The translations under genes and the position numbers were made by a program. From NCBI RefSeq assembly GCF_034366625.1, contig NZ_JAXMIH010000023.1, forward strand, positions 620,001 through 684,000: a stretch of 64,000 nt of DNA, written 5' to 3'. Numbering within the stretch: the first letter of the stretch is position 1; the number at the start of each line of letters is the position of its first letter. The DNA comes from Prosthecobacter sp. Lineage in GTDB: Bacteria; Verrucomicrobiota; Verrucomicrobiia; Verrucomicrobiales; Verrucomicrobiaceae. The notes beneath the pieces were generated by a model. The model worked only from the letters and a program-made list of their open reading frames with translations. It did no database searches and was not told the DNA's origin. Of the stretch, positions 1-64,000 are shown piece after piece.

Positions 1-3
1 TCT

Positions 4-202
4 GTGCTAGCACACGGAGGCTGAGTGCCAGCACTGAAGAGTGGCGTGCTAGCACATGGAGGCTGCGTGCCAGCACCGAAGAGCGGCGTGCCAGCACATG
101 GAGGCTGCGTGCCAGCACATGGAGGCTGCGTGCTAGCACATGGAGGCTGTGTGCCAGCACCGAGGATCTGCGTGCTAGCACACGAAGGCTGTGTGCCAGC
201 AC
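4..202. repeat. Tandem array of ten 21-bp units built on the palindrome GTGCYAGCAC
   Basis: Ten copies of the decamer GTGCTAGCAC (perfect palindrome) or GTGCCAGCAC (one central mismatch) start at 4, 25, 46, 67, 88, 109, 130, 151, 172 and 193, exactly 21 bp apart. The 11-bp spacers fall into two classes, one like ATGGAGGCTGC and one like CGAAGAGCGGC. The array probably continues left of the window. A 21-bp period is two helical turns, so the palindromes lie on one DNA face, which would suit cooperative protein binding (operator, iteron or centromere-like site). The period is also seven codons, so one frame stays open through it, but no clear gene structure supports coding. Function unknown. 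Confidence 0.85.
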
Positions 203-476
203 GCCAAGGCGTTTCCTTGGGATGGCCAGACCGTGCTTCAGCGCCGCCGCAGTTCGTCAGGAGCCGGGTCAATGATCCCCTTTAGCCATCGTGCGGTGAG
301 GCGGCACGGCGCAGGCAGTCGGGCCGCTGAAAAATAATATCGGTCCGGCAAGGGCTTGATGCTGAGGAATTTAGGCAATGATTCACCTAAGCACGGTAAG
401 TCGATGGGCAAAATAATCTTGCCGATGATTAGCGAAATGCATAAAACGCACCCATCGCTGGTAATTCCATCCCGCA
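203..476. other. Intergenic region with nothing recognised
   Basis: About 270 bases between the 21-bp array and the FN3-protein gene. I see no convincing open frame, tRNA-like fold or terminator. The stretch from 330 to 450 is more AT-rich than its surroundings and could hold the promoter of the downstream pair, but no clear -35/-10 pair stands out. Confidence 0.5.
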
Positions 477-1232
477 ATGTCAGATCCGCATAATCCTCAC
501 TATGACGACCCAACGGTTTTCTACGATGCCGGGTTTTTCTACGCGGATGGGGTGCCAGACACAACACCACAACTACCAACCAGGAAAAAGCATATGTCAT
601 CCATCAGTGCCGGACTCAGCCGCAAGAACCCCTCGCTACTCATCGCCTTGGCCGATCTCGTGATCCCCAAACTCGCCCCCACCGCACCTGCCACGCCGCC
701 TATCCCGAACATGGCGACCAAGGTGACCGCGCTGACCACGAAACGCGATGCCGCGAAAACCGCGAACGACGCCTACGAATCCGCACGGGCTGGCCTGGTG
801 GCCTTGAAAGCCACGCGTGATTCCGCCGCCGACGCACTGCGTGATGAGCATACCGTCGTCATCAGCGCCGTCGAGTCCGAGGCTCGCGGCGATGCCGCCC
901 TGCTGGGTGCCTCCGGCTATCCGCTGGCTTCGGCGGCGGTGCAGTCCTCCACGCCACCCGCACAGATCCTCAACCTCTCTCTCACGGCAGGCGATGCCGC
1001 CGGCACCCTGGACCTCACCTTCGATCCCGATGGTCTGGCGAAAACGTACGAAGTGCAGATCACCACCACCCATCCCATCGACGGCCCCTGGACGACGTCG
1101 GCGCAGCCGACCACGTCGTATACCAAACTGACCGGCCTGACCAGCGGCCAGCGCGTGTGGACGCGCGTGCGTGCCATCGGCTCCAACGGCCCCGGTGCCT
1201 GGAGCGATCCTGCGACGAAGATTGTGCCGTGA
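477..1232 (+). CDS. Fibronectin type III domain protein with a YDDP-type N-terminal leader
   Basis: A 251-aa protein. The first 40 residues are Asp/Tyr-rich (YDDPTVFYDAGFFYADG), a leader I associate with Verrucomicrobia proteins of this class. An Ala-rich helical stretch (about 75-160) follows, then one C-terminal FN3-like beta sandwich (about 165-251) ending with a GPGAWSDP motif. No signal peptide is visible. The start is uncertain: the ATG at 594 is preceded by AGGA at a good distance and would give a 212-aa protein without the leader, while the ATG at 477 has no clear ribosome site but keeps the leader. The next gene encodes a collagen-like protein, so a structural or surface role, or a phage-tail-like role, is an inference only. 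Confidence 0.7.
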   Translation: MSDPHNPHYDDPTVFYDAGFFYADGVPDTTPQLPTRKKHMSSISAGLSRKNPSLLIALADLVIPKLAPTAPATPPIPNMATKVTALTTKRDAAKTANDAYESARAGLVALKATRDSAADALRDEHTVVISAVESEARGDAALLGASGYPLASAAVQSSTPPAQILNLSLTAGDAAGTLDLTFDPDGLAKTYEVQITTTHPIDGPWTTSAQPTTSYTKLTGLTSGQRVWTRVRAIGSNGPGAWSDPATKIVP

Positions 1233-1248
1233 GTCTCGCTGCGCTCGT

Positions 1249-1383
1249 GTTTGCAGTGGTTGGCCATGGTTGAGGGCGCTACCTGCCCGCAATGCTTCGC
1301 ATAGCGATGCAGGCGGGCGCGCCGTTGACGGTGGTTTTGAAACCACTGCAAACCAGCGTCAACCACTGTCAACCATTGCAAAC
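1249..1383. repeat. Nested inverted repeats between the FN3 and collagen-like genes
   Basis: GTTTGCAGTGGTT at 1249-1261 is repeated in perfect inverted form at 1341-1353. Inside lie GCCCGC (1285-1290) opposed to GCGGGC (1313-1318), and a 7-bp hairpin at 1331-1346. Further CAACCA/TGCAAAC motifs follow directly repeated up to 1383, just before the next gene starts. The mRNA could fold into a long stem here. It may be a regulatory structure or a mini-repeat element of the kind found elsewhere in the window. Confidence 0.75.
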
Positions 1384-1395
1384 TTCCCCCTCTCC

Positions 1396-1977
1396 ATGCC
1401 CTACGATCCCAATCTTCCTCCCAACAACGTGCAGGTCAAAGCGCAGGAACTGCGTGCGCAGTTCAACGGCCTCAAAGACCTCATCGACGCGATCCAGAGC
1501 ATCACCGCTGCGCAGGTCGATGCGGTGACCACCGTCAATCCCGGTGATCCGGCGGTGGTAACGCTGAGCGTGGCTGACGGTACGCTTCATATCAGTTTTC
1601 AAATTCCCCATGGCAATGACGGCAGCACAGGACCGCCGTTCACCAACTTCATCGTCGATGGCGTGACGACGCTCAACCCCGGCGAGCCAGCGACGGCCAG
1701 CGCGAGCTATGACGGTACCGCCGTAAGGCTGAATTTTGCGCTGCCGCGTGGGAGTGACGGCACGAATGGCAGCAACGGCACCAACGGCAGTGATGGCGGG
1801 CAGGGCGCTCCCGGCGAGGTCTCGCTCCAGCAACTCACCGCCGCCATCGCCACCACCAGCAGCAACAGTAACAACGTGGCCACGCTCGGGATGCCGGTGA
1901 GCGATCCACCGACGCAGAGCGAGGTGCAGCAGATCGCGAACAAGATGGATGAGCTGATCGTGATGCTACGGCGGTGA
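1396..1977 (+). CDS. Collagen-like repeat protein
   Basis: A 193-aa protein starting at the ATG at 1396 (MPYDPNLPPNNVQ). Residues 1-45 form a predicted helix with VQVKAQELRAQF. Two similar segments follow, each with a 'TTVNPGDPA / TTLNPGEPA' motif and a short beta-rich block ending in a Gly-Xaa-Xaa-like stretch. The third part has a short collagen-like run (GTNGSNGTNGSDGGQG) and a C-terminal helix. No signal peptide is seen. The architecture resembles phage-tail-fibre or filament modules made of short beta repeats with collagen spacers. It is probably co-transcribed with the FN3 protein upstream, across the inverted-repeat region. Function not known. Confidence 0.75.
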   Translation: MPYDPNLPPNNVQVKAQELRAQFNGLKDLIDAIQSITAAQVDAVTTVNPGDPAVVTLSVADGTLHISFQIPHGNDGSTGPPFTNFIVDGVTTLNPGEPATASASYDGTAVRLNFALPRGSDGTNGSNGTNGSDGGQGAPGEVSLQQLTAAIATTSSNSNNVATLGMPVSDPPTQSEVQQIANKMDELIVMLRR

Positions 1978-2049
1978 AATCAGCGAGGAAGGCACTCAGC
2001 CTGCTTGAATTCATTGAGCCATCGGCGGGTTGTCCCTGCCGTCGGTTTT

Positions 2050-2568
2050 TTACCCGCAATCGCAGTCGAGGCAACCATGCGTGGCGCAGGTGCGGCAGAC
2101 GCGCTCCACCTGCTCGCGCAATTTGCGGCGGGCGCGGAGCAGGCGCACATTGAGCGTGTTCACACGTTGATTCGTCGTCTTCGCGATCTCGGTGGCGGAT
2201 TCGCCGCCGAGGTCGATGCGGCGCAGCAACTCAGCATCCGCCTCCGGCAGTGCGGGGAGGAGCTTCATCACACACTGGCAGAGTGTTTTTTCGTCTTCAG
2301 GCTCCAATGCCTCAGGCAGCTCATGCACGAGCTTTTCCAAAGCCTGATCTCGCGTGGTACGGCGGCGATGCGCGTCGATGATGGCATGACGCAGCACACG
2401 ATAGAACCAAGTGACGATGCCTTCAGCATCCTCGGGCACGTTGTCGGCCTTCAGCGCCTTCATGAGGCATTCTTGGACGAGATCAGCGGCGAGTTCGGGA
2501 TCACCGGTGCGGGAACGGGCGAAACCGATGAAGGCATCGAGATGCTGGAGGAGCGGAGCGGTGGACAT
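2050..2568 (-). CDS. ECF-type sigma factor with a Cys-rich C-terminal tail (CorE-like)
   Basis: A 172-aa sigma-70 family protein with a region 2 helix ([17 protein letters not shown]), the [16 protein letters not shown] segment, and a region 4 helix-turn-helix ([21 protein letters not shown]). After region 4 it ends in a short tail with the pattern C-x2-C-x3-HG-C-x2-C-x-C. Sigma factors of the CorE/ECF44 class carry a C-terminal Cys-rich domain that binds copper and switches activity, without a separate anti-sigma factor. The divergent neighbour is a copper-type P-ATPase, which supports a metal-sensing role by inference. The ATG at 2568 places the start just before region 2; an upstream GTG at 2604 is possible but less natural. 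Confidence 0.87.
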
Positions 2569-2619
2569 GGGGCGGGGAGTCGAATCCAAGATACGCACAG
2601 ACACGCGGCAAACCAGCGC

Positions 2620-2645
2620 GTAACAAGTTTACACCTCGTGCGTGG
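2620..2645 (+). promoter_or_regulatory. Possible ECF-type promoter upstream of the copper ATPase
   Basis: GTAAC at 2620-2624 followed after 16 bp by CGTGG at 2641-2645 has the layout of an ECF promoter (AAC-type -35, CGT-type -10). It lies between the divergent ECF sigma factor and the ATPase and points to the ATPase, which starts 55 bp later. The assignment rests on motif resemblance only. Confidence 0.35.
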
Positions 2646-2699
2646 GCACAGGATGAAGGGCCATGCAGGCTCCACCTCACATCATCACCCATTCACTCC

Positions 2700-5072
2700 A
2701 TGAAAACGCCTTCTCACTCGCACGAACCTCAGGCTACGGCTTCCTGCTGCCACGCGCCCCCCAAACCTGCCAAGCCAAGCTGCTGTCAGCACGATCATCA
2801 CGCGCATGATGAAGCCGTGAAGCCGCCATCAACGGCGAAGTATTTCTGCCCGATGTGCCCCGGTGTGGAGTCGGACAAACCTGGGGCGTGCCCGAAATGC
2901 GGCATGGCCTTGGAGCGCAATCCGGCCTGGAAACCAGCGGCGAAAACGATCTACACCTGCCCGATGCATCCCGAGGTGCAGCAGGATCATCCGGGCACTT
3001 GTCCGAAGTGCGGCATGGCCCTTGAGCCGATGACGGCGACGGAGACCGATGATGCGGACGATGACGCCGAGCTGCGTGACATGACGCGGCGTTTCAAGTG
3101 GAGCGCGCTGCTGACTCTGCCGGTGTTTGTCACGGCGATGGCGCATATCGTGCCCGCGTGGAGTCATTCGGAATGGGCGAATGGCATGGCGACTCGCTGG
3201 ATGCAGTTCGTGCTCGCGACGCCGGTGGTGCTGTGGGCTGGCTGGCCGTTCTTTGTGCGCGCGTGGCAGTCGCTTCTGCATCGCAGCATGAACATGTTCA
3301 CGCTGATCGCGCTGGGGGTCGGAGCGGCTTATGCCTTCAGCGTCGCGGCCATGTTGGCACCGGGCTGGTTTCCGAAATCACTCGGTGACATGCATGGTCA
3401 GGTGCCGCTCTACTTTGAAGCCGCAGCGGTGATCATCGTGCTAGTGCTGCTCGGTCAGGTGCTGGAGCTTCGCGCACGAGCGCGAACTGGCAGCGCGATC
3501 CAGGAACTGCTCGGGCTTCAGCCCAAAACAGCGCGGCTCGTCACGCCCGAAGGCGATGTGGATGTCGCGCTCGATGCCGTGCAGGTCGGTCAGCGTCTGC
3601 GCGTGCGTCCTGGCGAAAAGATTCCCGTCGATGGCGTGGTGATCGAGGGCAGCAGCCATGTGGATGAATCCATGCTCACCGGCGAGCCCGATCCCGTGGA
3701 GAAATCCGCCGGAGCCCAAGTGACGGGCGGCACTCTGAATCAACACGGCAGTCTCATGGTGCAGGCCGAGCGCGTGGGCGCAGACACGATGCTGGCGCAG
3801 ATCGTCCAGCTTGTCGGCCAGGCGCAGCGCAGTCGTGCACCGATCCAGGCGCTGGCAGACAAAGTGGCGGCGTGGTTTGTGCCTGCGGTGCTGGTCGCGG
3901 CGGCGGTGACCTTTGGGTTGTGGTTGTGGCTCGGGCCGGAACCATCGCTGGCGTATGCCATCGCGAATGCGGTCGCTGTTTTGATCATCGCCTGTCCCTG
4001 CGCACTGGGCCTTGCCACGCCGATGAGCGTGATGGTCGGCATCGGTCGTGGGGCGAAGATGGGCGTACTGATTCGTCAGGCGGAAGCCATCGAGAAGCTG
4101 GCCGCGCTGAACACGCTGGCCGTGGACAAGACCGGCACGCTCACGCTCGGCAAACCCGAAGTGACCGAGATTATCCTCTCGCCAACGAGCCAGCTCAGCA
4201 TCGACGACGCACTTCGTTTCGCAGCAGCTTTGGAGCGTCATAGCGAGCATCCGCTGGCCTATGCCGTCATCCAGGCAACGGAGAAAAAGAAGATCGCCTT
4301 GCCTGACGTGCCCGACTTCCAGGCCACGCCTGCGGCTGGTGTCAGCGGCAAGGTGGATGGCAAGCCCGTGATGGTGGGCAAAGCCGACTTCCTGCGCGAA
4401 CAAGGCATCGAAAACCTCGCCGCACTCGAGGCGCTCGCGTCGCCGCATCAAAGCGAAGGCAAATCGGCCATCTTCCTCGCGGTGGATCGTCAGGCGGCGG
4501 CGGTCATCGTCGTCAGCGATCCCATCAAGCCAACCACGCCCGAAGCGCTGGCTCAACTTCGCGCGCTTGGCATCTCCGTGGTCATGCTCACCGGCGACAA
4601 TGAACGTACTGCCAAGCGCATCGCGAGCACACTGGGCATCGAGCGTTTCCACGCTGGTGTCACGCCGCAGGAGAAGCACACCTTCATCACTCAGATGAAG
4701 AAGCCTGGAGTTGTCGTCGGCATGGCGGGAGATGGCATCAATGACGCACCCGCTTTGGCCGAAGCCGATGTCGGCATCGCCATGGGCACGGGCACGGACA
4801 TCGCCATGGAGACCGCCCCCGTCACACTCGTACGTGGTGATCTGCGCGGCATCGTCCACGCCATCCAGCTCGGCTGCGCGATGATGCGGAACATCCGGCA
4901 GAACCTGCTCTTCGCCTTTCTCTACAACGCCCTCGGCATCCCCATCGCCGCTGGCATTCTCTATCCGTGGCTCGGCGTGCTGCTCAGCCCGATGATCGCC
5001 GGTGCCGCCATGAGCCTGAGTTCTGTGTCCGTCATCGCGAACGCGCTGCGGCTGAGAAGCCTGAAGCTCTGA
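2700..5072 (+). CDS. copA: Copper-type P1B ATPase with two N-terminal heavy-metal-binding domains
   Basis: A 790-aa P-type ATPase, probably exporting Cu(I) across the inner membrane. The first 40 residues are rich in His and Cys. Two CPM-x-P...CPKCGMALE metal-binding modules follow (about 48-72 and 85-109); no classical HMA domain is seen. Family motifs present are CPC in the transport helix (432-434), the phosphorylation site DKTGT (D476), [17 protein letters not shown] and GDGINDAP. The last helices hold YN and MSLSS, the pair typical of Cu(I) pumps (P1B-1). The actuator loop reads TGEP instead of TGES. The gene is divergent from the Cys-tailed ECF sigma factor and is followed by ohr and dodecin. 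Confidence 0.95.
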
Positions 5073-5087
5073 GCATGCGGAAAACGT

Positions 5088-5130
5088 CGCGGTGGGGTAA
5101 CACCCCATCGCGCCGTCGTGCTTCACGGCG
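5088..5130. repeat. Two adjacent hairpins downstream of the copper ATPase
   Basis: The first hairpin has stem CGCGGTGGGGT (5088-5098), loop AAC and arm ACCCCATCGCG (5102-5112), with one mismatch. The second pairs CGCCGT (5111-5116) with ACGGCG (5125-5130). There is no T-run, so they are more like REP elements or mRNA-stabilising structures than intrinsic terminators. Confidence 0.6.
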
Positions 5131-5135
5131 CAAGG

Positions 5136-5147
5136 TGGTGTACACCA
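5136..5147. promoter_or_regulatory. 12-bp perfect palindrome upstream of ohr
   Basis: TGGTGTACACCA is a perfect 12-bp palindrome ending 15 bp before the ohr start codon. Its place suggests an operator or a translation-control site. No regulator gene lies next to it, so the assignment is only positional. Confidence 0.35.
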
Positions 5148-5162
5148 ACCATTCCAAGCACC

Positions 5163-5576
5163 ATGAAAACCTTGTTCACAGCCGAAGCGATTTCCAAAGG
5201 CGGACGTTCGGGCACCATTGAGACGCCGGACCAGTTGCTCAACATCACGTTGGGCAATCCGTTGGAGCAAGGCGCGGAGAAACTGGGACCCAATCCCGAG
5301 CTATTGTTTGCAGCGGCTTACTCCGCCTGCTTCCACGGTGCCGTGAGAGGCGCGGCCAAAAAGCTCGGCACACCGGTCGCGGACTCCACCGTGCGGGCGC
5401 TGGTGAGCCTGCTGGAGGATGATGACGGTGGCTATCATCTGGCCGTGGAGCTTCAGGCACACATTCCTGGCACGGATCGTCCTCAGGTGCAGCGCATCAT
5501 GGAGGAAGCGCATCAGACCTGCCCGTATTCCAAGGCTCTGCGTGGCGATGCCAAAGTTACGCTGGTGGTGGACTAA
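5163..5576 (+). CDS. ohr: Ohr/OsmC family organic hydroperoxide resistance protein
   Basis: A 137-aa cytoplasmic peroxidase with the length and fold markers of Ohr. The redox pair is visible as C56 in AAYSACFHGAV and C120 in the HQTCPYSKA motif, both characteristic of Ohr rather than OsmC. Ohr reduces organic hydroperoxides with a dithiol, usually lipoyl-linked, reductant. The start is the ATG at 5163 (MKTLFTAEAISKGG); an upstream frame extension has no homologous content. It sits directly after the copper ATPase, suggesting joint defence against metal-driven lipid peroxidation. No ohrR is seen nearby. Confidence 0.93.
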   Translation: MKTLFTAEAISKGGRSGTIETPDQLLNITLGNPLEQGAEKLGPNPELLFAAAYSACFHGAVRGAAKKLGTPVADSTVRALVSLLEDDDGGYHLAVELQAHIPGTDRPQVQRIMEEAHQTCPYSKALRGDAKVTLVVD

Positions 5577-5591
5577 CCCAAGCAACCGACC

Positions 5592-5801
5592 ATGCAAGAC
5601 CACGTCTATAAACTCCTCGAACTCACCGGCACTTCGGCCACCTCCATTGAGGATGCCGTTGAAAAGGCCATCAAACGTGCGCACAAAACGGTCAAGAACC
5701 TGAGCTGGTTCCAGGTGATCGAAACGCGCGGCAACATCGTCAAAGGGAAGGTGCAGCACTGGCAGGTGACTCTCAAAATCGGCTTCGCCGTGGAGGATTG
5801 A
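5592..5801 (+). CDS. Dodecin family flavin-binding protein
   Basis: A 69-aa protein matching the small dodecin family over its full length. Visible features are an N-terminal strand with VYKLLELTG, an amphipathic helix with SIEDAVEKAIKRA, the NLSWFQVIETRG strand whose Trp stacks on flavin in family members, and the C-terminal VTLKIGF strand. Dodecins form hollow dodecamers that store or buffer riboflavin, FMN or CoA. It starts 15 bp after ohr and is likely co-transcribed, so a role in oxidative-stress buffering is reasonable but inferred. Confidence 0.92.
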   Translation: MQDHVYKLLELTGTSATSIEDAVEKAIKRAHKTVKNLSWFQVIETRGNIVKGKVQHWQVTLKIGFAVED

Positions 5802-5875
5802 ACGCGGCATGAAGCGTGGCGAAACGCCGCCAGTCCGGCAAAGTTTTGGCGAAGCCGCCAAGAGAGCGTGCCTCT

Positions 5876-7789
5876 CTACTTCCTGCCGGTGACGTTCTTC
5901 AAGGCCGCCATGCCCTGGAGGACGCGGACCTTGCCGCCGCGGGCGCGGGAACCGATTTCCTCGAAGTGTTCCTGCATGGGGATGTTTTTTTCGTCCTTGC
6001 CGACGAAGAGCACGAAGTTGATCTGCGGCTTGGTCTTGCCCTGGCTGGAGTAAATGGCGCGGATGGCGTTGATGACCTGCTTTTCGCGCTCCTCGGCGTC
6101 GATGTTCGGCCCGGGTTTGTGACGCACCTGAATGCCCATCTCGGCAATGATTTCACCCATGCTTCGGATCACGCGCTGCGGGACACCCTTGGCCTTGCGC
6201 TCCTCGTTTTCTTTTTTCAACCACGCGTTCGCCTTCGTCACGGCCTCCACCCATGCCTTCTCATCGCGATCCGTCCAACGCACATCCTTGAGATACTTTT
6301 CATACTCCTCCTTGGTCTCCCAGCGTGCCATGTGACGCCAGCCGCTGGTGATGATGAAGACGGTATCGACATCACTTTCGAGCGCGTACTGGATGGCGAG
6401 CATGTAGCCTTGCAGCAGCTTGTTGCGGATGGGCTCGATTTCCTGGGCGGCCTTGAGCGGCGGGTATTTCGTGGCAGCGAGGCCGATTTTTTCAAACTCG
6501 CGGTTCACGGGATACAGCCAGTCCCTCATCATGTTCACGTTGGCGGTGGTGCCGGGAACGAGTTTCTCACTGAAGGCGGAGAGATGGAAGTGGTCAAACA
6601 TGAGCACGTTGAAGGCGGTGCTGACGCCGAATTTGCCGATCATGCTGGCGATCTCCTCTTTGACGATTTGATAAGCCGGGATGCCGCCCTTGGGATCGGT
6701 GAGCATGTAACGCTCCGCCTCGATGAGGAAAGCGATGCGGCGGCCCTTGGATTTGATGCCGAAGAAGTTCACCTGCACCGTGCCCTTGGGCTGAAAGGCG
6801 ACTGAAAAACTCGAACCAAGGTCCGTGGTGGCGACTTCAGCGACGGCCTCGCTGGGTGCTTTGAAATCAAAGTCCGGCAACGAGATGGCGGACACACCTG
6901 CGGCAGTCATGGCGGAGGTGGTGGGCCGGGCGACGGCGGCGGTGGCCGGCGTGGGCTGCGGGACGACGATTTTTTTCGTCTCGGGCTTCTCCTGCACCTG
7001 CTCCGTGGCGGTGGTGGCCGTGATTTCGGCCGCAGGCGGCGGAGGCAGGACGATCATCACGATGCCAAGGAGGAAAAACAAACCCGCGTGCACCAGAATG
7101 GCTGCTGCTGCGGCGGCGAGCTTCGGGCCGAGCAGGCGGCGTTGTTTTGGACGTACATCAAGAGTGTCCGCCTCTTGAGTGGCCACGACCGGAGCCGCTT
7201 CCTCAATGTCAGGTGCGGGCATGGCAATGCTGCTCGGATCAGGCAGTGCGACAGTCACCGGAGTGGCATCTTCCGTATCGTCATCTGCGAGTACCGCCAC
7301 CGCCACGGCAGCATCCCGCGCGGGCATGGAATGTTCGCGGCGCAGCACCTGAAGTTTAACAGGCACAGTGGCCTTGGAGACGAAAGCGGTGGTGTTTCCT
7401 GCGATCCATTCTTTCAGGCCGGTGGCACGTTCTTCGATCGCAGGATCAAGCTGCGCAGCCACGAGGTAGTGTTTCTCCGCCTCATCACCGTCGCCAAGAG
7501 CACGGCAGGCCTCGGCGGCCAGCAGGGCGGCCTCGGCGTCCATCTCATTGGCCTGCATGGCCAAGGTCGCGTATTGGAGCGCTTCTTCGGGATGAATTGG
7601 CAGCAGGTGACGTCCGGCTCGAACCAGCAGTTCTGGTGCCGCCGAAGTTGCGGGAGCCAGCGACACAATCATTGCCGCCATGTCATTCTTGCCTTCCGCA
7701 GTCAATGCGTCCGCCAGCGCGAGGCGTGCCTCCCAGTCCTCAGGATGAGTGCTGAGGTGATTTTGGAGTTCGAAGATCGAGGCTGACAT
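5876..7789 (-). CDS. TPR-TM-VWA-like membrane protein with degenerate MIDAS
   Basis: A 637-aa protein. Residues 1-125 form TPR-like helices (ARLALADALTAEGKNDMAA; ALQYATLAMQANEMDAEAA). A low-complexity Ala/Pro/Val region follows, then one transmembrane helix (about 223-249), a Thr/Pro-rich linker, and a C-terminal domain (about 335-637) shaped like a von Willebrand A domain (RRIAFLIEAERYML; VFIITSGWRHMARWE). The usual metal site DxSxS is replaced by EAERY, so metal-dependent binding is doubtful. The last strand, INFVLFVGKDE, is well kept. The topology suggests a cytoplasmic TPR part and a periplasmic VWA part. Function unknown. It converges on dodecin. Confidence 0.75.
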   Translation of the reverse strand: MSASIFELQNHLSTHPEDWEARLALADALTAEGKNDMAAMIVSLAPATSAAPELLVRAGRHLLPIHPEEALQYATLAMQANEMDAEAALLAAEACRALGDGDEAEKHYLVAAQLDPAIEERATGLKEWIAGNTTAFVSKATVPVKLQVLRREHSMPARDAAVAVAVLADDDTEDATPVTVALPDPSSIAMPAPDIEEAAPVVATQEADTLDVRPKQRRLLGPKLAAAAAAILVHAGLFFLLGIVMIVLPPPPAAEITATTATEQVQEKPETKKIVVPQPTPATAAVARPTTSAMTAAGVSAISLPDFDFKAPSEAVAEVATTDLGSSFSVAFQPKGTVQVNFFGIKSKGRRIAFLIEAERYMLTDPKGGIPAYQIVKEEIASMIGKFGVSTAFNVLMFDHFHLSAFSEKLVPGTTANVNMMRDWLYPVNREFEKIGLAATKYPPLKAAQEIEPIRNKLLQGYMLAIQYALESDVDTVFIITSGWRHMARWETKEEYEKYLKDVRWTDRDEKAWVEAVTKANAWLKKENEERKAKGVPQRVIRSMGEIIAEMGIQVRHKPGPNIDAEEREKQVINAIRAIYSSQGKTKPQINFVLFVGKDEKNIPMQEHFEEIGSRARGGKVRVLQGMAALKNVTGRK

Positions 7790-7869
7790 CGCCGACTGGG
7801 GTGAATGCAGTCATTGAACGGGTTTAACATCGCGGCTGCAAGCCCAAAAACTCGCGCCATGATGCGCCG

Positions 7870-8556
7870 GTGAACCGTTTAGCTCCCAGCTTTGACCAAC
7901 TCATCCTGCATTTCGATCCTTCGCCGCATGACGGAGCGTGGAACATGGCGGCGGACCAGGCATGGTTGGAACAGAGCGAGCTGCCGGTGTTGCGGATATA
8001 TCGCTGGGATCAGCCGACGGTGACGATTGGGTATGCGCAGAATCTGTCCAAACTCGCCGAGGCATTGCCGGGCTGGCCGGTGGTGCGGCGCTGGACGGGC
8101 GGAGGCGTGGTGCTGCATGAGAACGATTTCACGTATTCCGTGATCGTGCCGGGCTGCCAGCCGTGGTCGCAAACGAACCCGCTGGACAGTTATCGGTTGA
8201 TCCATGAATCACTGGCGAGGGCTCTGGCTGATGGCAGCAGGCTGGCAGGGCCGGAAGATTTGATCGAGGCACCGTTTTGTTTTGTGGCACCAGCTTTGCA
8301 CGATGTGGTGCGTGGGAAGGTGAAAATCGCCGGGGCAGGGCAGCGGCGTGGCAAGCTGGGACTGCTGCATCAAGGCAGTGTGCAGCAGGTGGTGTTGAAG
8401 GATGATTTCTGGCCGCGCTGGGCGGCGCAACTGGCTGGTAACGTGCTTGTGAAGCCGGAGATGACACCCGCGATGATTCAACGTGCCGATGAACTCACCG
8501 CGAAGCGCTACCGCTTGAGTTCGTGGCTCAACGAACGGGAGGATCAGTTGGGATGA
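7870..8556 (+). CDS. Lipoate-protein ligase A/B-like protein (BPL/LplA family)
   Basis: A 228-aa cytoplasmic protein of the biotin/lipoate protein-ligase family. Family motifs are HDGAWNMAADQAWLE near the N-terminus, the loop RRWTGGGVVLHENDFTYS, the lysine segment GKVKIAGAGQRR, and LLHQGSV. It starts at a GTG (7870). It lacks the C-terminal accessory domain of classical LplA, so it could be a lipoyl/octanoyl amidotransferase-like enzyme acting on the PDH E2 encoded further along, or a relative of uncertain substrate. Its stop overlaps the next start by ATGA, indicating translational coupling with the GGCT-like protein. Confidence 0.8.
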   Translation: MNRLAPSFDQLILHFDPSPHDGAWNMAADQAWLEQSELPVLRIYRWDQPTVTIGYAQNLSKLAEALPGWPVVRRWTGGGVVLHENDFTYSVIVPGCQPWSQTNPLDSYRLIHESLARALADGSRLAGPEDLIEAPFCFVAPALHDVVRGKVKIAGAGQRRGKLGLLHQGSVQQVVLKDDFWPRWAAQLAGNVLVKPEMTPAMIQRADELTAKRYRLSSWLNEREDQLG

Positions 8557-8891
8557 CGCGAATTTTTGTCTATGGCACGCTGAAACGTGGCCGAGAAAAC
8601 CACCACTGGCTCGCCGGGCAGCGATTCATCGCTGAAGCACGCACGAAGCCGGTTTACCGGCTGTTCGACATGGGCGGTTATCCCGGCATGACTCGCGATG
8701 ACAACGGCGCGGCGGTCGAAGGCGAGATTTGGGAGGTCGATGAAGGCGGCCTGGCACGGCTCGACGTGCTGGAAGACATCGAAGGTGGCGAATACGAGCG
8801 CGTGATGATCGAGATCGAAGGAGATCGCGTGGAAGGCTATCTTTATCTGCGCAGTGTCGATGGCAGGCCGGATGCGGGTGCGAACTGGTGA
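8553..8891 (+). CDS. Gamma-glutamylcyclotransferase (AIG2-like) family protein
   Basis: A 112-aa protein of the GGCT/AIG2 family, recognised by the N-terminal VYGTLKRG motif, the conserved LFDMGGYPGMT turn, VEGEIWEVDE and the YERV...V strand pair. Members open gamma-glutamyl amines or dipeptides to 5-oxoproline, but many are uncharacterised. The ATG at 8553 overlaps the lipoate-ligase-like stop and has GGGAGG upstream. Its stop codon ends at 8891, immediately next to the end of rpoD on the other strand (8892), leaving no room for a terminator between the convergent genes. Confidence 0.88.
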   Translation: MTRIFVYGTLKRGRENHHWLAGQRFIAEARTKPVYRLFDMGGYPGMTRDDNGAAVEGEIWEVDEGGLARLDVLEDIEGGEYERVMIEIEGDRVEGYLYLRSVDGRPDAGANW

Positions 8892-10757
8892 TCAGGCCGC
8901 CCCGAAAAATCCGCCGAGTTTCCGGATGCGCGTGGGGTGGCGCAGTTTGCGCAGGGCCTTGGCTTCGATCTGACGGATACGTTCGCGGGTGACCTGGAAC
9001 TGCTTGCCGACTTCTTCCAGCGTGCGTCCCGCGCCGTCGGCGAGTCCGAAGCGCTGCTCCAGCACCTCACGCTCGCGCGGATTGAGCGTGTCGAGCACGT
9101 CGCGCAGCTTGTCGCGCAGCAGGTGCATGGCGGTGAGTTCCATGGGATTGCTCGCTTCTTTGTCCTCGATGAAGTCGCCGAACTCAGTGTCGCCTTCGCT
9201 CTCGCCGACTTTGGCCTGCATGGAAACTGGCTGCTGGGAGAGGCGCAGCACGGCGTTCACGCGTTCGACGGGCAGGTGGATCTCCTCGGCGATCTCTTCC
9301 GGCGTCGGATCGCGGCCAAGCTCTTGCAGCAGTTGCTTGTGCACGCGCATGAGCTTGTTGATCGTCTCGATCATGTGTACCGGGATGCGGATGGTGCGGG
9401 CCTGGTCTGCGATGCTGCGGGTGATGGCCTGACGGATCCACCAGGTGGCGTAGGTGCTGAACTTGTAGCCGCGCTGATACTCAAACTTCTCCACGGCACG
9501 CATGAGGCCCATGTTGCCCTCCTGAATGAGGTCGAGGAAGGACAGGCCGCGGTTCGTGTATTTTTTAGCGATGGAAATGACCAGACGCAGATTCGCCTCG
9601 ATCATCTCGGTCTTCGCCTTCGTGGAATCACTGACGTGCTTCAAGGTGTCGGTGATCAGCGTGCGGTAGTCCTTCGCCGTCATCCATGATTCGCGTTCGA
9701 AAGTGCGCACGGTCTCTTTCGCGGCCTCGCTGCGCGGGTGCTCGCGCTGATGGCGCTCCAGGCCGTCCAGATCCGTCAATCGCTGCTGCAGCAGCGTGAC
9801 GAAGTCCTCGGTGATCTTGGATTTGAAGTAAAACTTTTCGCACAGGCGGAAGAACGCTGTGCGCAAGGTGTCAAACTCTTCCTGGCTGGTGGCACGTTTG
9901 CGCGGCCCGGCGTTGCAGAGGGATTCAAATGCCTTGGTGGACTTTTCATGCGTCTCACGGGCCTGATCCAGCAGCGGCTTCAGTTTCTTGAAGTACGCAT
10001 CCCGTTCGTCGGCCTTGCGGTCGCTGACGAGGCGATCGAAGCGTTCGACGCCGTTGCACAGGGCCTCGGCAAACTGGAGGTAGGCGTGGCCGATGAAGCC
10101 GATGGTGTGCAAGCACTGGCGCAGGCTGAGATCGGCCTTTTCGATGCGCTTGGAGATTAGGATTTCCTGCTCGCGCGTGAGCAGCGGCACCTGGCCCATC
10201 TGACGCAGGTACATGCGCACAGGATCATCAAACACATCCAGCTTGGCCGATGCGGCATCACGTTCTGCGGCGACACGCTCACGGGCGGCGGTGTGGCGCG
10301 CTGCGACACCGTCCACATCGGCCTCGTCGGTGATCTTGATCTCCATCGCGCGCAGCCGCGTGATGAGGGCGTCCATGAGATCCGGCGTGACGAAACCGGC
10401 GGGCAGGGCGTCATTGATGTCATCCCAGGTCAGATGATCATGTTCGCGTGCGGTGCGGATGAGATCGCGCAGGCGGGCCTGCACGTCGGGCGAGTGAATG
10501 TCATCGTGCGTGGTGTTCGCAAACTGGGTGATGCCTCCGGCATAGCCGTTTTTCGGCGGCCTGCCGCGGCGGCGTCTGAGGGGCTGTCCATCGGGTCCGA
10601 GCAAAACGGCGGGCTTTTCCTTCGGTGGATGAATGCGCGGTCTGCCGCGGCCGCGTTTCATAGTAACGTCCACACCTTCGACAGCGGCAGAAGCGCCTGC
10701 CTGTCCGGCTGCGGTTGAAGAATGGGATCCGTTAGGGTGTTTTTTAGAGACGGCCAT
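8892..10757 (-). CDS. rpoD: RNA polymerase housekeeping sigma factor RpoD with AT-hook extension
   Basis: A 621-aa primary sigma factor. After an N-terminal extension with two AT-hook motifs (R35-GRGRP and R64-GRPPK) come region 1.1 (about 88-140), region 1.2 ([18 protein letters not shown]), a long non-conserved region, region 2 ([29 protein letters not shown]), region 3 ([14 protein letters not shown]) and region 4.2 ([19 protein letters not shown]). The ATG at 10757 has GAGG eight bases upstream and clears the dnaG stop by 34 bp; a longer frame to 10832 would overlap dnaG. It follows dnaG as in the macromolecular synthesis operon. The AT-hooks are unusual for a sigma factor. Confidence 0.97.
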
Positions 10758-10791
10758 ACATGCCTCGGTGGGGTCCGGGAACTGCGTCAGG

Positions 10792-12645
10792 TCAGGGAAC
10801 GAAACTATTCGGGGTGCCTTTCGTACGGTCAAGGCATTCTTTCCGCAGAGCGCTGAGTTCCACCACCTGCTGCTGGAGACGCTCCATCTCCGCCTCTGAC
10901 AGGCCCGGCTGGCGTAGTTTCGACTGCGCGCCTTGGATCAGGCTTTGCAGTCGGGCGAATTCCAGCGCGTAAAGCGACGCTTTTGCGTCTTCCAAACTGC
11001 CAGGCAGACGTGGACCAGCCTGGAGCTGGGCAAACGCCGCCTCCTGATGCTTCTCCAGCCCGGCCATGAATGCGAGCTGCGAAGTCTCATCCGAGGGGTT
11101 GTGGCGGCTGTGTACCAGCAGGGAGAGCAGTTCTGTGCCCGGAACCTCGCGCAGCATGTCCTCACAGTTCGATTCACGCAGCCAGTGCATCACTTCGGCG
11201 TCGTTCAATGCCATCTGGCAGAGCAGCACGGCGGTCTTGTGCTGTGAGGAGAGCAGCTTTTTAGCCTCATCCACGACGTTTACGGTGGAATCCGCCTTCT
11301 GCTGGCCGGCATTCCTTTTCTGCTCATTGGCCGCGCGTTTGACCATGGCGTTGAGCTGCTCCTCCGAGATTTCGAGCAGCTTGGCGACCTTGTTCACGGC
11401 GGTGATGCGCTGGGCCACGCCGGTGAAGATGCTGATCGCGGCAGCCACCTGCTCGGCCATGCGCACGCGCTCGACCATGCCGTCGGATTTGGCGCTGGAG
11501 CGCAGACGGCGGATCTGATACTCCAGGAAATCGGTCGCATTGCCCAGCACGGCCTGCAGCGCGTCCTTGCCCTGCTTGCGCAGCAGGGAGTCTGGATCCT
11601 CGCCCTGCGGCAGCGCGGCCACTTTCACGGTGAGTCCAATGGGGGAGAGGATTTTGAAGGCTTTCTCGGCCGCCGCGTAACCGGCGTTGTCGGAGTCGTA
11701 GCAGAGCACGATCTCGTTGCAGACGCGCTTGAGCAGCTTCGCATGCAGATCGGTGAAGGCGGTGCCCTGGCCGGCGACCACGTTCTGAAATCCGGCCTCG
11801 TAGAGCATGATCATGTCGATCTGCCCCTCGCACACGATGGCCTCGCCCGCTTTTGAGATGGGGCGTTTCGAGCGGTCGAAACCGAAGAGCACCCTGCTCT
11901 TGCTGAAGAGCGGTGTCTCAGGCGAGTTGACGTATTTTCCGCCTTTTTGCTCCGCGCTGAGGATACGGCCGCTGAAGGCGATCACGTCGCTGTTGTCATT
12001 GCGGATCGGGAACATCAGCCGGTGCCGCCATCGGGCGTAAGGGCGGCCGATCTGGCCGTTTTCATCCTCGGTCGGCTGCACAAAGATGCCCGCCTCGACC
12101 ATCACCTGCTCGGGGAGTTTTTGCTGGGCCATCCATTCCCGGTAAAACGTGGTGCTCTGCGGCGCGTAGCCCATCTGCCAGTTCTTCGCCACCTCGGCGG
12201 TGATGCCGCGAGATTTGAGATATTCGCGGGCGGGAGCGGCCAGTTGGTGCTTCATCAGCAGTTGGTGAAACCACTCCGCCGCCTCGCGGTTCGCGCGCAG
12301 CAGCAGGCTGCGTTGCTTCGCCTCCGCCTCGGCGTTCGCATCCCACACTTCCTCCTCCACGCGGATGCCTGCCGCGTCAGCGAGTCGTTTCACCGCCTCC
12401 ACGAATGACAGGCCGTCATGCTCCATCACGAAGCGGATGGCCGTGCCGCCCGCGCCGCAACCGAAGCAGTGGTAGGTGTTGCGTGAGGGGCTGACGTTGA
12501 AGGACGGCGTGCGCTCGTTGTGAAACGGGCAGAGCCCCAGGTAGTTCGTGCCCGCCTTGCGCAGCTTCACGGAACGCCCCACCAGCGCCACGATGTCAGT
12601 GGCGGCAATCACTTGCTGGATGGTTTCTTCCGGGATGCGGGACAT
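10792..12645 (-). CDS. dnaG: DNA primase DnaG
   Basis: A 617-aa primase that makes RNA primers at the replication fork. The N-terminal CHC2 zinc finger has ligands C39, H42, C60 and C63 ([11 protein letters not shown]...HCFGCG). The catalytic core shows the TOPRIM sequence [15 protein letters not shown] and the acidic [12 protein letters not shown] motif, and the C-terminal third is helical, as in the DnaB-binding domain. The start is taken at the ATG at 12645 ([13 protein letters not shown]), where homologous sequence begins; the frame is open another 100 codons upstream but looks non-coding. It is followed by rpoD; rpsU, often linked to this pair, is elsewhere (27.3 kb). Confidence 0.97.
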
Positions 12646-12739
12646 GGGGGCGAAAGGTGTTGAGCGCGGCCTCTGCCGCAACCTCATCACGAAATCTTTC
12701 TTGGCCTCATGAGGACGGCTCGCTATAAAGTTCGCCACC

Positions 12740-14164
12740 ATGCAATCCAGCCCGTCCACCTTCTCCCGCCGTCGTTTTTTGACCACCAGCGCTGCTGCGT
12801 TGGGTTTTCCCACGATCATTCCAGCCACTGCGCTCGGCAAAGGAGGGCGCCCGGCGCCTTCGGAGCGCATCACGATCGGCGCCATCGGCTGGGGTACCAT
12901 CGCTGGTGACTGGACGCCTTCCTTTTTGAACAATGACAAGTGCCAGGTCATCGCCGTGGCCGATCCGATGAAGGAATACGGCCACTACGGCTATGATGGC
13001 AAGGAAACCGGTGGTCGTGAGGCCGGAAAGAAGATCATCGACGAGCATTATTCCAAAGCCGCGAACAAGCCGGTCAAAGCCTGCGCCAGCTATGCCGATT
13101 TCCGCGAGATGATGGAGAAGGAAGACCTCGACGCCGTGCAGGTTTCCACACCCGATCACTGGCATGCTTACATGGCCGTGTATGCCGCGCGCAAAGGCAA
13201 GCACATCTACGGTCAGAAGCCGCTGGCGCTGAACATCGCCGAAGGCCGCCTCATGAGCGATGAAGTCGCCAAAGCGGGCGTGACTTGGCAGACCGGCAGC
13301 CAGCAGCGCAGCGATCAGTATTTCCGTCTCGCCTGTGAGATGACGCAAAACGGCCGCATCGGCAAACTCAAGCGCGTCCGCGTCGGCCTTCCTGGCGGTC
13401 ATTCCAACTGGAACGGCATGGCCGATCAAGTCAACGTCGCCCCCGTGCCTGCTGACTTCGATTATGAAATGTGGCTCGGCCCTGCGGAGCACATGGACTA
13501 CCGCCCGGCCTTGCTGCCGCTCAACTGGCGTCACAATTTCAATTTCTCCGGCGGCATGATCACCGACTTCGGCGCGCATCACATCGACATCGCGCAGTGG
13601 GGCATGGGCACGCAGCTCACCGGCCCGGTCGAGTTGCGCAACATCAGCGGCACGTTGGACAAGGCGGCGCTCTACAACACCGCCACCGCGTTCTCCTTTG
13701 AGTGCGTGTATGAAAACGGCGTTGTCATGCACGTTGCCAGCCCGGATCACAAGCTCATGCCCGAGGTCGAGGCCGCCCTGGCCGCTCCAAACGCGAAGAA
13801 GCCCTTCGACCATGTCGGCGTGATGTTTGAAGGCGACGAAGGCAAATGGATCTACGTGAACCGCGGCAAGATCACCTCCAGCAGCCCCGAGATCCTGCGT
13901 GAAAAGACCCGCCCGGAAGAAATCCATCTCTATGAGAGCAAGGATCACTCCGACAACTTCCTCTCCTGCATCTACGACGGCAAGCCGACCGCCACACCGG
14001 TCGAAGTCTCCCATCGCAGCATCACCATCGCGCATCTCGCCAACGTCGCTCTGCGCAGCGGCAGCACCGGTCTGAAGTGGGATCCGAAGACCGAGACCAT
14101 CGCCGACAACGCCGCGGCATCGAAGCTGCTCTCCAAGGAATGGCGCAAGCCGTGGACGCTTTGA
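12740..14164 (+). CDS. Tat-exported Gfo/Idh/MocA family oxidoreductase
   Basis: A 474-aa predicted NAD(P)-dependent dehydrogenase acting outside the cytoplasm. A twin-arginine signal is present (SRRRFL at 9-14, then a hydrophobic stretch with alanines). The Rossmann motif reads IGAIGWGTI, followed by the family motifs TPDHWHAY and GQKPLALNIAEGR, and a C-terminal GGMITDFGAHHIDIAQW block that defines the GFO_IDH_MocA C-terminal fold. Tat-exported members are abundant in PVC bacteria and are thought to act on sugars or inositols; the substrate cannot be read from sequence. It is divergent from dnaG and is followed closely by a membrane protein of unknown role. Confidence 0.92.
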   Translation: MQSSPSTFSRRRFLTTSAAALGFPTIIPATALGKGGRPAPSERITIGAIGWGTIAGDWTPSFLNNDKCQVIAVADPMKEYGHYGYDGKETGGREAGKKIIDEHYSKAANKPVKACASYADFREMMEKEDLDAVQVSTPDHWHAYMAVYAARKGKHIYGQKPLALNIAEGRLMSDEVAKAGVTWQTGSQQRSDQYFRLACEMTQNGRIGKLKRVRVGLPGGHSNWNGMADQVNVAPVPADFDYEMWLGPAEHMDYRPALLPLNWRHNFNFSGGMITDFGAHHIDIAQWGMGTQLTGPVELRNISGTLDKAALYNTATAFSFECVYENGVVMHVASPDHKLMPEVEAALAAPNAKKPFDHVGVMFEGDEGKWIYVNRGKITSSSPEILREKTRPEEIHLYESKDHSDNFLSCIYDGKPTATPVEVSHRSITIAHLANVALRSGSTGLKWDPKTETIADNAAASKLLSKEWRKPWTL

Positions 14165-14201
14165 TGCAGTGTTACGCGCCCTTCATCCTCCCATCAAACG
14201 C

Positions 14202-15584
14202 ATGTCGAAACCTTTCCTGCCTCTGATCATGCGCGGAGCCTTCCTGGCGGCCATGCTGGTCGCGGGCATGGCTTCGCGTGCTGGAGCGCAGGTGCCGGAG
14301 ACGATCAAGATCGGTCCGCTCAAACCCATGGAGACGCTGCCCTCGCTCGCGCCTTCCATTCCGGCGGCACCGAAAACGGAAACCCAAGCGGCGGCTCCCG
14401 CAGTCCAGCCCGCGCCTCCGCCGCTGCCTACAAACAACTCGCTCGTCATCACCGGGCCGGTGGCGCAGGCCTATCTCTACGTGGAACCGTATCAGACGCG
14501 GTTTGAAGTGCTTTTCGATGCCGCCACCATGCTGGCATGGCTGGCACCGGGCGAGCCGCTGCCGAAAACACTCACGCCTGCACAGCAGCAGCAGTTGAGC
14601 CAGCAGGCGGCGTCACGTGCCGCCGAATGGTGCGCCCTCAGCACCGCTGATGAAACGCTGCCCGTCCCTCAGCCGCTGGTCGCTGTGATCAAAGGCCTGC
14701 CGGGAAACACCCTGCCGCTCAAGGAAGATGAGGAGGTGGCGCTGAACCAGGCGATGCTTGGGTTCATGTGGGAGTTCGCCACGCCGCCCGGTCCGGATGA
14801 GCTCAATGTCACCTGGAAAGGCTGGCTTCAAGGCACCACGAAACTGCCTGTGCGTGCGTTCTTTGGCCCGTTGAGTGAAACGGGGGAAATTCATTCCACC
14901 GTCAAAAGCTATCGCTGGCGCAATCAGGGCCGTCTGCCGCGTCCGGCACCGCTGGCAGCAGTGCCGCAGTTTGAAGTTCCGCAGCCCATGCGTCTCCCGC
15001 TCGGTGGCATTCTCTGGCTGCTCGGGGGCCTGATCTTCTACCTCTATCTCAAGATCACGGACCACAAGCTTCCCGGTGGCAGCCTGCCCTTTGTCGCCGT
15101 CTGGCTGCTCGGGGCTGTGCTCATGAGCCAGTTGCTGGTGATTCCGGTTCAAAGCGGCTCCGCCAGCCCGGAGATCACGCAGGTCGAAGAAGCGCAGAAA
15201 ATTGTCTCTCCACTGCTGCGCAATGTGTACCGCGCCTTCGACCACCATGCCGAATCCGACGTGTATGACGTGCTCGCCCGCAGCGTCGATGGCGAGTTGT
15301 TGCGCCGGCTTTATCTCGAAACCATCCAGGCGCTGACGCTTGATGGGCGTGAAGGAACCCGCGTCACCATCGCTGAATTTTCCGCCACGGTGGATAAAGT
15401 CGAGGCGAATCCCAAAGGCGATGGCTTCATGGCCGACTGCAACTGGATGGCCCGTGGCATCGTCGGCCACTGGGGCCATAGCCATCCCCGTGTGAACATC
15501 TACAACGCCCGCATCACCATCACGCCCGCCAAGGGCGAATGGAAGCTCACCGGCCTCGAAGTTCAGGAAGTGCGGCGGTTGTAG
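14202..15584 (+). CDS. Exported membrane protein of unknown function
   Basis: A 460-aa protein. It has a signal peptide at residues 1-31 (MSKPFLPLIMRGAFLAAML), a Pro/Ala-rich stretch to about 75, a soluble domain (about 80-265) and two close transmembrane helices (about 275-320) joined by a short KITDHKLPGG turn. The C-terminal domain (about 335-460) contains HHAESDVYDVLARSVDG and ends WKLTGLEVQEVRRL. I do not recognise a named family. The gene begins 37 bp after the oxidoreductase and is probably co-transcribed with it. The start at 14202 puts the signal peptide at the N-terminus. Confidence 0.75.
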   Translation: MSKPFLPLIMRGAFLAAMLVAGMASRAGAQVPETIKIGPLKPMETLPSLAPSIPAAPKTETQAAAPAVQPAPPPLPTNNSLVITGPVAQAYLYVEPYQTRFEVLFDAATMLAWLAPGEPLPKTLTPAQQQQLSQQAASRAAEWCALSTADETLPVPQPLVAVIKGLPGNTLPLKEDEEVALNQAMLGFMWEFATPPGPDELNVTWKGWLQGTTKLPVRAFFGPLSETGEIHSTVKSYRWRNQGRLPRPAPLAAVPQFEVPQPMRLPLGGILWLLGGLIFYLYLKITDHKLPGGSLPFVAVWLLGAVLMSQLLVIPVQSGSASPEITQVEEAQKIVSPLLRNVYRAFDHHAESDVYDVLARSVDGELLRRLYLETIQALTLDGREGTRVTIAEFSATVDKVEANPKGDGFMADCNWMARGIVGHWGHSHPRVNIYNARITITPAKGEWKLTGLEVQEVRRL

Positions 15585-15592
15585 CTTGGAGA

Positions 15593-16123
15593 TTATTTGA
15601 TCGTGACGGCGGCGATGACTCCGATCAGTACGATGATCAGCAGAATCAGCAGCACCCATGTCACAACGGAGGTCTTTCGTTTTACATGGGGTGTCGCGGC
15701 AATGATTTCCTTGTATTCGGGCGTCATCACAAACTTCCCCTGCTTGCCCAGCACTTTGACCAAAATGTAGGCATTGATGAGCGTTCCCAGAGGGAAGGCG
15801 AACAGACCAAGGCAGGAAAAGATGACGGTTGGGATGCGCGCCCAACTTTGCAGCCTGTTCAGACCATAAGCCACCACGCCCTGCCCGACACCGACCGCCA
15901 ATAGTATCGCGCCCAGCAACAGCGGAGACACATCCTTGTCCAATCTGCTGCCTGCCAGCCCGGCGATGCCCACCAGAATCAGCACAAAGGCACCGAGGTA
16001 GTACAAGGTGCCCACTGACTTGATCGTCGCCTCGGTGTTGATGTGCTGCCTGCGGTCGAGCTCAGCTTGAGATGTGACCTGAAGAACCTGGGACTGCGGT
16101 GCGGCGTAGGGATTGAACTCCAT
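15593..16123 (-). CDS. Four-helix membrane protein with an N-terminal NPYAAP box
   Basis: A 176-aa membrane protein. It opens with MEFNPYAAPQSQV, then a cytoplasmic segment, and four hydrophobic helices (about 43-62, 70-90, 98-123 and 148-174). The conserved stretch SWARIP precedes the third helix. The protein encoded at 40446-41012 has the same layout with FNPYAPPQ and AWARIP, so the two are paralogues. The NPYxxP box is common at the start of small membrane proteins in PVC bacteria, but its job is not known to me. An upstream ATG at 16138 would add five residues. It converges on the previous gene, 8 bp apart. Confidence 0.75.
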   Translation of the reverse strand: MEFNPYAAPQSQVLQVTSQAELDRRQHINTEATIKSVGTLYYLGAFVLILVGIAGLAGSRLDKDVSPLLLGAILLAVGVGQGVVAYGLNRLQSWARIPTVIFSCLGLFAFPLGTLINAYILVKVLGKQGKFVMTPEYKEIIAATPHVKRKTSVVTWVLLILLIIVLIGVIAAVTIK

Positions 16124-16212
16124 CGGTACCACTCCCATTCCAGTTTAAAACTGTCAATTCACATCTGCCCGGCCGACACATGTGCCCCCCTGCATGCGTA
16201 TGACTCGCCATC

Positions 16213-19068
16213 ATGCGCCGCCTCCTTTTCCTTCTCAGCGTTCCTGCCCTCGCCGCCGACCTCCCGCCCGACAAAGGCAACACCATTCCCGAAAGCGGCA
16301 AACGTCCCGTCGTCTTGACCGGCAAATCATCGCTCGCGTTGCCGAAGCACGACCTGCCTGAAGGCTACACACTCAGCGTCGCCGCCGCCGCGCCGCTCGT
16401 CACCCATCCCATCATGGGCTGTCTGGATGACAAGGGCCGTCTCTTCGTCGGCGACGGCGTCGGCGTGAATTGGAACAAGAAACAGCTCGAGGAGAGTCCG
16501 CCCAACCGCGTTCTCATGCTCGAAGACACCGATCACGACGGCACCTTCGACAAAAGCACCGTCTTCGCCGACAAGATGACCTTCCCGCAGGGCGCGTGCT
16601 GGTTGAACGGCAGCCTCTACGTCGGCTCTCCTCCCGGCATCTGGAAACTCACCGACACCGACAACGACGGCGTCGCCGACCAGCGCGAGATGATCGTCGG
16701 CGGCTTCGACTACACCGGCAACGCCGCCGACATCCACGGCCCCTTTTTGCATCCGAACGGCCGTCTCTACTGGTGCCACGGTCGTAAAGGCCACGACGTG
16801 AAGCAGAAGGATGGCACGCCCGTCGATGCCTCGCTCGCCTGCGGCATCTGGAGCTGCCAACCCGATGGCAGCGACGTTGCCTGGCACTCGCTTGGTTGCG
16901 GTGACAACCCCGTCGAAGTCGATTTCACTCCCGAAGGCGACATCATCGGAGTCCAGAATCTCTATTACTCGCAACCACGCGGCGACACCATTGTCCACTG
17001 GCTCTACGGCGGCGTCTATGAGCGCCCCGACCAGCTCAAAGCCATCGCCCATCTGCCACGCACGCTGGAGACGATGCCCGTCATGTACAACTTCGGCCAC
17101 GTCGCCGTGAGCGGCTGCTGCTTCTGGCGCGGCTATCCAACAGCGAACAGCGAACAGCGAACCGAGAACTTTCTTGTCACCCACTTCAACACCCAGCGCC
17201 TCGTCCGCATGGAGCTCACCCCCAGCGGCAGTACCTACAAGGCCGTCGAGAACGAATTTCTCAAACTCCACAACCCCGACATCCACCTCACCGACGTGAT
17301 GGAAGACCCGCGCGACGGCTCCCTCCTCCTCATCGACACCGGCGGCTGGTTCCGCATCGGCTGCCCCAGCAGCCTGATGGCGAAGTCGGATCTGCTTGGT
17401 GCCGTGTATCGCATTAAGCCGAAGCAACATAGGATCAAGTCACCCGAACTCCATGAAATCGCAGCGTCACTCGGTAAACCCTTAGATCAATCTGTGGCAG
17501 CCACGATATCGTCCGATGCCCCATTCGATGTGAGAAGAGCTTGCGATGCCATTGCCTTCCGAGGCCGCATCCTCGACGACGAGAAAAAGGCTCTGAGAAG
17601 ACTCCTTGCCAGCGGCAAACTCGATTCTCCCGCTGAACATTCAGCCGTTCATGCCGCCATCACGGTCCGACTGGGTCTCAATCCGAAGGAGGTAAGCAGT
17701 GCCTCAGGACTGCGTTGCTACCTTCGCGTGGCCAGCCAGATCGCCGAAAAGGAGAGATCGGAAGGCCATCGGCAGCTTTTAAATGCGGCGCTTCAGCTCA
17801 TCGACGATCCCGCCACGAACGCACTGAACATGCTCCTCAACCAAGCCAATGCAGACGACACCGTCGGCGCACAAATCGCAAAATGGTCGTCAAAGGCTTC
17901 GATCTCAGATGCTGAGCTGCATGCCTTGACTGTGGCAGGCGTAAAACTGATCGGTCAGACAAATGCCAATATCGCGGTGGCGCGACTCCTGGCTCATAAA
18001 AGCACCACTGCGCGAACAGCAGGCCTCAACATCCTCGCCTCCCAAACCACCGGCACCACCAACGACGCCTGGCTCCCCACGCTCGACAAACTCTTGGCCG
18101 ACGCCCCCACGCCGCTCGTTCTCGATGCAATCAAGAAACTCAAGTCCCCGCACTTCGATGCCGCGCTCCAGGCCATCGCGAACGACGCCAAACGCCCGCT
18201 CGCCATTCGCCTGAAGGCCCTCGACTCCGCTAAATCGGTGAAACTCACTGGCGAAACCTTCGACATGGTCAAAAACGTCCTCGCCGATGCTGGATCATCC
18301 TCTGCGGCGAAAATTCAGGCGGCGGGCATGCTCGCCACTGCGCCCATCGCGAAGGAGCAGATGGCGGCCATCGCGCCGCTTTTGGCCTCGGTGGGACCGG
18401 TGGAGCTGAAAACGCTGCTGCCGCTGCTCAAACGCCACAAAGACGCCGAGATCGCCAAGACACTCGCTCGTGAAATCGCCAAGAATCCGGCGATTGCCAG
18501 CCAGCAGGAGAGTTTGTACCGCACCGCGCTCGCCGATTTGCCTCCGGAGATTTTCGAAACGATCATCCTGCCCGCCTACACTGCCGCCGCCGCCGCCACC
18601 GAAGCCAAAAAACGCCAGCTTGGTCCGCTGGCCGACAAAGTCCTCGCCAGCGGCAACGCTGTGAATGGCAGGAAGCATTTCGACACCGGCAAAGGCACCT
18701 GCATCGCCTGCCACAAGATCGGCGATGTCGGCCGCCCCATCGGTCCCGATCTCTCCCACATCGGCGCGATCCGCACCGAGCGCGATCTGCTCGAAAGCAT
18801 CCTCTTTCCCAGCAATACGCTTTCTCGCGATTACGAAGCACACGTCATCGAAACCAGTGACGGCCAGAGCACCATGGGCGTCATTAAATCTCACACTGCC
18901 GAAGGCCTGCTCGTCGTGGACGTCGCCGGCCAGGAGAAAACCATCGCCCATCAAGCCATCACAGGAGACACAACACTCACGACCAGCCTCATGCCGCTGG
19001 GCCTTGATCAAACCTTGCCCGAGCCGGAACTGCTCGATCTCGTGGCGTGGCTGCGGAGTTTGAAGTAG
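16213..19068 (+). CDS. PVC-type membrane-bound dehydrogenase/cytochrome c protein (first copy)
   Basis: A 951-aa secreted protein with a short signal peptide (MRRLLFLLSVPALAA). Residues about 50-410 form the beta-propeller of the PVC-type dehydrogenase domain, with calcium-binding-like loops EDTDHDGTFDKS and TDTDNDGVADQ. HEAT-like helical repeats follow (about 430-800), then a c-type cytochrome domain with CIACH at 830-834 and a distal Met in SLMPLG. The substrate is unknown; such proteins are expected to oxidise sugars or alcohols in the periplasm. A heptamer repeat is embedded in frame near residue 310, codon usage in 17420-17990 differs from the flanks, and the stop codon lies inside a REP hairpin. 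A relative is at 21583-24684. Confidence 0.92.
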   Translation: MRRLLFLLSVPALAADLPPDKGNTIPESGKRPVVLTGKSSLALPKHDLPEGYTLSVAAAAPLVTHPIMGCLDDKGRLFVGDGVGVNWNKKQLEESPPNRVLMLEDTDHDGTFDKSTVFADKMTFPQGACWLNGSLYVGSPPGIWKLTDTDNDGVADQREMIVGGFDYTGNAADIHGPFLHPNGRLYWCHGRKGHDVKQKDGTPVDASLACGIWSCQPDGSDVAWHSLGCGDNPVEVDFTPEGDIIGVQNLYYSQPRGDTIVHWLYGGVYERPDQLKAIAHLPRTLETMPVMYNFGHVAVSGCCFWRGYPTANSEQRTENFLVTHFNTQRLVRMELTPSGSTYKAVENEFLKLHNPDIHLTDVMEDPRDGSLLLIDTGGWFRIGCPSSLMAKSDLLGAVYRIKPKQHRIKSPELHEIAASLGKPLDQSVAATISSDAPFDVRRACDAIAFRGRILDDEKKALRRLLASGKLDSPAEHSAVHAAITVRLGLNPKEVSSASGLRCYLRVASQIAEKERSEGHRQLLNAALQLIDDPATNALNMLLNQANADDTVGAQIAKWSSKASISDAELHALTVAGVKLIGQTNANIAVARLLAHKSTTARTAGLNILASQTTGTTNDAWLPTLDKLLADAPTPLVLDAIKKLKSPHFDAALQAIANDAKRPLAIRLKALDSAKSVKLTGETFDMVKNVLADAGSSSAAKIQAAGMLATAPIAKEQMAAIAPLLASVGPVELKTLLPLLKRHKDAEIAKTLAREIAKNPAIASQQESLYRTALADLPPEIFETIILPAYTAAAAATEAKKRQLGPLADKVLASGNAVNGRKHFDTGKGTCIACHKIGDVGRPIGPDLSHIGAIRTERDLLESILFPSNTLSRDYEAHVIETSDGQSTMGVIKSHTAEGLLVVDVAGQEKTIAHQAITGDTTLTTSLMPLGLDQTLPEPELLDLVAWLRSLK
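17139..17170. repeat. Heptamer repeat (AACAGCG)3-AACCGAG inside the first PVC cytochrome
   Basis: Three AACAGCG units and one AACCGAG unit followed by AACT run in frame through the propeller domain and encode a NSEQRTEN-type peptide. The last 14 bases (GCGAACCGAGAACT) recur exactly, in opposite orientation, in the second PVC cytochrome at 22902-22915. Heptanucleotide tandem repeats are otherwise best known from cyanobacteria (STRR sequences). Confidence 0.8.
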
Positions 19069-19118
19069 CACGGACATTCTTGTCCGTGTCCGAATCACGG
19101 GCTGGAAGCCCGTGCTAC
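19065..19118. repeat. GTAG-type REP pair (BIME-like) over the stop codon of the first PVC cytochrome
   Basis: The left element is GTAG (19065-19068) plus stem CACGGACA, loop TTCT and arm TGTCCGTG (to 19088). The right element, inverted, is CACGGGCT, loop GGA and AGCCCGTG (19096-19114), then CTAC (19115-19118). Two GTAG-hairpins facing each other is the structure of a REP pair mobilised by RAYT transposases in other bacteria. The TAG stop codon of the cytochrome is part of the left GTAG. Confidence 0.85.
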
Positions 19119-19121
19119 GCT

Positions 19122-20006
19122 TCACTCTGACAGCAGCAGCCGTTTCGCCGCCTGGAGATGCTTCTTCTGCTCCTCCGGCAGCTCGGGATACTTCAGTTTC
19201 ATCGTCTGCATCTCGGCCAGAATCGCCGCGCTGACGATGAGGCGCATGTTTTTCTTGTCGTCGGCGGGCACGACATACCAGGGGCATTCGTCGGTGGCGG
19301 TGGTGCGGATGGCGTCCTCGTAGGCCACCATGTAGTCCTTCCAGTGGGAACGTTCCTTCACGTCGCCCTCCTCGAACTTCCAGTTCTTGCTGGGCGTGTC
19401 GATGCGGGCCAGAAAACGCTTCTTCTGCTCCTCCTTCGACACATGCAGAAAAAACTTCACGATGCGGATGCCATTGCGGTGACAGTAGCTTTCCAGATTG
19501 CCGATGTCTTTGAGCCGGTCGGCGAAAAGTTTCTTCAAGCTCTTGGTCGTCGCGCCTGGCAGGCGTTGAATCTTGGTCACAATCTCGGGATGAATGCGGC
19601 AGACGAGCACCTCCTCGTAGTAGCTGCGGTTGAAGATGCCGATGCGCCCGCGTGGCGGCAGCACGCGGGTGGTGCGCCAGAGGAAGTCATGATCGAGCTC
19701 GTCATCCGTGGGCCGTTTGAAGGCATGCACCTCCACGCCCTGTGTGTTCACCCCGCTCATCACATGCTTGATCGTGCTGTCCTTCCCGGCGGCGTCCATG
19801 GCCTGAAACACCAGCAGCAAGCCCTGCCGGTTCTGCGCATACATCTTCTGCTGCAAGTCGTCGATCTCCATGCGGAACTCGGCGATGAGTGATTCGTAGT
19901 GCGCGTCATCACGGTACACATCCTTCACCTTGGTCCGCGCCTTCTTGATGCGAAACGGTCTGCCATCGGGCACGCGGAAGTCTTCGAGATCGAGCTTGAG
20001 TTTCAT
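19122..20006 (-). CDS. ppk2: Polyphosphate kinase 2 family protein (polyP:nucleotide phosphotransferase)
   Basis: A 294-aa cytoplasmic enzyme of the PPK2 family, which transfers phosphate between polyphosphate and AMP or ADP. The P-loop-like motif FQAMDAAGKDSTIKHV, the lid sequence KRPTDDELDHDFLWR, the RSYYEEVLVCRIHPE block and the C-terminal WYVVPADDKKNMR are all typical. The single-domain length is usual for PPK2. The start is taken at the ATG at 20006 (MKLKLDLEDF), since the 12 further upstream codons look non-coding and would reach into the divergent gene. Nucleotide preference cannot be decided here. Its 3' end lies 3 bp from the REP pair. Confidence 0.92.
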   Translation of the reverse strand: MKLKLDLEDFRVPDGRPFRIKKARTKVKDVYRDDAHYESLIAEFRMEIDDLQQKMYAQNRQGLLLVFQAMDAAGKDSTIKHVMSGVNTQGVEVHAFKRPTDDELDHDFLWRTTRVLPPRGRIGIFNRSYYEEVLVCRIHPEIVTKIQRLPGATTKSLKKLFADRLKDIGNLESYCHRNGIRIVKFFLHVSKEEQKKRFLARIDTPSKNWKFEEGDVKERSHWKDYMVAYEDAIRTTATDECPWYVVPADDKKNMRLIVSAAILAEMQTMKLKYPELPEEQKKHLQAAKRLLLSE

Positions 20007-20104
20007 GAGAGTGAGATCGGAGCTCCTCAGGCATAACAGCAATGCCGCGTCATGAACAGAACGAACTGCAAGAAGGCGGCCACGCCGCGAGTTTTGTCGC
20101 CTTC

Positions 20105-21586
20105 ATGCTCAGCCGTCTCCTCGCAATCACTTTCCTTCTCGCCAGCAGCGCCATGGCGCAGGTGAGCGGTGATGTTTCGGACCTGAAGGCGGGGCTGGTG
20201 GCGAAGTGGGATGAGGTGATGCCATTGGACACGGAAAAGATTTTGAGACTGCCTGCGGATGCTGAGGGAATGAAGCTGGAGGACTTCTCCGTGGCGTTTG
20301 TGTTCCAAGTCGAAAAGCAGCCAGACATCGAACACGGCAGTCACATTATGGCCATGGCCAACGAATCTCAGAACGGACTGCTGGACTGGCATCTTGGTCC
20401 GAAGGGCTTTTCCATCACGCTCGAAGGCCGGGGATTGGGGCATCCTGTTTCCGTCTCATCGCCGATGGAAGGCCGGTGGTGGCATGTGGTGCTCAATGTG
20501 AAAAGAGACGCCAGACAGGCGCTTTCTGGCATTTGGGTAAACGGTGTCGAGATGAGTTCTTGGCGTGAAGCCCTTGTTCCCATCGTGCTCGCCAAAGCCT
20601 TGTTTGATCCGTCCAGTCGAGGACTGGGCGGCCAGATCGCCAACCTGCGGCTCTACAATCGCGCTTTGACCCGCCCGGAAATCCTCGAACTCGCTTCCAT
20701 GCCGCCGATGGCGGGTTTGAAGCCGAAACTGGAGCCTTATGCAGGTTCGATGAAGCTGATGACGGAAGAAGTCATCGCCGTGCTCGGTGGCACGGAGGCT
20801 GTGGCGATGATGGAAGACGGGACGATGGAGGCGATGCTGATGACACAGTTTCCCGGCAGCCGCGTGAAAGTGCGGAATCTGGCATGGGAAGCGGACACGG
20901 TGTTCCGCATGGATCGTCCGATGAACTTCGGCGGCTTGAAGCAGCAGATTCAGCGAGCGCAGACGACTTCCGTGATGCTGATGTTCGGACGACAGGAGTG
21001 TTTAGAACGTGGCGAGGCCGGTTTGGCGGAGTTTCGGGCTGCGCTGGAAAAAATCGTGGCCGTTTGCGCGGAGGTGACACCTCGATTGGTGTTGGTGGAG
21101 CCGCTGGCGTTTGAAGGTGAGCTGACCAAGCACAACGCGACGCTGAAGAGGTATGCGGGGGTCATGGCTGAGATCGCGAAGCAGCATGCGGCCTTGTTCG
21201 CGGCTCAAGATGCTGATTTGAAACCGGGATCGACACGAGATGGCCTGAATCTGACTTCCACTGGAGCGGCACAGCTTGGTATGAGTGTGGCGGCGTTGTG
21301 GAATGGCGATTCAAAATCGCCACCCCGGGGCGGCGATTTGCAAACGCCGGATGCGCGCTTGAAGGCGCTGATCGGCGAGAAGAACACGCTTTGGCATCGC
21401 TACTGGCGTCCGGCGAACTGGGCATTCCTGCATGGGGATCGCACGGCGCAGCCGAGCAGCCGGGATCACACCGATCCGACGCAGCGCTGGTTTCCGGGTG
21501 AAGTGGAGCAATTCAAACCGCTGATCGAAGCGAAGGAGAACGAGATATGGAAACTGGCGAACGATCTGGGAGGCAAGCTGCCGTGA
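20105..21586 (+). CDS. Secreted LamG-like/SGNH-hydrolase-like protein
   Basis: A 493-aa exported protein with signal peptide MLSRLLAITFLLASSAMA. Residues about 35-205 look like a concanavalin/LamG sandwich (DFSVAFVFQVEKQPD; WWHVVLNVKRDARQA; LRLYNRALTRPEI). The rest (about 220-400) resembles an SGNH esterase, with a terminal DGLNLTSTGA motif matching the family's Asp/His block, although a clear GDS nucleophile near its beginning is not obvious (VLGGTEAV at that place). A REP-like insertion encodes residues near 400-415. It is translationally close to the second PVC cytochrome, suggesting joint breakdown of a substituted carbohydrate. Partner and substrate are inferred. Confidence 0.7.
   Translation: MLSRLLAITFLLASSAMAQVSGDVSDLKAGLVAKWDEVMPLDTEKILRLPADAEGMKLEDFSVAFVFQVEKQPDIEHGSHIMAMANESQNGLLDWHLGPKGFSITLEGRGLGHPVSVSSPMEGRWWHVVLNVKRDARQALSGIWVNGVEMSSWREALVPIVLAKALFDPSSRGLGGQIANLRLYNRALTRPEILELASMPPMAGLKPKLEPYAGSMKLMTEEVIAVLGGTEAVAMMEDGTMEAMLMTQFPGSRVKVRNLAWEADTVFRMDRPMNFGGLKQQIQRAQTTSVMLMFGRQECLERGEAGLAEFRAALEKIVAVCAEVTPRLVLVEPLAFEGELTKHNATLKRYAGVMAEIAKQHAALFAAQDADLKPGSTRDGLNLTSTGAAQLGMSVAALWNGDSKSPPRGGDLQTPDARLKALIGEKNTLWHRYWRPANWAFLHGDRTAQPSSRDHTDPTQRWFPGEVEQFKPLIEAKENEIWKLANDLGGKLP
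21305..21348. repeat. Hairpin repeat embedded in the LamG/SGNH-like gene
   Basis: GGCGATT, loop CAA, AATCGCC (21305-21321) is followed by the CCCCGGGG palindrome and a second, looser arm GGCGATTTGCAAACGCC (to 21348). It is read in frame as a SKSPPRGGDLQ peptide that breaks the surrounding protein pattern. It looks like a palindromic mini-repeat inserted in coding DNA. Confidence 0.65.
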
Positions 21587-24500
21587 AGTTCATGAAGGGA
21601 GCGCGGGCACTCCTGTCCGCTTTTGGAAGCGTTATGTGGCGGGCAGGAGTGCCCGCGCTCCTCTCGATGAGCATCGCGTTCGCCCAGCAAGCGAAGAAGA
21701 AAGGCATCTCCGTCGGCGAACCACCGGCGGATCATTCGCCGGAGGCGGAGCTAAAATCGTTCAAGGTGCTCGATGGCTTCGAGGTGAACCTGTTTGCGAG
21801 CGAGGCGGACGGAATTCCGAATCCGATCGCGATCCGTTGGGATGAACGCGGGCGCTTGTGGGTGTTGCAGACGAGTGACTATCCGCAGGCGAAGCCGGGG
21901 ACAGTGTCGGATGACAAGATCATCATTCTGGAGGATACGAATCACGATGGTCGCGCCGACAAGAGCACAGTCTTCACCGGTGGACTGAGTCAGCCGATGG
22001 GCATGGAGCTCGCGCCGCGTGATGCGGGGGTGAAATCGCCCAACGGGCACTCGGTGTATGTGGGCGAGGGCGAGAAGCTGTGGCTGATGCACGATGACGA
22101 TGGCGATGATCGCGTGGACCGGCGTGAGGTGGTGTTCAGCGGCTTCGGCACGGGGGATACACATCAGTGCCTGAACAGCTTCATCTGGGCGCCGGATGGG
22201 GCGCTGGTGATGCATCAGGGGCTGCACTGCTACTCGCGCGTGACAACGGTGCATGGCACGAAGACGCTCTACGGCGCGGGCTTCTGGCACTACTACCCGA
22301 AGAGCGGTCGGCTGAATCCGTATCCAACCGGCATGCCGGCGAATGCCTGGGGCACGGCCTTCACGAAATGGGGCCAGCCAATCATGGTGGCGGGCGCGGC
22401 AGGCATGTTTTGGGCGCGGCCGATGGAGGTGAGCACGTCGCTGGAGGAAGACTCGCATGTTTCCAATCGCCACGGCATCCCCCATTTCCTGCTGGAGCGC
22501 TTTCAACTGCCCTACAGCGGCCAGATCATCAAGACGGACGGCCTGCGGAAGTTCTGCGGCGTAGACATCGTGGGGAACACGCACTGGCCGGAGTCGATGC
22601 AGGAGGAAGTCATCAGCGGCGGGTTCTTTGAGAACGCGGTGTATCGCCACAAGCTCATACCGCACAGCGAATTCCCCAGCGGCATGGAGGCGGTGGAGCA
22701 GCCCGCGCTCATCACCAGCGACAACGTGGCCTTCCGGCCGATTGACGTGCGCTTCGGCCCGGAAGGCGCGCTCTACATCGCCGACTGGTATGATCCGATC
22801 ATCGGCCACTATCAGGCGAGTTTCCGGCATCCGAACCGGGATGCGAAGCATGGACGGATTTGGCGCGTGGTGGCGAAGGGGAGAGCCAGTTCTCAGTTCT
22901 CAGTTCTCGGTTCGCAGTTGAGCAATGCGGAACTGCTGAAGACGTTGGAACGGGGTGATCGCTGGCATCAGTATCAAGCGCAGCGGGAGTTGGCGGGGCG
23001 GTCGGGTACTGAGGTTGTGAAGGAGCGGGCGGTTGTATCGGAATCCGACCTGTTTGGGGAGCAAGGCACACTTGGATACGACCACACCCGGGTTGCATGG
23101 CAGATGCACATGATTCATGAACAGCCCAATGAGCAATTGCGAATAGGTTTGCATTCCGACGATCCCTGGCGGCGCGTGCTGGCGGCCCGTTGTCTGGGAC
23201 AATGGTATCCTGTCGATGATGGCGACTACAATCTCAGGAGGCTTGTTTTGGATGATGTAGCCATTGTTCGTCTCGAAGCCGTTGTTGCCGCTGCGAAAAT
23301 CGATTCACCCACAGCCATTAAAACAGCTTTGGAAGTTCTGGACAAGCCGATGGACAGTTTCATTGAGCGGGCGTTGTGGCTGGCGGTGCATGCGACGGCA
23401 CCGCAGTGGAAGAGGCCGCCGTTCGAGATTTTGAACTCGCTGCCGCCGAAGCATCTGGCGTTTTTGGTGGAGAAGGAGGGCAGCGCGGAGTTGCTGGGCG
23501 TGGTGCGCACGATGCTGGCGCAGAAGGGCGAGACGATGCCGCCCGAGACGCGGCGTGGGCTGGTGGTGGCGCTGGTGCGCAAGGGTGAGCCGAATGACAT
23601 GCTGATGGCGCTGAAGCTGGGCGTGAAAGATCAGGCGGTGCTGGAGGATTTGGCGGCTGCGGCTGCGCAACGTGACCTCAAGACGCCGGAAGGGGCGGAA
23701 GCGGTGCTGCTGGGGATTTTGAAGGACGGGAACGAGGCGCAAAAGGTGGCGGCGTGCGCGCTGGCGGGCGCTTGGCGGCTTAGGAGCGCGGATGCCCTCA
23801 TCCGCGAGCTTTTGAAGGCGGGTGAGGGCACCCGCGCTCCGGCTTTGATGGCGCTCTCACGATTGGGTGAGCCGGTGGAGACGTTTGAAGGCTTCGTAAA
23901 GGACGCAAAGCAATCGTGGCCGGTGCGCACAGCGGCTTTGACGGTGCTGGCGGAGAAAAAGCCGGTGGTAGCAGGTCAATTGGCGGCAGAGACGATTTCG
24001 AGCATCACAGACGCGGAAGCGATGCGGGCGTGGCTGGCATCGTTGTTGTCGCGTGAGGCCTCCCTTGCGGCCTTGGCGAAGGCCTTGGATACCAAGCCGT
24101 GCTCCTCTGAAGCGGCGAAGCTGGCGATGACCGTGCTGACAGCGGCAGGCCGTGGCGATGCGGTGCTGACGACGGCGTTCGGGAAGATTTTGGGCGTGAA
24201 GAATGTGGTGCCGGCTTATGACGCGACCTGGGTGATCGCTTTGGCGGCGGAAGTGAAGGCCAATGGTGATGCGGTGAAGGGAAAGGCCGTTTTCCATGCG
24301 CCGCTGTCGGGCTGCGTCGCGTGTCACAAGATCGGCGGCCAGGGCGGCATCGTGGGGCCGGAACTGGACGCGGTAGGACGTGGCGTGCCGGTGGAACTCT
24401 TGATCGAGGCCGTGGTGTGGCCGAATCGACAAATCAAGGAGGGCTATGTGGCGACAACGTTGACGCTGAAGGACGGTCGCAAGCTGCAAGGCTACAAGGT

Positions 24501-24684
24501 GAGCGAGGCGGGCGGGGAACTGCAGTTGCGGGAGCTGGCGAGCGGCCAGACGAGCCGGTTCACGGCGGCGCAAATCGCGGAGAAGCAGGAGGCGGGATCG
24601 CTGATGCCGGAGGGGCTGATCATGAACATGACGCGGGAGGAGTTGCGGGATTTGGTGGCGTATTTGGGTGCGTTGGGAAGATGA
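21583..24684 (+). CDS. PVC-type membrane-bound dehydrogenase/cytochrome c protein (second copy)
   Basis: A 1033-aa secreted protein. The GTG at 21583 overlaps the previous stop (GTGA) and has GGGAGG nine bases upstream; the ATG at 21592 is the alternative. The signal peptide (to about residue 37, SIAFA-QQA) is largely encoded by a REP hairpin pair. The propeller (about 60-440) carries EDTNHDGRADKS and DDDGDDRVDRRE calcium-like loops, then come HEAT-like repeats (about 470-870) and a cytochrome domain with CVACH at 911-915 and MPEGLIMNM near the end. Another REP pair and a heptamer repeat lie in the frame. It is related to the protein at 16213 but clearly diverged. Probable role: periplasmic carbohydrate or alcohol oxidation. 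Confidence 0.92.
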   Translation: MKFMKGARALLSAFGSVMWRAGVPALLSMSIAFAQQAKKKGISVGEPPADHSPEAELKSFKVLDGFEVNLFASEADGIPNPIAIRWDERGRLWVLQTSDYPQAKPGTVSDDKIIILEDTNHDGRADKSTVFTGGLSQPMGMELAPRDAGVKSPNGHSVYVGEGEKLWLMHDDDGDDRVDRREVVFSGFGTGDTHQCLNSFIWAPDGALVMHQGLHCYSRVTTVHGTKTLYGAGFWHYYPKSGRLNPYPTGMPANAWGTAFTKWGQPIMVAGAAGMFWARPMEVSTSLEEDSHVSNRHGIPHFLLERFQLPYSGQIIKTDGLRKFCGVDIVGNTHWPESMQEEVISGGFFENAVYRHKLIPHSEFPSGMEAVEQPALITSDNVAFRPIDVRFGPEGALYIADWYDPIIGHYQASFRHPNRDAKHGRIWRVVAKGRASSQFSVLGSQLSNAELLKTLERGDRWHQYQAQRELAGRSGTEVVKERAVVSESDLFGEQGTLGYDHTRVAWQMHMIHEQPNEQLRIGLHSDDPWRRVLAARCLGQWYPVDDGDYNLRRLVLDDVAIVRLEAVVAAAKIDSPTAIKTALEVLDKPMDSFIERALWLAVHATAPQWKRPPFEILNSLPPKHLAFLVEKEGSAELLGVVRTMLAQKGETMPPETRRGLVVALVRKGEPNDMLMALKLGVKDQAVLEDLAAAAAQRDLKTPEGAEAVLLGILKDGNEAQKVAACALAGAWRLRSADALIRELLKAGEGTRAPALMALSRLGEPVETFEGFVKDAKQSWPVRTAALTVLAEKKPVVAGQLAAETISSITDAEAMRAWLASLLSREASLAALAKALDTKPCSSEAAKLAMTVLTAAGRGDAVLTTAFGKILGVKNVVPAYDATWVIALAAEVKANGDAVKGKAVFHAPLSGCVACHKIGGQGGIVGPELDAVGRGVPVELLIEAVVWPNRQIKEGYVATTLTLKDGRKLQGYKVSEAGGELQLRELASGQTSRFTAAQIAEKQEAGSLMPEGLIMNMTREELRDLVAYLGALGR
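21598..21661. repeat. GGAG-type REP pair encoding the signal peptide of the second PVC cytochrome
   Basis: The left element is GGAG (21598-21601) with stem GCGGGCA, loop CTCC and arm TGTCCGC (to 21620, one G-T mismatch). The right element is inverted: GCGGGCA-GGAG-TGCCCGC (21639-21656) followed by GCGCTCC (to 21661). Both match the single element at 49164-49186. The pair is fully within the reading frame. Confidence 0.85.
22888..22920. repeat. Heptamer repeat (AGTTCTC)3-GGTTCGC inside the second PVC cytochrome
   Basis: Three AGTTCTC units, then GGTTCGC and AGTTG, form a 7-bp-periodic run. Read on the other strand it ends in the same GCGAACCGAGAACT core as the repeat at 17139-17170. It encodes a SSQFSVLGSQLS linker between the propeller and the HEAT region. 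Confidence 0.8.
23783..23840. repeat. GGAG-type REP pair inside the HEAT region of the second PVC cytochrome
   Basis: Left: GGAG (23783-23786), stem CGCGGATG, loop CCCT, arm CATCCGCG (to 23806), a perfect 8-bp stem. Right, inverted: GCGGGTG, AGGG, CACCCGC (23818-23835), then GCTCC to 23840. It is translated in frame as LRSADALIRELLKAGEGT, which fits a helical repeat. Confidence 0.85.
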
Positions 24685-24698
24685 GGAACGGCGGGCCG

Positions 24699-24784
24699 GT
24701 CAAGGGATGGTCAAGAGGTCAAGGAGTGGTCAAGAAGGGGGCTGGCACGACACTTGACCACGTCTTGACAGGCGAAGCCTTGAC
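24699..24784. repeat. Array of GTCAAG motifs facing CTTGAC motifs
   Basis: GTCAAG occurs at 24699, 24710, 24718 and 24729; its reverse complement CTTGAC at 24753, 24764 and 24779. The run fills the space between the second PVC cytochrome and the next ATPase gene. The RNA could fold in several registers. The same design recurs at 53087-53155. Confidence 0.8.
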
Positions 24785-24865
24785 CTGTTTCGCGCACAAG
24801 ACACGCACTCTCAATGCCAAGCGCTGACGAGAGCCTAACGCCTTCCTGTGGATAGTGCAGGTGTG

Positions 24866-27271
24866 ATGAACGCGCCTCACACTCAAGTTAACTGCACCCA
24901 TTGTGGCTCGCCGGTTCCGGCGGGCCGTGACGATGGGTTTTGCTGCGCTGGATGCAGCTATGTCCACGATCTTTTGCATCAGGAGGGCTTGGATCACTTC
25001 TATGACCTCAAAGGCAACGCCGCGCTGCCGCCCGTGGCACCGCAGGCATTGCGGGAGCGGGATTATGAATGGTTGGAGCTGTTGCAGGCTGAGGCGGATG
25101 TGACTGGCGAAGAGGAGGCGGTGGAACTGCGGCTGGCGGTGCAGGGGCTGTCGTGCGTGGGCTGCGTGTGGCTGATCGAGCGGCTGTTTGCGCGGCATGC
25201 GGGCGCGTTGCGGGTGAATGTGGACGTGGTGCATGGCGAGGTGCGGCTGACGTGGCAGCGCGGGCAGTTTGATGCCGTGGCGGTGGCGCGTGATCTGCAA
25301 AGTTTTGGCTATCTACTCGGTCCGCCGCGTCAGGGTGGCGAGAAAAAGGAATCCTCCGGCCTGGAGCGGCGCATGGGCGTGTGCGGTGCCTTTGCGATGA
25401 ATGCGATGGCGTTTTCGCTGCCGGCGTATTTCGGCATGCCGCGTGATTTTGCCTTCGCGCATTGGTTTGATCTGATCGCGGCATTCTCCGCGACGCTGGC
25501 GATGGCGGTGGGCGGCAGTTACTTCATCGAGCGCTCGTGGCGCAGTTTGCGTGCAGGCGTGCTGCACATCGACACGCCAATCGCGCTGGGCGTGTCGGCG
25601 GCGTATGTGGGATCGATGGGCGGCTGGATCGCTGGAGTGGAGGGACTGAAGTATTTTGATTTCGTGGCGATCTTCATCTTCCTGATGCTGACGGGCCGCT
25701 GGGCGCAGCAGGCGGCGGTGGATCGCAATCGCAGGCGCTTGATGCGTGACACGTCGATCCCGGACGCGGTGAGCGTGATCAACGAAACCGGCATGGAAGA
25801 GATGCAGCCCGTGGCGGCCTTGAAGACAGGCGTGCAGTTTGTGGTGAAGCCGGGACAAACCGTGCCGGTGGCGGCCAAGCTGGTCAGTGAGAGCGCTTCG
25901 GTGAGCCTGGAATGGATCAATGGCGAAAGCGAGGCGCAGTCGCGTGAAGAGGGGCAGTTGCTGCCTTCGGGCGCGTTGAACATCGGCACGCAGGCTCTCA
26001 CCGTCGAGGCAGTGGAAACGTGGGAGGATTCGACCTTGCGCCGTCTGCTGGATGCGCGACGTGAGGCGGAGTTTCGCGATGTGCGGCTGGAGAAACTGCT
26101 GCGGGTGTATCTGGCCGTTGTGGTGATCGTCGGCATCGCGGGAGCGATTTGGTGGTGGAGCCATGGCTCTGGCATTGTGCAGGCCTTGCAGGTGATGATT
26201 TCGATCTTCGTGGTGTCGTGTCCGTGCGCGCTGGGTGTGGCGGTGCCGCTGGCGGAAGAGATGGCGGCGTCACGCGCGGAGAAACTGGGCGTGTTTGTGC
26301 GCACGCTGGGCCTGTGGAAGCGGCTGATGCGCATGAAGCGCGTGGTGTTTGATAAAACGGGCACGCTAACGCTGGAGAATCCCGTTTTGGAGAATCCCGA
26401 GGTGCTGCGAGCGCTGGATGCGGAATCCCGCACGGCGTTGCGTCATCTGGTGACGGGGAATCTGCATCCGGTGAGCCGCAGCTTGTATGACGCGGTGGCG
26501 TTTGAGGGCGATTCGCATGCGCTGGATGACTGCACGGTGAAGGAAACCGTGGGGCATGGGTTGGCCTTCCATGATACGAGCGGTCGCGAATGGCGCTTGG
26601 GCAGGCCGGAGGCGGCCATCGCTGGTGATGCGGTGCTGACGCGGGATAGTCTGGTGCTGGCGGCGTTTCGTTTCCGCGATGAACTGCGCGCTGAATCGTT
26701 GCAGGAAGTGAGGCATCTACGGGAGCGTCAAATCGAGGTCTGCGTGCTCAGCGGAGATCGTGCGCCGAAGGTGGCGGACATCGCACGAAAGCTGGAACTG
26801 CCTGAATCTTGCTGGCGGGCTGCATTGACGCCGGAAGCGAAGGCCGAGTGGCTGAGGGAACGAAATCGCGATGACACGCTGTATGTCGGCGATGGCGCGA
26901 ATGACAGCCTGGCCTTTGACGAGGCGCTGTGCGCGGGCAGCCCGGTTACGGGGCGCAGTTTCCTGGAGCAGAAGGCGGATTTCTTCTTCCTGGGCCACAG
27001 TCTGCGTTTTGTGAGCGGCCTCATGCATGTGGCGAAGCTGCACCGCAGAGCAACGCGGCGTGTGTTCGCATTTTCGGTGACTTACAACCTCGTCACAGCA
27101 GTGGCAGGGCTGATGGGGCACCTGAGTCCGCTTGCGGCGGCGATTTTGATGCCGCTGAGCTCGCTCTGCACGCTGTCGCTGGTGGCGTTTACTTTTCGTG
27201 GGGCGTCACGTAAGGTGGCGAAGACAGACCACACTCTGGCGAGTGTGGCTACGATGCCGGTGCATGCTTGA
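24866..27271 (+). CDS. CcoI/FixI-like heavy-metal P-type ATPase
   Basis: An 801-aa copper-type ATPase of the class supplying copper for cbb3 oxidase assembly. The N-terminus has the Cys pattern CTHCGSP...FCCAGC, then an HMA-like domain with LSCVGCVWLIE. Core motifs are CPC (452-454), DKTGT (D496), LHPVSRS in place of the usual HP segment and GDGANDSLAF; the actuator motif reads INGES rather than TGES. The ATG at 24866 is preferred over the GTG six codons upstream. No cbb3 subunit or ccoGHS gene is near, so the role rests on subfamily likeness. It converges on rpsU with a shared terminator. Confidence 0.9.
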   Translation: MNAPHTQVNCTHCGSPVPAGRDDGFCCAGCSYVHDLLHQEGLDHFYDLKGNAALPPVAPQALRERDYEWLELLQAEADVTGEEEAVELRLAVQGLSCVGCVWLIERLFARHAGALRVNVDVVHGEVRLTWQRGQFDAVAVARDLQSFGYLLGPPRQGGEKKESSGLERRMGVCGAFAMNAMAFSLPAYFGMPRDFAFAHWFDLIAAFSATLAMAVGGSYFIERSWRSLRAGVLHIDTPIALGVSAAYVGSMGGWIAGVEGLKYFDFVAIFIFLMLTGRWAQQAAVDRNRRRLMRDTSIPDAVSVINETGMEEMQPVAALKTGVQFVVKPGQTVPVAAKLVSESASVSLEWINGESEAQSREEGQLLPSGALNIGTQALTVEAVETWEDSTLRRLLDARREAEFRDVRLEKLLRVYLAVVVIVGIAGAIWWWSHGSGIVQALQVMISIFVVSCPCALGVAVPLAEEMAASRAEKLGVFVRTLGLWKRLMRMKRVVFDKTGTLTLENPVLENPEVLRALDAESRTALRHLVTGNLHPVSRSLYDAVAFEGDSHALDDCTVKETVGHGLAFHDTSGREWRLGRPEAAIAGDAVLTRDSLVLAAFRFRDELRAESLQEVRHLRERQIEVCVLSGDRAPKVADIARKLELPESCWRAALTPEAKAEWLRERNRDDTLYVGDGANDSLAFDEALCAGSPVTGRSFLEQKADFFFLGHSLRFVSGLMHVAKLHRRATRRVFAFSVTYNLVTAVAGLMGHLSPLAAAILMPLSSLCTLSLVAFTFRGASRKVAKTDHTLASVATMPVHA

Positions 27272-27284
27272 GGCACGCGGGCAC

Positions 27285-27315
27285 AAAAAAGGGCGGGGAT
27301 GAACCCGCCCTTTTT
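27285..27315. terminator. Bidirectional intrinsic terminator
   Basis: Stem GGGCGGG (27291-27297) and CCCGCCC (27304-27310) with a 6-nt loop is flanked by six A on the left and five T on the right, so it works in both directions. It lies between the convergent CcoI-like ATPase and rpsU. Confidence 0.93.
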
Positions 27316-27340
27316 GAAACTGACTTTTCCCAGTGCCGGA

Positions 27341-27574
27341 TTAAGCGGCAGACGTTGTCTCAGGAGAGCCGGGGGCCTTGGGGAGGGTGAAACGATAGCG
27401 AATCTTACCACGCTTGGCGGAGGCACGGGCTTTGCGCTTGGTGCGCTCTTTCGGCGTTTCGTGGGCACGCAGGCGGCGGACTTCTTCAAGGATGCCTTCC
27501 ATTTCGAGGCGGGTCTTGAGACGCTTGAGAGCGCGGTCAACGGGTTCGCCTTTGCGGATCTGAATTTCGGTCAT
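27341..27574 (-). CDS. rpsU: 30S ribosomal protein S21
   Basis: A 77-aa basic protein matching bS21: it starts TEIQIRKGEPVDRALKRLKTRLE, followed by the EVRRLRAHETPKERTKRKARASAKR helix-rich region. The C-terminal tail (about 60-77, ending PETTSAA) is a little longer than in enterobacteria. S21 sits on the 30S platform near the anti-Shine-Dalgarno end of 16S rRNA. It lies 88 bp downstream of purA on the same strand and ends at the strong terminator, apart from dnaG-rpoD. Confidence 0.95.
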   Translation of the reverse strand: MTEIQIRKGEPVDRALKRLKTRLEMEGILEEVRRLRAHETPKERTKRKARASAKRGKIRYRFTLPKAPGSPETTSAA

Positions 27575-27662
27575 AAATCGGGTCTGGGATGGTTTGGGAA
27601 AAGGGCAGAAAGAGTAGGGGCAGGACGGCTTCCGTCAAATGGAATGTAGGGGGCGTTCTTGG

Positions 27663-28934
27663 CTATGCCACAAGGGTCTGTTCACGGTCGGGGCCGACGC
27701 CGAGGAGGCTGACGCGGGCTCCGGTGAGTTCTTCGAGGCGCTTGAGGTAGTCTTTGGCCAACTGGGGCAGATCGGCGAACTTTTTGATGCCGCTGAGGTC
27801 CTGCTTCCAGCCCTGGTGGGTTTCATAGATCGGGACGCAAGCGGCGAGATCGGCAGCGGTGCTCGGCGGGTAATGAATGGTTTTGCCACGCAGGGTGTAG
27901 GCGGTGCAGATTTGGATGGTTTCGAGGCCGTCGAGGCCGTCGAGGTTGGTGATGGCGAGTTCGTCAGCGCCGTTGATCATGACGGCATAGCGGACGAGGA
28001 CGGCATCGAGCCAGCCGCAGCGGCGGGCGCGGCCGGTGGTGGCACCGAATTCGCGGCCCATGTTGTGGAGCATGTCGCCGATGGCCTCGTTTTCAGTGAC
28101 GAAGGGACCGCTGCCGACGCGGGTGGTGTAGGCTTTGCCGACGGCGACGACTTTGTCGATCATGCGCGGCGGGACGCCGGAACCGGTGCAGGCTCCGCCT
28201 GAGGTGGTGTTCGACGAGGTGACGAAGGGGTAGGTGCCGTGGTCGATGTCGAGGTAGGTGCCCTGAGCGCCTTCAAAGAGGAGGTTTTTGCCGGCTTTGA
28301 TGGCCTCATGCAGATACACCGTGGTGTTGGTGATGTGCGGGGCGAGCGTCTTGGCTGCTTCGAGGATCATTTTGACGGTTTCTTCGACGGGGACGATTTC
28401 TACGCCAAGCGCTTCGAAAGTGGCGTTGTGGCGGGCAAGGCGTTCGCGGAGTTCTTCTTCGAGGATCTCGGGCTGGGTCATCAAAATGGTACGGATGCCG
28501 TCGCGCTCGACCTTGTCAGCATAAGCGGGGCCGATACCGCGACCGGTGGTACCGATCTTCTTGTCGCCGCGCTGAAGCTCGCGGGCCTTGTCGAGTCCGC
28601 GGTGGTAGGGCATGACGAGGTGGGCGGTTTCGCTGATGAGAAGGTTTTCCGGCGTGATGGTGACGCCCTGACCGCGCAGTTTGGCCATTTCTTCGAGCAG
28701 GCCGATGGGGTCCATGACGACACCGTTGCCGATGACGCAGACTTTGTCCTTCCAGAGGATACCGGAGGGAATGAGGTGCAGGATGTATTTCTGGCCGCCA
28801 CTGATGACGGTGTGGCCGGCGTTGTTGCCGCCTGCGGCACGTACGACGACGTCGGTGCCCTCGGTGAGGTAATCGACGATTTTTCCTTTTCCTTCATCGC
28901 CCCACTGGGCGCCGACAATGATCGTGTTAGACAT
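27663..28934 (-). CDS. purA: Adenylosuccinate synthetase
   Basis: A 423-aa cytoplasmic enzyme converting IMP, aspartate and GTP to adenylosuccinate in AMP synthesis. It begins MSNTIIVGAQWGDEGKGK, with the GDEGKGK P-loop, followed by NNAGHT, GTTGRGIGPAY, LLFEGAQGTYLDIDHGTYP and the TTGRARRCGWLD block, all diagnostic. The ATG at 28934 gives the normal family length; upstream codons in frame show no homology. It is followed by rpsU on the same strand. Confidence 0.97.
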   Translation of the reverse strand: MSNTIIVGAQWGDEGKGKIVDYLTEGTDVVVRAAGGNNAGHTVISGGQKYILHLIPSGILWKDKVCVIGNGVVMDPIGLLEEMAKLRGQGVTITPENLLISETAHLVMPYHRGLDKARELQRGDKKIGTTGRGIGPAYADKVERDGIRTILMTQPEILEEELRERLARHNATFEALGVEIVPVEETVKMILEAAKTLAPHITNTTVYLHEAIKAGKNLLFEGAQGTYLDIDHGTYPFVTSSNTTSGGACTGSGVPPRMIDKVVAVGKAYTTRVGSGPFVTENEAIGDMLHNMGREFGATTGRARRCGWLDAVLVRYAVMINGADELAITNLDGLDGLETIQICTAYTLRGKTIHYPPSTAADLAACVPIYETHQGWKQDLSGIKKFADLPQLAKDYLKRLEELTGARVSLLGVGPDREQTLVA

Positions 28935-29078
28935 GGGATTTCTCTTTTCTTCGGGTGGCGGACTCAGAAGGCCGCAAGGGTTGGTTTCATGACGCGCAAG
29001 CCGTGCCATCGCGGCCGGTGGGACCGCAGGAATGCCCCAAACCGGGAGCGTGGCCGCGAACGCGTGCGTTGTGCTGGC

Positions 29079-29579
29079 TTAGGAGGCTCCCATTTGCATG
29101 GCAAAATAGACGGCCGCTCCACAGGCCAGGAGGCCGACGAAGCCGAGCAATGTGAGCAGACCTCCGCCAGAATTTTTTTCCTTCACCTTGGGGCCGAAAC
29201 CTCGGCGCAGTTTGCTGCTGTAGGGATGGCTGCCATAGCCACTGGACGGTGTGGAGACCGTCATGGTCGGCGCGGCATAAGCGGCTTCTTCGCCATCGCC
29301 GACGAAGACGCAGTTCACATTGCCGAGTTGAAAGGCGGCTCCAGAGGTGAGATCGACGCTTTCGACACGGGCTCCACCGACTTTGGTGCCGTTGGTGGAG
29401 CCGAGGTCGGTCAGCGTCCAGGAACTGCCGTCGAAGGCGACTTCACCGTGATGGCTGGACACCGAATCATCAGAGATGATGAGCTGGTTATCATCGGCGC
29501 GACCGAGGGACATGCGTTCGGCGTCGAGATCGAGAGCGCCGGAGGCACCATCAGGAGTGGTGAATTGGATGCGAGGCAT
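29079..29579 (-). CDS. FHA-domain protein with a C-terminal membrane anchor
   Basis: A 166-aa protein. The forkhead-associated domain covers about residues 18-95 with the expected phosphothreonine-pocket residues: LGR (25-27), SSHH (41-44) and STNGT (61-65). A low-complexity Pro/Ser/Tyr linker follows, with PKVKEKN before a single transmembrane helix (about 144-163) at the extreme C-terminus, so the FHA domain faces the cytoplasm. FHA domains bind phosphothreonine on kinase substrates; no Ser/Thr kinase gene is seen in the window. It is divergent from the next gene and 144 bp from purA. Confidence 0.9.
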   Translation of the reverse strand: MPRIQFTTPDGASGALDLDAERMSLGRADDNQLIISDDSVSSHHGEVAFDGSSWTLTDLGSTNGTKVGGARVESVDLTSGAAFQLGNVNCVFVGDGEEAAYAAPTMTVSTPSSGYGSHPYSSKLRRGFGPKVKEKNSGGGLLTLLGFVGLLACGAAVYFAMQMGAS

Positions 29580-29695
29580 AGCGCCGAAGTTCTAGCAGGC
29601 CGGGGCAGGGGAGGCAAGGGGGAGTTCGCGGCGGCTGCGGGCTTGCGCGGACCGGGGTTCTCGCTAGGGAGGCAGGAAACCATCCCCGCACCTCT

Positions 29696-30142
29696 GTGAC
29701 CCAAATCTTTGAAATTCTCGGCAAGTTCGACACCGAAAGCGACTGCCACAAGCTGCTCTACGCCCCACACCCGCTGCCGCTGAAGTATCGGGAAGGGCGT
29801 GTGTACAAGATCGAGTTCGAGGGCGATGAGGCGGCGCTGAAGGCCTTTGTGGAGAAAGTTTTGATCGATTCCATCAGCCAGGAGGCCCGCATGGGCGGCC
29901 AGCCAGCCTTTGAAAAAGCCTCCTTCGTCCTCGAATACGGGATGAAAGGTGCCGCACTCGATCTCGAAAAGGAAACGATCCTCAATTACTATCGCAGCAC
30001 GCCGAATCCGGGCTTTGAGATCAAAAAACTCACCCTGCGCACCCGCATCTACGTCTTTGGCGAGGGGGCCGAACCCGCGCAGTTTGTACGCGACATCGTG
30101 AACCCGGCAATTCACACGCACGAAGTGCTCAAGGCTGCTTAA
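29696..30142 (+). CDS. Conserved-looking protein of unknown function
   Basis: A 148-aa soluble protein starting at a GTG (MTQIFEILGKFDTESD). It is predicted to alternate strands and helices, with charged helices such as EGDEAALKAFVEKVLID and QEARMGGQPAFEKASF. No signal peptide, membrane segment or recognisable motif is seen. Clean codon usage and a compact frame support a real gene. No clear ribosome-binding site lies at the usual distance. It stands between the divergent FHA gene and the acyltransferase-like gene; the context gives no function. Confidence 0.7.
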   Translation: MTQIFEILGKFDTESDCHKLLYAPHPLPLKYREGRVYKIEFEGDEAALKAFVEKVLIDSISQEARMGGQPAFEKASFVLEYGMKGAALDLEKETILNYYRSTPNPGFEIKKLTLRTRIYVFGEGAEPAQFVRDIVNPAIHTHEVLKAA

Positions 30143-30200
30143 TCAATACCTGTCGGGCTTGCGATAGCAGGTGCTGGTAAATGGCGTTCTGGTTCACGCC

Positions 30201-31412
30201 ATGAACCCGACCACCACCAACCGTCTTCTTTCCCTCGATGCGTTTCGAGGTTTCATCATGCTGCTGATGGCCTCCTCAGGCTTTGGCATTGTGCAGATGG
30301 CGGCGGCGAATCCGGGGTCAGTTTGGGAGTTCATCAAGCCGCAGTTTGAGCATCAGGCCTGGCAGGGCTGCTCGCTGTGGGATCTGATTCAGCCGAGCTT
30401 CATGTTCATGGTCGGCGTGGCGGTGCCGTTCTCGTATGCGAAGCGGCGTGAGCACGGCCAGTCGTTCTTTGGCATGGCCTGGCACGCGCTGTCACGCTCG
30501 ATCCTGCTGGTTGCGCTGGGTGTGATGCTGGCCACACGCGCGAGTGACACGCACACGGTGTTCATGTTTGCCAACGTGCTCGCGCAGATCGGCCTGGGTT
30601 ACTTTTTCCTGTTTCTGCTCTCGCGCATGGGCTGGGAATACATGATGGCGGGGATCATTCTGATCCTGGCGGGTTATTCGTGGTTCTTCATCCAGCATCC
30701 GCTGCCGTCAGCGCAGGATCTCGCCTCGATTGCGGGCATGAAGGGCACGGAGAATGCGATTCTGCAGGGCTTCTCCGGTCATTGGAACATCCACACGAAT
30801 GCTGCCGCCGCGTTCGACCGCTGGTTTTTGAATCAACTGCCGCAGGCGCAGCCGTTTCAATACAATCTTGGGGGCTATCAGACGCTGAACTTTATTCCAG
30901 CACTCGCCACGATGCTCGGCGGTGCGTTGACGGGTCATTTTCTCATGCGCAGCCAGCACACGGACAAACGCAAGTGTGCCACGCTATTCATTACGGGCAT
31001 CGTGCTGGTGCTGGTGGGGACAGCGCTCGATTTGAAGGTGCTGCCGGTTGTTGGGGCCAAGTTTGATCACCTCACGGTGCTGCCGGTGGTGAAACGCATC
31101 TGGACGCCTTCATGGGCCATCCTCAGCGGTGGTTGGGTGCTCATCCTGCTTTCGATCTTTCACTGGCTGGTCGAGATCATCGGCATGCGTCGGCTGGTGT
31201 TTCCGCTGGTGGTCGTCGGCATGAACAGCATCACGATTTATCTGCTGAACAGCCTGTGCGGCGGATGGATTCGGGACAATCTGCACAAGCATCTGCCAGA
31301 CGCCGCCTTCCCGGCTTATTGGACGCCTGTGATCGAACGTTGCGGTGTTCTGTTTGTCCTTTGGCTTGTCTGTTTTTGGCTGTATCGGCAAAAAGCCTTC
31401 CTCAAGCTGTGA
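30201..31412 (+). CDS. DUF5009/HGSNAT-like membrane acyltransferase
   Basis: A 403-aa membrane protein with about ten hydrophobic helices. It opens NRLLSLDAFRGFIMLLM, the signature of the heparan-alpha-glucosaminide N-acetyltransferase/DUF5009 family, and continues with WDLIQPSFMFMVGVAVPFS, a typical second block. Members are thought to move acetyl groups across the membrane onto sugars; eukaryotic relatives acetylate glucosamine in heparan. The ATG at 30201 starts just before the conserved N-terminal block. Its stop overlaps the next start (GTGA), so the small lipoprotein downstream is translationally coupled and may be a partner. Confidence 0.87.
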   Translation: MNPTTTNRLLSLDAFRGFIMLLMASSGFGIVQMAAANPGSVWEFIKPQFEHQAWQGCSLWDLIQPSFMFMVGVAVPFSYAKRREHGQSFFGMAWHALSRSILLVALGVMLATRASDTHTVFMFANVLAQIGLGYFFLFLLSRMGWEYMMAGIILILAGYSWFFIQHPLPSAQDLASIAGMKGTENAILQGFSGHWNIHTNAAAAFDRWFLNQLPQAQPFQYNLGGYQTLNFIPALATMLGGALTGHFLMRSQHTDKRKCATLFITGIVLVLVGTALDLKVLPVVGAKFDHLTVLPVVKRIWTPSWAILSGGWVLILLSIFHWLVEIIGMRRLVFPLVVVGMNSITIYLLNSLCGGWIRDNLHKHLPDAAFPAYWTPVIERCGVLFVLWLVCFWLYRQKAFLKL

Positions 31413-31882
31413 TCCCACGTTTTTTTCTTCTCGCCTTCATCGCCACTCTCGCCGCCTGCCAGAGCAAACCGGCCGCCACCACGTCCGCCCGCGATCTGAA
31501 GGAAGAGGAGCGGCTGCACAAGGCCGGACTCATCTTGCTTCCCGATTTGCAGCACGCCAGCGCATGGGAGGAGCTGATTCATGTGAAGATGAGCGTGCCG
31601 GCGCGCAAAATCGAGGTGCAGGCAGGTGCCGGATTCACCACGGTGATCATCAAGGAGCTCAAGAACCGTGCTGATGCCGAGGGAGTCGCGCAGGAATTGA
31701 GGACGGTCGCCGAGAAGAGCCCGGAGAAATTTGGTCCCACGAAGGTCGAGATTCGGCTCAACAATGCCGCGCCGACGATCAATCCCTTTGTGCTGCCCAC
31801 GGAGTCGAGTCCGGCCACGGTCAACCCGGGATCGGCTCTCCCAACGCTCTCATTACCGCCTCTCCTGCCCGACGGCCGCTGA
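31409..31882 (+). CDS. Small lipoprotein of unknown function
   Basis: A 157-aa protein starting at the GTG at 31409 that overlaps the previous stop. Residues 1-17 form a lipoprotein signal ending at the lipobox LAAC (MIPRFFLLAFIATLAAC). The mature part has a helical stretch EEERLHKAGLILLPD, a short alpha/beta segment (about 60-120) and a Pro/Ser-rich tail. No family is recognised. Its last 62 bp overlap the end of the convergent FAD oxidoreductase gene (31821 onward), an unusually long 3' overlap. Coupling to the acyltransferase-like protein is suggested by the start/stop overlap. Confidence 0.7.
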   Translation: MIPRFFLLAFIATLAACQSKPAATTSARDLKEEERLHKAGLILLPDLQHASAWEELIHVKMSVPARKIEVQAGAGFTTVIIKELKNRADAEGVAQELRTVAEKSPEKFGPTKVEIRLNNAAPTINPFVLPTESSPATVNPGSALPTLSLPPLLPDGR

Positions 31883-33092
31883 GCAGCGCTCCGTTGATCG
31901 AGACATCCTCGCACCAGTCGCCGCAGCGATACAATCCAGACTCGATCACGGCAGCAAGCGGGCCGTCACCCAATCGTAATTGCCTGGCCTCCGGCTGCGC
32001 GTGCCGGATCTGATACGTGCGCAGATGCCGCCACTTCGCGACCACGGCTTCACCAAACCAGCCCTTCATCTGCTCGCGTACGACTTGCTCCAGCTCGGTG
32101 CTCGACGGCGCACCTAGGATCGACGCAGAAATCAGGTGCTGTCCCGGCGGCGCATAATGCGGTGAGACGCGAGAGAGCACGGCGACGCTGTTCACGGGGC
32201 CGCGACCATCACCATCGAGGTGCAGGATCGGATCGCCTGGAGGCATTTCATGGGCCGCAAAGTACATGCAAGTGGTCGAACGGCTGGGCAGCAGAGTTGT
32301 GTTTTCAGCGGACGGTAGCAGGCGATGCGCCACCTCTTCGCTGACAGCGACGATGACATGATCGGCGTGCAACACCTCCCCGCTGCCAAGCGTGACCTCA
32401 CCAGCACGTATGGCGGAGACGGGTGCGTTCAAACGCAGGCTGCCCGGCGGGAGAGCCATTGCCAGTTGATCGGGAATCGCCTGCATGCCGCGCGCAGGGA
32501 GCGCGCTGCCAGCACGGTCAAACATGGCGAACAAAAAGAGCAGCATGCGCGCGCTGGTGCGCAGATCCTTCTCCAGAAACACCCCGCCGAAGAAGGGGCG
32601 GAAAAATTTGTCGATCATGCCTTCGGAAAAGCCAAAAACGCGCAAGTAGTCCTCTGCTTCCATTTCAGCGATTTCACGCGGAGGTACACGGAGGCCGAAG
32701 ACCTCCTTGCGCAGCAGCAGTGTCGTCCACTTGTCGCGCAGGGTGACGATCTCATCGCGGAAATTCTTCATCGCGGTCAGCGGATGGACCAACGGATCGG
32801 CCATGCGATGGAAACGATTTTTCACAAACACATCCACACCGCGGTAAAGCGGGCGCAGGTCGAGAGCCTCATAATCCAGCACATGGCGCGCCTCGGGATA
32901 AGCCGGCAGAAATATCTGGAAGCCGCGGTCGAGCAGGAAACCATCGACGGAATCGGTGCGCACCCGGCCGCCGACGGCATTGGAAGCCTCCAGAATCGTG
33001 AAGGGACGGCCTGCCGCCGCCAGTACACGTGCACACGCCAGCCCTGCAAGGCCAGCGCCGACAATCACAATCCTAGGCTCGGGAGAACTCAT
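31821..33092 (-). CDS. NAD(P)/FAD-dependent amine/phytoene-desaturase-like oxidoreductase
   Basis: A 423-aa flavoprotein. The N-terminal dinucleotide-binding motif is IVIVGAGLAGLACARVLAA, followed by EASNAVGGRVRTD, the second FAD contact typical of protoporphyrinogen oxidase, phytoene desaturase and amine oxidase relatives. The C-terminal GLYRCGDWCEDVSINGALLSGRRAGE is the usual closing FAD block. The substrate is not readable. The ATG at 33092 gives the Rossmann motif near the N-terminus; the frame's extra 23 codons upstream overlap the divergent gene. It overlaps the convergent lipoprotein gene by 62 bp. Confidence 0.87.
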   Translation of the reverse strand: MSSPEPRIVIVGAGLAGLACARVLAAAGRPFTILEASNAVGGRVRTDSVDGFLLDRGFQIFLPAYPEARHVLDYEALDLRPLYRGVDVFVKNRFHRMADPLVHPLTAMKNFRDEIVTLRDKWTTLLLRKEVFGLRVPPREIAEMEAEDYLRVFGFSEGMIDKFFRPFFGGVFLEKDLRTSARMLLFLFAMFDRAGSALPARGMQAIPDQLAMALPPGSLRLNAPVSAIRAGEVTLGSGEVLHADHVIVAVSEEVAHRLLPSAENTTLLPSRSTTCMYFAAHEMPPGDPILHLDGDGRGPVNSVAVLSRVSPHYAPPGQHLISASILGAPSSTELEQVVREQMKGWFGEAVVAKWRHLRTYQIRHAQPEARQLRLGDGPLAAVIESGLYRCGDWCEDVSINGALLSGRRAGEAVMRALGEPIPG

Positions 33093-33166
33093 CCAAAAAA
33101 AATCGTGCGCCACCTTGTGCGTGCCTTTTGCCTTTGCAAGCGCGGGAGCCGTGGCAAGCATGCATC

Positions 33167-34051
33167 ATGCCAGCACCACGTATCCTCATCCTCGGCGCCA
33201 CCGGCGGCCTGGGTCGTGCGCTGAACCGGCATTTGGCCCCCGATCACGAAACGGTGCTCTGGGGACGGGCCGAATTGGATTTTGAGCGGCCTGAGGCCAT
33301 TGCTGCCCAATTAAAAGCACAGCCCTTTGATGTTCTGCTCAACGTTGCCGGCATGACCAGCCCGGACGTCTGCGAAATGCAGCCCGAGAAGGCGCGGATG
33401 GCGAATGTCATTGGTCCGCAGGTGCTCGCCGAATATTGCCACGCCCTCGGCGCGCGCCTGATTCACTTCAGCACTGATTACGTCTTCAGTGGAGAGCCGC
33501 GCGATGTGTGGAAAGAGGATGACGAGACAAACCCGGTCAATGTGTATGGCCGGACGAAGCGTGAAGGGGAGCTGGCGGTGCTTCAGGCGTCACCCAATGC
33601 CCTGGTGGCACGCGTTTCGTGGCTTTTTGGTCCTGACAAGCCGAGTCATCCCGACCACATCATTCAACGTGCCTTGCAGACGGACGATCTGGCCGCCGTT
33701 GCAGACAAAGTGTCCGTGCCGACGAGCACTGTGAACATCTGTGACTGGATTGAGCGCATCATTCACGAGCATCCCGAAACCAGCGGAGTGCTGCACCTGT
33801 GCAACACCGGCAGCGCTTCCTGGCATTCGTGGGCTGAGACGGCGTTGGAGGTGGCTGCAGGACTTGGTTTGCCGGTCAAAACGACCCATGTGAAACCCAT
33901 CAAGCTGGCCGACCTCACTCAACTCAAAGCACCACGACCTTTGATGACGGTGATGTGCAATGAACGGCTGCAAAATCGGCTCGGCATCGAGATTCGCCAT
34001 TGGAGAGAGGCTTTGGAGGAGCACTTGGTCGAAAAACACCGCCAGAAATGA
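33167..34051 (+). CDS. dTDP-4-dehydrorhamnose-reductase-like SDR protein
   Basis: A 294-aa extended short-chain dehydrogenase of the RfbD/RmlD type. The NAD(P) motif is GATGGLGRAL, then NVAGMTSPDVCE, the active-site region FSTDYVFSGEPRD and YGRTKREGE with the catalytic Tyr and Lys. RmlD makes dTDP-L-rhamnose, but other rml genes are absent here, so it may act on another nucleotide sugar or in tRNA/metabolite repair. The ATG at 33167 is used. It ends in ATGA overlap with the pseudouridine synthase gene, showing translational coupling. Confidence 0.85.
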   Translation: MPAPRILILGATGGLGRALNRHLAPDHETVLWGRAELDFERPEAIAAQLKAQPFDVLLNVAGMTSPDVCEMQPEKARMANVIGPQVLAEYCHALGARLIHFSTDYVFSGEPRDVWKEDDETNPVNVYGRTKREGELAVLQASPNALVARVSWLFGPDKPSHPDHIIQRALQTDDLAAVADKVSVPTSTVNICDWIERIIHEHPETSGVLHLCNTGSASWHSWAETALEVAAGLGLPVKTTHVKPIKLADLTQLKAPRPLMTVMCNERLQNRLGIEIRHWREALEEHLVEKHRQK

Positions 34052-34788
34052 GTTCCAATCCTGCCATCACGCGCTGTGAGATTCTTCACGAAGATCGCTT
34101 CATCATCGTGGTGAACAAACCGCATGGCGTACTTTCGCATCCGAATCCCAAGGCAGCCAAACCGCAGCCTGCGGCGTTTGAGGGCAGTTATGATCATGAT
34201 CGACGCTGCTTCAAAACATCTATGGGCAACGTGTGGCTGATTCACCGTCTCGATCAGGACACTTCTGGCGTTCTGCTCGGTGCGAAAGATGAAAAAACCG
34301 CCACCGCATGCCGCGAGGCGTTTGAAGCCGAGAAGGTGCGGAAAAAGTATCTCGCCTTGAGCAGCGGCGGCGGATTGAAACCTGAAGGCGTTTGGTTGGA
34401 TCATCTGGTCACGACCCATGCCAAGCATCAGGTACGTACGACGGTCCGGCATGGCACACGCCCCAATGCGGAGGCCAAGTATCGTGTGATCGAAGTCAAT
34501 GCGGCCAATCGCGTCGTGCTGATCGAGATCGAGCTGATCACCGGCAAGACGCATCAAATTCGCGTGCAGGCGGCCTCACGGCAGCTCCCACTGGTGGGCG
34601 ATGATGTCTATGGCTCGTTCGATTTGAACCGCAAACTGCGCAAGACGATCAACGCGAAGCGCTTGTTCCTGCATGCGCATGAACTGAGCCTGAAGCATCC
34701 CGCATCAGGCCAGCCGCTGAGTGTGAAGGCACCGCTGCCTCCAGATCTGCATGCGGTGTTGGAGGCAGCGGGGATGAAAGCAGTTTAA
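34048..34788 (+). CDS. RluA-family RNA pseudouridine synthase
   Basis: A 246-aa pseudouridine synthase. The catalytic motif HRLDQDTSGVLL carries the essential Asp, preceded by VVNKPHGVLSHP and followed by TGKTHQIRVQAA and HAHELSLKHPASG, all typical of RluA/RsuA-like enzymes of the RluA branch. There is no N-terminal S4 domain, which fits a shorter RluA/TruC-type enzyme. The RNA target is not predictable. The ATG at 34048 overlaps the previous stop. Its stop codon overlaps by 4 bp with the end of the convergent citramalate synthase gene. Confidence 0.92.
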   Translation: MSSNPAITRCEILHEDRFIIVVNKPHGVLSHPNPKAAKPQPAAFEGSYDHDRRCFKTSMGNVWLIHRLDQDTSGVLLGAKDEKTATACREAFEAEKVRKKYLALSSGGGLKPEGVWLDHLVTTHAKHQVRTTVRHGTRPNAEAKYRVIEVNAANRVVLIEIELITGKTHQIRVQAASRQLPLVGDDVYGSFDLNRKLRKTINAKRLFLHAHELSLKHPASGQPLSVKAPLPPDLHAVLEAAGMKAV

Positions 34789-36350
34789 GCCGCCTTCTTG
34801 AGCAGGAAGTACTCGATGCCATCGACGAGCGCCTTCCAGCTCGCGTCGATGATGTTGCAGCTCACGCCGACGGTGCTCCAGGTGGCGTTGCCGTTGGTGC
34901 TGGTGATGAGCACGCGTGTCTTTGCGGCTGTTCCCGTGCCGCCGTCGATGATGCGCACCTTGTAATCCGCCAGGCGCATGTGTTGCAGCGCCGGGAAGAA
35001 GGGCAGGAGGGCCTTGCGCAGCGCATTGTCGAGCGCATTCACGGGGCCGTCGCCTTCATCAACGGTGTAAACGCGCGTGCCGCCGATTTCGAGCTTGATG
35101 GTGGCCTCGCAGGTTTCAAAACCATGCGCACCCCCGTGGAAACGGTGCGTGGAGTGGTATTCGATGAGATTGAAGACCGGTGCGTGCTGGCCGGTCTGCT
35201 TGCGGATGAGCATTTCGAACGAGGCCTCGGCGGCTTCGAATTCATAGCCTTCGCTTTCGAGGCGTTTCACCTCGGAAAGGATGTTCTGAACTTCAGGGGC
35301 GCCTTTGGCGAACTTGAAGCCCATGCCCTCGGCCTTCACCAGCACGTTCGACTGGCCAGACATGTCAGAGATGGTGATGATGCGCTGGTTGCCGACAAGT
35401 GCGGGATCGATGTGCTCGTAAGTGCGGGCCAGTTTCTGCACCGCATGCACATGCAAACCGCCTTTGTGCGTGAATGCGGCCAGACCGACATATGGAGCGC
35501 GGATGTCATGCGGCACGTTGGCGAGTTCATCGACGAAATGGGCGAGTTCGCGCAGACGGGTGAGGTCGAGGCCGAGTGCGACGCCCATCTTGAGCTGGAG
35601 TGCGGGCATGATGGTGGTGAGGTTGCAGTTTCCCACGCGCTCACCGTAGCCGTTGATCGTGCCTTGAACCTGACAGGCTCCGGCGCGCACGGCAGCGAGG
35701 GCATTGGCGACACCGACTCCGCCGTCGTTGTGCGTATGAATGCCCACCGGGCGGCCGAGATGGGCGATGACCTTGCGTGTGGTGTCTTCGACGAACTCCG
35801 GCAGCGCGCCGCCATTCGTTTCGCACAGCACGATGAGGTCGGCACCTGCATCCTGGGCGGCTTTGACCGTTTTGAGCGAGTATTCGGGGTCTTCCTTGAA
35901 GCTGTCGAAGAAATGCTCGGCGTCGTAGAGCACCTCGCGGCCGTGTTTTTTCAAATAGGCCACGGTGTCGGCGATCATGGCAAGATTTTCTTCCAGACTG
36001 ACCTGGAAGACCTCAGTGACATGCAGCGCCCAGGTTTTACCGACCACGGTGACGGCGGGGGTCTTCGCATCGAGCAGCATTTTGACCTGCGGATCGTCCT
36101 CGACCTTCATTTTGCCGCGACGGGTCATGCCGAAGGCGGTGATTTTCGCGGTTTTCCAGGTGCGCTTGGCGGCTTCTTCAAAGAAGGCCGCGTCCTTGGG
36201 ATTGGAGCCGGGCCAGCCGCCTTCGATGTAGTGCACGCCGAATTCGTCGAGCTTTTCGGCGACACGGATTTTGTCGAGGGTGCTGAAGGAGATGCCGGTG
36301 CCCTGGGTGCCGTCACGCAGGGTGGTGTCATAGATGGTAACTGGAGACAT
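34785..36350 (-). CDS. cimA: Citramalate synthase
   Basis: A 521-aa enzyme of the HMGL-like/LeuA superfamily. It starts VTIYDTTLRDGTQGTG, with the Asp/Arg pair at the active site, and includes HTHNDGGVGVANALAAV with metal-binding His residues, INGYGERVGNCNL, and HKGGLHVHAV. The C-terminal regulatory (LeuA dimer-type) domain is present from about residue 390 (HGFETCEATIKLEIGG). Length and the GERVGNCNL motif match citramalate synthase (pyruvate plus acetyl-CoA to citramalate, an isoleucine route) better than 2-isopropylmalate synthase. Convergent with the pseudouridine synthase by 4 bp. Confidence 0.9.
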   Translation of the reverse strand: MSPVTIYDTTLRDGTQGTGISFSTLDKIRVAEKLDEFGVHYIEGGWPGSNPKDAAFFEEAAKRTWKTAKITAFGMTRRGKMKVEDDPQVKMLLDAKTPAVTVVGKTWALHVTEVFQVSLEENLAMIADTVAYLKKHGREVLYDAEHFFDSFKEDPEYSLKTVKAAQDAGADLIVLCETNGGALPEFVEDTTRKVIAHLGRPVGIHTHNDGGVGVANALAAVRAGACQVQGTINGYGERVGNCNLTTIMPALQLKMGVALGLDLTRLRELAHFVDELANVPHDIRAPYVGLAAFTHKGGLHVHAVQKLARTYEHIDPALVGNQRIITISDMSGQSNVLVKAEGMGFKFAKGAPEVQNILSEVKRLESEGYEFEAAEASFEMLIRKQTGQHAPVFNLIEYHSTHRFHGGAHGFETCEATIKLEIGGTRVYTVDEGDGPVNALDNALRKALLPFFPALQHMRLADYKVRIIDGGTGTAAKTRVLITSTNGNATWSTVGVSCNIIDASWKALVDGIEYFLLKKAA

Positions 36351-36652
36351 GTGGGTATGGAAATGGAGAGGGTGAAAGGGGGTGCAATGAGAAAACAGGC
36401 CGGATGGCGGTTGCCAAAGGTTCCGGGACGCCGGATGCCAAAAGTGCCTGAAGCGCAGGCATGCAATAACGGACTCTTCCGGCAGCGTCAGGCGCGGAGG
36501 AGTCCGATGCTAATTCGGATGATTTGGCAGATGTCAGGGCGGTTTCCCATGAGCGAGGCGACGATTAACCGCTGCCCGCCCTGATGGCAAAGAGAAGTTT
36601 GAGGGGCAGACACGTGATCTGCTGCTTCTTTGCCTGTTGGAGTATTGGGAGT
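36351..36652. other. Intergenic region with nothing recognised
   Basis: About 300 bases upstream of citramalate synthase. A short imperfect direct repeat, GCCGGATG...GCCAAA, occurs twice around 36400-36445. I see no open frame with coding character, no tRNA and no clear T-box or riboswitch pattern. It presumably holds the cimA promoter. Confidence 0.4.
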
Positions 36653-37177
36653 TTACCTGCCCAAGCCGCCATCGGCGCCATCATGGATGGCAGGGACTGC
36701 ATGCTGGAGACTAGGCACCTGCCAGCCGTTGGCGGGCAGCGGAGAGACGCTCCCTTCGAGGGCGGGACGCACTTCCAAATGCTTGCGGAGCAGCATGTCT
36801 GCTAGGGTGGCCTCGTCATGTTCGGCCATGCGCGCCAAGGGCAGGTCGCTGAGATCCATCTTGAGGATGAAGGGCTTCTCATCGATCACAGGAACTGAGG
36901 TGAGAGCAGGAGAGGTCTGTCCGGCGGGGCGCGAGAGCATCCAGACACTCATGGCGCATACAGCCATGGCTGCTCCCACCATGCCCCACTTGGGAACCAA
37001 GAGATTGCCCCACCAAGTGGTAGTGCGTTCCCAGAGAAGCTCCAAAGATGACTGTTTCAGCATTTCCGCCCTCTGGCGCTGGTGAAACTGGCGGAGGAAG
37101 TCTTCGGTGAATCCCTCCCCTGGCTGTTCAAACCGCTTCAATCGAATCAACCGTTGGATGTCTTCAAACTCACTCAT
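36653..37177 (-). CDS. Single-pass membrane protein, probable partner of the upstream ECF sigma
   Basis: A 174-aa protein. The N-terminal cytoplasmic part (1-60) has charged helices with FTEDFLRQFHQRQRAEML; one transmembrane helix follows (about 64-82, MVGAAMAVCAMSVWML), then a periplasmic part of about 90 residues ending GADGGLGR. It lies 45 bp downstream of the ECF sigma gene on the same strand, the position of an anti-sigma factor, and the topology fits one. It lacks a recognisable zinc-binding anti-sigma motif, so this is inferred from context only. Confidence 0.72.
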   Translation of the reverse strand: MSEFEDIQRLIRLKRFEQPGEGFTEDFLRQFHQRQRAEMLKQSSLELLWERTTTWWGNLLVPKWGMVGAAMAVCAMSVWMLSRPAGQTSPALTSVPVIDEKPFILKMDLSDLPLARMAEHDEATLADMLLRKHLEVRPALEGSVSPLPANGWQVPSLQHAVPAIHDGADGGLGR

Positions 37178-37222
37178 GGCGTGCTGTGGGTTCTGATTTC
37201 TAATTTCGTCAATGGTGCGTGA

Positions 37223-37867
37223 TTATTTCACAAAATCTTCAAGATAGGTCTGGAGCAATCGATGAGCGTAAAATAACCTTGATCTGACTGTCCCTTCCGA
37301 GACTCCGAGTATCTTGCTGATTTCGGCATGCTGGAGACCCTGGACATCGTAAAGGGTCACCACCGTGCGGTGATCTTCCGACAGCTTCATCATGGCTGTG
37401 TTCAACCTTTTTTGCAGCTCATGGATGTTCACTTCGCGGAGCGTGCCTGTGTTGGCCGTGGTCACACGGATGAACTCCGGGTCGTTCTCAATGCCCGTAT
37501 CTACATCGTCAAGACTGACCTTGTGATGGCGGCCCCGCTTCTTAAGAAAGTTCAAAGTCATGTTCACCGCGATGGAATAGATCCATGTGTAGAACGAGGA
37601 CTTGCCCATGAAGCGCTTGATGGAGCGGTAGGCCTTGGCAAACACATCCTGCAGCAGGTCGGCGGTGTCCTCCCGGTTCGAGGTCATGTTGTAAACGAGG
37701 CCGTAGAGCTTCGGCGTGTATTTGCGCACCAGGTCGTCAAACGCGTGTGTGTCGCCCGCCTGCGCCCTGTCCACGAGGATGCGATCCTCCGCGGCGCTGC
37801 TGTTCTGTGCAGGCCCGGGCAGCGAAGCGATGGGGGCCGCCGGAGCGCTGAGGGATGAATCTTGCAT
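37223..37867 (-). CDS. ECF-type RNA polymerase sigma factor
   Basis: A 214-aa sigma factor. Region 2 shows DTHAFDDLVRKYTPKLYGLVYNM and REDTADLLQDVFAKAYRSI with the WIYSIAVNMTLNFLKKRGR -10-recognition block. Region 4 includes LSEDHRTVVTLYDVQGLQHAEISKILGVSEGTVRSRLFYA, a strong helix-turn-helix. It is of the classical ECF group that answers to an anti-sigma factor. The start may instead be the TTG at 37903, which has GGGAAG at a good distance; the ATG at 37867 has none. A 9-bp inverted repeat spans this start region. It precedes the membrane protein gene. Confidence 0.92.
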   Translation of the reverse strand: MQDSSLSAPAAPIASLPGPAQNSSAAEDRILVDRAQAGDTHAFDDLVRKYTPKLYGLVYNMTSNREDTADLLQDVFAKAYRSIKRFMGKSSFYTWIYSIAVNMTLNFLKKRGRHHKVSLDDVDTGIENDPEFIRVTTANTGTLREVNIHELQKRLNTAMMKLSEDHRTVVTLYDVQGLQHAEISKILGVSEGTVRSRLFYAHRLLQTYLEDFVK

Positions 37868-37870
37868 TAA

Positions 37871-37915
37871 GGGAAGAAAAACACTCGTTGCCCAAACAGA
37901 CAAGCATTTCTTCCC
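37871..37915. promoter_or_regulatory. Inverted repeat GGGAAGAAA/TTTCTTCCC around the ECF sigma start
   Basis: GGGAAGAAA (37871-37879) is inverted perfectly at 37907-37915 with 27 bp between. On the sigma mRNA the upstream arm contains a ribosome-binding-like GGGAAG and the downstream arm lies 3 nt before the ATG, so a hairpin could hide the ribosome site. It could also be an operator. Confidence 0.45.
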
Positions 37916-37927
37916 AAGTTGCTGATT

Positions 37928-38533
37928 TCAGCCATGCTTTGCCTGCCAGAGGTGATCCACACAAATCTGCGACCAAGTTTCGAGCTGATCGTGCATGGCG
38001 TGCAGCTCCTCCAGTGTGTGGAAACGCAAGTCTTGGATGGCGTCCTCGTTCGATTTCACGTCGTCACTGCTCAGATCGAAGAAATGCACCACGCCCAGAT
38101 GCACGCTGCCGACTTCCGTCGCATCGTCGTTGATCAAACCGATGACTTTCTGAGTGTGTGTGCCGCCGATGACCAGTTCCTCGGCCATCTCACGCTCGAC
38201 GCCGTTGTAATACATCGTCTCGCCAAGTTCGTCCTGACTGGCATCCACCGGATTGATATGACCACCGATGCCGATGGAGCGTTTTGCCACCAGGCGTTTT
38301 TCACCGGAACTGCCACCGCGCGTGTAACTGATATAGCGGCCTGCGTGATGAAAGATCGTGTAGGGGATGAGTTGCTTGTGCGTGGGATCTTTTTCAGCGG
38401 CAGGACGCTCCATGAAGTGATTGGCACCGGGAGCCAGCATCGCATGCAAGTAACGCGGTGCATCGGATTGAAAGCCTTGAAAACTGCCCAGCTCATCGAA
38501 GAGCTGGCGGGTGATGACGAGAACGTGTTCCAT
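37928..38533 (-). CDS. Nudix-fold hydrolase-like protein
   Basis: A 201-aa protein with a Nudix-type sequence. The metal-binding segment reads SIGIGGHINPVD...GVEREMAEELVIGG, close to the Nudix box (GX5EX7REUXEEXGU) although spacing in the first half is irregular. The N-terminal part (HVLVITRQLFDELGSFQGF) and the phrase QLIPYTIFHHAGRYISYTRG recall bacterial proteins annotated as phosphoesterase or Nudix of unknown substrate. The ATG at 38533 is used. It follows moeA on the same strand but with a short gap, so it may be expressed with it. Confidence 0.75.
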   Translation of the reverse strand: MEHVLVITRQLFDELGSFQGFQSDAPRYLHAMLAPGANHFMERPAAEKDPTHKQLIPYTIFHHAGRYISYTRGGSSGEKRLVAKRSIGIGGHINPVDASQDELGETMYYNGVEREMAEELVIGGTHTQKVIGLINDDATEVGSVHLGVVHFFDLSSDDVKSNEDAIQDLRFHTLEELHAMHDQLETWSQICVDHLWQAKHG

Positions 38534-38580
38534 GATTGAAGAGCGCGCAGAATGAATGGCCTTGCTGTGCGCGCAACCAA

Positions 38581-39777
38581 TCAATCCAGCAACCACGCCT
38601 GCGCCGCCTCGCCTGCTTGGAGGCTTTGACCGGCTTCGAGCCGCAACAACGCCTCTGACCGGCTCAAGGAAAGCAAAGCATGGCTTTGTTGCAGGCCGAA
38701 AGGCATGAACTGGCCGTTCGTGAGCGTGCCACGCAGATAGTGCGGGCGGTCACCAGGATTCTCGAGAGCAGTTCCGGCCACCACCGGAAACCAGCGCGGT
38801 TTCGCTGCCATGTCTGACGCGCCCATCATCTTGAGCAGGGCGGGGCGCACAAACAGCAGGAAGGTCACGAAGGATGACACCGGATTGCCGGGCAGGCCAA
38901 AAAGGTGCGTGGTGCATGGTTCACGACGTGAGGCAAAAAGGAACGGCTTGCCTGGCTTCACACGGACACGCCAGAGCTGCGGCTCGATGCCGAGCTGTTT
39001 CAGAGCGGGCTTGATTTGATCGTGGTCGCCGACTGAAACGCCGCCGCTGAGCAGCACGACATCGTTTTCATCCATCAACCGCCGCAGCGTCTCGACGGTG
39101 GCCTGCAGATCATCGCGGCAATGAGCGTGCGTGCTTTCTCGAATGCCGAGGCGCGCCAGCATGCCGCGTAGCATGAGGCCGTTTGTGTTGTAAATCTGTC
39201 CGCTTCGCAGCGGGCCTGCGCCGGGATGCACCAGTTCATCGCCGGTGCTCAGCACGGCGATACGTGGCAACGCATGCGCGTTGATCCGGTCGAGCCCTTG
39301 GGAGGCGAGCACCGCCATGCGACCGGGGGTGATTTTTTCTCCCGCCCTCATCACGAACTGGCCCTGGCACAGATCCGCTCCTGCACGACGAATGTTTTCA
39401 CCAACGATGACCGGCTCCTGACAGACGATGTGATCGTCGTCACGTTGCACATCCTCCTGCATGATCACGGAGTCGGCTCCGGCGGGAAGCGGAGCACCGG
39501 TGAAAATGCGAATGGCGCAGCCGGATTCGAGCTTCAATCCACGATCCAGGCCCGCAGGCTGCTCGCCAGTAACGCGCAGCGCGGTTTTGCTGTCGCTTTC
39601 AGCCGCGACGAGCGCATAACCATCCATCGACGATTGATCGAAGGCGGGAATCGGCACCGTGGCGGTCACATCCTGAGCGGCAAAACGGTCGAGTGTTGCA
39701 AACAACGACTCCGGCACAGCGTTCAGCGGTGCCACTGCTGCCAGAATGCGTTCGAGCGCCTCGCTTTCGGAAATCAT
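38581..39777 (-). CDS. moeA: Molybdopterin molybdenumtransferase MoeA
   Basis: A 398-aa enzyme that inserts molybdate into adenylylated molybdopterin. Family blocks are [47 protein letters not shown]-like [12 protein letters not shown], the [12 protein letters not shown] loop and [15 protein letters not shown]. The C-terminal domain IV is present with LRGTL. Length is normal. No other molybdenum cofactor gene is in the window. Its start overlaps the stop of the upstream small lipoprotein gene (ATGA), so the two are coupled. Confidence 0.95.
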
Positions 39778-40352
39778 CGGATGACGGGCGGCAGCTTGCT
39801 GAGGTCAGGAGCGGGTTCTTCCGTCGGCAAGTTGGCGGGTGGCTGTGTTGGTGCTGGAGACGGTTTGAGCGGCGCTATCGGCTGAAACGGCGCATCCAGC
39901 GGTGGAATCACATCCGCCTGCATGACCGGCGTCAGCGGAACCACCGCGCCACTTGCCGAGACAGTGGCTGGAGCGGGTGCGGGGACATCCCCCGGCTTGA
40001 CCTTGTATAACACGATGTCTCGCAGTTGCGGCGTGCCTTCCGTGATGTCTGCGGTGATGTAGTTGCCTTTGCGTTCCGGAGTCACCTTGAGCTTCGTCTT
40101 GGAACCATCAGCGCCTTGCGAGACGATCTCGGTGCCTGCGGGGATGTTCAGCCGCTGCTCGCAGTTGATGAGCACGTAGTTCTGCTCGGGATTCACCAGT
40201 TCGATCACGCCGATGAGTTTTGCCTCGCCCATGCGGTTGTCGGCAGGCAGTTTTTTGGAGGAAAGCTTCCAACCAACCGCCTTGCCCATGAGAAAACTGC
40301 AACTGGGCAGTCCCAGCAGCACGAGGATGCAGATGATGCGAAAACACGGCAT
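39774..40352 (-). CDS. Small exported lipoprotein of unknown function
   Basis: A 192-aa protein with a lipoprotein signal ending in LPSC ([18 protein letters not shown]). The mature part has a short beta-rich domain (about 40-115; [20 protein letters not shown] and [15 protein letters not shown]), followed by a long Pro-rich tail (about 120-192). The beta-rich block is the size of a small OB-like or SH3-like barrel, but I cannot name the family. It overlaps moeA by ATGA. It is divergent from the NPYAPP membrane protein gene. Confidence 0.72.
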
Positions 40353-40445
40353 GCAGCATTGATGCGCACGCTTGGCATGCTGTCCAGCCTGGAGGCGGGA
40401 CCGGTTTTGCTGGCTGAACGCGGACGGCTCCTGATAAAACGACGC

Positions 40446-41012
40446 ATGATGACGGAAGAAACGGAGTTCAACCCCTACGCGCCACCACAGGCGGCGAGGC
40501 TGGTTGATGAATCACCCGAGGCAATCCGGCGTGCTCACATCGGCCATGAAACCTCGATCAAGGCCGTTGGAGGTTTGTATGCGCTCTTTGGTGGGTTGAT
40601 GTTGCTGCCGGTTATTATCGGAATGCTGGAGGCTTTGAGCGCGGCATCCAGCAAAGGCGATTTTGCCGCGATGGGACTCGCTGCGATCATCGGAGCGTGT
40701 GGGCTGGTTCTCGGAGCGGGCGTTTTTCGTCTGCGGGCTTGGGCGCGGATTCCGATGGCTGTTGTTTCGGGTCTGCTGGGAGCGGTCACGATTTTTACCG
40801 TGCTGCTGCCGTTGATGAACGGGTATGTGGGCTGGTTGATGTTGTCCGCCAAGGGCAGAATGATCTTCTCCCTGCAATATCAGGCCGTCATCGCCTTCAC
40901 GCCTGACGTGAATCCACGCACGTCAGTCGTGTCCCTATGCCTGCTCTTTGTCGTGATGCTATTGGTGCTCGCGGTGATGGCGGCACTGTTGCTGCCGGTT
41001 TTCAGGAGATGA
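40446..41012 (+). CDS. Four-helix membrane protein with an N-terminal NPYAPP box (paralogue)
   Basis: A 188-aa membrane protein, starting MMTEETEFNPYAPPQ (the second Met three bases later is the alternative start). It has four hydrophobic helices (about 41-62, 70-95, 102-127 and 160-184) and AWARIP before the third. Layout and motifs match the protein at 15593-16123, so both belong to one family of unknown role. No partner gene is obvious. It converges on the small lipoprotein gene 14 bp later. Confidence 0.75.
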   Translation: MMTEETEFNPYAPPQAARLVDESPEAIRRAHIGHETSIKAVGGLYALFGGLMLLPVIIGMLEALSAASSKGDFAAMGLAAIIGACGLVLGAGVFRLRAWARIPMAVVSGLLGAVTIFTVLLPLMNGYVGWLMLSAKGRMIFSLQYQAVIAFTPDVNPRTSVVSLCLLFVVMLLVLAVMAALLLPVFRR

Positions 41013-41026
41013 TGCCCGGTTTGACG

Positions 41027-41440
41027 TCAGTCTGGCGGAGGGAGGTTTGTGCGACCCAAAGCGGCGATGAATGCGAGAAGGCCCCAGCAAATTTTCTGCC
41101 CTGGAGACAGGCGCGGTTTGCCATCGTAGCCTGTCGCCTTTTTCGCCTCGCCCATAAGTACACCTGGTTCTAATCCGCTCACGGCTTGTTTGGGAACGAA
41201 GAGCCGTTTGCCATCCCGCTGATCTGTGAACCAAGTGCCGTCACGATCGGTTCGTGGCTGGCTGGTGCCATAACCCGCCGGTATGTAAGTCGGCGGATGG
41301 GTCGCGATCTGCTGCCAAATTTTGAGGCTGTTCCAATCAGCTTCCGGCTTCGAACGCGTGGCGCACGAGATGGAAAGCAGTGACACCACCAGCAAACACA
41401 CTCCCCGAATGAAAAATGCCGGAGGTCGCGCCGGGTTCAT
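41027..41440 (-). CDS. Small lipoprotein downstream of dapA
   Basis: A 137-aa protein with a lipoprotein signal (AFFIRGVCLLVVSLLSISC at about residues 8-26). The mature part contains the segment DGTWFTDQRDGKRLFVPKQAV and ends with a weak hydrophobic segment KICWGLLAFIAALG. It starts 8 bp after dapA on the same strand and so probably belongs to the trpA-dapF-dapA transcript. The ATG at 41440 is chosen because the signal begins there; upstream codons in frame run into dapA. Function not known. Confidence 0.65.
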   Translation of the reverse strand: MNPARPPAFFIRGVCLLVVSLLSISCATRSKPEADWNSLKIWQQIATHPPTYIPAGYGTSQPRTDRDGTWFTDQRDGKRLFVPKQAVSGLEPGVLMGEAKKATGYDGKPRLSPGQKICWGLLAFIAALGRTNLPPPD

Positions 41441-41448
41441 GGCCTGTA

Positions 41449-42330
41449 TTACTTGATGATGCCCAGCTTTTTCAGCGTGGCGGTCAGTTCGGCCACTTTT
41501 TCCTTCTCCATGCCGACGAGCGGCAGGCGCAACTCGTCCGTGCAATGTCCAGCAAGGGCCATCGCCGTTTTGATCGGGATGGGGTTGGTGGCGAGTTTCA
41601 GGAACGCGGCGAAGAGCGGGTAGTAGCGTGTGTGGATCTTCAACGCGGCGGTGTAATCGCCCTTCAGGGCGAGCTGCACCATCTCGCTGAGTGGTTTCGG
41701 GATCAAGTTGCCTGCCACGCTGACGATGCCGACCGCGCCCACAGACATGAAGGGCAGGGTAAGACCGTCATCGCCGGAGAGAATCTCGAAATCAGCGGGA
41801 AGCACTTGCTTCATCTGGCTGACGCGTTCGGGATTGCCGCCGGCTTCCTTGATGGAGCGGATGTTCGGGCAATTCTCCGCGAGGCGCACGAGCACATCGA
41901 GACCGATCTCGATGCCGCAGCGGCCGGGGATGCTGTACAGCATGAGCGGCAGCTTCGTGTTGTCTGCGATGGCCTTGAAATGCTGATACAGGCCTTCAGG
42001 CGTCGGCTTGTTGTAATAAGGGGCGACCTGGAGAGATGCGGTGGCGCCGGCTGCCTCGGCTTCTTGGGTGAGTTCGATGGCTTCACGCGTGGAGTTCGAT
42101 CCCGTGCCCGCCATGACGATGCCGCGGCCTTTGGCGAACTCGACGCTGAGTTTCACGACGCGCTCATGCTCGTCGTAATCGAGCGTGGGCGATTCCCCCG
42201 TGGTGCCGCAAGGCACGATGCCGGACACACCGTTGTCGAACTGGAAATCGACGATGGATTTGAGCGCGGCCTCGTCGATTTGGCCGTTTTTGAAGGGGGT
42301 GACGATTGCGGTGTGGGTGCCTGCGAACAT
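41449..42330 (-). CDS. dapA: 4-hydroxy-tetrahydrodipicolinate synthase
   Basis: A 293-aa class I aldolase-type enzyme condensing pyruvate with aspartate semialdehyde in lysine/diaminopimelate synthesis. The motifs GIVPCGTTGESPTLD, LMLYSIPGRCG (catalytic Tyr) and SIKEAGGNPERV (Schiff-base Lys) are in the family order, and the length is typical. It is 28 bp downstream of dapF, giving a small dap operon that feeds cell-wall peptidoglycan. The start MFAGTHTAIVTPFK is standard for DapA. Confidence 0.96.
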   Translation of the reverse strand: MFAGTHTAIVTPFKNGQIDEAALKSIVDFQFDNGVSGIVPCGTTGESPTLDYDEHERVVKLSVEFAKGRGIVMAGTGSNSTREAIELTQEAEAAGATASLQVAPYYNKPTPEGLYQHFKAIADNTKLPLMLYSIPGRCGIEIGLDVLVRLAENCPNIRSIKEAGGNPERVSQMKQVLPADFEILSGDDGLTLPFMSVGAVGIVSVAGNLIPKPLSEMVQLALKGDYTAALKIHTRYYPLFAAFLKLATNPIPIKTAMALAGHCTDELRLPLVGMEKEKVAELTATLKKLGIIK

Positions 42331-42358
42331 GGGAAGCGGGGAGCGAAGGGCGTGGAGC

Positions 42359-43171
42359 TTAGAGTTGAACGGTTCCTTGGAAAACGAAATCTGCCGGGCC
42401 GAACAGGGTTACATTTGTGTATTCGCTCTTCGATGGCTCCTCAAAGCCGACTTTGAGTGTGTCACCGCCTTTGACGAGGACACTTACAGGGCTGGCAGCG
42501 CCGGTGAGTTCGTGATGAATCAAGGCGCAGGCGACCATGCCGGTGCCGCAGGCGAGGGTTTCACCTTCCACCCCGCGTTCATAGGTGCGGATGGAGATGC
42601 TGCCGGGAGAGACGACTTTAGCGAAGTTGGCGTTGGTACCTTTGGGCTTGAAGGCTTCGTGATAGCGCAGACCGGCACCCCATTCGTGCACGGGCACGCT
42701 TTCGAGATCTTCCACGAACACGATGGCATGCGGAACGCCGGTGTTGATACTGTGGACGGTGAGATTGGTGTCAACCACAGGCAGGTTTTGCGCGAGTTTG
42801 AGGTTGTGCGGGGCGCTCATGTTGATGCGCACCTGATCGCCCTCGAATTCGGCGGAGATCATGCCAGCGAGGGTCTCAAACTGGATTTTTACCAGCTTGT
42901 CACCGTGCAGATGATTGACGAAACGACCGAAACAACGCGCGCCATTGCCGCACATCTCGGCCTCGCCGCCGTCGGCGTTGTAGTAGCGCATTTTGAAATC
43001 GCCGCCGTTCGTTGCGGGTTCGACGGCGAGCAAACCATCGGCACCGATGCCGCGATGACGATCACAAAGGCGTTTGATTTGGTCTTTGGTCAGCGCGAGG
43101 CTGAGATCGCGATTGTCCAGCATGACGAAGTCATTGCCGGCCCCGTTCATTTTGGTGAAGGAGAGTGTCAT
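42359..43171 (-). CDS. dapF: Diaminopimelate epimerase
   Basis: A 270-aa cofactor-independent racemase making meso-diaminopimelate. The catalytic Cys residues lie in the paired motifs NADGGEAEMCGNGARC and GETLACGTGMVAC. It begins MTLSFTKMNGAGNDFVMLDN, the normal DapF start. It follows trpA by 9 bp and precedes dapA by 28 bp, all on the minus strand, so it is probably read from one transcript with tryptophan synthase alpha. Confidence 0.97.
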   Translation of the reverse strand: MTLSFTKMNGAGNDFVMLDNRDLSLALTKDQIKRLCDRHRGIGADGLLAVEPATNGGDFKMRYYNADGGEAEMCGNGARCFGRFVNHLHGDKLVKIQFETLAGMISAEFEGDQVRINMSAPHNLKLAQNLPVVDTNLTVHSINTGVPHAIVFVEDLESVPVHEWGAGLRYHEAFKPKGTNANFAKVVSPGSISIRTYERGVEGETLACGTGMVACALIHHELTGAASPVSVLVKGGDTLKVGFEEPSKSEYTNVTLFGPADFVFQGTVQL

Positions 43172-43180
43172 AAGGGTAAA

Positions 43181-43993
43181 TCAGAGGGAATGGACGGCAT
43201 CCACGAGCGGTTTGACGAAGGCTTCGACTTTCACAGCGCAATCGGGACTGGAGCCGTTTTGTTCGATCAACTTTACGATAGCGCTGCCAACGACAACTCC
43301 ATCGGCCTTGCTCGCGATTTCGGCGGCTTGGGCAGGATTCGAGACACCGAAACCGACGCAGACGGGCACTTCAGTGGCCGATTTGATGATGGCGACCTGC
43401 TCGGCGATGCCGGTGGCGATCTCCGCCTGCGCTCCGGTGACGCCGAGACGGCTCACATAATACACAAAACCCTCGGCGCTCTTAGCGATGCTGGCGATGC
43501 GCTCCGGCGGCGAGGTTGGTGCGATGAGCTGGATATGACGCAACTCGGCGGTGGGCTTGAGTTCGGCGTTTTGGGCCGCTTCATCGGGCGGGAGATCCAA
43601 AACGAGCACGCCATCGGCCCCGGCGGCAGCCGCGTCGATGTGGAATCGCTCGTAGCCGTAGGTATAGACGGGATTGAGGTAAGTGAAGAGCACCAGCGGC
43701 ACTTGAGACTTGGTGCGGAGCTTTCGGATCATCTCCAAAACGCCGGACATGGAGGCTCCGGCCTTCAACGCGCGGTCGGCGGCCATTTGATTCACCACGC
43801 CATCGGCCAGCGGATCGGAAAAGGGTACGCCAAGTTCGACAATATCGACTCCGGCACGTTCCAGCGCGAGCACGATGTCGATGGTGGCATCGAGCGTGGG
43901 ATCACCGGCGCAGACATAGGCCACGAATGCCTTCTTCTTCGAAGTGCGAAGCTGGGCAAAACGGGCGTCGATGCGGTTGGCTGGGGCGGACAT
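43181..43993 (-). CDS. trpA: Tryptophan synthase alpha chain
   Basis: A 270-aa TIM barrel that splits indole-3-glycerol phosphate to indole. Motifs are AYVCAGDPTLDATIDIV, ELGVPFSDPLADG with the catalytic Glu, LVLFTYLNPVYTYG and GVLVLDLPPDEA. The C-terminal phosphate loop CVGFGVSNPAQA is complete. No trpB or other trp gene is in the window, so the pathway is split. It heads the run trpA-dapF-dapA-lipoprotein on the minus strand. Confidence 0.96.
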   Translation of the reverse strand: MSAPANRIDARFAQLRTSKKKAFVAYVCAGDPTLDATIDIVLALERAGVDIVELGVPFSDPLADGVVNQMAADRALKAGASMSGVLEMIRKLRTKSQVPLVLFTYLNPVYTYGYERFHIDAAAAGADGVLVLDLPPDEAAQNAELKPTAELRHIQLIAPTSPPERIASIAKSAEGFVYYVSRLGVTGAQAEIATGIAEQVAIIKSATEVPVCVGFGVSNPAQAAEIASKADGVVVGSAIVKLIEQNGSSPDCAVKVEAFVKPLVDAVHSL

Positions 43994-44039
43994 GGGGCCG
44001 GGTGTTTAGCGTGAACCGGGGCCCTTTGCAAATCCGGCC

Positions 44040-45044
44040 TTAAGATGCTTCGTCTCCGAGTCGTCGATCTGGCACCAAATAGCCCTGAACATAGTCGCGG
44101 ACGGCTTCGGTCAGAGGGGTGATTTCGGTGGTGAAACCGGAGGCGCGGAGTTTGGCGATGTCGGCGCAGGTGTAGTATTGATACTTCGACTGGAGATGCT
44201 CGGGCATGTCGATGAACTCGATATTTGGCTCCTTACCGAGGGCGGTGAAGATGGCGGTGGTAAGTTCGACCCAAGTGTGGGCTTCACCGGAGCCGAGATT
44301 GAAAAGGCCGCCTGCGCTGGGCGTCTCCGCGAGGTGGAGGGTCATGCGGATGGCGTCCTTCACGTAGAGGAAGTCGCGCATCTGCTCGCCGTCCTTGTAG
44401 TCGGGGCGGTGGGATTTGAAGAGCTGGACTTTGCCGGTGGCGAGGATTTGGCCGCAGGCCTTGTGGACGAGGCTGCGCATGTCGGCCTTGTGGTCTTCGT
44501 TGGGGCCATAGACGTTGAAATACTTGAGGCCGACGATGTTTGGGAGCCAGCCTTCACGCTTGGCGTGGAGGTCAAAGAGGTGCTTCGAGTAGCCGTACAT
44601 GTTCAGCGGGCGCAGCGCGTGGATGTCGGGCATTTGATCGTCCATGCCGTGGGCACCGTCGCCGTAAGTCGCTGCGGATGAGGCATAGACAAAACGGGTC
44701 TGGTTCGCGAGCGACCACTGGCAGAGTTGCTTGGTGAACTCGTAGTTGTTCCGCATCAGGTAATCGGCGTCACGTTCCGTGGTGGCGGAGCAGGCACCGA
44801 GGTGGAGCACGAGGTCGAAGCGGCCAAGTTTCTCGGGGGCATTCAGCACGCGTTGAAGCAGGTCGTTACCGTCGATGTAGTCGGCGAATTTGAGCGGAAC
44901 GAGGTTTTTCCACTTCTCGTCGGTGCTGAGGCGATCACAGACGACGATGTTTTCGCAGCCCCGGCGGTTCAGCTCCCAAACGAGGGCGCTGCCGATGAAT
45001 CCGGCTCCGCCGGTGATGAGGATGCGACTTTCCGTGTTGTTCAT
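44040..45044 (-). CDS. hldD: ADP-glyceromanno-heptose 6-epimerase
   Basis: A 334-aa extended SDR enzyme that epimerises ADP-D-glycero-D-manno-heptose to the L-glycero form used in LPS inner core. Motifs are ILITGGAGFIGSALVWELN, LGACSATTERDADYL, YASSAATYGDG with active-site Ser, YGYSKHLFD with Tyr/Lys, and YFNVYGPNEDHKADMRS. All are diagnostic of HldD rather than GalE. Its presence argues for a heptose-containing outer membrane. It lies 46 bp from trpA on the same strand. Confidence 0.95.
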   Translation of the reverse strand: MNNTESRILITGGAGFIGSALVWELNRRGCENIVVCDRLSTDEKWKNLVPLKFADYIDGNDLLQRVLNAPEKLGRFDLVLHLGACSATTERDADYLMRNNYEFTKQLCQWSLANQTRFVYASSAATYGDGAHGMDDQMPDIHALRPLNMYGYSKHLFDLHAKREGWLPNIVGLKYFNVYGPNEDHKADMRSLVHKACGQILATGKVQLFKSHRPDYKDGEQMRDFLYVKDAIRMTLHLAETPSAGGLFNLGSGEAHTWVELTTAIFTALGKEPNIEFIDMPEHLQSKYQYYTCADIAKLRASGFTTEITPLTEAVRDYVQGYLVPDRRLGDEAS

Positions 45045-45093
45045 GCAACCTGCCGGTAACGGGAAAACCGGCGGGATTCAAGCCGGAGCTTGA

Positions 45094-45654
45094 TCAGGCG
45101 GCCATGGCCTCGGGCTCTTGAGCGGTCAAGACGGGCAGTTGCTCACGCCAGAGCGCCGGATGCAGGAAGGTGCTGCGAGGATCGCGGTCCCATTCTCCTT
45201 GCCAGCCGATCACGGTCTCCATGACCATGGGATGCGGGCATTGGATGGCCGGGTAAAGCCACTGCTGGTCGGCCACTACAAGCTTGGGAATCAATGCTTG
45301 GCCGTGGCACTCGATCTCCCATCCCAGCAATAGGGGCTCTTCGTCCGTGAAGCCTGCGAGTCCGTTGGGATGCTCCACCCAGCCGACAAGCCCGCTGCCG
45401 TTCAAGACATCCCAGATTTCACGCATCTCCAAATCCACTCGCACGGCGAACCCGGTGGTCTTGGCATGGCCGCCGTTGACGGGGTCTCGGCTGACGAGCC
45501 CAAAGATAATGCTCGAAGGGCAGTTGTCTGGAACGATGTCCACTTGGAACCCAAAGCGGATCGGGTGATCGGGTAGCAGCAGACTCCCATAGCTTTGAAC
45601 TTGGAAGCCTGAGAACACAGGGTCGGCAGCGGCTGTGGCGAGAAGCGATTCCAT
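45094..45654 (-). CDS. Protein of unknown function
   Basis: A 186-aa soluble protein. The first 60 residues are beta-rich (FSGFQVQSYGSLLLPDHPIRF); a Trp-rich C-terminal half includes GWEIECHGQALIPKL and GWQGEWDRDPRSTFLHP. No signal peptide, membrane segment or recognised domain. Codon usage is GC-rich and regular, supporting a real gene. It is preceded by a strongly AT-rich region shared with the divergent PDH operon, and it ends 49 bp before hldD. Confidence 0.65.
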   Translation of the reverse strand: MESLLATAAADPVFSGFQVQSYGSLLLPDHPIRFGFQVDIVPDNCPSSIIFGLVSRDPVNGGHAKTTGFAVRVDLEMREIWDVLNGSGLVGWVEHPNGLAGFTDEEPLLLGWEIECHGQALIPKLVVADQQWLYPAIQCPHPMVMETVIGWQGEWDRDPRSTFLHPALWREQLPVLTAQEPEAMAA

Positions 45655-45876
45655 GGATTTCTAAAAAATTCAGCTTTCTTTATTAAATTTGCACCCTGTT
45701 ATTGAAATTTCAAACAAATTATTCACATGCTCACATTTTGTCACTTCTAATCTAAAAAATTTTACCCCTCCCAGAAGCGGAAGAGATGCCACAACATAGC
45801 AAATCCTGCTTTTTCGAAGGATTCCTTATGGTGAGGGTGTTGACGAATCTGTCGCCCTTGATACCAAATATGCCTC
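45655..45876. promoter_or_regulatory. AT-rich divergent promoter region upstream of the PDH operon
   Basis: The segment 45655-45770 is far more AT-rich than anything near it and contains the 12-bp palindrome TTGAAATTTCAA (45702-45713). A weak promoter candidate, TTGACG (45840-45845) and TACCAA (45862-45867) 16 bp apart, points to the PDH genes, whose GTG start would then follow within a few bases. It probably carries the promoters of both flanking genes. Confidence 0.5.
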
Positions 45877-46923
45877 GTGGCACTTGCTCCATCGATCAAC
45901 TGCGCCGAAACCGACCTGACGGCCGATTTTCGCGACCAATTCCTCCTCACTTACCAGCACATGCTGCTGGCCAGAGTGCTGGAGGAGAAGCTCGGATCGC
46001 TCTATCGAGCTGGCGGGCGCATCGTCGGCGGGGTGTATATCGGAAAAGGCCAGGAGGCGTTCAGTGCCGCGCTCGGGGTGCAGCTTCGCAAGGGTTCGGA
46101 CATCTATGGTCCGCTGATTCGTGACCAGGCGGGCCGGATCGCCTATGGGGAGCCGATTCTCGATTGTGTACGGACTTATCTGGGCACCATCACGGGTCCG
46201 ATGCGCGGACGTGACGGCAATATCCATCGTGGTCGCCCGAAAGAAGGCCTGCTGGCGATGATCAGCCACCTCGGCAGTCTGCTGTCAGTCGTGGCCGGTG
46301 GGTTGTTCGCACGTCGGCAGGCTGGAACGCTGGGGGACAGCATTGGCGCCACCAGCATCGGTGACGGCGGCACTTCCACGGGTGCTTTTCATGAAGGTCT
46401 GAACATGGCGGCGGTGGAAAAGCTGCCCATCATCGTCAGCATTGCGAACAATCAATACGCCTACTCCACGCCCAACACGCGCCAGTACGCCTGCGAGAAT
46501 CTCGTGGATCGCGCCGCAGGCTACGGCATCGAAGGTGTCAGCGTGGACGCCACGGACCTTGCTTCCTGTCTCAAAGCCTTCCGGGCTGCTGTCGCCCGTG
46601 CGCGTAGCGGTGGCGGCCCGCAGATGATTGTTGGTACGCTGCTGCGCCTAGCAGGACACGGGGAGCACGATGACGCATCTTACATCCCCGACAAAGCACG
46701 CCAGGGCACCTCGGCTCGTGATTGCCTCGCGGTGGCGGAAAAATTCGCGCTCGACCATGGCTGGATGAACTCCACGGACCTGCGTGAGCTAAACGAGGAA
46801 GTGCGCCTCAACGTCGATCAAACCATCTCCAAAGTGTCCAACGAACCCGCGCCTGACCCCTTCAAAGAAAACTGGCAGGCGCTGTCCAGCGCCGATCTCG
46901 TGGAGGGCCAGCACGAGGCATGA
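45877..46923 (+). CDS. pdhA: Pyruvate dehydrogenase E1 component, alpha subunit
   Basis: A 348-aa subunit of the two-subunit E1 type. The thiamine diphosphate motif is GDGGTSTGAFHEGLNMAA...IVSIANNQYA. Other family blocks are GGVYIGKGQEAFSAALG and RDGNIHRGRPKEG. It opens at a GTG (45877). It overlaps pdhB by ATGA and heads an operon E1alpha-E1beta-E2. The E3 subunit (lipoamide dehydrogenase) is not in the window. Alternative substrate, a branched-chain 2-oxo acid, cannot be excluded from sequence. Confidence 0.92.
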   Translation: MALAPSINCAETDLTADFRDQFLLTYQHMLLARVLEEKLGSLYRAGGRIVGGVYIGKGQEAFSAALGVQLRKGSDIYGPLIRDQAGRIAYGEPILDCVRTYLGTITGPMRGRDGNIHRGRPKEGLLAMISHLGSLLSVVAGGLFARRQAGTLGDSIGATSIGDGGTSTGAFHEGLNMAAVEKLPIIVSIANNQYAYSTPNTRQYACENLVDRAAGYGIEGVSVDATDLASCLKAFRAAVARARSGGGPQMIVGTLLRLAGHGEHDDASYIPDKARQGTSARDCLAVAEKFALDHGWMNSTDLRELNEEVRLNVDQTISKVSNEPAPDPFKENWQALSSADLVEGQHEA

Positions 46924-47885
46924 GCATCACCTACCTCGAAGCCATTCGTGAGGCGCAGTACGAGGCATTGCGCAATGATCCCGCCGTCTTCCTCTACGGC
47001 CAGGACATTGCCACCTTCGGCGGTGCGTTCAAGGCCACCAAGAACCTCAGCAAAGAATTCCCCAACCGCGTTTTCGACGCGCCGATCAGCGAGGACGCCA
47101 TGGTCGGCATGGCCGTCGGTGCCGCCGTGGAGGGAGCACGGCCCATCATCGAGATGCAATTCGCCGACTTCTCCTCCGTCGGCTTCAATCAGATCGTCAA
47201 TCAGGCCGCCACGCTCTACTGGCGCACCAATGTGCCTTGTCCCATCACCATCCGCATGCCCTCCGGAGGCACGGCGGGCAGCGGGCCGTTTCACAGCCAG
47301 TCGATGGAGGCCATCTATGCGCACTATCCTGGTCTGGTCATCGTCACCCCTGCCACCGTCGAGGACGCCTACTGGATGCTGCTCGACAGCGTCCAGCTCA
47401 ACGACCCCGTCATCTACTGCGAGCACAAGTTCCTCTATTACCATCTCAAGGCCGACCAGATCGGCGATCACGAACTGCCCATCGGCAAAGCACGCATCGC
47501 ACGCCCCGGACGTCACGCCACCATCGTCACCTACAGCGCCATGGTGCATGAGGCCCTGCGCGCCGCCGAGGAACTCCAGCTCGATGGCTATTCCATCGAA
47601 GTCGTCGATCTCCGTTCGGTGAAGCCGATGGACACAGACACCATCCTCGCCTCCGTCGCTCGCACGGGTCGTCTGCTCGCTCTTGGTGAGGCATTCCCTT
47701 GGGGCGGCGTCACCGCCGAAATCATCGCCCGCGTCACCACCGAAGGCTTCCATCTGCTCGACGCACCGCCCATGCGCCTGAACTCCAAGGACACGCCGAT
47801 CCCGTATCATCCGAACCTCTGGAAGTCGCACCGCCCTACCACCTCCACCATCGCCGGCGCGCTCCGCCGTCTGCTCCGGTATTAA
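46920..47885 (+). CDS. pdhB: Pyruvate dehydrogenase E1 component, beta subunit
   Basis: A 321-aa transketolase-like subunit. Motifs include FLYGQDIATFGGAFKATK, DAPISEDAMVGMAVGAAVEG, IEMQFADFSSVGFNQIVNQ and MPSGGTAGSGPFHSQS. The C-terminal domain, with RHATIVTYSAMVHEALRAAEEL and VVDLRSVKPMDTDTI, is complete. It pairs with the alpha subunit to decarboxylate pyruvate and load acetyl groups onto lipoyl-E2. Translational coupling by ATGA with pdhA; E2 follows after 38 bp. Confidence 0.94.
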   Translation: MSITYLEAIREAQYEALRNDPAVFLYGQDIATFGGAFKATKNLSKEFPNRVFDAPISEDAMVGMAVGAAVEGARPIIEMQFADFSSVGFNQIVNQAATLYWRTNVPCPITIRMPSGGTAGSGPFHSQSMEAIYAHYPGLVIVTPATVEDAYWMLLDSVQLNDPVIYCEHKFLYYHLKADQIGDHELPIGKARIARPGRHATIVTYSAMVHEALRAAEELQLDGYSIEVVDLRSVKPMDTDTILASVARTGRLLALGEAFPWGGVTAEIIARVTTEGFHLLDAPPMRLNSKDTPIPYHPNLWKSHRPTTSTIAGALRRLLRY

Positions 47886-47892
47886 ATTTGGC

Positions 47893-47920
47893 ATTCGTCA
47901 TTCCGTCATTCAACATTCTC
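47893..47920. repeat. Heptamer-like ATTCGTC repeat between pdhB and E2
   Basis: ATTCGTC, ATTCCGTC, ATTCAAC and ATTCTCG follow one another in the pdhB-E2 gap and end 3 bp before the E2 start codon. The same type occurs in front of prmC at 49814-49841. Confidence 0.7.
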
Positions 47921-47923
47921 GAG

Positions 47924-49159
47924 ATGCCCACCATCCCCATCCTGATGCCCCAGCTCGGCGAATCCATCGCCGAAGCCACCATCATTCGCATCCTGATCGA
48001 GCCGGGACTCATGGTCGAGGCAGGCAGCGATCTCTTTGAGGTGGAGACCAACAAGGCCACCATGGCCGTCAGCTCACCTTGCGCAGGAAAGATCGGCCAG
48101 ATCGTCGCCACCACGCAGACCAGCTACGCCGTTGGCGCCACGCTTGCCGCGCTCGAAATCACCGAAGAAGACGCACAGTCGCTCGGCATGGGGGAAGAAA
48201 CCAAGCCCTCCTCCGAAGCGCCGAATGTTCGAGGTTCCACCGACGTCGTCGAGAATCTCCACTTCCAGATCAGCGACACCGACGTCATCTCCACGCGCCA
48301 GCCCACCGTCGAACCCGTCGTTGGCGGCCTGCCAGTGCCCGCCGGTGCCACCGGTGCCAGTTACATCTCACCGCGCATGCGCGCGCGCATGCTTGAGCTC
48401 GGCCTCAACGCCGCCGACCTCGCCGGCGTTCCCGGAACTGGCGCTGGTGGCCGTGTCACCGTTGAAGACTTCGAGGCCTTCCTTCGTGCTCTCGAACAGC
48501 ATCGCATGACGCCTGCCTCGCCCATGCGCATTGCTGTTGCTGATTCCATGCGCCGCAGTTGGACGCGCCCTCTCGCCACCGTCGGCAGTCCCATCATGCT
48601 GGATGCCATGCTCGCGCATCGCAAAAAAACCGATCCCAAGCCCGGCCCCGCCCTCTACGTCATTCGCGCCCTCGCCTTGGCGCTCGCTGAAAACACCGCC
48701 TTCGCTGGCCGCCTCGTCGGCAACCGCATCGTCCATCCTCTCGCCATCGACATCGGCTTCGCCGTCGAAGTCGATGACGGCGTCATGGTTCCCACCCTGC
48801 GCGAAGTCGAAAAGACTCCGCTCGTCAAACTGGTGCCCACTTACAACAAACTCGTCGAGCAGGCCCGCGCCCGCCGCCTGCCCAACGACGTCAACCGCCC
48901 CGGCATCGCCACGGTCACCAACTTCGGCACCTTTGGCATCGTCTGGGCCACGCCCATTCCGCTGCCCGAGCAAAACCTCGTCCTCGGCCTCGGCGCCGGC
49001 AGCAAAGTCCCGCACTGGAGTGAAGAGGTGAAGCAATTCATCCCCGTCACCGAAGCCGAACTCACCCTCAGCTTCGACCATCGCGTCCTCGACGGCGGCG
49101 GAGCCGGCCGCCTTCTCAAACGCGTCGCCGAACTCCTGCAAAAACCCGAACTGCTCTGA
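47924..49159 (+). CDS. pdhC: Dihydrolipoamide acyltransferase E2 (pyruvate dehydrogenase)
   Basis: A 411-aa E2 enzyme. It has one lipoyl domain at the N-terminus (MPQLGESIAEATI; FEVETNKATMAV with the lipoyl Lys), a linker, a peripheral-subunit-binding domain (YISPRMRARMLELGLNAADL), and the catalytic domain ending with the SFDHRVLDGGGAGRLL active-site motif. It transfers acetyl groups to CoA and forms the complex core. The ATG at 47924 starts the lipoyl domain; longer frames overlap pdhB. The linker between the two folded domains is partly low in complexity. Confidence 0.94.
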   Translation: MPTIPILMPQLGESIAEATIIRILIEPGLMVEAGSDLFEVETNKATMAVSSPCAGKIGQIVATTQTSYAVGATLAALEITEEDAQSLGMGEETKPSSEAPNVRGSTDVVENLHFQISDTDVISTRQPTVEPVVGGLPVPAGATGASYISPRMRARMLELGLNAADLAGVPGTGAGGRVTVEDFEAFLRALEQHRMTPASPMRIAVADSMRRSWTRPLATVGSPIMLDAMLAHRKKTDPKPGPALYVIRALALALAENTAFAGRLVGNRIVHPLAIDIGFAVEVDDGVMVPTLREVEKTPLVKLVPTYNKLVEQARARRLPNDVNRPGIATVTNFGTFGIVWATPIPLPEQNLVLGLGAGSKVPHWSEEVKQFIPVTEAELTLSFDHRVLDGGGAGRLLKRVAELLQKPELL

Positions 49160-49163
49160 GAAG

Positions 49164-49186
49164 GGAGCGCGGGCACTCCTGCCCGC
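49164..49186. repeat. Single GGAG-type REP hairpin after E2
   Basis: GGAG (49164-49167), then stem GCGGGCA (49169-49175), loop CTCC and arm TGCCCGC (49180-49186). It matches the right-hand member of the pair at 21598-21661 exactly over the hairpin. It lies 4 bp after the E2 stop and 13 bp before the next start. Confidence 0.85.
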
Positions 49187-49199
49187 ATCAAAGCAGCGC

Positions 49200-49778
49200 A
49201 TGCACGACAAACCCACGCTTCGCCAGCACATGCGCGAACGCCTTCGTGCCCTCGATCCCGCCTTCATCGCCAGTGCCAGCCAGCAAATCTCAGACAATAT
49301 CCTGCACCTCGCTGCTGCGTGGCCATCCGGCACCACCATCGCCCTCTTCGGCGGCCTCAAAAACGAACCGGATATCCTCCCGCATCTCCTTCCCGCCCTC
49401 AATGCGCAAGGAGTCCGCTTATGCTTCTTCCAAATCGAAGCCTCTGAACTGCAACCTCGCCAAGTCCGCTCGCTTGATGATCTCCAACGCGGCCAGATGA
49501 ACGTCTGGGAGCCCAAACCGCACTGTCCACGAATCGAAATCGACGCCCTCGACATCATCCTCGTTCCAGGTCTCGCCTTCACTCGTGATGGACTCCGTCT
49601 CGGTCGCGGAGGCGGCTACTACGACCGCCTTCTTGCGAATCCCGCCTGCCGCGCCCAACGCATCGCCATCGCCTTCGATCTCCAGATCGTTGATTCCATT
49701 CCCGTCGAACCCCACGATCAGCGCGTCCACCAAATCATCACCGAATCCAGTTTGATTGCTTCCTCCGTGCCCCATTAG
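49200..49778 (+). CDS. 5-formyltetrahydrofolate cyclo-ligase
   Basis: A 192-aa cytoplasmic enzyme converting 5-formyl-THF to 5,10-methenyl-THF with ATP. Characteristic motifs are the N-terminal KPTLRQHMRERLRAL helix, ALFGGLKNEPDI, and the C-terminal GLRLGRGGGYYDRLL ATP/folate block. It follows E2 with a REP hairpin in between. Its C-terminal SVPH and stop codon fall in a decamer repeat (49767-49793). Confidence 0.92.
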   Translation: MHDKPTLRQHMRERLRALDPAFIASASQQISDNILHLAAAWPSGTTIALFGGLKNEPDILPHLLPALNAQGVRLCFFQIEASELQPRQVRSLDDLQRGQMNVWEPKPHCPRIEIDALDIILVPGLAFTRDGLRLGRGGGYYDRLLANPACRAQRIAIAFDLQIVDSIPVEPHDQRVHQIITESSLIASSVPH

Positions 49779-49793
49779 TGCCCATCAGTGGTT
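49767..49793. repeat. Decamer repeat (GTGCCCATTA/GTGCCCATCA) over the stop codon of the cyclo-ligase
   Basis: GTGCCCCATTA, GTGCCCATCA and GTGG follow each other with the TAG stop codon inside. It is a short direct repeat unrelated to the hairpin families, sitting at a gene end. Confidence 0.55.
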
Positions 49794-49813
49794 CAAAACA
49801 TCTGTTGCAGGCC

Positions 49814-49841
49814 ATTCGTCATTCCGCATTCGTCATTCGAC
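49814..49841. repeat. Heptamer repeat ATTCGTC-ATTCCGC-ATTCGTC-ATTCGAC before prmC
   Basis: Four exact 7-bp units precede the prmC start by 9 bp. The same type lies in front of E2 at 47893-47920. Confidence 0.8.
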
Positions 49842-49850
49842 ATTTCTTCC

Positions 49851-50741
49851 ATGAAGACCCTTCTCGAAATCATCCAGTCCGGCACCGCCTACCTGGAGAA
49901 GCGCAAGATCGAGGAGGCCCGGCTCAACATGGAGCACCTCCTCGCCCACGTCCTCGGCTGCCGTCGGCTTGATCTCTACCTCCGCTTCAACGAAACCGTT
50001 CCCGAGGCCCAGTTGACCACCCTGCGCGAACTCCTCCGCCGCCGTGGCGAAGGCGAGCCGCTCCAGCACCTCCTCGGCACCGTCGAATTCTGCGGCCACG
50101 AGTTTGTGAGCGACCATCGTGCCCTCGTTCCGCGCCCTGAGACCGAAACCCTCGTCGAACTCATCCTCAAAAAATTCGCCACACCACCGGCACGAGTGCT
50201 CGACATGGCCACCGGCTCCGGCTGCATCGGTCTCAGTCTCGCCAAAGCCTGGCCCTTGAGCGAAATCATCCTCGCCGACATCAGCGAGGATGCCCTCGAC
50301 CTCGCCCGCCTCAACGCTTCGCGCCTCAGCGCCAACATCAAACTCCTGCGCAGCGACCTCTTCGAAAAAATCACCGGCACCTTCGATCTCATCGCCGCCA
50401 ACCTCCCCTACATCCCCACCGCCGAAATCCAAAGCCTCAGCCCCGAAGTCAAACGCGACCCCGCCCTCGCCCTCGACGGCGGCCCCGACGGCCTCCGCAT
50501 CGTCGAACGCTTCCTCACCGACGCCCTGCCGCATCTCAATTCAAACGCCCTCATCGCCCTCGAAGTCGGCCACGATCAGGGTGCGCCTGTTTCCATCCGT
50601 TGTGCCGCCCTCGGCTACCTCAACGCCACCACCGCCCCTGACCTCCCAGGCATCCACCGCTTCGTCTTTGCAACTGCTGCAACTAAGAAGCCGGAGTCTC
50701 CTGACTCCGGCATCACAACGCACCCATTCCGCCCCGCTTGA
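49851..50741 (+). CDS. prmC: Peptide chain release factor N5-glutamine methyltransferase
   Basis: A 296-aa SAM-dependent methyltransferase that modifies the GGQ glutamine of release factors. The N-terminal helical domain (EIIQSGTAYLEKRKIEEARLN) precedes the SAM-binding domain with VLDMATGSGCIGLSLAK and the catalytic NLPYIP, equivalent to NPPY. The ATG at 49851 follows the heptamer repeat. The expected end of the protein is near VFATAA; the final 18 residues (KKPESPDSGITTHPFRPA) come from a REP hairpin and the adjoining gene remnant, so the natural stop seems to have been lost or moved. Confidence 0.93.
   Translation: MKTLLEIIQSGTAYLEKRKIEEARLNMEHLLAHVLGCRRLDLYLRFNETVPEAQLTTLRELLRRRGEGEPLQHLLGTVEFCGHEFVSDHRALVPRPETETLVELILKKFATPPARVLDMATGSGCIGLSLAKAWPLSEIILADISEDALDLARLNASRLSANIKLLRSDLFEKITGTFDLIAANLPYIPTAEIQSLSPEVKRDPALALDGGPDGLRIVERFLTDALPHLNSNALIALEVGHDQGAPVSIRCAALGYLNATTAPDLPGIHRFVFATAATKKPESPDSGITTHPFRPA
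50690..50711. repeat. Perfect hairpin repeat encoding the PrmC C-terminus
   Basis: GCCGGAGTC (50690-50698), loop TCCT, GACTCCGGC (50703-50711): a perfect 9-bp stem. It lies at the 3' end of the prmC frame and directly abuts the stop codon of a truncated gene on the other strand (50713-50715). Confidence 0.8.
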
Positions 50742-50835
50742 TCCAGTCATTCAGCGGCTCAAACGGCGGCACATCCAGCGCGATGCCGCAGCCAAACGGC
50801 GCTGCGTTCACGCTTTGAAAATCCAGCAGGCCATT
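50713..50835 (-). pseudogene. Truncated 3' end of an enolase-superfamily gene
   Basis: Read on the minus strand, this fragment encodes a C-terminus ending FEPLNDWIKRGGMGAL. Over its last 33 residues 29 match the intact gene at 51649-53073, and DNA identity runs to about 50835 before fading. It keeps a stop codon but has no start or N-terminal part. It lies on the far side of the DUF433/DUF5615 pair from the intact gene, so the pair is bracketed by two copies of one gene end. Confidence 0.8.
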
Positions 50836-50920
50836 CTGTGCGAACGGATCAGCCAACGCATGGAGCGTGATGCTGCGGCAGTTGACACTGGATTGGCCGT
50901 TGGGGATACTGTGGACAGAA

Positions 50921-51280
50921 ATGAACACCCTTGAAACGGACATTGAGATCAGCACCGATGGCAGCATGAAGCTGCTGGCACCCATGCCTGCGTGGCTGCG
51001 GCCAGGCCGCAGCCATGTGCTGCTGGTGATGGCTGATGACAGTGAGGTCGGGCCGGGCATTGAGAAAACCGCGAACGTCTGCGGCGGCGATGCCTGTATC
51101 GCCAGCACTCGCGTGCCGGTATGGTCGCTGGAGCAGGCGCGGCGGCTCGGCTTCACGGATGCCGAGCTGCTGGACAACTATCCCAGCCTCACGGGCAGCG
51201 ATCTGACCGCCGCCTGGGCCTATGTGACGAGCCACAAGGTGGAGGTCGAGCAAGCCATTCGCGACAACGAGGAAGCCTGA
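50921..51280 (+). CDS. DUF433-type antitoxin-like protein
   Basis: A 119-aa protein. The C-terminal half (about 50-119) has the DUF433 pattern CGGDACIASTRVPVWSLEQARRLGF...ELLDNYPSLTGSDL, a VapB-like DNA-binding antitoxin fold; the N-terminal 45 residues (ETDIEISTDGSMKLL) look like an added strand-rich segment. The ATG at 50921 is chosen. It precedes the DUF5615 gene by 6 bp, the usual order for this type of toxin-antitoxin pair. Confidence 0.82.
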   Translation: MNTLETDIEISTDGSMKLLAPMPAWLRPGRSHVLLVMADDSEVGPGIEKTANVCGGDACIASTRVPVWSLEQARRLGFTDAELLDNYPSLTGSDLTAAWAYVTSHKVEVEQAIRDNEEA

Positions 51281-51286
51281 TTAACG

Positions 51287-51634
51287 GTGCCAGCCCGCCT
51301 CTACTCCAACGAGAATTTTCACCGGCAGGTCGTGCTGGCTTTGCGGGAGCTTGGGCATGACGTGCTCACTTCCGTGGAAGCAGGACGTGCCAATCAACGC
51401 ATCCCCGATGAGGCAGTCATCGAGTTTGCGAAGCGCGAAGGCCGGGCAGTGCTGACCTTCAACCGCTTGCATTTTCTGCGCCTGCACCGGAGCACGAATG
51501 CCGAACACGCGGGAATCATCGTCTGCACGACCGATCACGACACGGCAGCCTTGGCGCAGCGGATTGATCAGGCCATTCGCGAAGCCGGTGTGCTTGATGG
51601 GCAGCTCTTGCGCGTGAACCGGCCTGCGAAGTGA
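51287..51634 (+). CDS. DUF5615 PIN-like toxin-type protein
   Basis: A 115-aa protein of the DUF5615 PIN-like family. The start PARLYSNENFHRQVVLALRELGHDVLTS carries the family's first acidic/Asn pair, and the DEAVIEFAKREGRAVLTFNRLHFLRLH segment holds the remaining acidic and Asn/Arg residues. PIN-fold toxins cut RNA with divalent metal; DUF5615 members are often paired with DUF433. The frame begins at a GTG or ATG near 51287 and ends just before the convergent enolase-type gene. Confidence 0.82.
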   Translation: MPARLYSNENFHRQVVLALRELGHDVLTSVEAGRANQRIPDEAVIEFAKREGRAVLTFNRLHFLRLHRSTNAEHAGIIVCTTDHDTAALAQRIDQAIREAGVLDGQLLRVNRPAK

Positions 51635-51648
51635 TGCCATTCATCATT

Positions 51649-53073
51649 TCATAGCTCCCCCATTCCGCCCCGCTTGATCCAGTCATTCAACGGCTCGAAC
51701 TGCGTCACATCAAGCGTGATGCCGCAGCCAAACGGTGCGGCATTCACGCTATGCAAATCGAGCGTGCCCTTCTCAATGCGCAGCGTCGCAAAACCTTCGA
51801 CGTGGCGTTGATACAGGCCGGCATGCTTGTCGATCATCGCGTCTTGCGTGGCGGAGGAGTGCATGCTCAGACCTCGGAAGTAATGATGACCGTTGCGTTC
51901 CACATGGGTGACGCCGAGCAGGGCCATCACAGCCAGATCTTGCAGCAAGGCCACCGGTCCCGCGTTGGCGAGATCTTCGCCGCTCAGGATCGGCCCGCCG
52001 GGGATGCTGGCAGCGCGTTTTTTGAGCAAGGCGGCGTTGGCGAGGCCTTTGACGATGCCTTTGCAGTTCTTATGGCTAGTGCCGCGATAGCCGAGGTCCA
52101 GCGCGAGTGGCAAATCGGCCAGGGAGCCGTCGCTTTCATCAATGATCATGCCCAAACTGTCTCCCACCGCTTCGTTCAGCGCCTTGGAACGATGCAGCGG
52201 CTGCTCAATGAGCAGCAGGCTGCGGAACAACGGCGCGAGCGCGGCATCGGCGCTCAGTGTCGCGTAAAAATCACGGAAGCTCGCCAGATCGTAGAACTGC
52301 TCGTTGCCATCCAGCGTGGCATGAAAGCCATCGGGGCAGTGGGTGGTGAGGATGCGGGTGATCTCACGCAGACGCGGCAGATCGGTCTCCGGTTTGCCGC
52401 AGACCTTGATCTTGAAGTAACGCAGGCCGTAGGCGCGGATGTTTTCCTCCAGCGTGTAGGGCAGCCCGTCATTCAAAGCACCATCGGCAGCGGTGAGCGG
52501 ATCACCGAGACCGACTGTGTGGCGTGCAAAGACGCGTGTGAGCGGTTGTGGCGCGATGACATCGCTCACGCGCATGCCACGCAGTTCCTCACGCACCGCA
52601 CCGAGATCAATGTCGAGCACGTCGGAGCGCAACACCGCATGCAGCGGCTGTCCCAGCGCCTTGCACAGACCGTCGAGCACCGCACGCTCGATCAAACTCA
52701 CACCCAGATTCGCCAGCAGTGGCGGCACCGCTTTTACCTGTGCCCAGTTCGTCTGCTCCGCATACAGGTTCTGCCACCACGCGAAGAATTCCGTCGGTTT
52801 TTCCGCTGCCAGTCGTGCAATGCGTGACGCATTCTGAATCACCGCGATCATCTCGGCCAGATCGACCTCAAACAGCGTGTCTGGATCCTTCGTGAACCAC
52901 TTCGGCGGCAGTCCTTCACTCGCGAGTCCGGCCACCGCTTTGCCATCGACCACCAGATTCACCGTCACAAACAGATGCGGCAGCGCGCTCATGCTGGCGA
53001 TGCCGTACTTGAACGGGAACCGCGTGTGCATCGGCAGCACATGAAACTGGAAGGACTCGATGGTGAAGGTCAT
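51649..53073 (-). CDS. Enolase-superfamily protein (mandelate racemase/muconate-type)
   Basis: A 474-aa TIM-barrel enzyme. The N-terminal capping domain starts MTFTIESFQFHVLPMHTRFPFKYGI. The barrel includes KIKVCGKPETDL (catalytic-type Lys), DGNEQFYD, LLIEQPLH and IIDESDGS, equivalent to the family's metal-ligand Asp/Glu residues. The substrate is unknown. The ATG at 53073 is used; the six upstream codons in frame are dropped. A decayed copy of its 3' end lies beyond the DUF433/DUF5615 pair. It is the last gene of the minus-strand run that starts at the right edge. Confidence 0.85.
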   Translation of the reverse strand: MTFTIESFQFHVLPMHTRFPFKYGIASMSALPHLFVTVNLVVDGKAVAGLASEGLPPKWFTKDPDTLFEVDLAEMIAVIQNASRIARLAAEKPTEFFAWWQNLYAEQTNWAQVKAVPPLLANLGVSLIERAVLDGLCKALGQPLHAVLRSDVLDIDLGAVREELRGMRVSDVIAPQPLTRVFARHTVGLGDPLTAADGALNDGLPYTLEENIRAYGLRYFKIKVCGKPETDLPRLREITRILTTHCPDGFHATLDGNEQFYDLASFRDFYATLSADAALAPLFRSLLLIEQPLHRSKALNEAVGDSLGMIIDESDGSLADLPLALDLGYRGTSHKNCKGIVKGLANAALLKKRAASIPGGPILSGEDLANAGPVALLQDLAVMALLGVTHVERNGHHYFRGLSMHSSATQDAMIDKHAGLYQRHVEGFATLRIEKGTLDLHSVNAAPFGCGITLDVTQFEPLNDWIKRGGMGEL

Positions 53074-53086
53074 GCAGGAAAGGAGC

Positions 53087-53155
53087 GTCAACGGTCAAGG
53101 CGTCAAGCAGTCAAGGATCACAACCCTTGACCAACTTGACTTTTGACCTCTTGAC
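53087..53155. repeat. Array of GTCAAG motifs facing CTTGAC motifs (second copy)
   Basis: GTCAA(G) occurs at 53087, 53094, 53102 and 53110; CTTGAC (or TTTGAC) at 53126, 53135, 53142 and 53150. The centre folds as a 7-bp stem, GTCAAGG against CCTTGAC. It fills the gap between smc and the enolase-superfamily gene and is the same design as 24699-24784. Confidence 0.85.
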
Positions 53156-53169
53156 GAGGCTCCGCCTCC

Positions 53170-56100
53170 TCAAACCAACACCGCAGGCGACTCTTCTTCC
53201 TGCTCCTCAATCTCGGTGAGACGTTCCTGCTGTTCGTCCATGCTTTCGAGGCGTGGCCTGTCGGCTGGAGCATCGAGCTGGAGTTCCTCCACGGATTTGG
53301 TGGTGTTGCGGGTGTCCTCGGTCGTCATGCGCACGCCGACGGGCTTGCTGATGCCGAATTCCTGCATGGTGACGCCGTAGATCACGTCCGCGCGGCTCAT
53401 GGTGCGCTTGTTGTGGGTGACGATGATGAACTGGGAATTGTCGATGAACTTGTCGAGCATCTTGAGGAAGCGGCCGATGTTCGTTTCATCGAGCGGGGCG
53501 TCCAGCTCGTCCAGCACGCAGAACGGGCTGGGTTTGACTTGGTAAATCGAAAACAGCAGCGCCACGGCGGTCATGCTGCGTTCGCCACCGGAGAGAAGGC
53601 TGATGGTTTGCAGCTTCTTGCCCGGCGGCTTGGCGATGATTTCGATGCCGGACTCCAACGGGTCGCTTTCGTCGATGAGCATGAGGTCGGCCTTGGCCTG
53701 AGCGCCAAACAGCTCGCGGAAGTTGTCATGGAAGAAGCCGCGCACCTGCGTGAACGTCTCGACGAACATGGTCTTCGTGGTCTCGTTGATCTTCGCGATG
53801 ACCTGGAGCAGCTCGTCCTTCGATTTGACGAGGTCGTTGTGCTGGGTGTCGAGGAAGTTGTGACGTTCTTCGAGTTCCTCGAATTCCTGAATGGCATCCA
53901 GATTGACCGGGCCGATGCCTTCCAGCTTCTGGCGCAGTTCATAGACGACCTCCATGACGAACGCCCAGTCTGGTTGTGCTTCTTCGCCGGGGATGACGAT
54001 GTTTTCGAGTTCTTCGTCCTCATCGCGGTTGGAGACGGCGGGGATTTCTTTAGCCTCCGGCTCCTCGGACACTTCTGACTGGTCAGACGCTTCAGACACC
54101 GTTGTTTCAGTGCTTTCAGATGACTCAGAAGTCTCGGCTGCGTTCGCGGCTGCCTTCTTGCCACGACTGCGATTTTTCTTCTGCTCCTCGATAGTGACCA
54201 TGAGGACGTGGTAATCGGGCTCGAAGGCGTCGATGTGGAAGCTGTAGCGCTCTTGAACCTGATTGATGAGGTTTTCGAGGCGGAGATCGACGCGGGTGAG
54301 GGCGACTTCGGCGCGGTTGCGAGATTCGTTGAGGCCGTTGTAGCTCTGACGAAGCTGTGTGAGCTGGGTTTCGAGCTGGCTGACCTGCTCGAACAATCCA
54401 GCGCGTTCTTCCGTGCGCGCATGGAGATGTTCTTCGATGGCGGCAATGGCACCGCGCTGGGATTCGATCTGTTCTTGGAAGCGGGCGTTTTCAGCATCGC
54501 TCTGCTGAATACGGACGCGCCAAGTGTTGATCTCTTCGGAGAAACGATTCATGCCGGCCTGAAGTTCCTGCAAACGCACGCCGAGCGGGGCTTTCTGACG
54601 TTCGATGGAATGCAGCGCGCTTTGTTCGAGGGCGAGCGCGGTGCGGAGTTCATTGAGGCGCTCGCTGGATTCGAGTTCGCGACGGAGAAAGGACTCCATT
54701 TCGAGTTCGAGCTCGCCTTCGCGGACGCGGGAAGACTCAAGCTGCTCCTGCGCGATGGCGGCGGCCTCACGAAGTTGATTGATCTGGCTTTCAGAGCCGC
54801 CGATGCGCTCCTGGATCTGGTTCTGGTCCCACTCGACGCTCTCCAGCTTCGCCGTGGCTTGTTGCAGCGCGCGCTGGACGACGCTGATCTTGCCTTGGAA
54901 CTGCGAGAAGCCTTCACGCGCGCGCTGGCTTTGCTCGCGGAGGGAAACTTCCTCGCGCTGCATGTCTTCGAGCTGGGCGCTGACGGCTTTCACCGCGTCC
55001 TCCTTCTCCATGAACTGGAGTTCGAGTGCCTCGACCTCGGTGCGGAGCTGGCGCACTTCGGCTTCGCGACGCAGGGTCGAGGAGCCTTCTTCCTTGCTGG
55101 CACCGCCGTTGATGATGCCGTCCGTGGAGATGAATTCACCGCGCATGGTGGCGATGGCGAGGTGCGGCATCTCACGCTTCAAGCGCAGCGCCGTGTGCAG
55201 GTCATCGACGATGATCACGTTGTGCAGCAGGTGATCAATGAGGCTCTGCACGCCAGTTTTGACGCGGACTTTGTCCGTGGCCCAGGCGATGGCGCCGGCG
55301 GGCATGAGTTCACGATCCGCAGCATTGCGCAGATTGCAGAAATCATGCGGCACCAGCGAGGCACGGCCCATTTTGTGATCGGTGAGGCGGTCGATGATCT
55401 GCGCGGCGAGTTCGCTCTCGGTGAGCAGAACGGCCTGAAGATGATCTTTGAGCGCGGCTTCGATGGCGGGGATGAAATCGGGATCGACCTCAATGCTGGA
55501 GGCGAGCAGGCCGCGAACGCCGGTGGAATAGACTTCCGGATTGTCGAGGCCGCTGAGGACGCTCTGCGTGCCGGAGGAGAGACCCTCGCCTTTTTGCAGC
55601 AGTTGTTCGAGGATTTCGAGGCGTGACTTGCGCTGCGTGAGATTGCGCTGGAGGTCGTTGAGTTCGTTGTTCATCGCGTCGCGCTGGCGGCGGCGTTCGA
55701 TGATCTCACGGGCGCAGTCCTTGGCCTTCTCGTCGAGCTGGTTGCGCGTTTCCTCGAGTTCCTGGATGTTGCGTTGCAACTCGTCGTATTCGATCTGGCT
55801 GCTCTCACGGGCCTGCGCGGCGGTTTGACGATCATGCGCGAGCGATTCGTGACGCTGACGGTCGGCGGAGATTTGATTGCTCAAGGACTGCGCACGGGCC
55901 TCACTAGCGGCCATCTGGCCTTCAAACTGGCGGATCGACTCGCGGATGGCGCGGCGGTCACTTTCCAGGCGGTTGCGCTCCGGCAGGATGCTCTGATGCA
56001 CGCTCGCGTGCTCGTTCATCGCGAGCTGACGCGTCTGAATGTTGTCGGTGATCGCGAGAAGTTGCTCATCGGCATTGGCGAGATCGCGGCGGGCCTGATC

Positions 56101-57096
56101 GAGCAGTTCTTCGTTCGCGGCGATCTGCTCCTCGTTTTGACGGATGCGTCCCTCGAGTTCCTCGCTGCGCTCTTTGTTGAAACCAATGCGCCCTTCAGCA
56201 CTCTGCATCTGTGAGCGGAGTTCCTGGGCCTGTTGACGTGCCTGACTGATCTGCGATTCGAGCGCGTGGTAGGCCTCGCGCGTTTGTGCAGCTTCCGTTT
56301 CGGCGGCCTGTAGTTTGCGCTGTAATTCTTCGATCTGATTCGCCAGTATGCGCACCTGTGTTTCGGCCTCGGATTTCTCACCGCTGAACTCGGTGTATTG
56401 TTTGTGTGCGAGGTGGGTGTCGAGCAGGCGTGTGTCTTCGAGCAAGGCCTGATAGCGACGTGCTTTGGCGGCCTGACGCTGCAAGGTGCCCATCTGACGC
56501 TTCACTTCGGCGATGATGTCGGCGACGCGAAGCAGATTGGCTTCCGTGTATTCGAGTTTGCGCAGCGCTTCCCGCTTCTGCGATTTGAACTTGGTGATGC
56601 CAGCGGCTTCTTCAAAGACGGTGCGGCGATCTTCAGGCTTCGAGCTGAGAAGCATGTCGATCTGACCCTGCGCCATGATCGAGTAAGCCGCACGACCGAT
56701 GCCGGTGCCAGCGATGAGATCGTGGATGTCCTTGAGCCGACAAACGGTGTTGTTGAGGCGGTATTCGCTGCGACCATCGCGGAACACGCGGCGTGTGAGG
56801 GCGACCTCATTGAAATCGACCTTCAGCGACTCTTCGCAGTCCGCCATCGTGAGCGTGACTTCGGCGAGGCCCACGGGTTTGCGTTTGTCGGTGCCATTGA
56901 AGATGACGTCGGCCATTTCATCACCACGCAGTGCTTTCGCGGACGTTTCACCGAGCACCCAGCGGATGGCATCAACCACGTTCGATTTGCCGCAGCCGTT
57001 GGGGCCGACAATGCCGGTGACGCCTTTGTGGAATTCAAAGTGGGTCTTGTCGGCGAAGGACTTGAAGCCGTGAAGGGTGAGGCTCTTGAGATACAT
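53170..57096 (-). CDS. smc: Chromosome segregation protein SMC
   Basis: A 1308-aa SMC ATPase. The N-terminal head has the Walker A GPNGCGKSN (32-40), followed by long coiled coil with a hinge (about 520-640) and the C-terminal head with the LSGGERSM signature and the Walker B region FCVLDELDAPLD. An acidic Ser/Glu-rich insert (about 971-1035) with AAETSESSESTETTVSE lies in the C-terminal coil near the head, making the protein longer than typical. It compacts and separates chromosomes with ScpAB, which are not in the window. Start MYLKSLTLHGFKSFAD is standard. Confidence 0.97.
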   Translation of the reverse strand: MYLKSLTLHGFKSFADKTHFEFHKGVTGIVGPNGCGKSNVVDAIRWVLGETSAKALRGDEMADVIFNGTDKRKPVGLAEVTLTMADCEESLKVDFNEVALTRRVFRDGRSEYRLNNTVCRLKDIHDLIAGTGIGRAAYSIMAQGQIDMLLSSKPEDRRTVFEEAAGITKFKSQKREALRKLEYTEANLLRVADIIAEVKRQMGTLQRQAAKARRYQALLEDTRLLDTHLAHKQYTEFSGEKSEAETQVRILANQIEELQRKLQAAETEAAQTREAYHALESQISQARQQAQELRSQMQSAEGRIGFNKERSEELEGRIRQNEEQIAANEELLDQARRDLANADEQLLAITDNIQTRQLAMNEHASVHQSILPERNRLESDRRAIRESIRQFEGQMAASEARAQSLSNQISADRQRHESLAHDRQTAAQARESSQIEYDELQRNIQELEETRNQLDEKAKDCAREIIERRRQRDAMNNELNDLQRNLTQRKSRLEILEQLLQKGEGLSSGTQSVLSGLDNPEVYSTGVRGLLASSIEVDPDFIPAIEAALKDHLQAVLLTESELAAQIIDRLTDHKMGRASLVPHDFCNLRNAADRELMPAGAIAWATDKVRVKTGVQSLIDHLLHNVIIVDDLHTALRLKREMPHLAIATMRGEFISTDGIINGGASKEEGSSTLRREAEVRQLRTEVEALELQFMEKEDAVKAVSAQLEDMQREEVSLREQSQRAREGFSQFQGKISVVQRALQQATAKLESVEWDQNQIQERIGGSESQINQLREAAAIAQEQLESSRVREGELELEMESFLRRELESSERLNELRTALALEQSALHSIERQKAPLGVRLQELQAGMNRFSEEINTWRVRIQQSDAENARFQEQIESQRGAIAAIEEHLHARTEERAGLFEQVSQLETQLTQLRQSYNGLNESRNRAEVALTRVDLRLENLINQVQERYSFHIDAFEPDYHVLMVTIEEQKKNRSRGKKAAANAAETSESSESTETTVSEASDQSEVSEEPEAKEIPAVSNRDEDEELENIVIPGEEAQPDWAFVMEVVYELRQKLEGIGPVNLDAIQEFEELEERHNFLDTQHNDLVKSKDELLQVIAKINETTKTMFVETFTQVRGFFHDNFRELFGAQAKADLMLIDESDPLESGIEIIAKPPGKKLQTISLLSGGERSMTAVALLFSIYQVKPSPFCVLDELDAPLDETNIGRFLKMLDKFIDNSQFIIVTHNKRTMSRADVIYGVTMQEFGISKPVGVRMTTEDTRNTTKSVEELQLDAPADRPRLESMDEQQERLTEIEEQEEESPAVLV

Positions 57097-57282
57097 GGCT
57101 GGAGAGGGAAAAGGCTGCGAAAAAGAAGTGCTAAGGTGGATTGAACCATTCCACAGCCACTACCCGCAAGGCTGAAGGCATTTTTTTACCCTATCTTGGG
57201 GTTAATTAATGCTTCCGAAACAATATGTGGGCTTTTTCCGAGCTGTTTCGCTGTGAATAAACGCAGCAGGTGTGAACAAGTT

Positions 57283-59112
57283 TCAATACACCGCTTTGCG
57301 ATGAAACAGAAAGCTTTCAAGCAGCAGCACGACGATCACCAGCCAGATCAAACGCTGCGGCCAGGTACTGAAGGCTGAAGCAGTGATGATGGGAGCGGCG
57401 GGCTGGATGGAAGTTGCGACATCGGAGGGCGGGGCAGGGAGATTCGTTTCAGCGTCGGAGATCAAGGCACAGGTGCCGCTGCGGTCGCCTGTTTCCCAGG
57501 CACCAATGCGATTGAGGGCGAGCAGGTCGTTGGCGGGATCGTCGGAGGCTTCGATGAAGGTGTCGCCATCCCAAGCATGCCATTGCACAAGGTTGCTGGC
57601 GTTGAGCATCTCACCAGTGTGCAAGGTGCGCATGTCAGCGAGGGCCTCGCTGTTTTCAGCGCACCAGTAAAGAGCGTTGCCGAGAATGAGCGGGAAGGAG
57701 GGCAACAGCGCGAGTTGCTCGGACTGCGAGGGTGAGAAGGCGGTGACGACGATCCGCTGACCGCCGGATTCACCGGCAGCAAGCACGGGCTCTGTGCCAG
57801 CGATCCACAACGGCTCTAACGATGCGGGAAGTTCGAGCACGGTGGTTTGCGTGACGGCGATGCGGCTGCTGCTGGCACGAAAGAGCACGGGATGATCGGG
57901 CTGCACAGCGCGCACGCTGTCATGCGGCAGGCCTTTGAGCGGTCGGGTGCGCAGCGGCCCGGAGTTGGTCAAAGGTGTGAGCGCGATGACAGGACGGTCC
58001 GTGGGCCATTCTTTCGGCAGCCAGTTTTCGAAGACATAGACATCAGGTTGCTCCTTCGGCGGCCATGCAGCGGGATCGCCCTTCCTCATATCGATGCGCC
58101 CGGCCTCGATGAGTGATGAGAGTGCGAGTTCGGTGAAAGGGTCGGGCTTTTCAGCAAACCAAGCGACGGTGAGCGGCTTCGTTTTGGGCAGCGGAGCCGC
58201 AAGGCCATCGTCCCAGCCGAAACAATCGCCTGCGGTCTTCAAGCGCATTTCCAGACGCTGACCACGCACGCCTTCGAGCGGCAGGATGAGTGAAGATGAT
58301 GTGCCGGGTGCGAGTTCAAGCTCGCGCAGTTGGGCGATGCGGCCAGCGATGGTGATTTCGAGGGTTGAGGTGGTCTTGTCCTTGTTGCTGGCGGCAGCGC
58401 TGACTTTGACAAAGGCCTCGTAGCGATCTCGTGCTAGCGGGCTGTGGCGGATTTGGAAGCCGGTGATGCCGACGTTGAGCGGTTCGGGCAATGCAACGGG
58501 AATGGAATCGACTGAAGCATCCGCAGCGCTGGAATCAGCCGCCAGCCAGATGCGGGAGCGTGATTCGAGATCGGCGAGGCGTTTGGCGACGTTCAAGGCA
58601 GCCTCGGTTTTGCCTTCGATGGGAGATGGCGTGAGTTCATCGAGCAAGCGCAGGCATTCGCGGCGGTTGCGGCTGCGGGAGAGCAGCACATGAGGCCGTG
58701 CATCGAAGGAGATGAGGGAAAGCACGACCTGATCAGGCAGCGAGCGGACGCGCTCTTGAACACGACGTTTTGCTTCATCGAGCCGTGTGCGCCCTTGACT
58801 GTCTTTGGCAGACATCGACGCGGAACGATCGACGACGATGACGACCGCGCCGGGTGAATCGGCCGAGAGGTTGCCACTGGGGCGTGCGAGGGCGAGGATG
58901 GCAAAGACCAGCACCAGCAGCGTGAGGAGGAGCGAGAGCCATTTTTTGATGCGCCGCAGCCACGCAGACTCCTGATGCTCACGCGCGAGCGATTTGAAGA
59001 ACAGCAGCGTCGAAACCGGCACCCGCTTCGCCTGCCGACGGAACAACCATAGCGCCAGCGGGATCAGCGCGAGCCATGCGAAGTGCAGGTAGCTGGGGTT
59101 CAGGAAGCGCAT
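57283..59112 (-). CDS. BatA/VWA-type membrane protein
   Basis: A 609-aa protein with an N-terminal BatA-like pair of transmembrane helices (about 8-25 and 57-77, FLNPSYLHFAWLALIPLAL), a von Willebrand A domain (about 85-200) with an intact MIDAS (DRSAS, D95), and a large C-terminal region ending in another helix near 590 (RLIWLVIVVLLLESF). The architecture matches the aerotolerance-type 'N-terminal double-transmembrane domain' proteins common in PVC bacteria. The C-terminal part contains several short beta-rich blocks with no named domain. It ends 3 bp after aroB and is in the same run. Confidence 0.88.
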   Translation of the reverse strand: MRFLNPSYLHFAWLALIPLALWLFRRQAKRVPVSTLLFFKSLAREHQESAWLRRIKKWLSLLLTLLVLVFAILALARPSGNLSADSPGAVVIVVDRSASMSAKDSQGRTRLDEAKRRVQERVRSLPDQVVLSLISFDARPHVLLSRSRNRRECLRLLDELTPSPIEGKTEAALNVAKRLADLESRSRIWLAADSSAADASVDSIPVALPEPLNVGITGFQIRHSPLARDRYEAFVKVSAAASNKDKTTSTLEITIAGRIAQLRELELAPGTSSSLILPLEGVRGQRLEMRLKTAGDCFGWDDGLAAPLPKTKPLTVAWFAEKPDPFTELALSSLIEAGRIDMRKGDPAAWPPKEQPDVYVFENWLPKEWPTDRPVIALTPLTNSGPLRTRPLKGLPHDSVRAVQPDHPVLFRASSSRIAVTQTTVLELPASLEPLWIAGTEPVLAAGESGGQRIVVTAFSPSQSEQLALLPSFPLILGNALYWCAENSEALADMRTLHTGEMLNASNLVQWHAWDGDTFIEASDDPANDLLALNRIGAWETGDRSGTCALISDAETNLPAPPSDVATSIQPAAPIITASAFSTWPQRLIWLVIVVLLLESFLFHRKAVY

Positions 59113-59115
59113 GCG

Positions 59116-60216
59116 TCATTTCCGCAACTCATCCAGTGCCTGCTTCAGATGGCCTTCGATCACGTCTTTGCTGACATAGCCCTCACCAATCTTGCGGAGG
59201 AGGACGAAGCGAATCTTGCCGTTCTCGAATTTTTTGTCCATGCGGGCGATGCGCATGATCTCCTCGGTGTCGAGGTCATCGGGGAGTTTGATGGGAAGCT
59301 CGCAGAGCTTGAGCAGCGTCACGATGCGTTCGTAGTCCTCGCTGGTGAGGTCGGAAATCTGCGCGGAGAGCCAGGCGGCGGCGCGCAGGCCGAGGCTGAT
59401 GGCCTCGCCATGCAGCAGCCTGCCATAACCGGCGGCGGCCTCGATGGCGTGGCCGAGCGTGTGGCCAAAATTGAGCAACGCACGTGTGCCGATGGTTTCG
59501 TATTCATCAGCTTCGACGATGACCGCCTTGATGGCGATGTTGCGACGGATGAGGCCGACGATGTCGCCTTTGCCTTCCGCCACATCTTTGATGGCGGTAA
59601 ACATCGAGGCATCGCGGATGCAGGCATGCTTGATGATTTCGGCGAAGCCCTCGTTCCATTCGCGTTCAGGCAGGGAGCTGAGCGTGTCGAGATCAGCGAT
59701 GACATGCACAGGCTGGTGAAAGCAGCCGACCATGTTTTTGGCATTGGGCAGGTTCACGCCGGTCTTGCCGCCCACGGAGCTGTCCACTTGGGACAGCACA
59801 GTGGTGGGCACCTGCACGTAGGGGATGCCTCTCTGGTAAACCGAGGCGCAGAAACCCGCAAGATCGCCAATGACACCGCCACCGAGGGCGACGACGAAGC
59901 TCTTGCGATCCAGCCCTGCACGTACCATCTCAGTGAGCACGGATTCGCTCCACGTCAGCGACTTGGAGGACTCACCAGCGGGCACGGTGATGAGATGCGG
60001 CTGTTTGCCGACGGCACGCAGGCTTTCGAGGACTTTCTCGGCATACAGCGGACCGACATTGGAATCGGTGACGACGGCGCAACTCGTGCGATCCGGCAGT
60101 TTCTTGTTCACCTCTTCGCCCAACGTTTTGAGCAGATCACGACCGACCTGCACGAGGTAGCTGCGCGGGCCTAGGTTGACAAAGACGGGACGGACTGGCT
60201 GGACGGGCGGAGGCAT
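59116..60216 (-). CDS. aroB: 3-dehydroquinate synthase
   Basis: A 366-aa shikimate-pathway enzyme that closes DAHP to 3-dehydroquinate with NAD. Motifs are GGGVIGDLAGFCASVYQRG, QVPTTVLSQVDSSVGGKTGVN, AEIIKHACI, LLNFGHTLGHAIEAA and LLHGEAISLGL with zinc-ligand His residues. The ATG at 60216 gives a normal length; an upstream start would add 20 residues. It overlaps the end of miaA by 46 bp, so the two are probably translated from one mRNA. Confidence 0.95.
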   Translation of the reverse strand: MPPPVQPVRPVFVNLGPRSYLVQVGRDLLKTLGEEVNKKLPDRTSCAVVTDSNVGPLYAEKVLESLRAVGKQPHLITVPAGESSKSLTWSESVLTEMVRAGLDRKSFVVALGGGVIGDLAGFCASVYQRGIPYVQVPTTVLSQVDSSVGGKTGVNLPNAKNMVGCFHQPVHVIADLDTLSSLPEREWNEGFAEIIKHACIRDASMFTAIKDVAEGKGDIVGLIRRNIAIKAVIVEADEYETIGTRALLNFGHTLGHAIEAAAGYGRLLHGEAISLGLRAAAWLSAQISDLTSEDYERIVTLLKLCELPIKLPDDLDTEEIMRIARMDKKFENGKIRFVLLRKIGEGYVSKDVIEGHLKQALDELRK

Positions 60217-61109
60217 GGAAAGAGTTCGAGGATGCGTGTCAGCGCGTACTCTGTCGTCGGAAGGGAATCGAGGCAAATCGTTTGGAAGCAGCGTTCACGG
60301 CGGAACCAAGTGGCCTGACGCTTGGCGTAACGTCGTGTGGCCTGCTGGATGGCGTCGATGGCCTGATCCAGGGTCAGGTGCCCGGCAAGATGTTCGCGCA
60401 CCTCACGGATGCCGATGGCTTTTTCAGCGGTGGGCGAGAGTTTGCCGAGCGCGGCGACTTCAGCGATCAAGCCAGCTTCGAACATGGCGAGTGTGCGCTG
60501 GTTGATGCGCGCGTAGAGTGTCTCGCGATCCGTGTCGAGGATGACGCCGTTCACTTGCGGCTCCTTTTCCACAAACGAACGCCGCAGGCCAGATTGCGGG
60601 CGTCCGGTGAGCAGGCAGATTTCGAGGGCGCGTTCGACATAACGCGGGTTGCGCAGGTTCACAGTGGTGGCGGCCTCGGGATCGCGCTGTAGCAGCCACA
60701 CGACTTTTTCTCCGGGGCTGAGGTGCCTGAACTGTTCACGCAATCTTGCTGAGGCCGGAGGCAGGGGCGAGAGGCCGTGCGTGAGCGCCTTGAGGTAAAG
60801 TCCCGAGCCGCCGACGACGATTGGAACCCGGCCGCGGGCGGCGATGTCTGCGATCACTGGCAGCGCGAGCGAGTGGTAACGCTGGGCATCGCAGGACTCG
60901 GTGAGCGGCACCACGCTGTAGAGATGATGAGGCACGCGGGCCATTTCAGCGGCGGAGGGTTTCGCGGAAAGGATGACGATACCTGCGTAAAGCTGGAAAG
61001 CGTCCGCATTGACAATTTCTCCTCCGACACGCTCTGCCAAAGCGAGCGCAAGCGCCGATTTGCCGGAAGCCGTGGGGCCGGCGATGAGGAATGTAGAGGG
61101 TGGGAGCAT
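60171..61109 (-). CDS. miaA: tRNA dimethylallyltransferase
   Basis: A 312-aa enzyme that adds a dimethylallyl group to A37 of tRNAs reading UNN codons. Motifs are the P-loop FLIAGPTASGKSAL, VNADAFQLYAGI, VPHHLYSVVPLTESCDAQRY, VVGGSGLYLKALTHGL and the C-terminal RRYAKRQATWFRRE. The ATG at 61109 puts the P-loop near the N-terminus; the frame is open 45 codons more without homology. It sits between the small lipoprotein gene and aroB. Confidence 0.95.
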   Translation of the reverse strand: MLPPSTFLIAGPTASGKSALALALAERVGGEIVNADAFQLYAGIVILSAKPSAAEMARVPHHLYSVVPLTESCDAQRYHSLALPVIADIAARGRVPIVVGGSGLYLKALTHGLSPLPPASARLREQFRHLSPGEKVVWLLQRDPEAATTVNLRNPRYVERALEICLLTGRPQSGLRRSFVEKEPQVNGVILDTDRETLYARINQRTLAMFEAGLIAEVAALGKLSPTAEKAIGIREVREHLAGHLTLDQAIDAIQQATRRYAKRQATWFRRERCFQTICLDSLPTTEYALTRILELFPCLRPSSQSVPSLST

Positions 61110-61131
61110 GCGCGTGATGCGAATGCTGGCA

Positions 61132-61299
61132 TCAGTGGGCCGTATTCTCGATGGCCTGGCCAGCTTTCTGCACGCCGTGGCCGACTTTGGAGAATGCATG
61201 ATCCACTCCACGCCCGACACGGGTGGCGGGGCCACCACCGCCACGGCAGGCGGTCAGGGTGAGAGTGACGAGGAAGAGGGGGATGAGCAGCGTTTTCAT
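61132..61299 (-). CDS. Small entericidin-like lipoprotein
   Basis: A 55-aa protein. A lipoprotein signal (MKTLLIPLFLVTLTLTAC, lipobox LTAC) is followed by a Gly-rich segment and an amphipathic helix (HAFSKVGHGVQKAGQAI). Size and pattern resemble entericidin-type small lipoproteins. The frame stays open upstream to 61545 without homology. It ends 22 bp before miaA. Function unknown; a cell-envelope stress role is possible by family likeness. Confidence 0.7.
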   Translation of the reverse strand: MKTLLIPLFLVTLTLTACRGGGGPATRVGRGVDHAFSKVGHGVQKAGQAIENTAH

Positions 61300-61343
61300 A
61301 CGACATAATATCGCATCACATGTCCCGCTCAAGTGTGGCATAG

Positions 61344-62243
61344 CTACGCAATGTACTCTCGGAACAGTCCGCCAAAGACGGCTCCGACACGCCAGAAATT
61401 CTCGTGGCGGCCAAAATGGCCATCGCTGTACATAACAATGGCGTAGCGGGTGCCGCGATAGTCGAAGAAGAGGCCTTCGTGCTTGTAGGGGCCGTCGGTG
61501 CCGGTTTTGCCGCCAATGTAGGTGATCTCGGCGGGCAGATACCAACGGCCACGGCCAAACTGATTGCGGCGGCAGGACTCGATGAGCATCTCGCAGCCGT
61601 AGTCGAACTTGTAGTTCACCAGGCGCTCGAAGAACTCGGCATAGAAGCGAGGTGACTGGCCGTTGGCGCGGATGGGCACATCGGGGAGGCTGTATTTCTG
61701 CTCGAAGGCGCGTTCGTCGGAGTCGCTGAAGCGGCTGAGCATTGCACGCCAGGAGGCGTTAATGCTCAGATCGCAGGCATTGACGATGTGCTGGAATTCT
61801 TCGTGGGTGAGACGGCCCTGCCGGGACTCCAACAGCACTGCGGAGACGGCGGGTTTGGGCATGGAGGCACCGATGAGGACGCGATCGGCCTGGCATTCGG
61901 CCAGATATGCGCCTGTGCTGAGGTTTTTCACGGCGTAGCCGAGACGCGTGTCATGTTTGATGCTTTCGTAGCCGCGTTGGGCTTCAGAAGTCCAGGCCAT
62001 GCCGAAGGCGGGTTTGGCCGGGAAGCGGAAAGTGGCTCCTGAGACGAGGAAACGCTGTTTGTATTCGCTCAGGGCGGCGGCACGTCTGCCTGCAACAAGG
62101 AGGGGAGCGCCGCTGAACGGGCCGGAGGATTGCGAAATGAGTCTGGTGCGGCGGACTTCCTGCAAATCAGGCAGCATGCAGCCGGTGAGGGCCGCAGGGA
62201 CGGCGGCCAGCGCTGAACGCAGCATGTCACGACGTGTTCTCAT
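61344..62243 (-). CDS. SxxK-type serine hydrolase/beta-lactamase-like lipoprotein
   Basis: A 299-aa protein. The N-terminus is MRTRRDMLRSALAAVPAALTGC, with an RR pair (twin-arginine-like) and an LTGC lipobox. The catalytic SxxK motif reads SMPK (127-130) and the KTG triad is KTG at 246-248 (GGKTGTDG); SIN at 160-162 may be the third element, although the spacing is shorter than in class A beta-lactamases. The fold is therefore penicillin-binding-protein or beta-lactamase-like, with unknown substrate. The start overlaps the end of the HEAT-VWA gene by ATGA and is coupled to it. Confidence 0.8.
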   Translation of the reverse strand: MRTRRDMLRSALAAVPAALTGCMLPDLQEVRRTRLISQSSGPFSGAPLLVAGRRAAALSEYKQRFLVSGATFRFPAKPAFGMAWTSEAQRGYESIKHDTRLGYAVKNLSTGAYLAECQADRVLIGASMPKPAVSAVLLESRQGRLTHEEFQHIVNACDLSINASWRAMLSRFSDSDERAFEQKYSLPDVPIRANGQSPRFYAEFFERLVNYKFDYGCEMLIESCRRNQFGRGRWYLPAEITYIGGKTGTDGPYKHEGLFFDYRGTRYAIVMYSDGHFGRHENFWRVGAVFGGLFREYIA

Positions 62244-63595
62244 GGCGGGATGGTGAAGGTACCGCCGCAGGCATTGGCGATTTGATTGAGCAGCGAGGGT
62301 TTGTCGCTGCTCTGAGCAGGTTCTTCGCCAATGCCGATGGTGTGGATGCGCGTCTGGAACTTTTGATGGATGCGCTGCGCGAGATCGAGCACCTGATCGG
62401 GCGTGCCATCGCTGGGAGCTCCGTCGCTGAGGAAGTAGATGGTGTCGATATTGCCATCAGGGAGAACCTTTGTCAGCGCATGATTGAGCGCCTCGCACAT
62501 GGGCGTGCCACCATCGGCCTGGATGCGCTCGACGAAGCGCACGGCCTGTTTGTGGTTCTTTTCATCATTCACGGAAATACCGCGGGCGGGGAAACAAGAA
62601 TCGACGTTTTCGCCGAAGGTGAGAATGCCGTAACGCAGTTTGTTGGATTTGTTCTGCATGGCGATGAGCAGGTTGCTCATCTGCGCCTTGAGCTTGCTGA
62701 TGCGGTCGTCGATGGTCATGCTGCCGCTGACATCGAGGATGAAAAGAGCGCCTTTGGCGCGAAGCTCCACGCCGTAAAATGACGCCATGTTCATGGTGGG
62801 ATCATCATCGAGGGGCTTGAGCAGTTTCTGCAGTTTAAGGTGGTTTCCAAAGTCGGTGCGGGTGAGCATTTTCCACGGGACGTTCGCTCCCTGTTCGGCG
62901 AGCCAGGCCTTCCATTTGTCAGTATCGTCCACGAAATCCTGACTGGTCAGCCTGTAGAGGGAGCAGCGGGCAATGCCTCCAATGGCGTCATCGTTGAGGT
63001 GTGGCAGGAGCGACTGGATCGCCAGTGCATGGTGCATGCCGCCCAGCGCCTCTGCTGCGCAGGCACGCATGACATGGGCGTTGGCAGGATCAAGCATGGT
63101 GCCAATACGGGAGACGACGATTTCGGGATTGTCTTGGAAAGCACCGAGCGCCTTCGCGGCGAGAGCTGCACGTTCGGGGTCACGCACCTCGGAGAGCGGA
63201 CCTTTGATCTGGGTGAGCAGGTTCCAGAAGAAGGCACGCGCCTCCAGGTGGCCGATGCCGGCAAAGAACATCAAGGCATCATTATCACATGAGGGATGTT
63301 TTGCCAGCCAGTCGCCCAGCGTTTTGCGTGCCTCACCCGCAGGCCATGCGGCGACGATTTCGGCGAGGCGCAGTTTGATGCCAGTGCCCATTTTTTTATC
63401 GCCGACGAGGCTGAGCACAGCATCACCGGCCAGTTTGTGGGCGTGGAGATCTTTGAGCGGTGTCAGGGCCTCTTCATTGCCGGCACGCACATTTTTGACG
63501 ATGCCTTTCAGCAGAACCTCGCCATCATCTGCTGCGAACAAGCCTAACGCGAGCAGCGCGATGCTCATCGCGCTGAATTGGAGGACACGGCGCAT
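62240..63595 (-). CDS. HEAT-VWA exported protein
   Basis: A 451-aa exported protein with signal peptide (MRRVLQFSAMSIALLALGLFAA). Residues about 30-235 form HEAT-like helices (VMRACAAEALGGMHHALAIQ); residues 280-451 are a von Willebrand A domain with a complete MIDAS: DVSGSM (288-293), a Thr in GGTPMCE and an Asp in FLSDGAPSD. It may hold a protein complex in the periplasm through metal-dependent binding. It overlaps the SxxK gene by ATGA and follows the thioredoxin-like gene by 15 bp, so the three form one operon. Confidence 0.87.
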   Translation of the reverse strand: MRRVLQFSAMSIALLALGLFAADDGEVLLKGIVKNVRAGNEEALTPLKDLHAHKLAGDAVLSLVGDKKMGTGIKLRLAEIVAAWPAGEARKTLGDWLAKHPSCDNDALMFFAGIGHLEARAFFWNLLTQIKGPLSEVRDPERAALAAKALGAFQDNPEIVVSRIGTMLDPANAHVMRACAAEALGGMHHALAIQSLLPHLNDDAIGGIARCSLYRLTSQDFVDDTDKWKAWLAEQGANVPWKMLTRTDFGNHLKLQKLLKPLDDDPTMNMASFYGVELRAKGALFILDVSGSMTIDDRISKLKAQMSNLLIAMQNKSNKLRYGILTFGENVDSCFPARGISVNDEKNHKQAVRFVERIQADGGTPMCEALNHALTKVLPDGNIDTIYFLSDGAPSDGTPDQVLDLAQRIHQKFQTRIHTIGIGEEPAQSSDKPSLLNQIANACGGTFTIPP

Positions 63596-63610
63596 GGCTG
63601 GAGCGAATAT

Positions 63611-64000
63611 TTATTTAGAGTCTGATTTGTGCTTGCCTGCCTTTTCCTTCAATTCATCGAGAAGCGTCGCTTTGTAGCCCACCCAGCGCGCGGCTTCCTT
63701 GCCTTCGTTGTCGAGCAGGATGATGGTGGGATAGCCGTTGATGCCGAACTTGCTTTTCAGGGTGTCGTTTTGCTCCTTGGTTTTCTTGGGCAGGTTCTTT
63801 CCGTGTGGGAAATCGAGCTCGACGAGCATGAGATTTTCCTTGGCGAACTTTTTGAAGGCGGATTTGGAGAAAACCTCCTCATCAAGTTTGACGCACCAGC
63901 CGCACCAGTCGGAGCCGGTGAAGTCCAGCAGCACCATTTTCTTTTCCTCCTTCGCCTTGGCGAGGGACTTTTCATAATCGTCATCCCAGCCGGTTTTGGC
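63611..64000 (-). CDS. Thioredoxin-like protein (5' end outside the window)
   Basis: A partial protein, at least 129 residues inside the window, reading in from the right edge (AKTGWDDDYEKSLAKAKEE upstream of the first Met). It is a thioredoxin fold with a CGWC redox motif in TGSDWCGWCVKLDEEVF, the cis-Pro segment GINGYPTIILLD and a Lys-rich end. The CGWC pair and upstream charged helix resemble DUF255/thioredoxin-7 type periplasmic reductases of PVC bacteria. The true start lies beyond position 64000. It precedes the HEAT-VWA gene in the same operon. Confidence 0.85.
   Translation of the reverse strand, partial: AKTGWDDDYEKSLAKAKEEKKMVLLDFTGSDWCGWCVKLDEEVFSKSAFKKFAKENLMLVELDFPHGKNLPKKTKEQNDTLKSKFGINGYPTIILLDNEGKEAARWVGYKATLLDELKEKAGKHKSDSK

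Follow-up and report, generated by a model that had tools for sequence, protein, structure and literature searches.

Genomic setting of the array

The stretch of DNA considered here (hereafter the window) is 64,000 bp long and corresponds to positions 620,001 to 684,000 of contig C23 of the Prosthecobacter sp. genome (G000), a contig of 716,203 bp of which 620 kb lie to the left of the window. At the left end of the window is a 21-bp tandem array (4..202, with no strand assigned) composed of ten decamers and 11-bp spacers, with a basic period of 21 bp and a higher-order period of 42 bp. An intergenic stretch follows (203..476, plus strand); a search of window positions 1 to 700, which include it, found neither a sigma-70-type promoter nor a terminator consensus. 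The next gene, 275 bp downstream of the array, encodes a fibronectin-III-like (FN3-like) protein of 251 amino acids (477..1232, plus strand), and after it comes a gene for a collagen-like protein (1396..1977, plus strand) with an equivalent in the cassettes C2, C19 and C20 of the same genome. The window array has no XRE gene within 1.8 kb, so the adjacent cognate gene of an XRE-repressor operator array is missing here.

Pfam domains were sought in 20 proteins, 19 of them encoded in the flanks of the array and one, L143, encoded elsewhere. The 19 flanking proteins, a subset of the open frames over about 43 kb, include cation P-type ATPases, multicopper oxidases, an AcrB-type pump, sigma factors and a DnaG-type primase. 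These rpoD-, dnaG-type and copper-handling genes on a 716-kb contig agree with the chromosome-like context given in a preliminary description of this sequence. The same description had likened the array to a plasmid iteron or a partition centromere, a comparison for which no support was obtained: the repeat length falls within the ~17-22 bp typical of iteron direct repeats, but neither an adjacent Rep gene nor the ParB type, nor the cognate adaptor and motor genes of a ParB/ParR partition centromere, were found among the 19 proteins.

Structure and relatives of the window array

The ten decamers, GTGCYAGCAC, start at positions 4, 25, 46, 67, 88, 109, 130, 151, 172 and 193, exactly 21 bp apart as originally reported. 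Both strands together gave 14 matches to this decamer against 0.35 expected, a number reached in none of 100 shuffles. Within the unit the decamer is the conserved block, with variation falling in the spacer (column test, p=0.004). The program TRF described the array as 9.5 copies of 21 bp (76% matches) and, with a better fit, as 4.7 copies of 42 bp (87% matches), which indicates that the spacer classes are partly interleaved. The two interleaved classes described earlier are thus reflected in the 42-bp unit, although their alternation is irregular and a run of one class occupies the middle of the array. The decamers had also been called palindromes, and GTGCTAGCAC is indeed a perfect one, whereas the C-centred decamer is imperfect. 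Contrary to the expectation that the array runs on past the left edge, its first decamer is the one at window position 4, and a leader of about 110 bp lies to its left.

The 6.65-Mb assembly has nine decamer pairs at 21-bp spacing, every one of them within the window array, making this the single GTGCYAGCAC array found in the genome, though it is one member of a wider class. Elsewhere in the genome the leader and array gave one weak 28-bp match, and the many dispersed copies of one unit that characterize REP and BIME elements were not seen. A scan of a collection of species genomes found the decamer pair in 19 mostly unrelated stretches, other phyla included. The pair had no occurrence in viral contigs; a relaxed pattern gave 24 stretches, two of which were inspected. 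Three of the 19 stretches have the leader in common with the window (L020, L024 and L026), of which L024 and L026 match the pair of places detected in G025, a genome of the same genus. Blocks joining leader and array are 81-92% identical among the window, L020 and L024. Ten copies of the unit are present in the window, six in L020, at least eight in L024 (to the contig end) and six in L026. Any match to leader plus array was seen in 5 of 56 relatives, and matches beyond short, chance-like ones were confined to the genome itself and G025; among 384 genomes of the class, with two candidates per genome scored, only the genome itself matched. L020 is on a contig filed under Ramlibacter, and behind its array is a gene homologous to the FN3-like gene of the window; given this homology to the window region and to the gene, it is likely a misbinned contig in a Ramlibacter MAG. 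Two IMG/VR contigs have one and the same perfect 21-bp array, GGGTGCAAGCACCCCGACAGA, with seven copies at L267:3537-3683 and four visible at L272:3-86. It precedes a secreted-looking gene, and FN3, P (see below) and XRE genes are absent from these stretches.

The leader and gene P

The leader comprises the degenerate remains of the divergent promoter and initial codons of a small gene that we call P. Reading it as an open frame held in common with the array was rejected, as the frames are broken in L020 and L024. An intact copy encoding 164 amino acids lies on the minus strand at L086:5163-5654, which is C20:75163-75654 of the same genome. Gene P occurs in 8 of the 56 relatives, and 13 hits, two of them at the same locus, define 12 distinct P loci; an array stands behind the promoter in eight (one with a 41-bp period) and none in four. 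The protein has no match in Pfam or PHROG and was not found in phages, and its structure model (mean pLDDT 59) is too poor for use.

The start codon of P carries ACTGTT-N6-AACAGT, whose core is one mismatch away from the Verrucomicrobia LexA box, TGTTC-N4-GAACA. Four exact LexA boxes are present in the genome, one of them before a gene that appears DinB-like by eye. The P homologue L143 precedes a SRAP gene, and several other P genes adjoin genes that by eye resemble type I restriction genes. The LexA-box-like palindrome and the SRAP neighbour make a link of P to the SOS response plausible.

Arrays upstream of FN3-like genes

Homologues of the FN3-like gene gave 31 matches in 15 of the 56 relatives, and a search on plasmids found none. 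Among the 384 genomes of the class, 32 had hits to the gene. Upstream DNA was examined at 30 loci, of which six had less than 390 bp and could not be judged and three match only from residue 134 onward and have no array upstream; 21 loci were testable. Arrays were detected with a lag test at chosen thresholds of mostly 50-54 of 84 positions. Of the 21 testable homologues, 18 have an array upstream, at a distance of roughly 150-700 bp, whose period is 21 or 22 (42/44), L040 and L066 being weak cases, and no other period among 10-31 was encountered at these 21. The remaining homologues (L053, L047 and L049) have no array above threshold, though L053 has a degenerate-looking one. The Poisson probability of this placement is ~8e-29 under a hand-chosen rate of one array per 150 kb, and since several arrays are homologous, p values of this kind overstate independence. 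Arrays also exist away from FN3 genes (L073, L090, L100 and L128).

The units are mostly unrelated from locus to locus: GTGCYAGCAC-N11 in the window, GCGGGGTCGCATGGAGCTTGT in G010, before an 80%-identical homologue of the window's FN3-like gene, and TTTCCGTAGCCCCGGAAAGAG in G047. A contiguous conserved block was considered as a trait of all arrays and dropped, being significant in 2 of 26 only (combined p=0.23). It is period and position that define the class, and the unit sequence is incidental. One array type, TTTCCGA..TCGGAAA / AAATCCGA..TCGGATTT, recurs in several genomes (L090:15850-16250, L148:232-566 and L246:6810-7014), and short runs of it occur upstream of the arrays in L044, L045, L046 and L057; its loci possibly have one regulator in common. 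Contig C4 of the window's genome starts inside a 21-bp repeat (L073:1-228) and C13 inside a 7-bp microsatellite (L082:1-156). Contig starts of this kind indicate that assemblies break at tandem repeats, so array counts are probably too low.

The period was also assessed in an arbitrary sample of 1,124,046 bp of the genome, an unbiased set that leaves out the window, L029, L030, L075, L086 and L087. Sixteen tandem arrays passed, with basic periods of 21 (five arrays), 22 (one), 42 (one), 7 (four), 8 (two), 9 (one), 54 (one) and 59 bp (one). All seven arrays whose basic period falls between 10 and 53 bp thus have 21, 22 or 42 bp, and two of these seven, the 21-bp arrays L101 and L125, look coding. 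An earlier fixed-window count, on a set of DNA containing stretches picked for their FN3 genes, gave nine regions at lag 21, three at lag 22 and one (lag 14) for lags 10-20 and 23-27 together, the nine including three that are off-class or split (L082, a 7-bp microsatellite; L101, coding; and L071, split). Among other genomes, 200 kb of G015 contained three arrays of 21/41/42 bp and one of 54 bp, and a stretch of G219 and a stretch of G047 had one 21-bp array apiece. G042 and G039 (200 kb) yielded no 21-bp arrays, and 120 kb of G005 no arrays of any kind. A spacing of two helical turns places each unit on the same face of the helix.

Regulator genes beside the arrays

In 8 of the 18 array-bearing loci the array and the FN3 gene are separated by a same-strand gene for a helix-turn-helix (HTH) protein of 88-134 amino acids. 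Eight of nine HTH proteins tested (L146 counted) matched HTH_3 or HTH_31 with E values no higher than 1.2e-4, in some cases at or below the curated cutoff; the protein in the HTH position at L050 had no match in the same test. XRE genes accompany 8 of 9 arrays of 22 bp and 2 of 23 arrays of 21 bp (L045 and the cassette C2 of the window's genome), a difference significant by Fisher's test (p=3.6e-5) on a table counted by hand that excludes C19, which was found through its XRE gene, and the 41-bp array L151, and for which L066 was examined in its gap only. Random places in the genome had an XRE gene nearby in 4 of 400 cases, two of which were the C20 (L086) gene itself.

A profile search of the 56 genomes for this XRE type gave nine strong hits (E<1e-31), each of which had been encountered before beside an array, and the next hit was at 3e-11. 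In these genomes the strong subfamily occurs only beside arrays, although the model was built from these same nine proteins. The weak hits in C2 and C19 constitute a second subfamily. C19 served as a blind test, as it was fetched for its HTH gene alone and proved to have an adjoining 21-bp array. Regulator identity and array similarity were not significantly associated across 11 loci and 55 pairs (Mantel r=0.19, p=0.09), and the idea of their co-evolution was dropped on this result. When the dependence among the 55 pairs is disregarded, a plain rank correlation comes to 0.43 (p=0.001).

Turnover of array sequences

The cassettes C2 and C19 of the window's genome have the same gene order, with an XRE gene, an array, an FN3-type gene and a collagen-like gene. 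Identity between the two is 95% over 660 bp before the array and 86% over 847 bp past it, and their XRE proteins differ by one residue. The C2 array alternates GGCTCGTCCAGTGAATTGATT and TTCTCAGCCAAGGAACTCTCT and the C19 array repeats GACTCGCCCGTGCGGACGACA. The two do not align, and have about 9 of 21 positions in common, roughly GRCTCRYCC, in the same register. Paralogous cassettes with a regulator region so similar and different arrays in one register indicate fast turnover of the array. At L186:6080-6600 the unit switches midway from GGAATGCAATGGCRTCGAACA to GGTCTTGCAAACGCCCCGCAC with the 21-bp register kept. Together these cases suggest that the sequence is re-made while period and place are retained.

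Possible roles of the arrays

We interpret the window array as a non-coding array of helix-phased protein-binding sites that forms part of the control region upstream of an FN3-like/collagen-like cassette, and give this reading a probability of roughly 45%. Several other explanations have been weighed against it. A coding sequence for heptapeptide repeats would account for a period that is a multiple of three and for the frames that stay open through the window array, but it is scarcely credible, because the period of 22 makes a simple coding repeat impossible in some arrays. Furthermore, unit variability across 22 arrays followed no codon phase (combined p=0.97), the number of open frames, 3.9, was near the 3.4 of column-permuted controls, and the frames open in all four of the window, L020, L024 and L026 are two on the minus strand, each array as oriented, and none on the plus strand. 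Neither third-position variability nor selection for an open frame is thus indicated. Structured RNA, with the array transcribed into tandem hairpins that serve as an RNA sponge or act within the cassette's mRNA leader, is very unlikely. Folding of 21 arrays did show more self-complementarity than column-permuted controls (mean z of -0.98 and -1.28 for the two strands), but the excess is similar on both strands, compensatory changes within the unit were sought in 20 arrays and not found (mean z 0.0), and Rfam returned no family at gathering score for six loci, with one chance-level match in window positions 1 to 1300, so that membership in a known structured RNA family is not indicated. Consensus palindromes in 19 arrays did not reach significance overall (combined p 0.08-0.11), and a general claim of palindromy was abandoned, as only the column-permuted fold-based test was positive. 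Capture by the chromosome of a plasmid iteron or partition centromere would be in line with direct repeats of about 20 bp and a small cognate protein that binds them, features that resemble iterons and parC, but the length of the contig and the absence of Rep and ParB types from the 19 flanking proteins leave it next to no credibility.

Two further explanations dispense with a reader of the sequence, and we regard both as unlikely, if far less so than the preceding three. According to one, the arrays are neutral minisatellites, generated by a replication or repair mechanism that favours duplications of 21/22 bp, and drift and are re-amplified without any function. The rapid turnover between the conserved flanks of C2 and C19, the change of unit in constant register at L186 and the arrays that stand apart from FN3 genes are all in keeping with this, but the concentration before one gene family and the association of 22-bp arrays with XRE genes would be unexpected. 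According to the other, the array is a phase-keeping variable spacer, or contingency locus, in which slippage changes the distance between an upstream control site and the promoter by whole double turns and thereby brings about phase variation of a surface-type gene. It is consistent with constraint on period and position but not on the unit sequence, which is free to differ between loci, and with homologous arrays that differ in copy number (one genome per species), but it leaves unexplained the conservation of the decamer inside the window array and the regulator genes that accompany 22-bp arrays.

The DNA-binding reading retains the substance of the preliminary description, which had favoured cooperative protein binding over a coding repeat. 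This appears to be the best fit, considering the lock on 21/22 bp, the non-coding character of the arrays and the XRE genes beside nearly all 22-bp arrays, though the near-identical regulators of C2 and C19 next to different arrays, and the co-evolution that was not found, weigh against it as a simple operator. The site-like conservation of the decamer in the window array, the self-complementarity seen on folding and the placement before 18 of 21 FN3 homologues also speak for the reading; against it stand the non-significant consensus palindromes, the lack of compensatory changes, the conserved block confined to 2 of 26 arrays, the three FN3 homologues with no array above threshold and the lack of an XRE gene close to the window array. 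The two-turn spacing and the small HTH genes at 22-bp arrays point to cooperative binding and control of the cassette. Dimers of an HTH protein would bind one per unit on one face of the DNA and would oligomerize along the array, switching or silencing the cassette. For the 22-bp class the binder would be the neighbouring XRE-type protein, and for the 21-bp class, to which the window array belongs, it would be encoded elsewhere. A protein that reads part of the unit, or mainly its period, would reconcile the C2/C19 pair and the weak correlation with an operator function. Since tandem duplication and loss of units keep the helical phase, an array can rapidly alter in copy number and unit sequence with its geometry unaffected. 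A general system, in which every cassette has an array to itself that is actively re-made at a fast pace, accompanied in the 22-bp class by an XRE regulator of its own, and in which the two-turn period and the place before FN3/collagen-like genes are conserved, is a wider proposal that we consider doubtful.

If the DNA-binding interpretation is right, the arrays represent a widespread and unnamed class of bacterial control DNA that is recognized from its period and place instead of its sequence and would escape motif searches, and mark the FN3/collagen-like cassettes as regulated and possibly switchable loci. The presence of C2 and C19 in one genome makes it directly testable whether the regulator reads the array or its period alone.

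Comparison with known systems

No description of such arrays was found in the portion of the open-access literature on tandem repeats that was searched with Verrucomicrobia, Prosthecobacter, XRE/HTH and helical period, which within that portion agrees with the earlier statement that no described element is known to have this unit. Iterons and ParR-parC systems consist of tandem direct repeats of about 20-22 bp whose sequence varies by system, with a small binder often encoded beside them. The arrays described here have repeats of this length and likewise a system-specific sequence; unlike those systems they are chromosomal, with many different arrays per genome and FN3/collagen-like genes as neighbours, and no Rep, ParB or motor gene is among those tested in the flanks. 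XRE/Cro-type multi-operator regions are similar in that repeated sites of rough dyad symmetry, at helical spacing, adjoin a small HTH gene. Such regions have two or three sites, whereas the arrays have about 6 to 20 units with the period locked at 21/22, near-identical regulators accompany different arrays, and many arrays are without a local regulator. Contingency loci and promoter VNTRs also place tandem repeats of variable copy number before surface-type genes, but the units here are long, measure exactly two helical turns and are replaced between loci. REP and BIME elements resemble the arrays in being intergenic, palindrome-rich and partly tandem. REPs belong to one sequence family that is dispersed in many copies, whereas most arrays here have a unit of their own with few copies elsewhere. 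Viewed as a general system, the arrays would be comparable to centromere satellite DNA, as in both the sequence turns over and the period is kept.

Follow-up and report, generated by a model that had tools for sequence, protein, structure and literature searches.

Close to its start, a cytochrome gene contains in its reading frame two REP units with GGAG heads, which form a 64-nt inverted pair at positions 21598–21661 of the window (the whole 64,000-nucleotide stretch of Prosthecobacter sp. DNA that was analysed). This pair is in all likelihood translated and makes up the greater part of the export signal of the encoded protein. An ordinary insertion of a REP pair just past a stop codon, which would have rebuilt the signal peptide of the cytochrome, probably accounts for the observations as a whole (at a probability of roughly 0.8).

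The gene (21583–24684, forward strand) encodes 1033 residues from a GTG start, with DUF7133, HEAT and cytochrome c domains. Its product exceeds the cut-offs of both profiles for PVC-type heme-binding CxxCH proteins, TIGR02604 (N-terminal; 186.4 bits against 122.2) and TIGR02603 (heme; 106.0 bits against 68.15). As in c-type cytochromes generally, such a CxxCH protein has to be exported. The upstream gene (LamG-like/unknown, 514 residues; 20042–21586, forward strand) ends in a TGA that sits inside the tetranucleotide GTGA, an overlap shared by the cytochrome GTG at 21583, and the Shine-Dalgarno sequence GGGAGG (21568–21573, forward strand) lies 9 bases ahead. Both this sequence and the RTGA(A) overlap are conserved in close orthologues, whether these carry the REP pair or lack it, and GTG 21583 is thus likely the ancestral start of the cytochrome. 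The gene calls and some N-terminus assignments are home-made, as is the crude signal score used below.

Read from this start, the REP pair translates as GARALLSAFGSVMWRAGVPAL, which corresponds to the n-region and the larger part of the h-region of the putative export signal. The first unit (21598–21620, forward strand; GGAG head, then GCGGGCA-CTCC-TGTCCGC) encodes GARALLSA, the spacer or loop (21621–21638, forward strand) encodes FGSVMW, and the inverted second unit (21639–21661, reverse strand) encodes RAGVPAL when read on the forward strand. Translation confirms what an earlier note on this DNA had seen, a REP pair wholly in frame, and the peptide it gave is part of the one above. The adjoining LSMSIAFA (21662–21684, forward strand) appears from orthologue alignment and the crude score to be the end of the ancestral signal peptide, with a predicted cleavage after A34. 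The assembled signal, MKFMKGARALLSAFGSVMWRAGVPALLSMSIAFA/QQ (the slash marking putative cleavage), is compatible, by eye, with a basic n-region, a hydrophobic h-region and an A-X-A ahead of the cleavage site; its home-made score of 27 is reached by 4% of internal-Met controls, and an ordinary orthologue, in G022, scores lower (24.7). Among the six frame and orientation options for the pair, only the observed one yields a good score (27.0), the remaining ones giving 14–20 or a stop.

Comparison of orthologue N-termini, which the earlier note had named as a check, revealed the same in-frame pair in two further species (G023 and G031) and MKKVL-type signals or a different REP in others. In all three species with the pair it begins 15 nt past the start, has equal length and keeps the frame open, with zero indels and zero stops in the REP stretch. 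The N-termini read KGARALLSAFGSVMWRAGVPALL in the window, KGARALLPAVGSALWRAGVPALL in G023 and RGARTLLSAVTCALLRAGVPAVL in G031, and the palindrome matches per 23-nt stem number 22, 19 and 18, respectively. Values of pN/pS in the REP codons (0.09/0.30 for window–G023, 0.20/0.15 for window–G031 and 0.16/0.33 for G023–G031) give a weak indication of purifying selection, being clearly low only for window–G023 and near neutral for window–G031; weak purifying selection on these codons is what would be expected of a signal peptide.

The MKKVL-type signals occur in G022, G033, G034, G021 and G027. The MKKVLLSFSSFW signal of G022, G033 and others was considered as a repeat in its own right and rejected, as it had one match at 3 mismatches in the source genome. 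A near relative, G052 (locus L006), has another GGAG-headed inverted REP pair, GGAGCGCACGCGTCCCGCGTGC / GCACGCGGGACGCGTGCGCTCC, with the stem GCACGCG; it lies in frame after the same GTGA, at the same site as the window pair, ahead of LVLLFMLLSMNIAFAQQ. The REP state is patchy on the trees, with 3 changes for 3 species, and the tree of the upstream gene differs from that of the cytochrome, a pattern that points to recombination or repeated insertion or replacement at this locus. The earlier note had proposed that a mobile palindrome became, or replaced, the secretion signal. Replacement fits the orthologues, in which an older n/h-region stands where the REP pair now lies; the start codon and the c-region LSMSIAFA, by the same comparison, are apparently older than the REP, such that the signal would have been rebuilt, not created from nothing.

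Two further start codons, ATG 21592 and ATG 21634, would leave REP codons within the signal peptide either way. Translation from ATG 21634 would produce a short signal, MWRAGVPALLSMSIAFA, and place the left REP unit in the 5' untranslated region, maybe as a translation-control hairpin. A GGAAG lies 4 nt ahead of this codon, its 17-residue peptide scores an equal 27.0, and the treatment of N-terminal REPs by Di Nocera (2013; PMC3733652) includes the caution that many of them are truly extragenic. Against this start, the GTGA overlap and Shine-Dalgarno sequence are kept in close orthologues, REP-free ones included, G023 and G031 have TTG and CTG, respectively, in place of this ATG, and none of the three species has a broken frame in the left REP unit. 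We consider a start at ATG 21634 unlikely.

Alternatively, the upstream gene and the cytochrome gene might be co-transcribed and the pair retained between them as a terminator or a regulatory hairpin, with coding as a by-product. The hairpin is strong (−32.3 kcal/mol when folded as DNA; z −9.7 against shuffles) and REPs are mostly located after stop codons, but in G023 and G031 the palindrome decays while frame and chemistry stay, and the start region is predicted to fold less stably as RNA there, at −57.9 and −61.0 kcal/mol, respectively, against −78.8 kcal/mol in the window. A retained hairpin is thus quite improbable as the main reason for the pair. Finally, an accidental open frame with the true start at or beyond 21667, and a protein exported otherwise or not at all, is very improbable: the window has an ATG at 21667, the start that the earlier note had set against its own reading, but it yields only MSIAFAQQ, a CxxCH protein lacking an export signal, the codon is GTG in G023, and the frame runs through the REP without indels in three species.

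That the pair is a genuine mobile-type repeat is evident from its structure and distribution. The arms (21598–21620 and 21639–21661) are 23 nt each and 96% complementary, with a loop of 18 nt. The unit GGAGCGCGGGCACTCCTG has 3 copies in the window, where 0.17 would be expected, and the 23-nt unit, with 3 mismatches or fewer allowed, has about 31 copies genome-wide; the reversed control has 0, which identifies the unit as a true dispersed repeat. The consensus, GGAGC-GCGGRCA-CTCY-TGYCCGC, is a palindrome with a 5' tetranucleotide head, GGAG, that is complementary to the CTCC loop, as expected of a REP, although about 31 copies in a 6.6-Mb genome is a low number for such an element. Inverted pairs in a BIME/REPIN arrangement are present at 21598–21661 and elsewhere. 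The stand-alone hairpin reported by the earlier note at 49164–49186 (forward strand, 4 nt past a stop codon) does carry a REP unit; it is a single unit, not the 64-nt pair. With its GGAG head, the element falls outside the GTAG and CGTC REP superfamilies. It was detected in 57 of 68 family genomes, and a reversed pattern in none. Among surveyed copies partly selected by start-codon pattern, the 4 bases 5' of the head show strong conservation, with the pattern GA[AG][AG] (G 78%, A 94%), and may belong to the element or to the site it targets. The genome contains 11 Y1 transposase-like genes. One of these, a Y1_Tnp gene at C8:454433-454714, lies between two GGAG REP pairs (a REPtron; L091:3043-3855), as a Y1 tyrosine transposase of the RAYT type would, and matches NCBIfam REP_Tyr_transpos at 64 bits, below the cut-off of 80.

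The positions of other copies are consistent with insertion after stop codons. Ten of 19 intergenic copies start within 20 nt past a same-strand stop, as compared to 4.7% of intergenic positions; these counts come from samples free of the start-codon-pattern selection that partly shaped another copy sample. Since 221 of 1182 stops (about 19%) have the next start within −30 to +11 nt, about 2 of 10 post-stop insertions should strike a start, and 2 of 10 do, so the insertions need not be aimed at signal peptides in particular. Six REP copies lie within same-strand genes of the source genome. As compared to orthologues, in-frame REPs have replaced a linker in a RhaD/E-type aldolase/short-chain-dehydrogenase fusion (L092:3054-3107) and a loop in another DUF7133 cytochrome (L085:3050-3072), which indicates that REP-encoded peptides are tolerated in the genus. 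Decayed or longer forms of the loop REP occur in relatives.

A second gene in the same genome provides a parallel. An HtrA-like PDZ protein (L086) has the N-terminus VTSLKGARTLLSAGLFLFVTIAHA/ESPRP, in which a GGAG REP forms the predicted signal peptide; this REP lies 15 nt past the start and 11 nt past the upstream stop. The same REP signal occurs with 1 mismatch in G056, in decayed form in G055 and perhaps in G031. When the 180 nt ahead of the aligned part were searched in 25 HtrA-like orthologues with 1 mismatch allowed, TTCGTCATTC was found in 15 and ATGACGAATG in 17 (0.15 and 0.05 expected). The repeat reads, for example, SSFVIRHSALLFLL and makes up the putative signal peptide in most species (orthologues L136-L158); the ATG often comes from the repeat, in some cases behind a stop that lies close to the ancestral start. 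Although the window genome and G052 group as sisters (100/100), their repeats at this signal differ. In G023, 4 of a sample of 18 TTCGTCATTC contexts fall in apparent export signals, those of a multiheme cytochrome, a sulfatase and a lipoprotein with a lipobox (L262, L286 and L287, named by sequence and not by family search) and of the HtrA-like protein. Elsewhere in G023, TTCGTCATTC is seemingly in frame within an IspG-like protein (L278).

A search of 68 genomes for a Shine-Dalgarno sequence, start and REP in succession returned only 3 clear signal peptides, the other matches being mostly C-terminal, internal or upstream. In a quarter of the source genome (1.66 Mb), de novo 14-mer repeats showed no enrichment in the first 30 codons relative to other regions, and a motif scan of the same quarter found the GAR signal in no gene but the window cytochrome. 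Repeat-built signals thus seem rare in the source genome.

These observations suggest the following order of events. A GGAG-headed, RAYT-associated REP pair would have inserted right after the stop of the upstream gene and, owing to the stop/start overlap GTGA, fallen into the signal-peptide codons of the cytochrome. By chance the frame would have read GAR[AT]LLSA...WRAGVPAL, a stop-free sequence with basic residues and a hydrophobic run. The old n/h-region would have been replaced and the start codon and cleavage-site end retained. The signal peptide presumably kept working, being sequence-tolerant and requiring only a general chemistry, and later selection may have preserved its character even as the palindrome eroded at the DNA level in sister species.

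Intragenic REPs, Rickettsia palindromic elements (RPEs) and one enterobacterial fusion of a repeat with a signal peptide are already known. GTAG/CGTC REPs, including those of Opitutus terrae (Verrucomicrobia), are described as intragenic monomers and dimers read in frame (PMC3733652). The GGAG REP resembles the elements described there in its in-frame monomers and dimers, its position less than 20 bp past upstream stops and its RAYT association, and differs in its head; the passages of that paper on N-terminal REPs deem most of them probably non-coding and do not mention signal peptides. RPEs are palindromes found in frame in many unrelated proteins and retained (PMC10969869). The GGAG REP is likewise inserted in frame in unrelated protein genes and kept, and by analogy appears to work like an RPE, although RPEs are about 150 bp long and reside in a different host, whereas the 64-nt REP pair has a putative coding role in a signal peptide. 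A MITE-like RU-2 repeat was reported in 2007 in the predicted signal peptide of Yersinia YPO1552 (PMC2759123); that case involves another element and one gene with no decay series, whereas the present one concerns a REP/RAYT family and extends to several species and to 2 or more genes. Our search of the open-licence literature found no earlier description of a RAYT-type REP acting as a signal peptide, a decay series or recurrent repeat exchange in the same signal.

We tentatively suggest, with somewhat less than even confidence, that post-stop insertion of mobile short repeats is a main driver of signal-peptide turnover in the genus, with several unrelated repeat families serving as ready-made export-signal cassettes, some with their own start, that are gained and lost by the same exported genes from one sister species to another. 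The cytochrome would provide a concrete route from mobile DNA to a working targeting signal, a route explained by the simple geometry of a stop/start overlap and insertion after stops. It would be wrong to write off every N-terminal REP as a mis-annotated start, and natural series of sister species allow a direct test of how new signal peptides arise.
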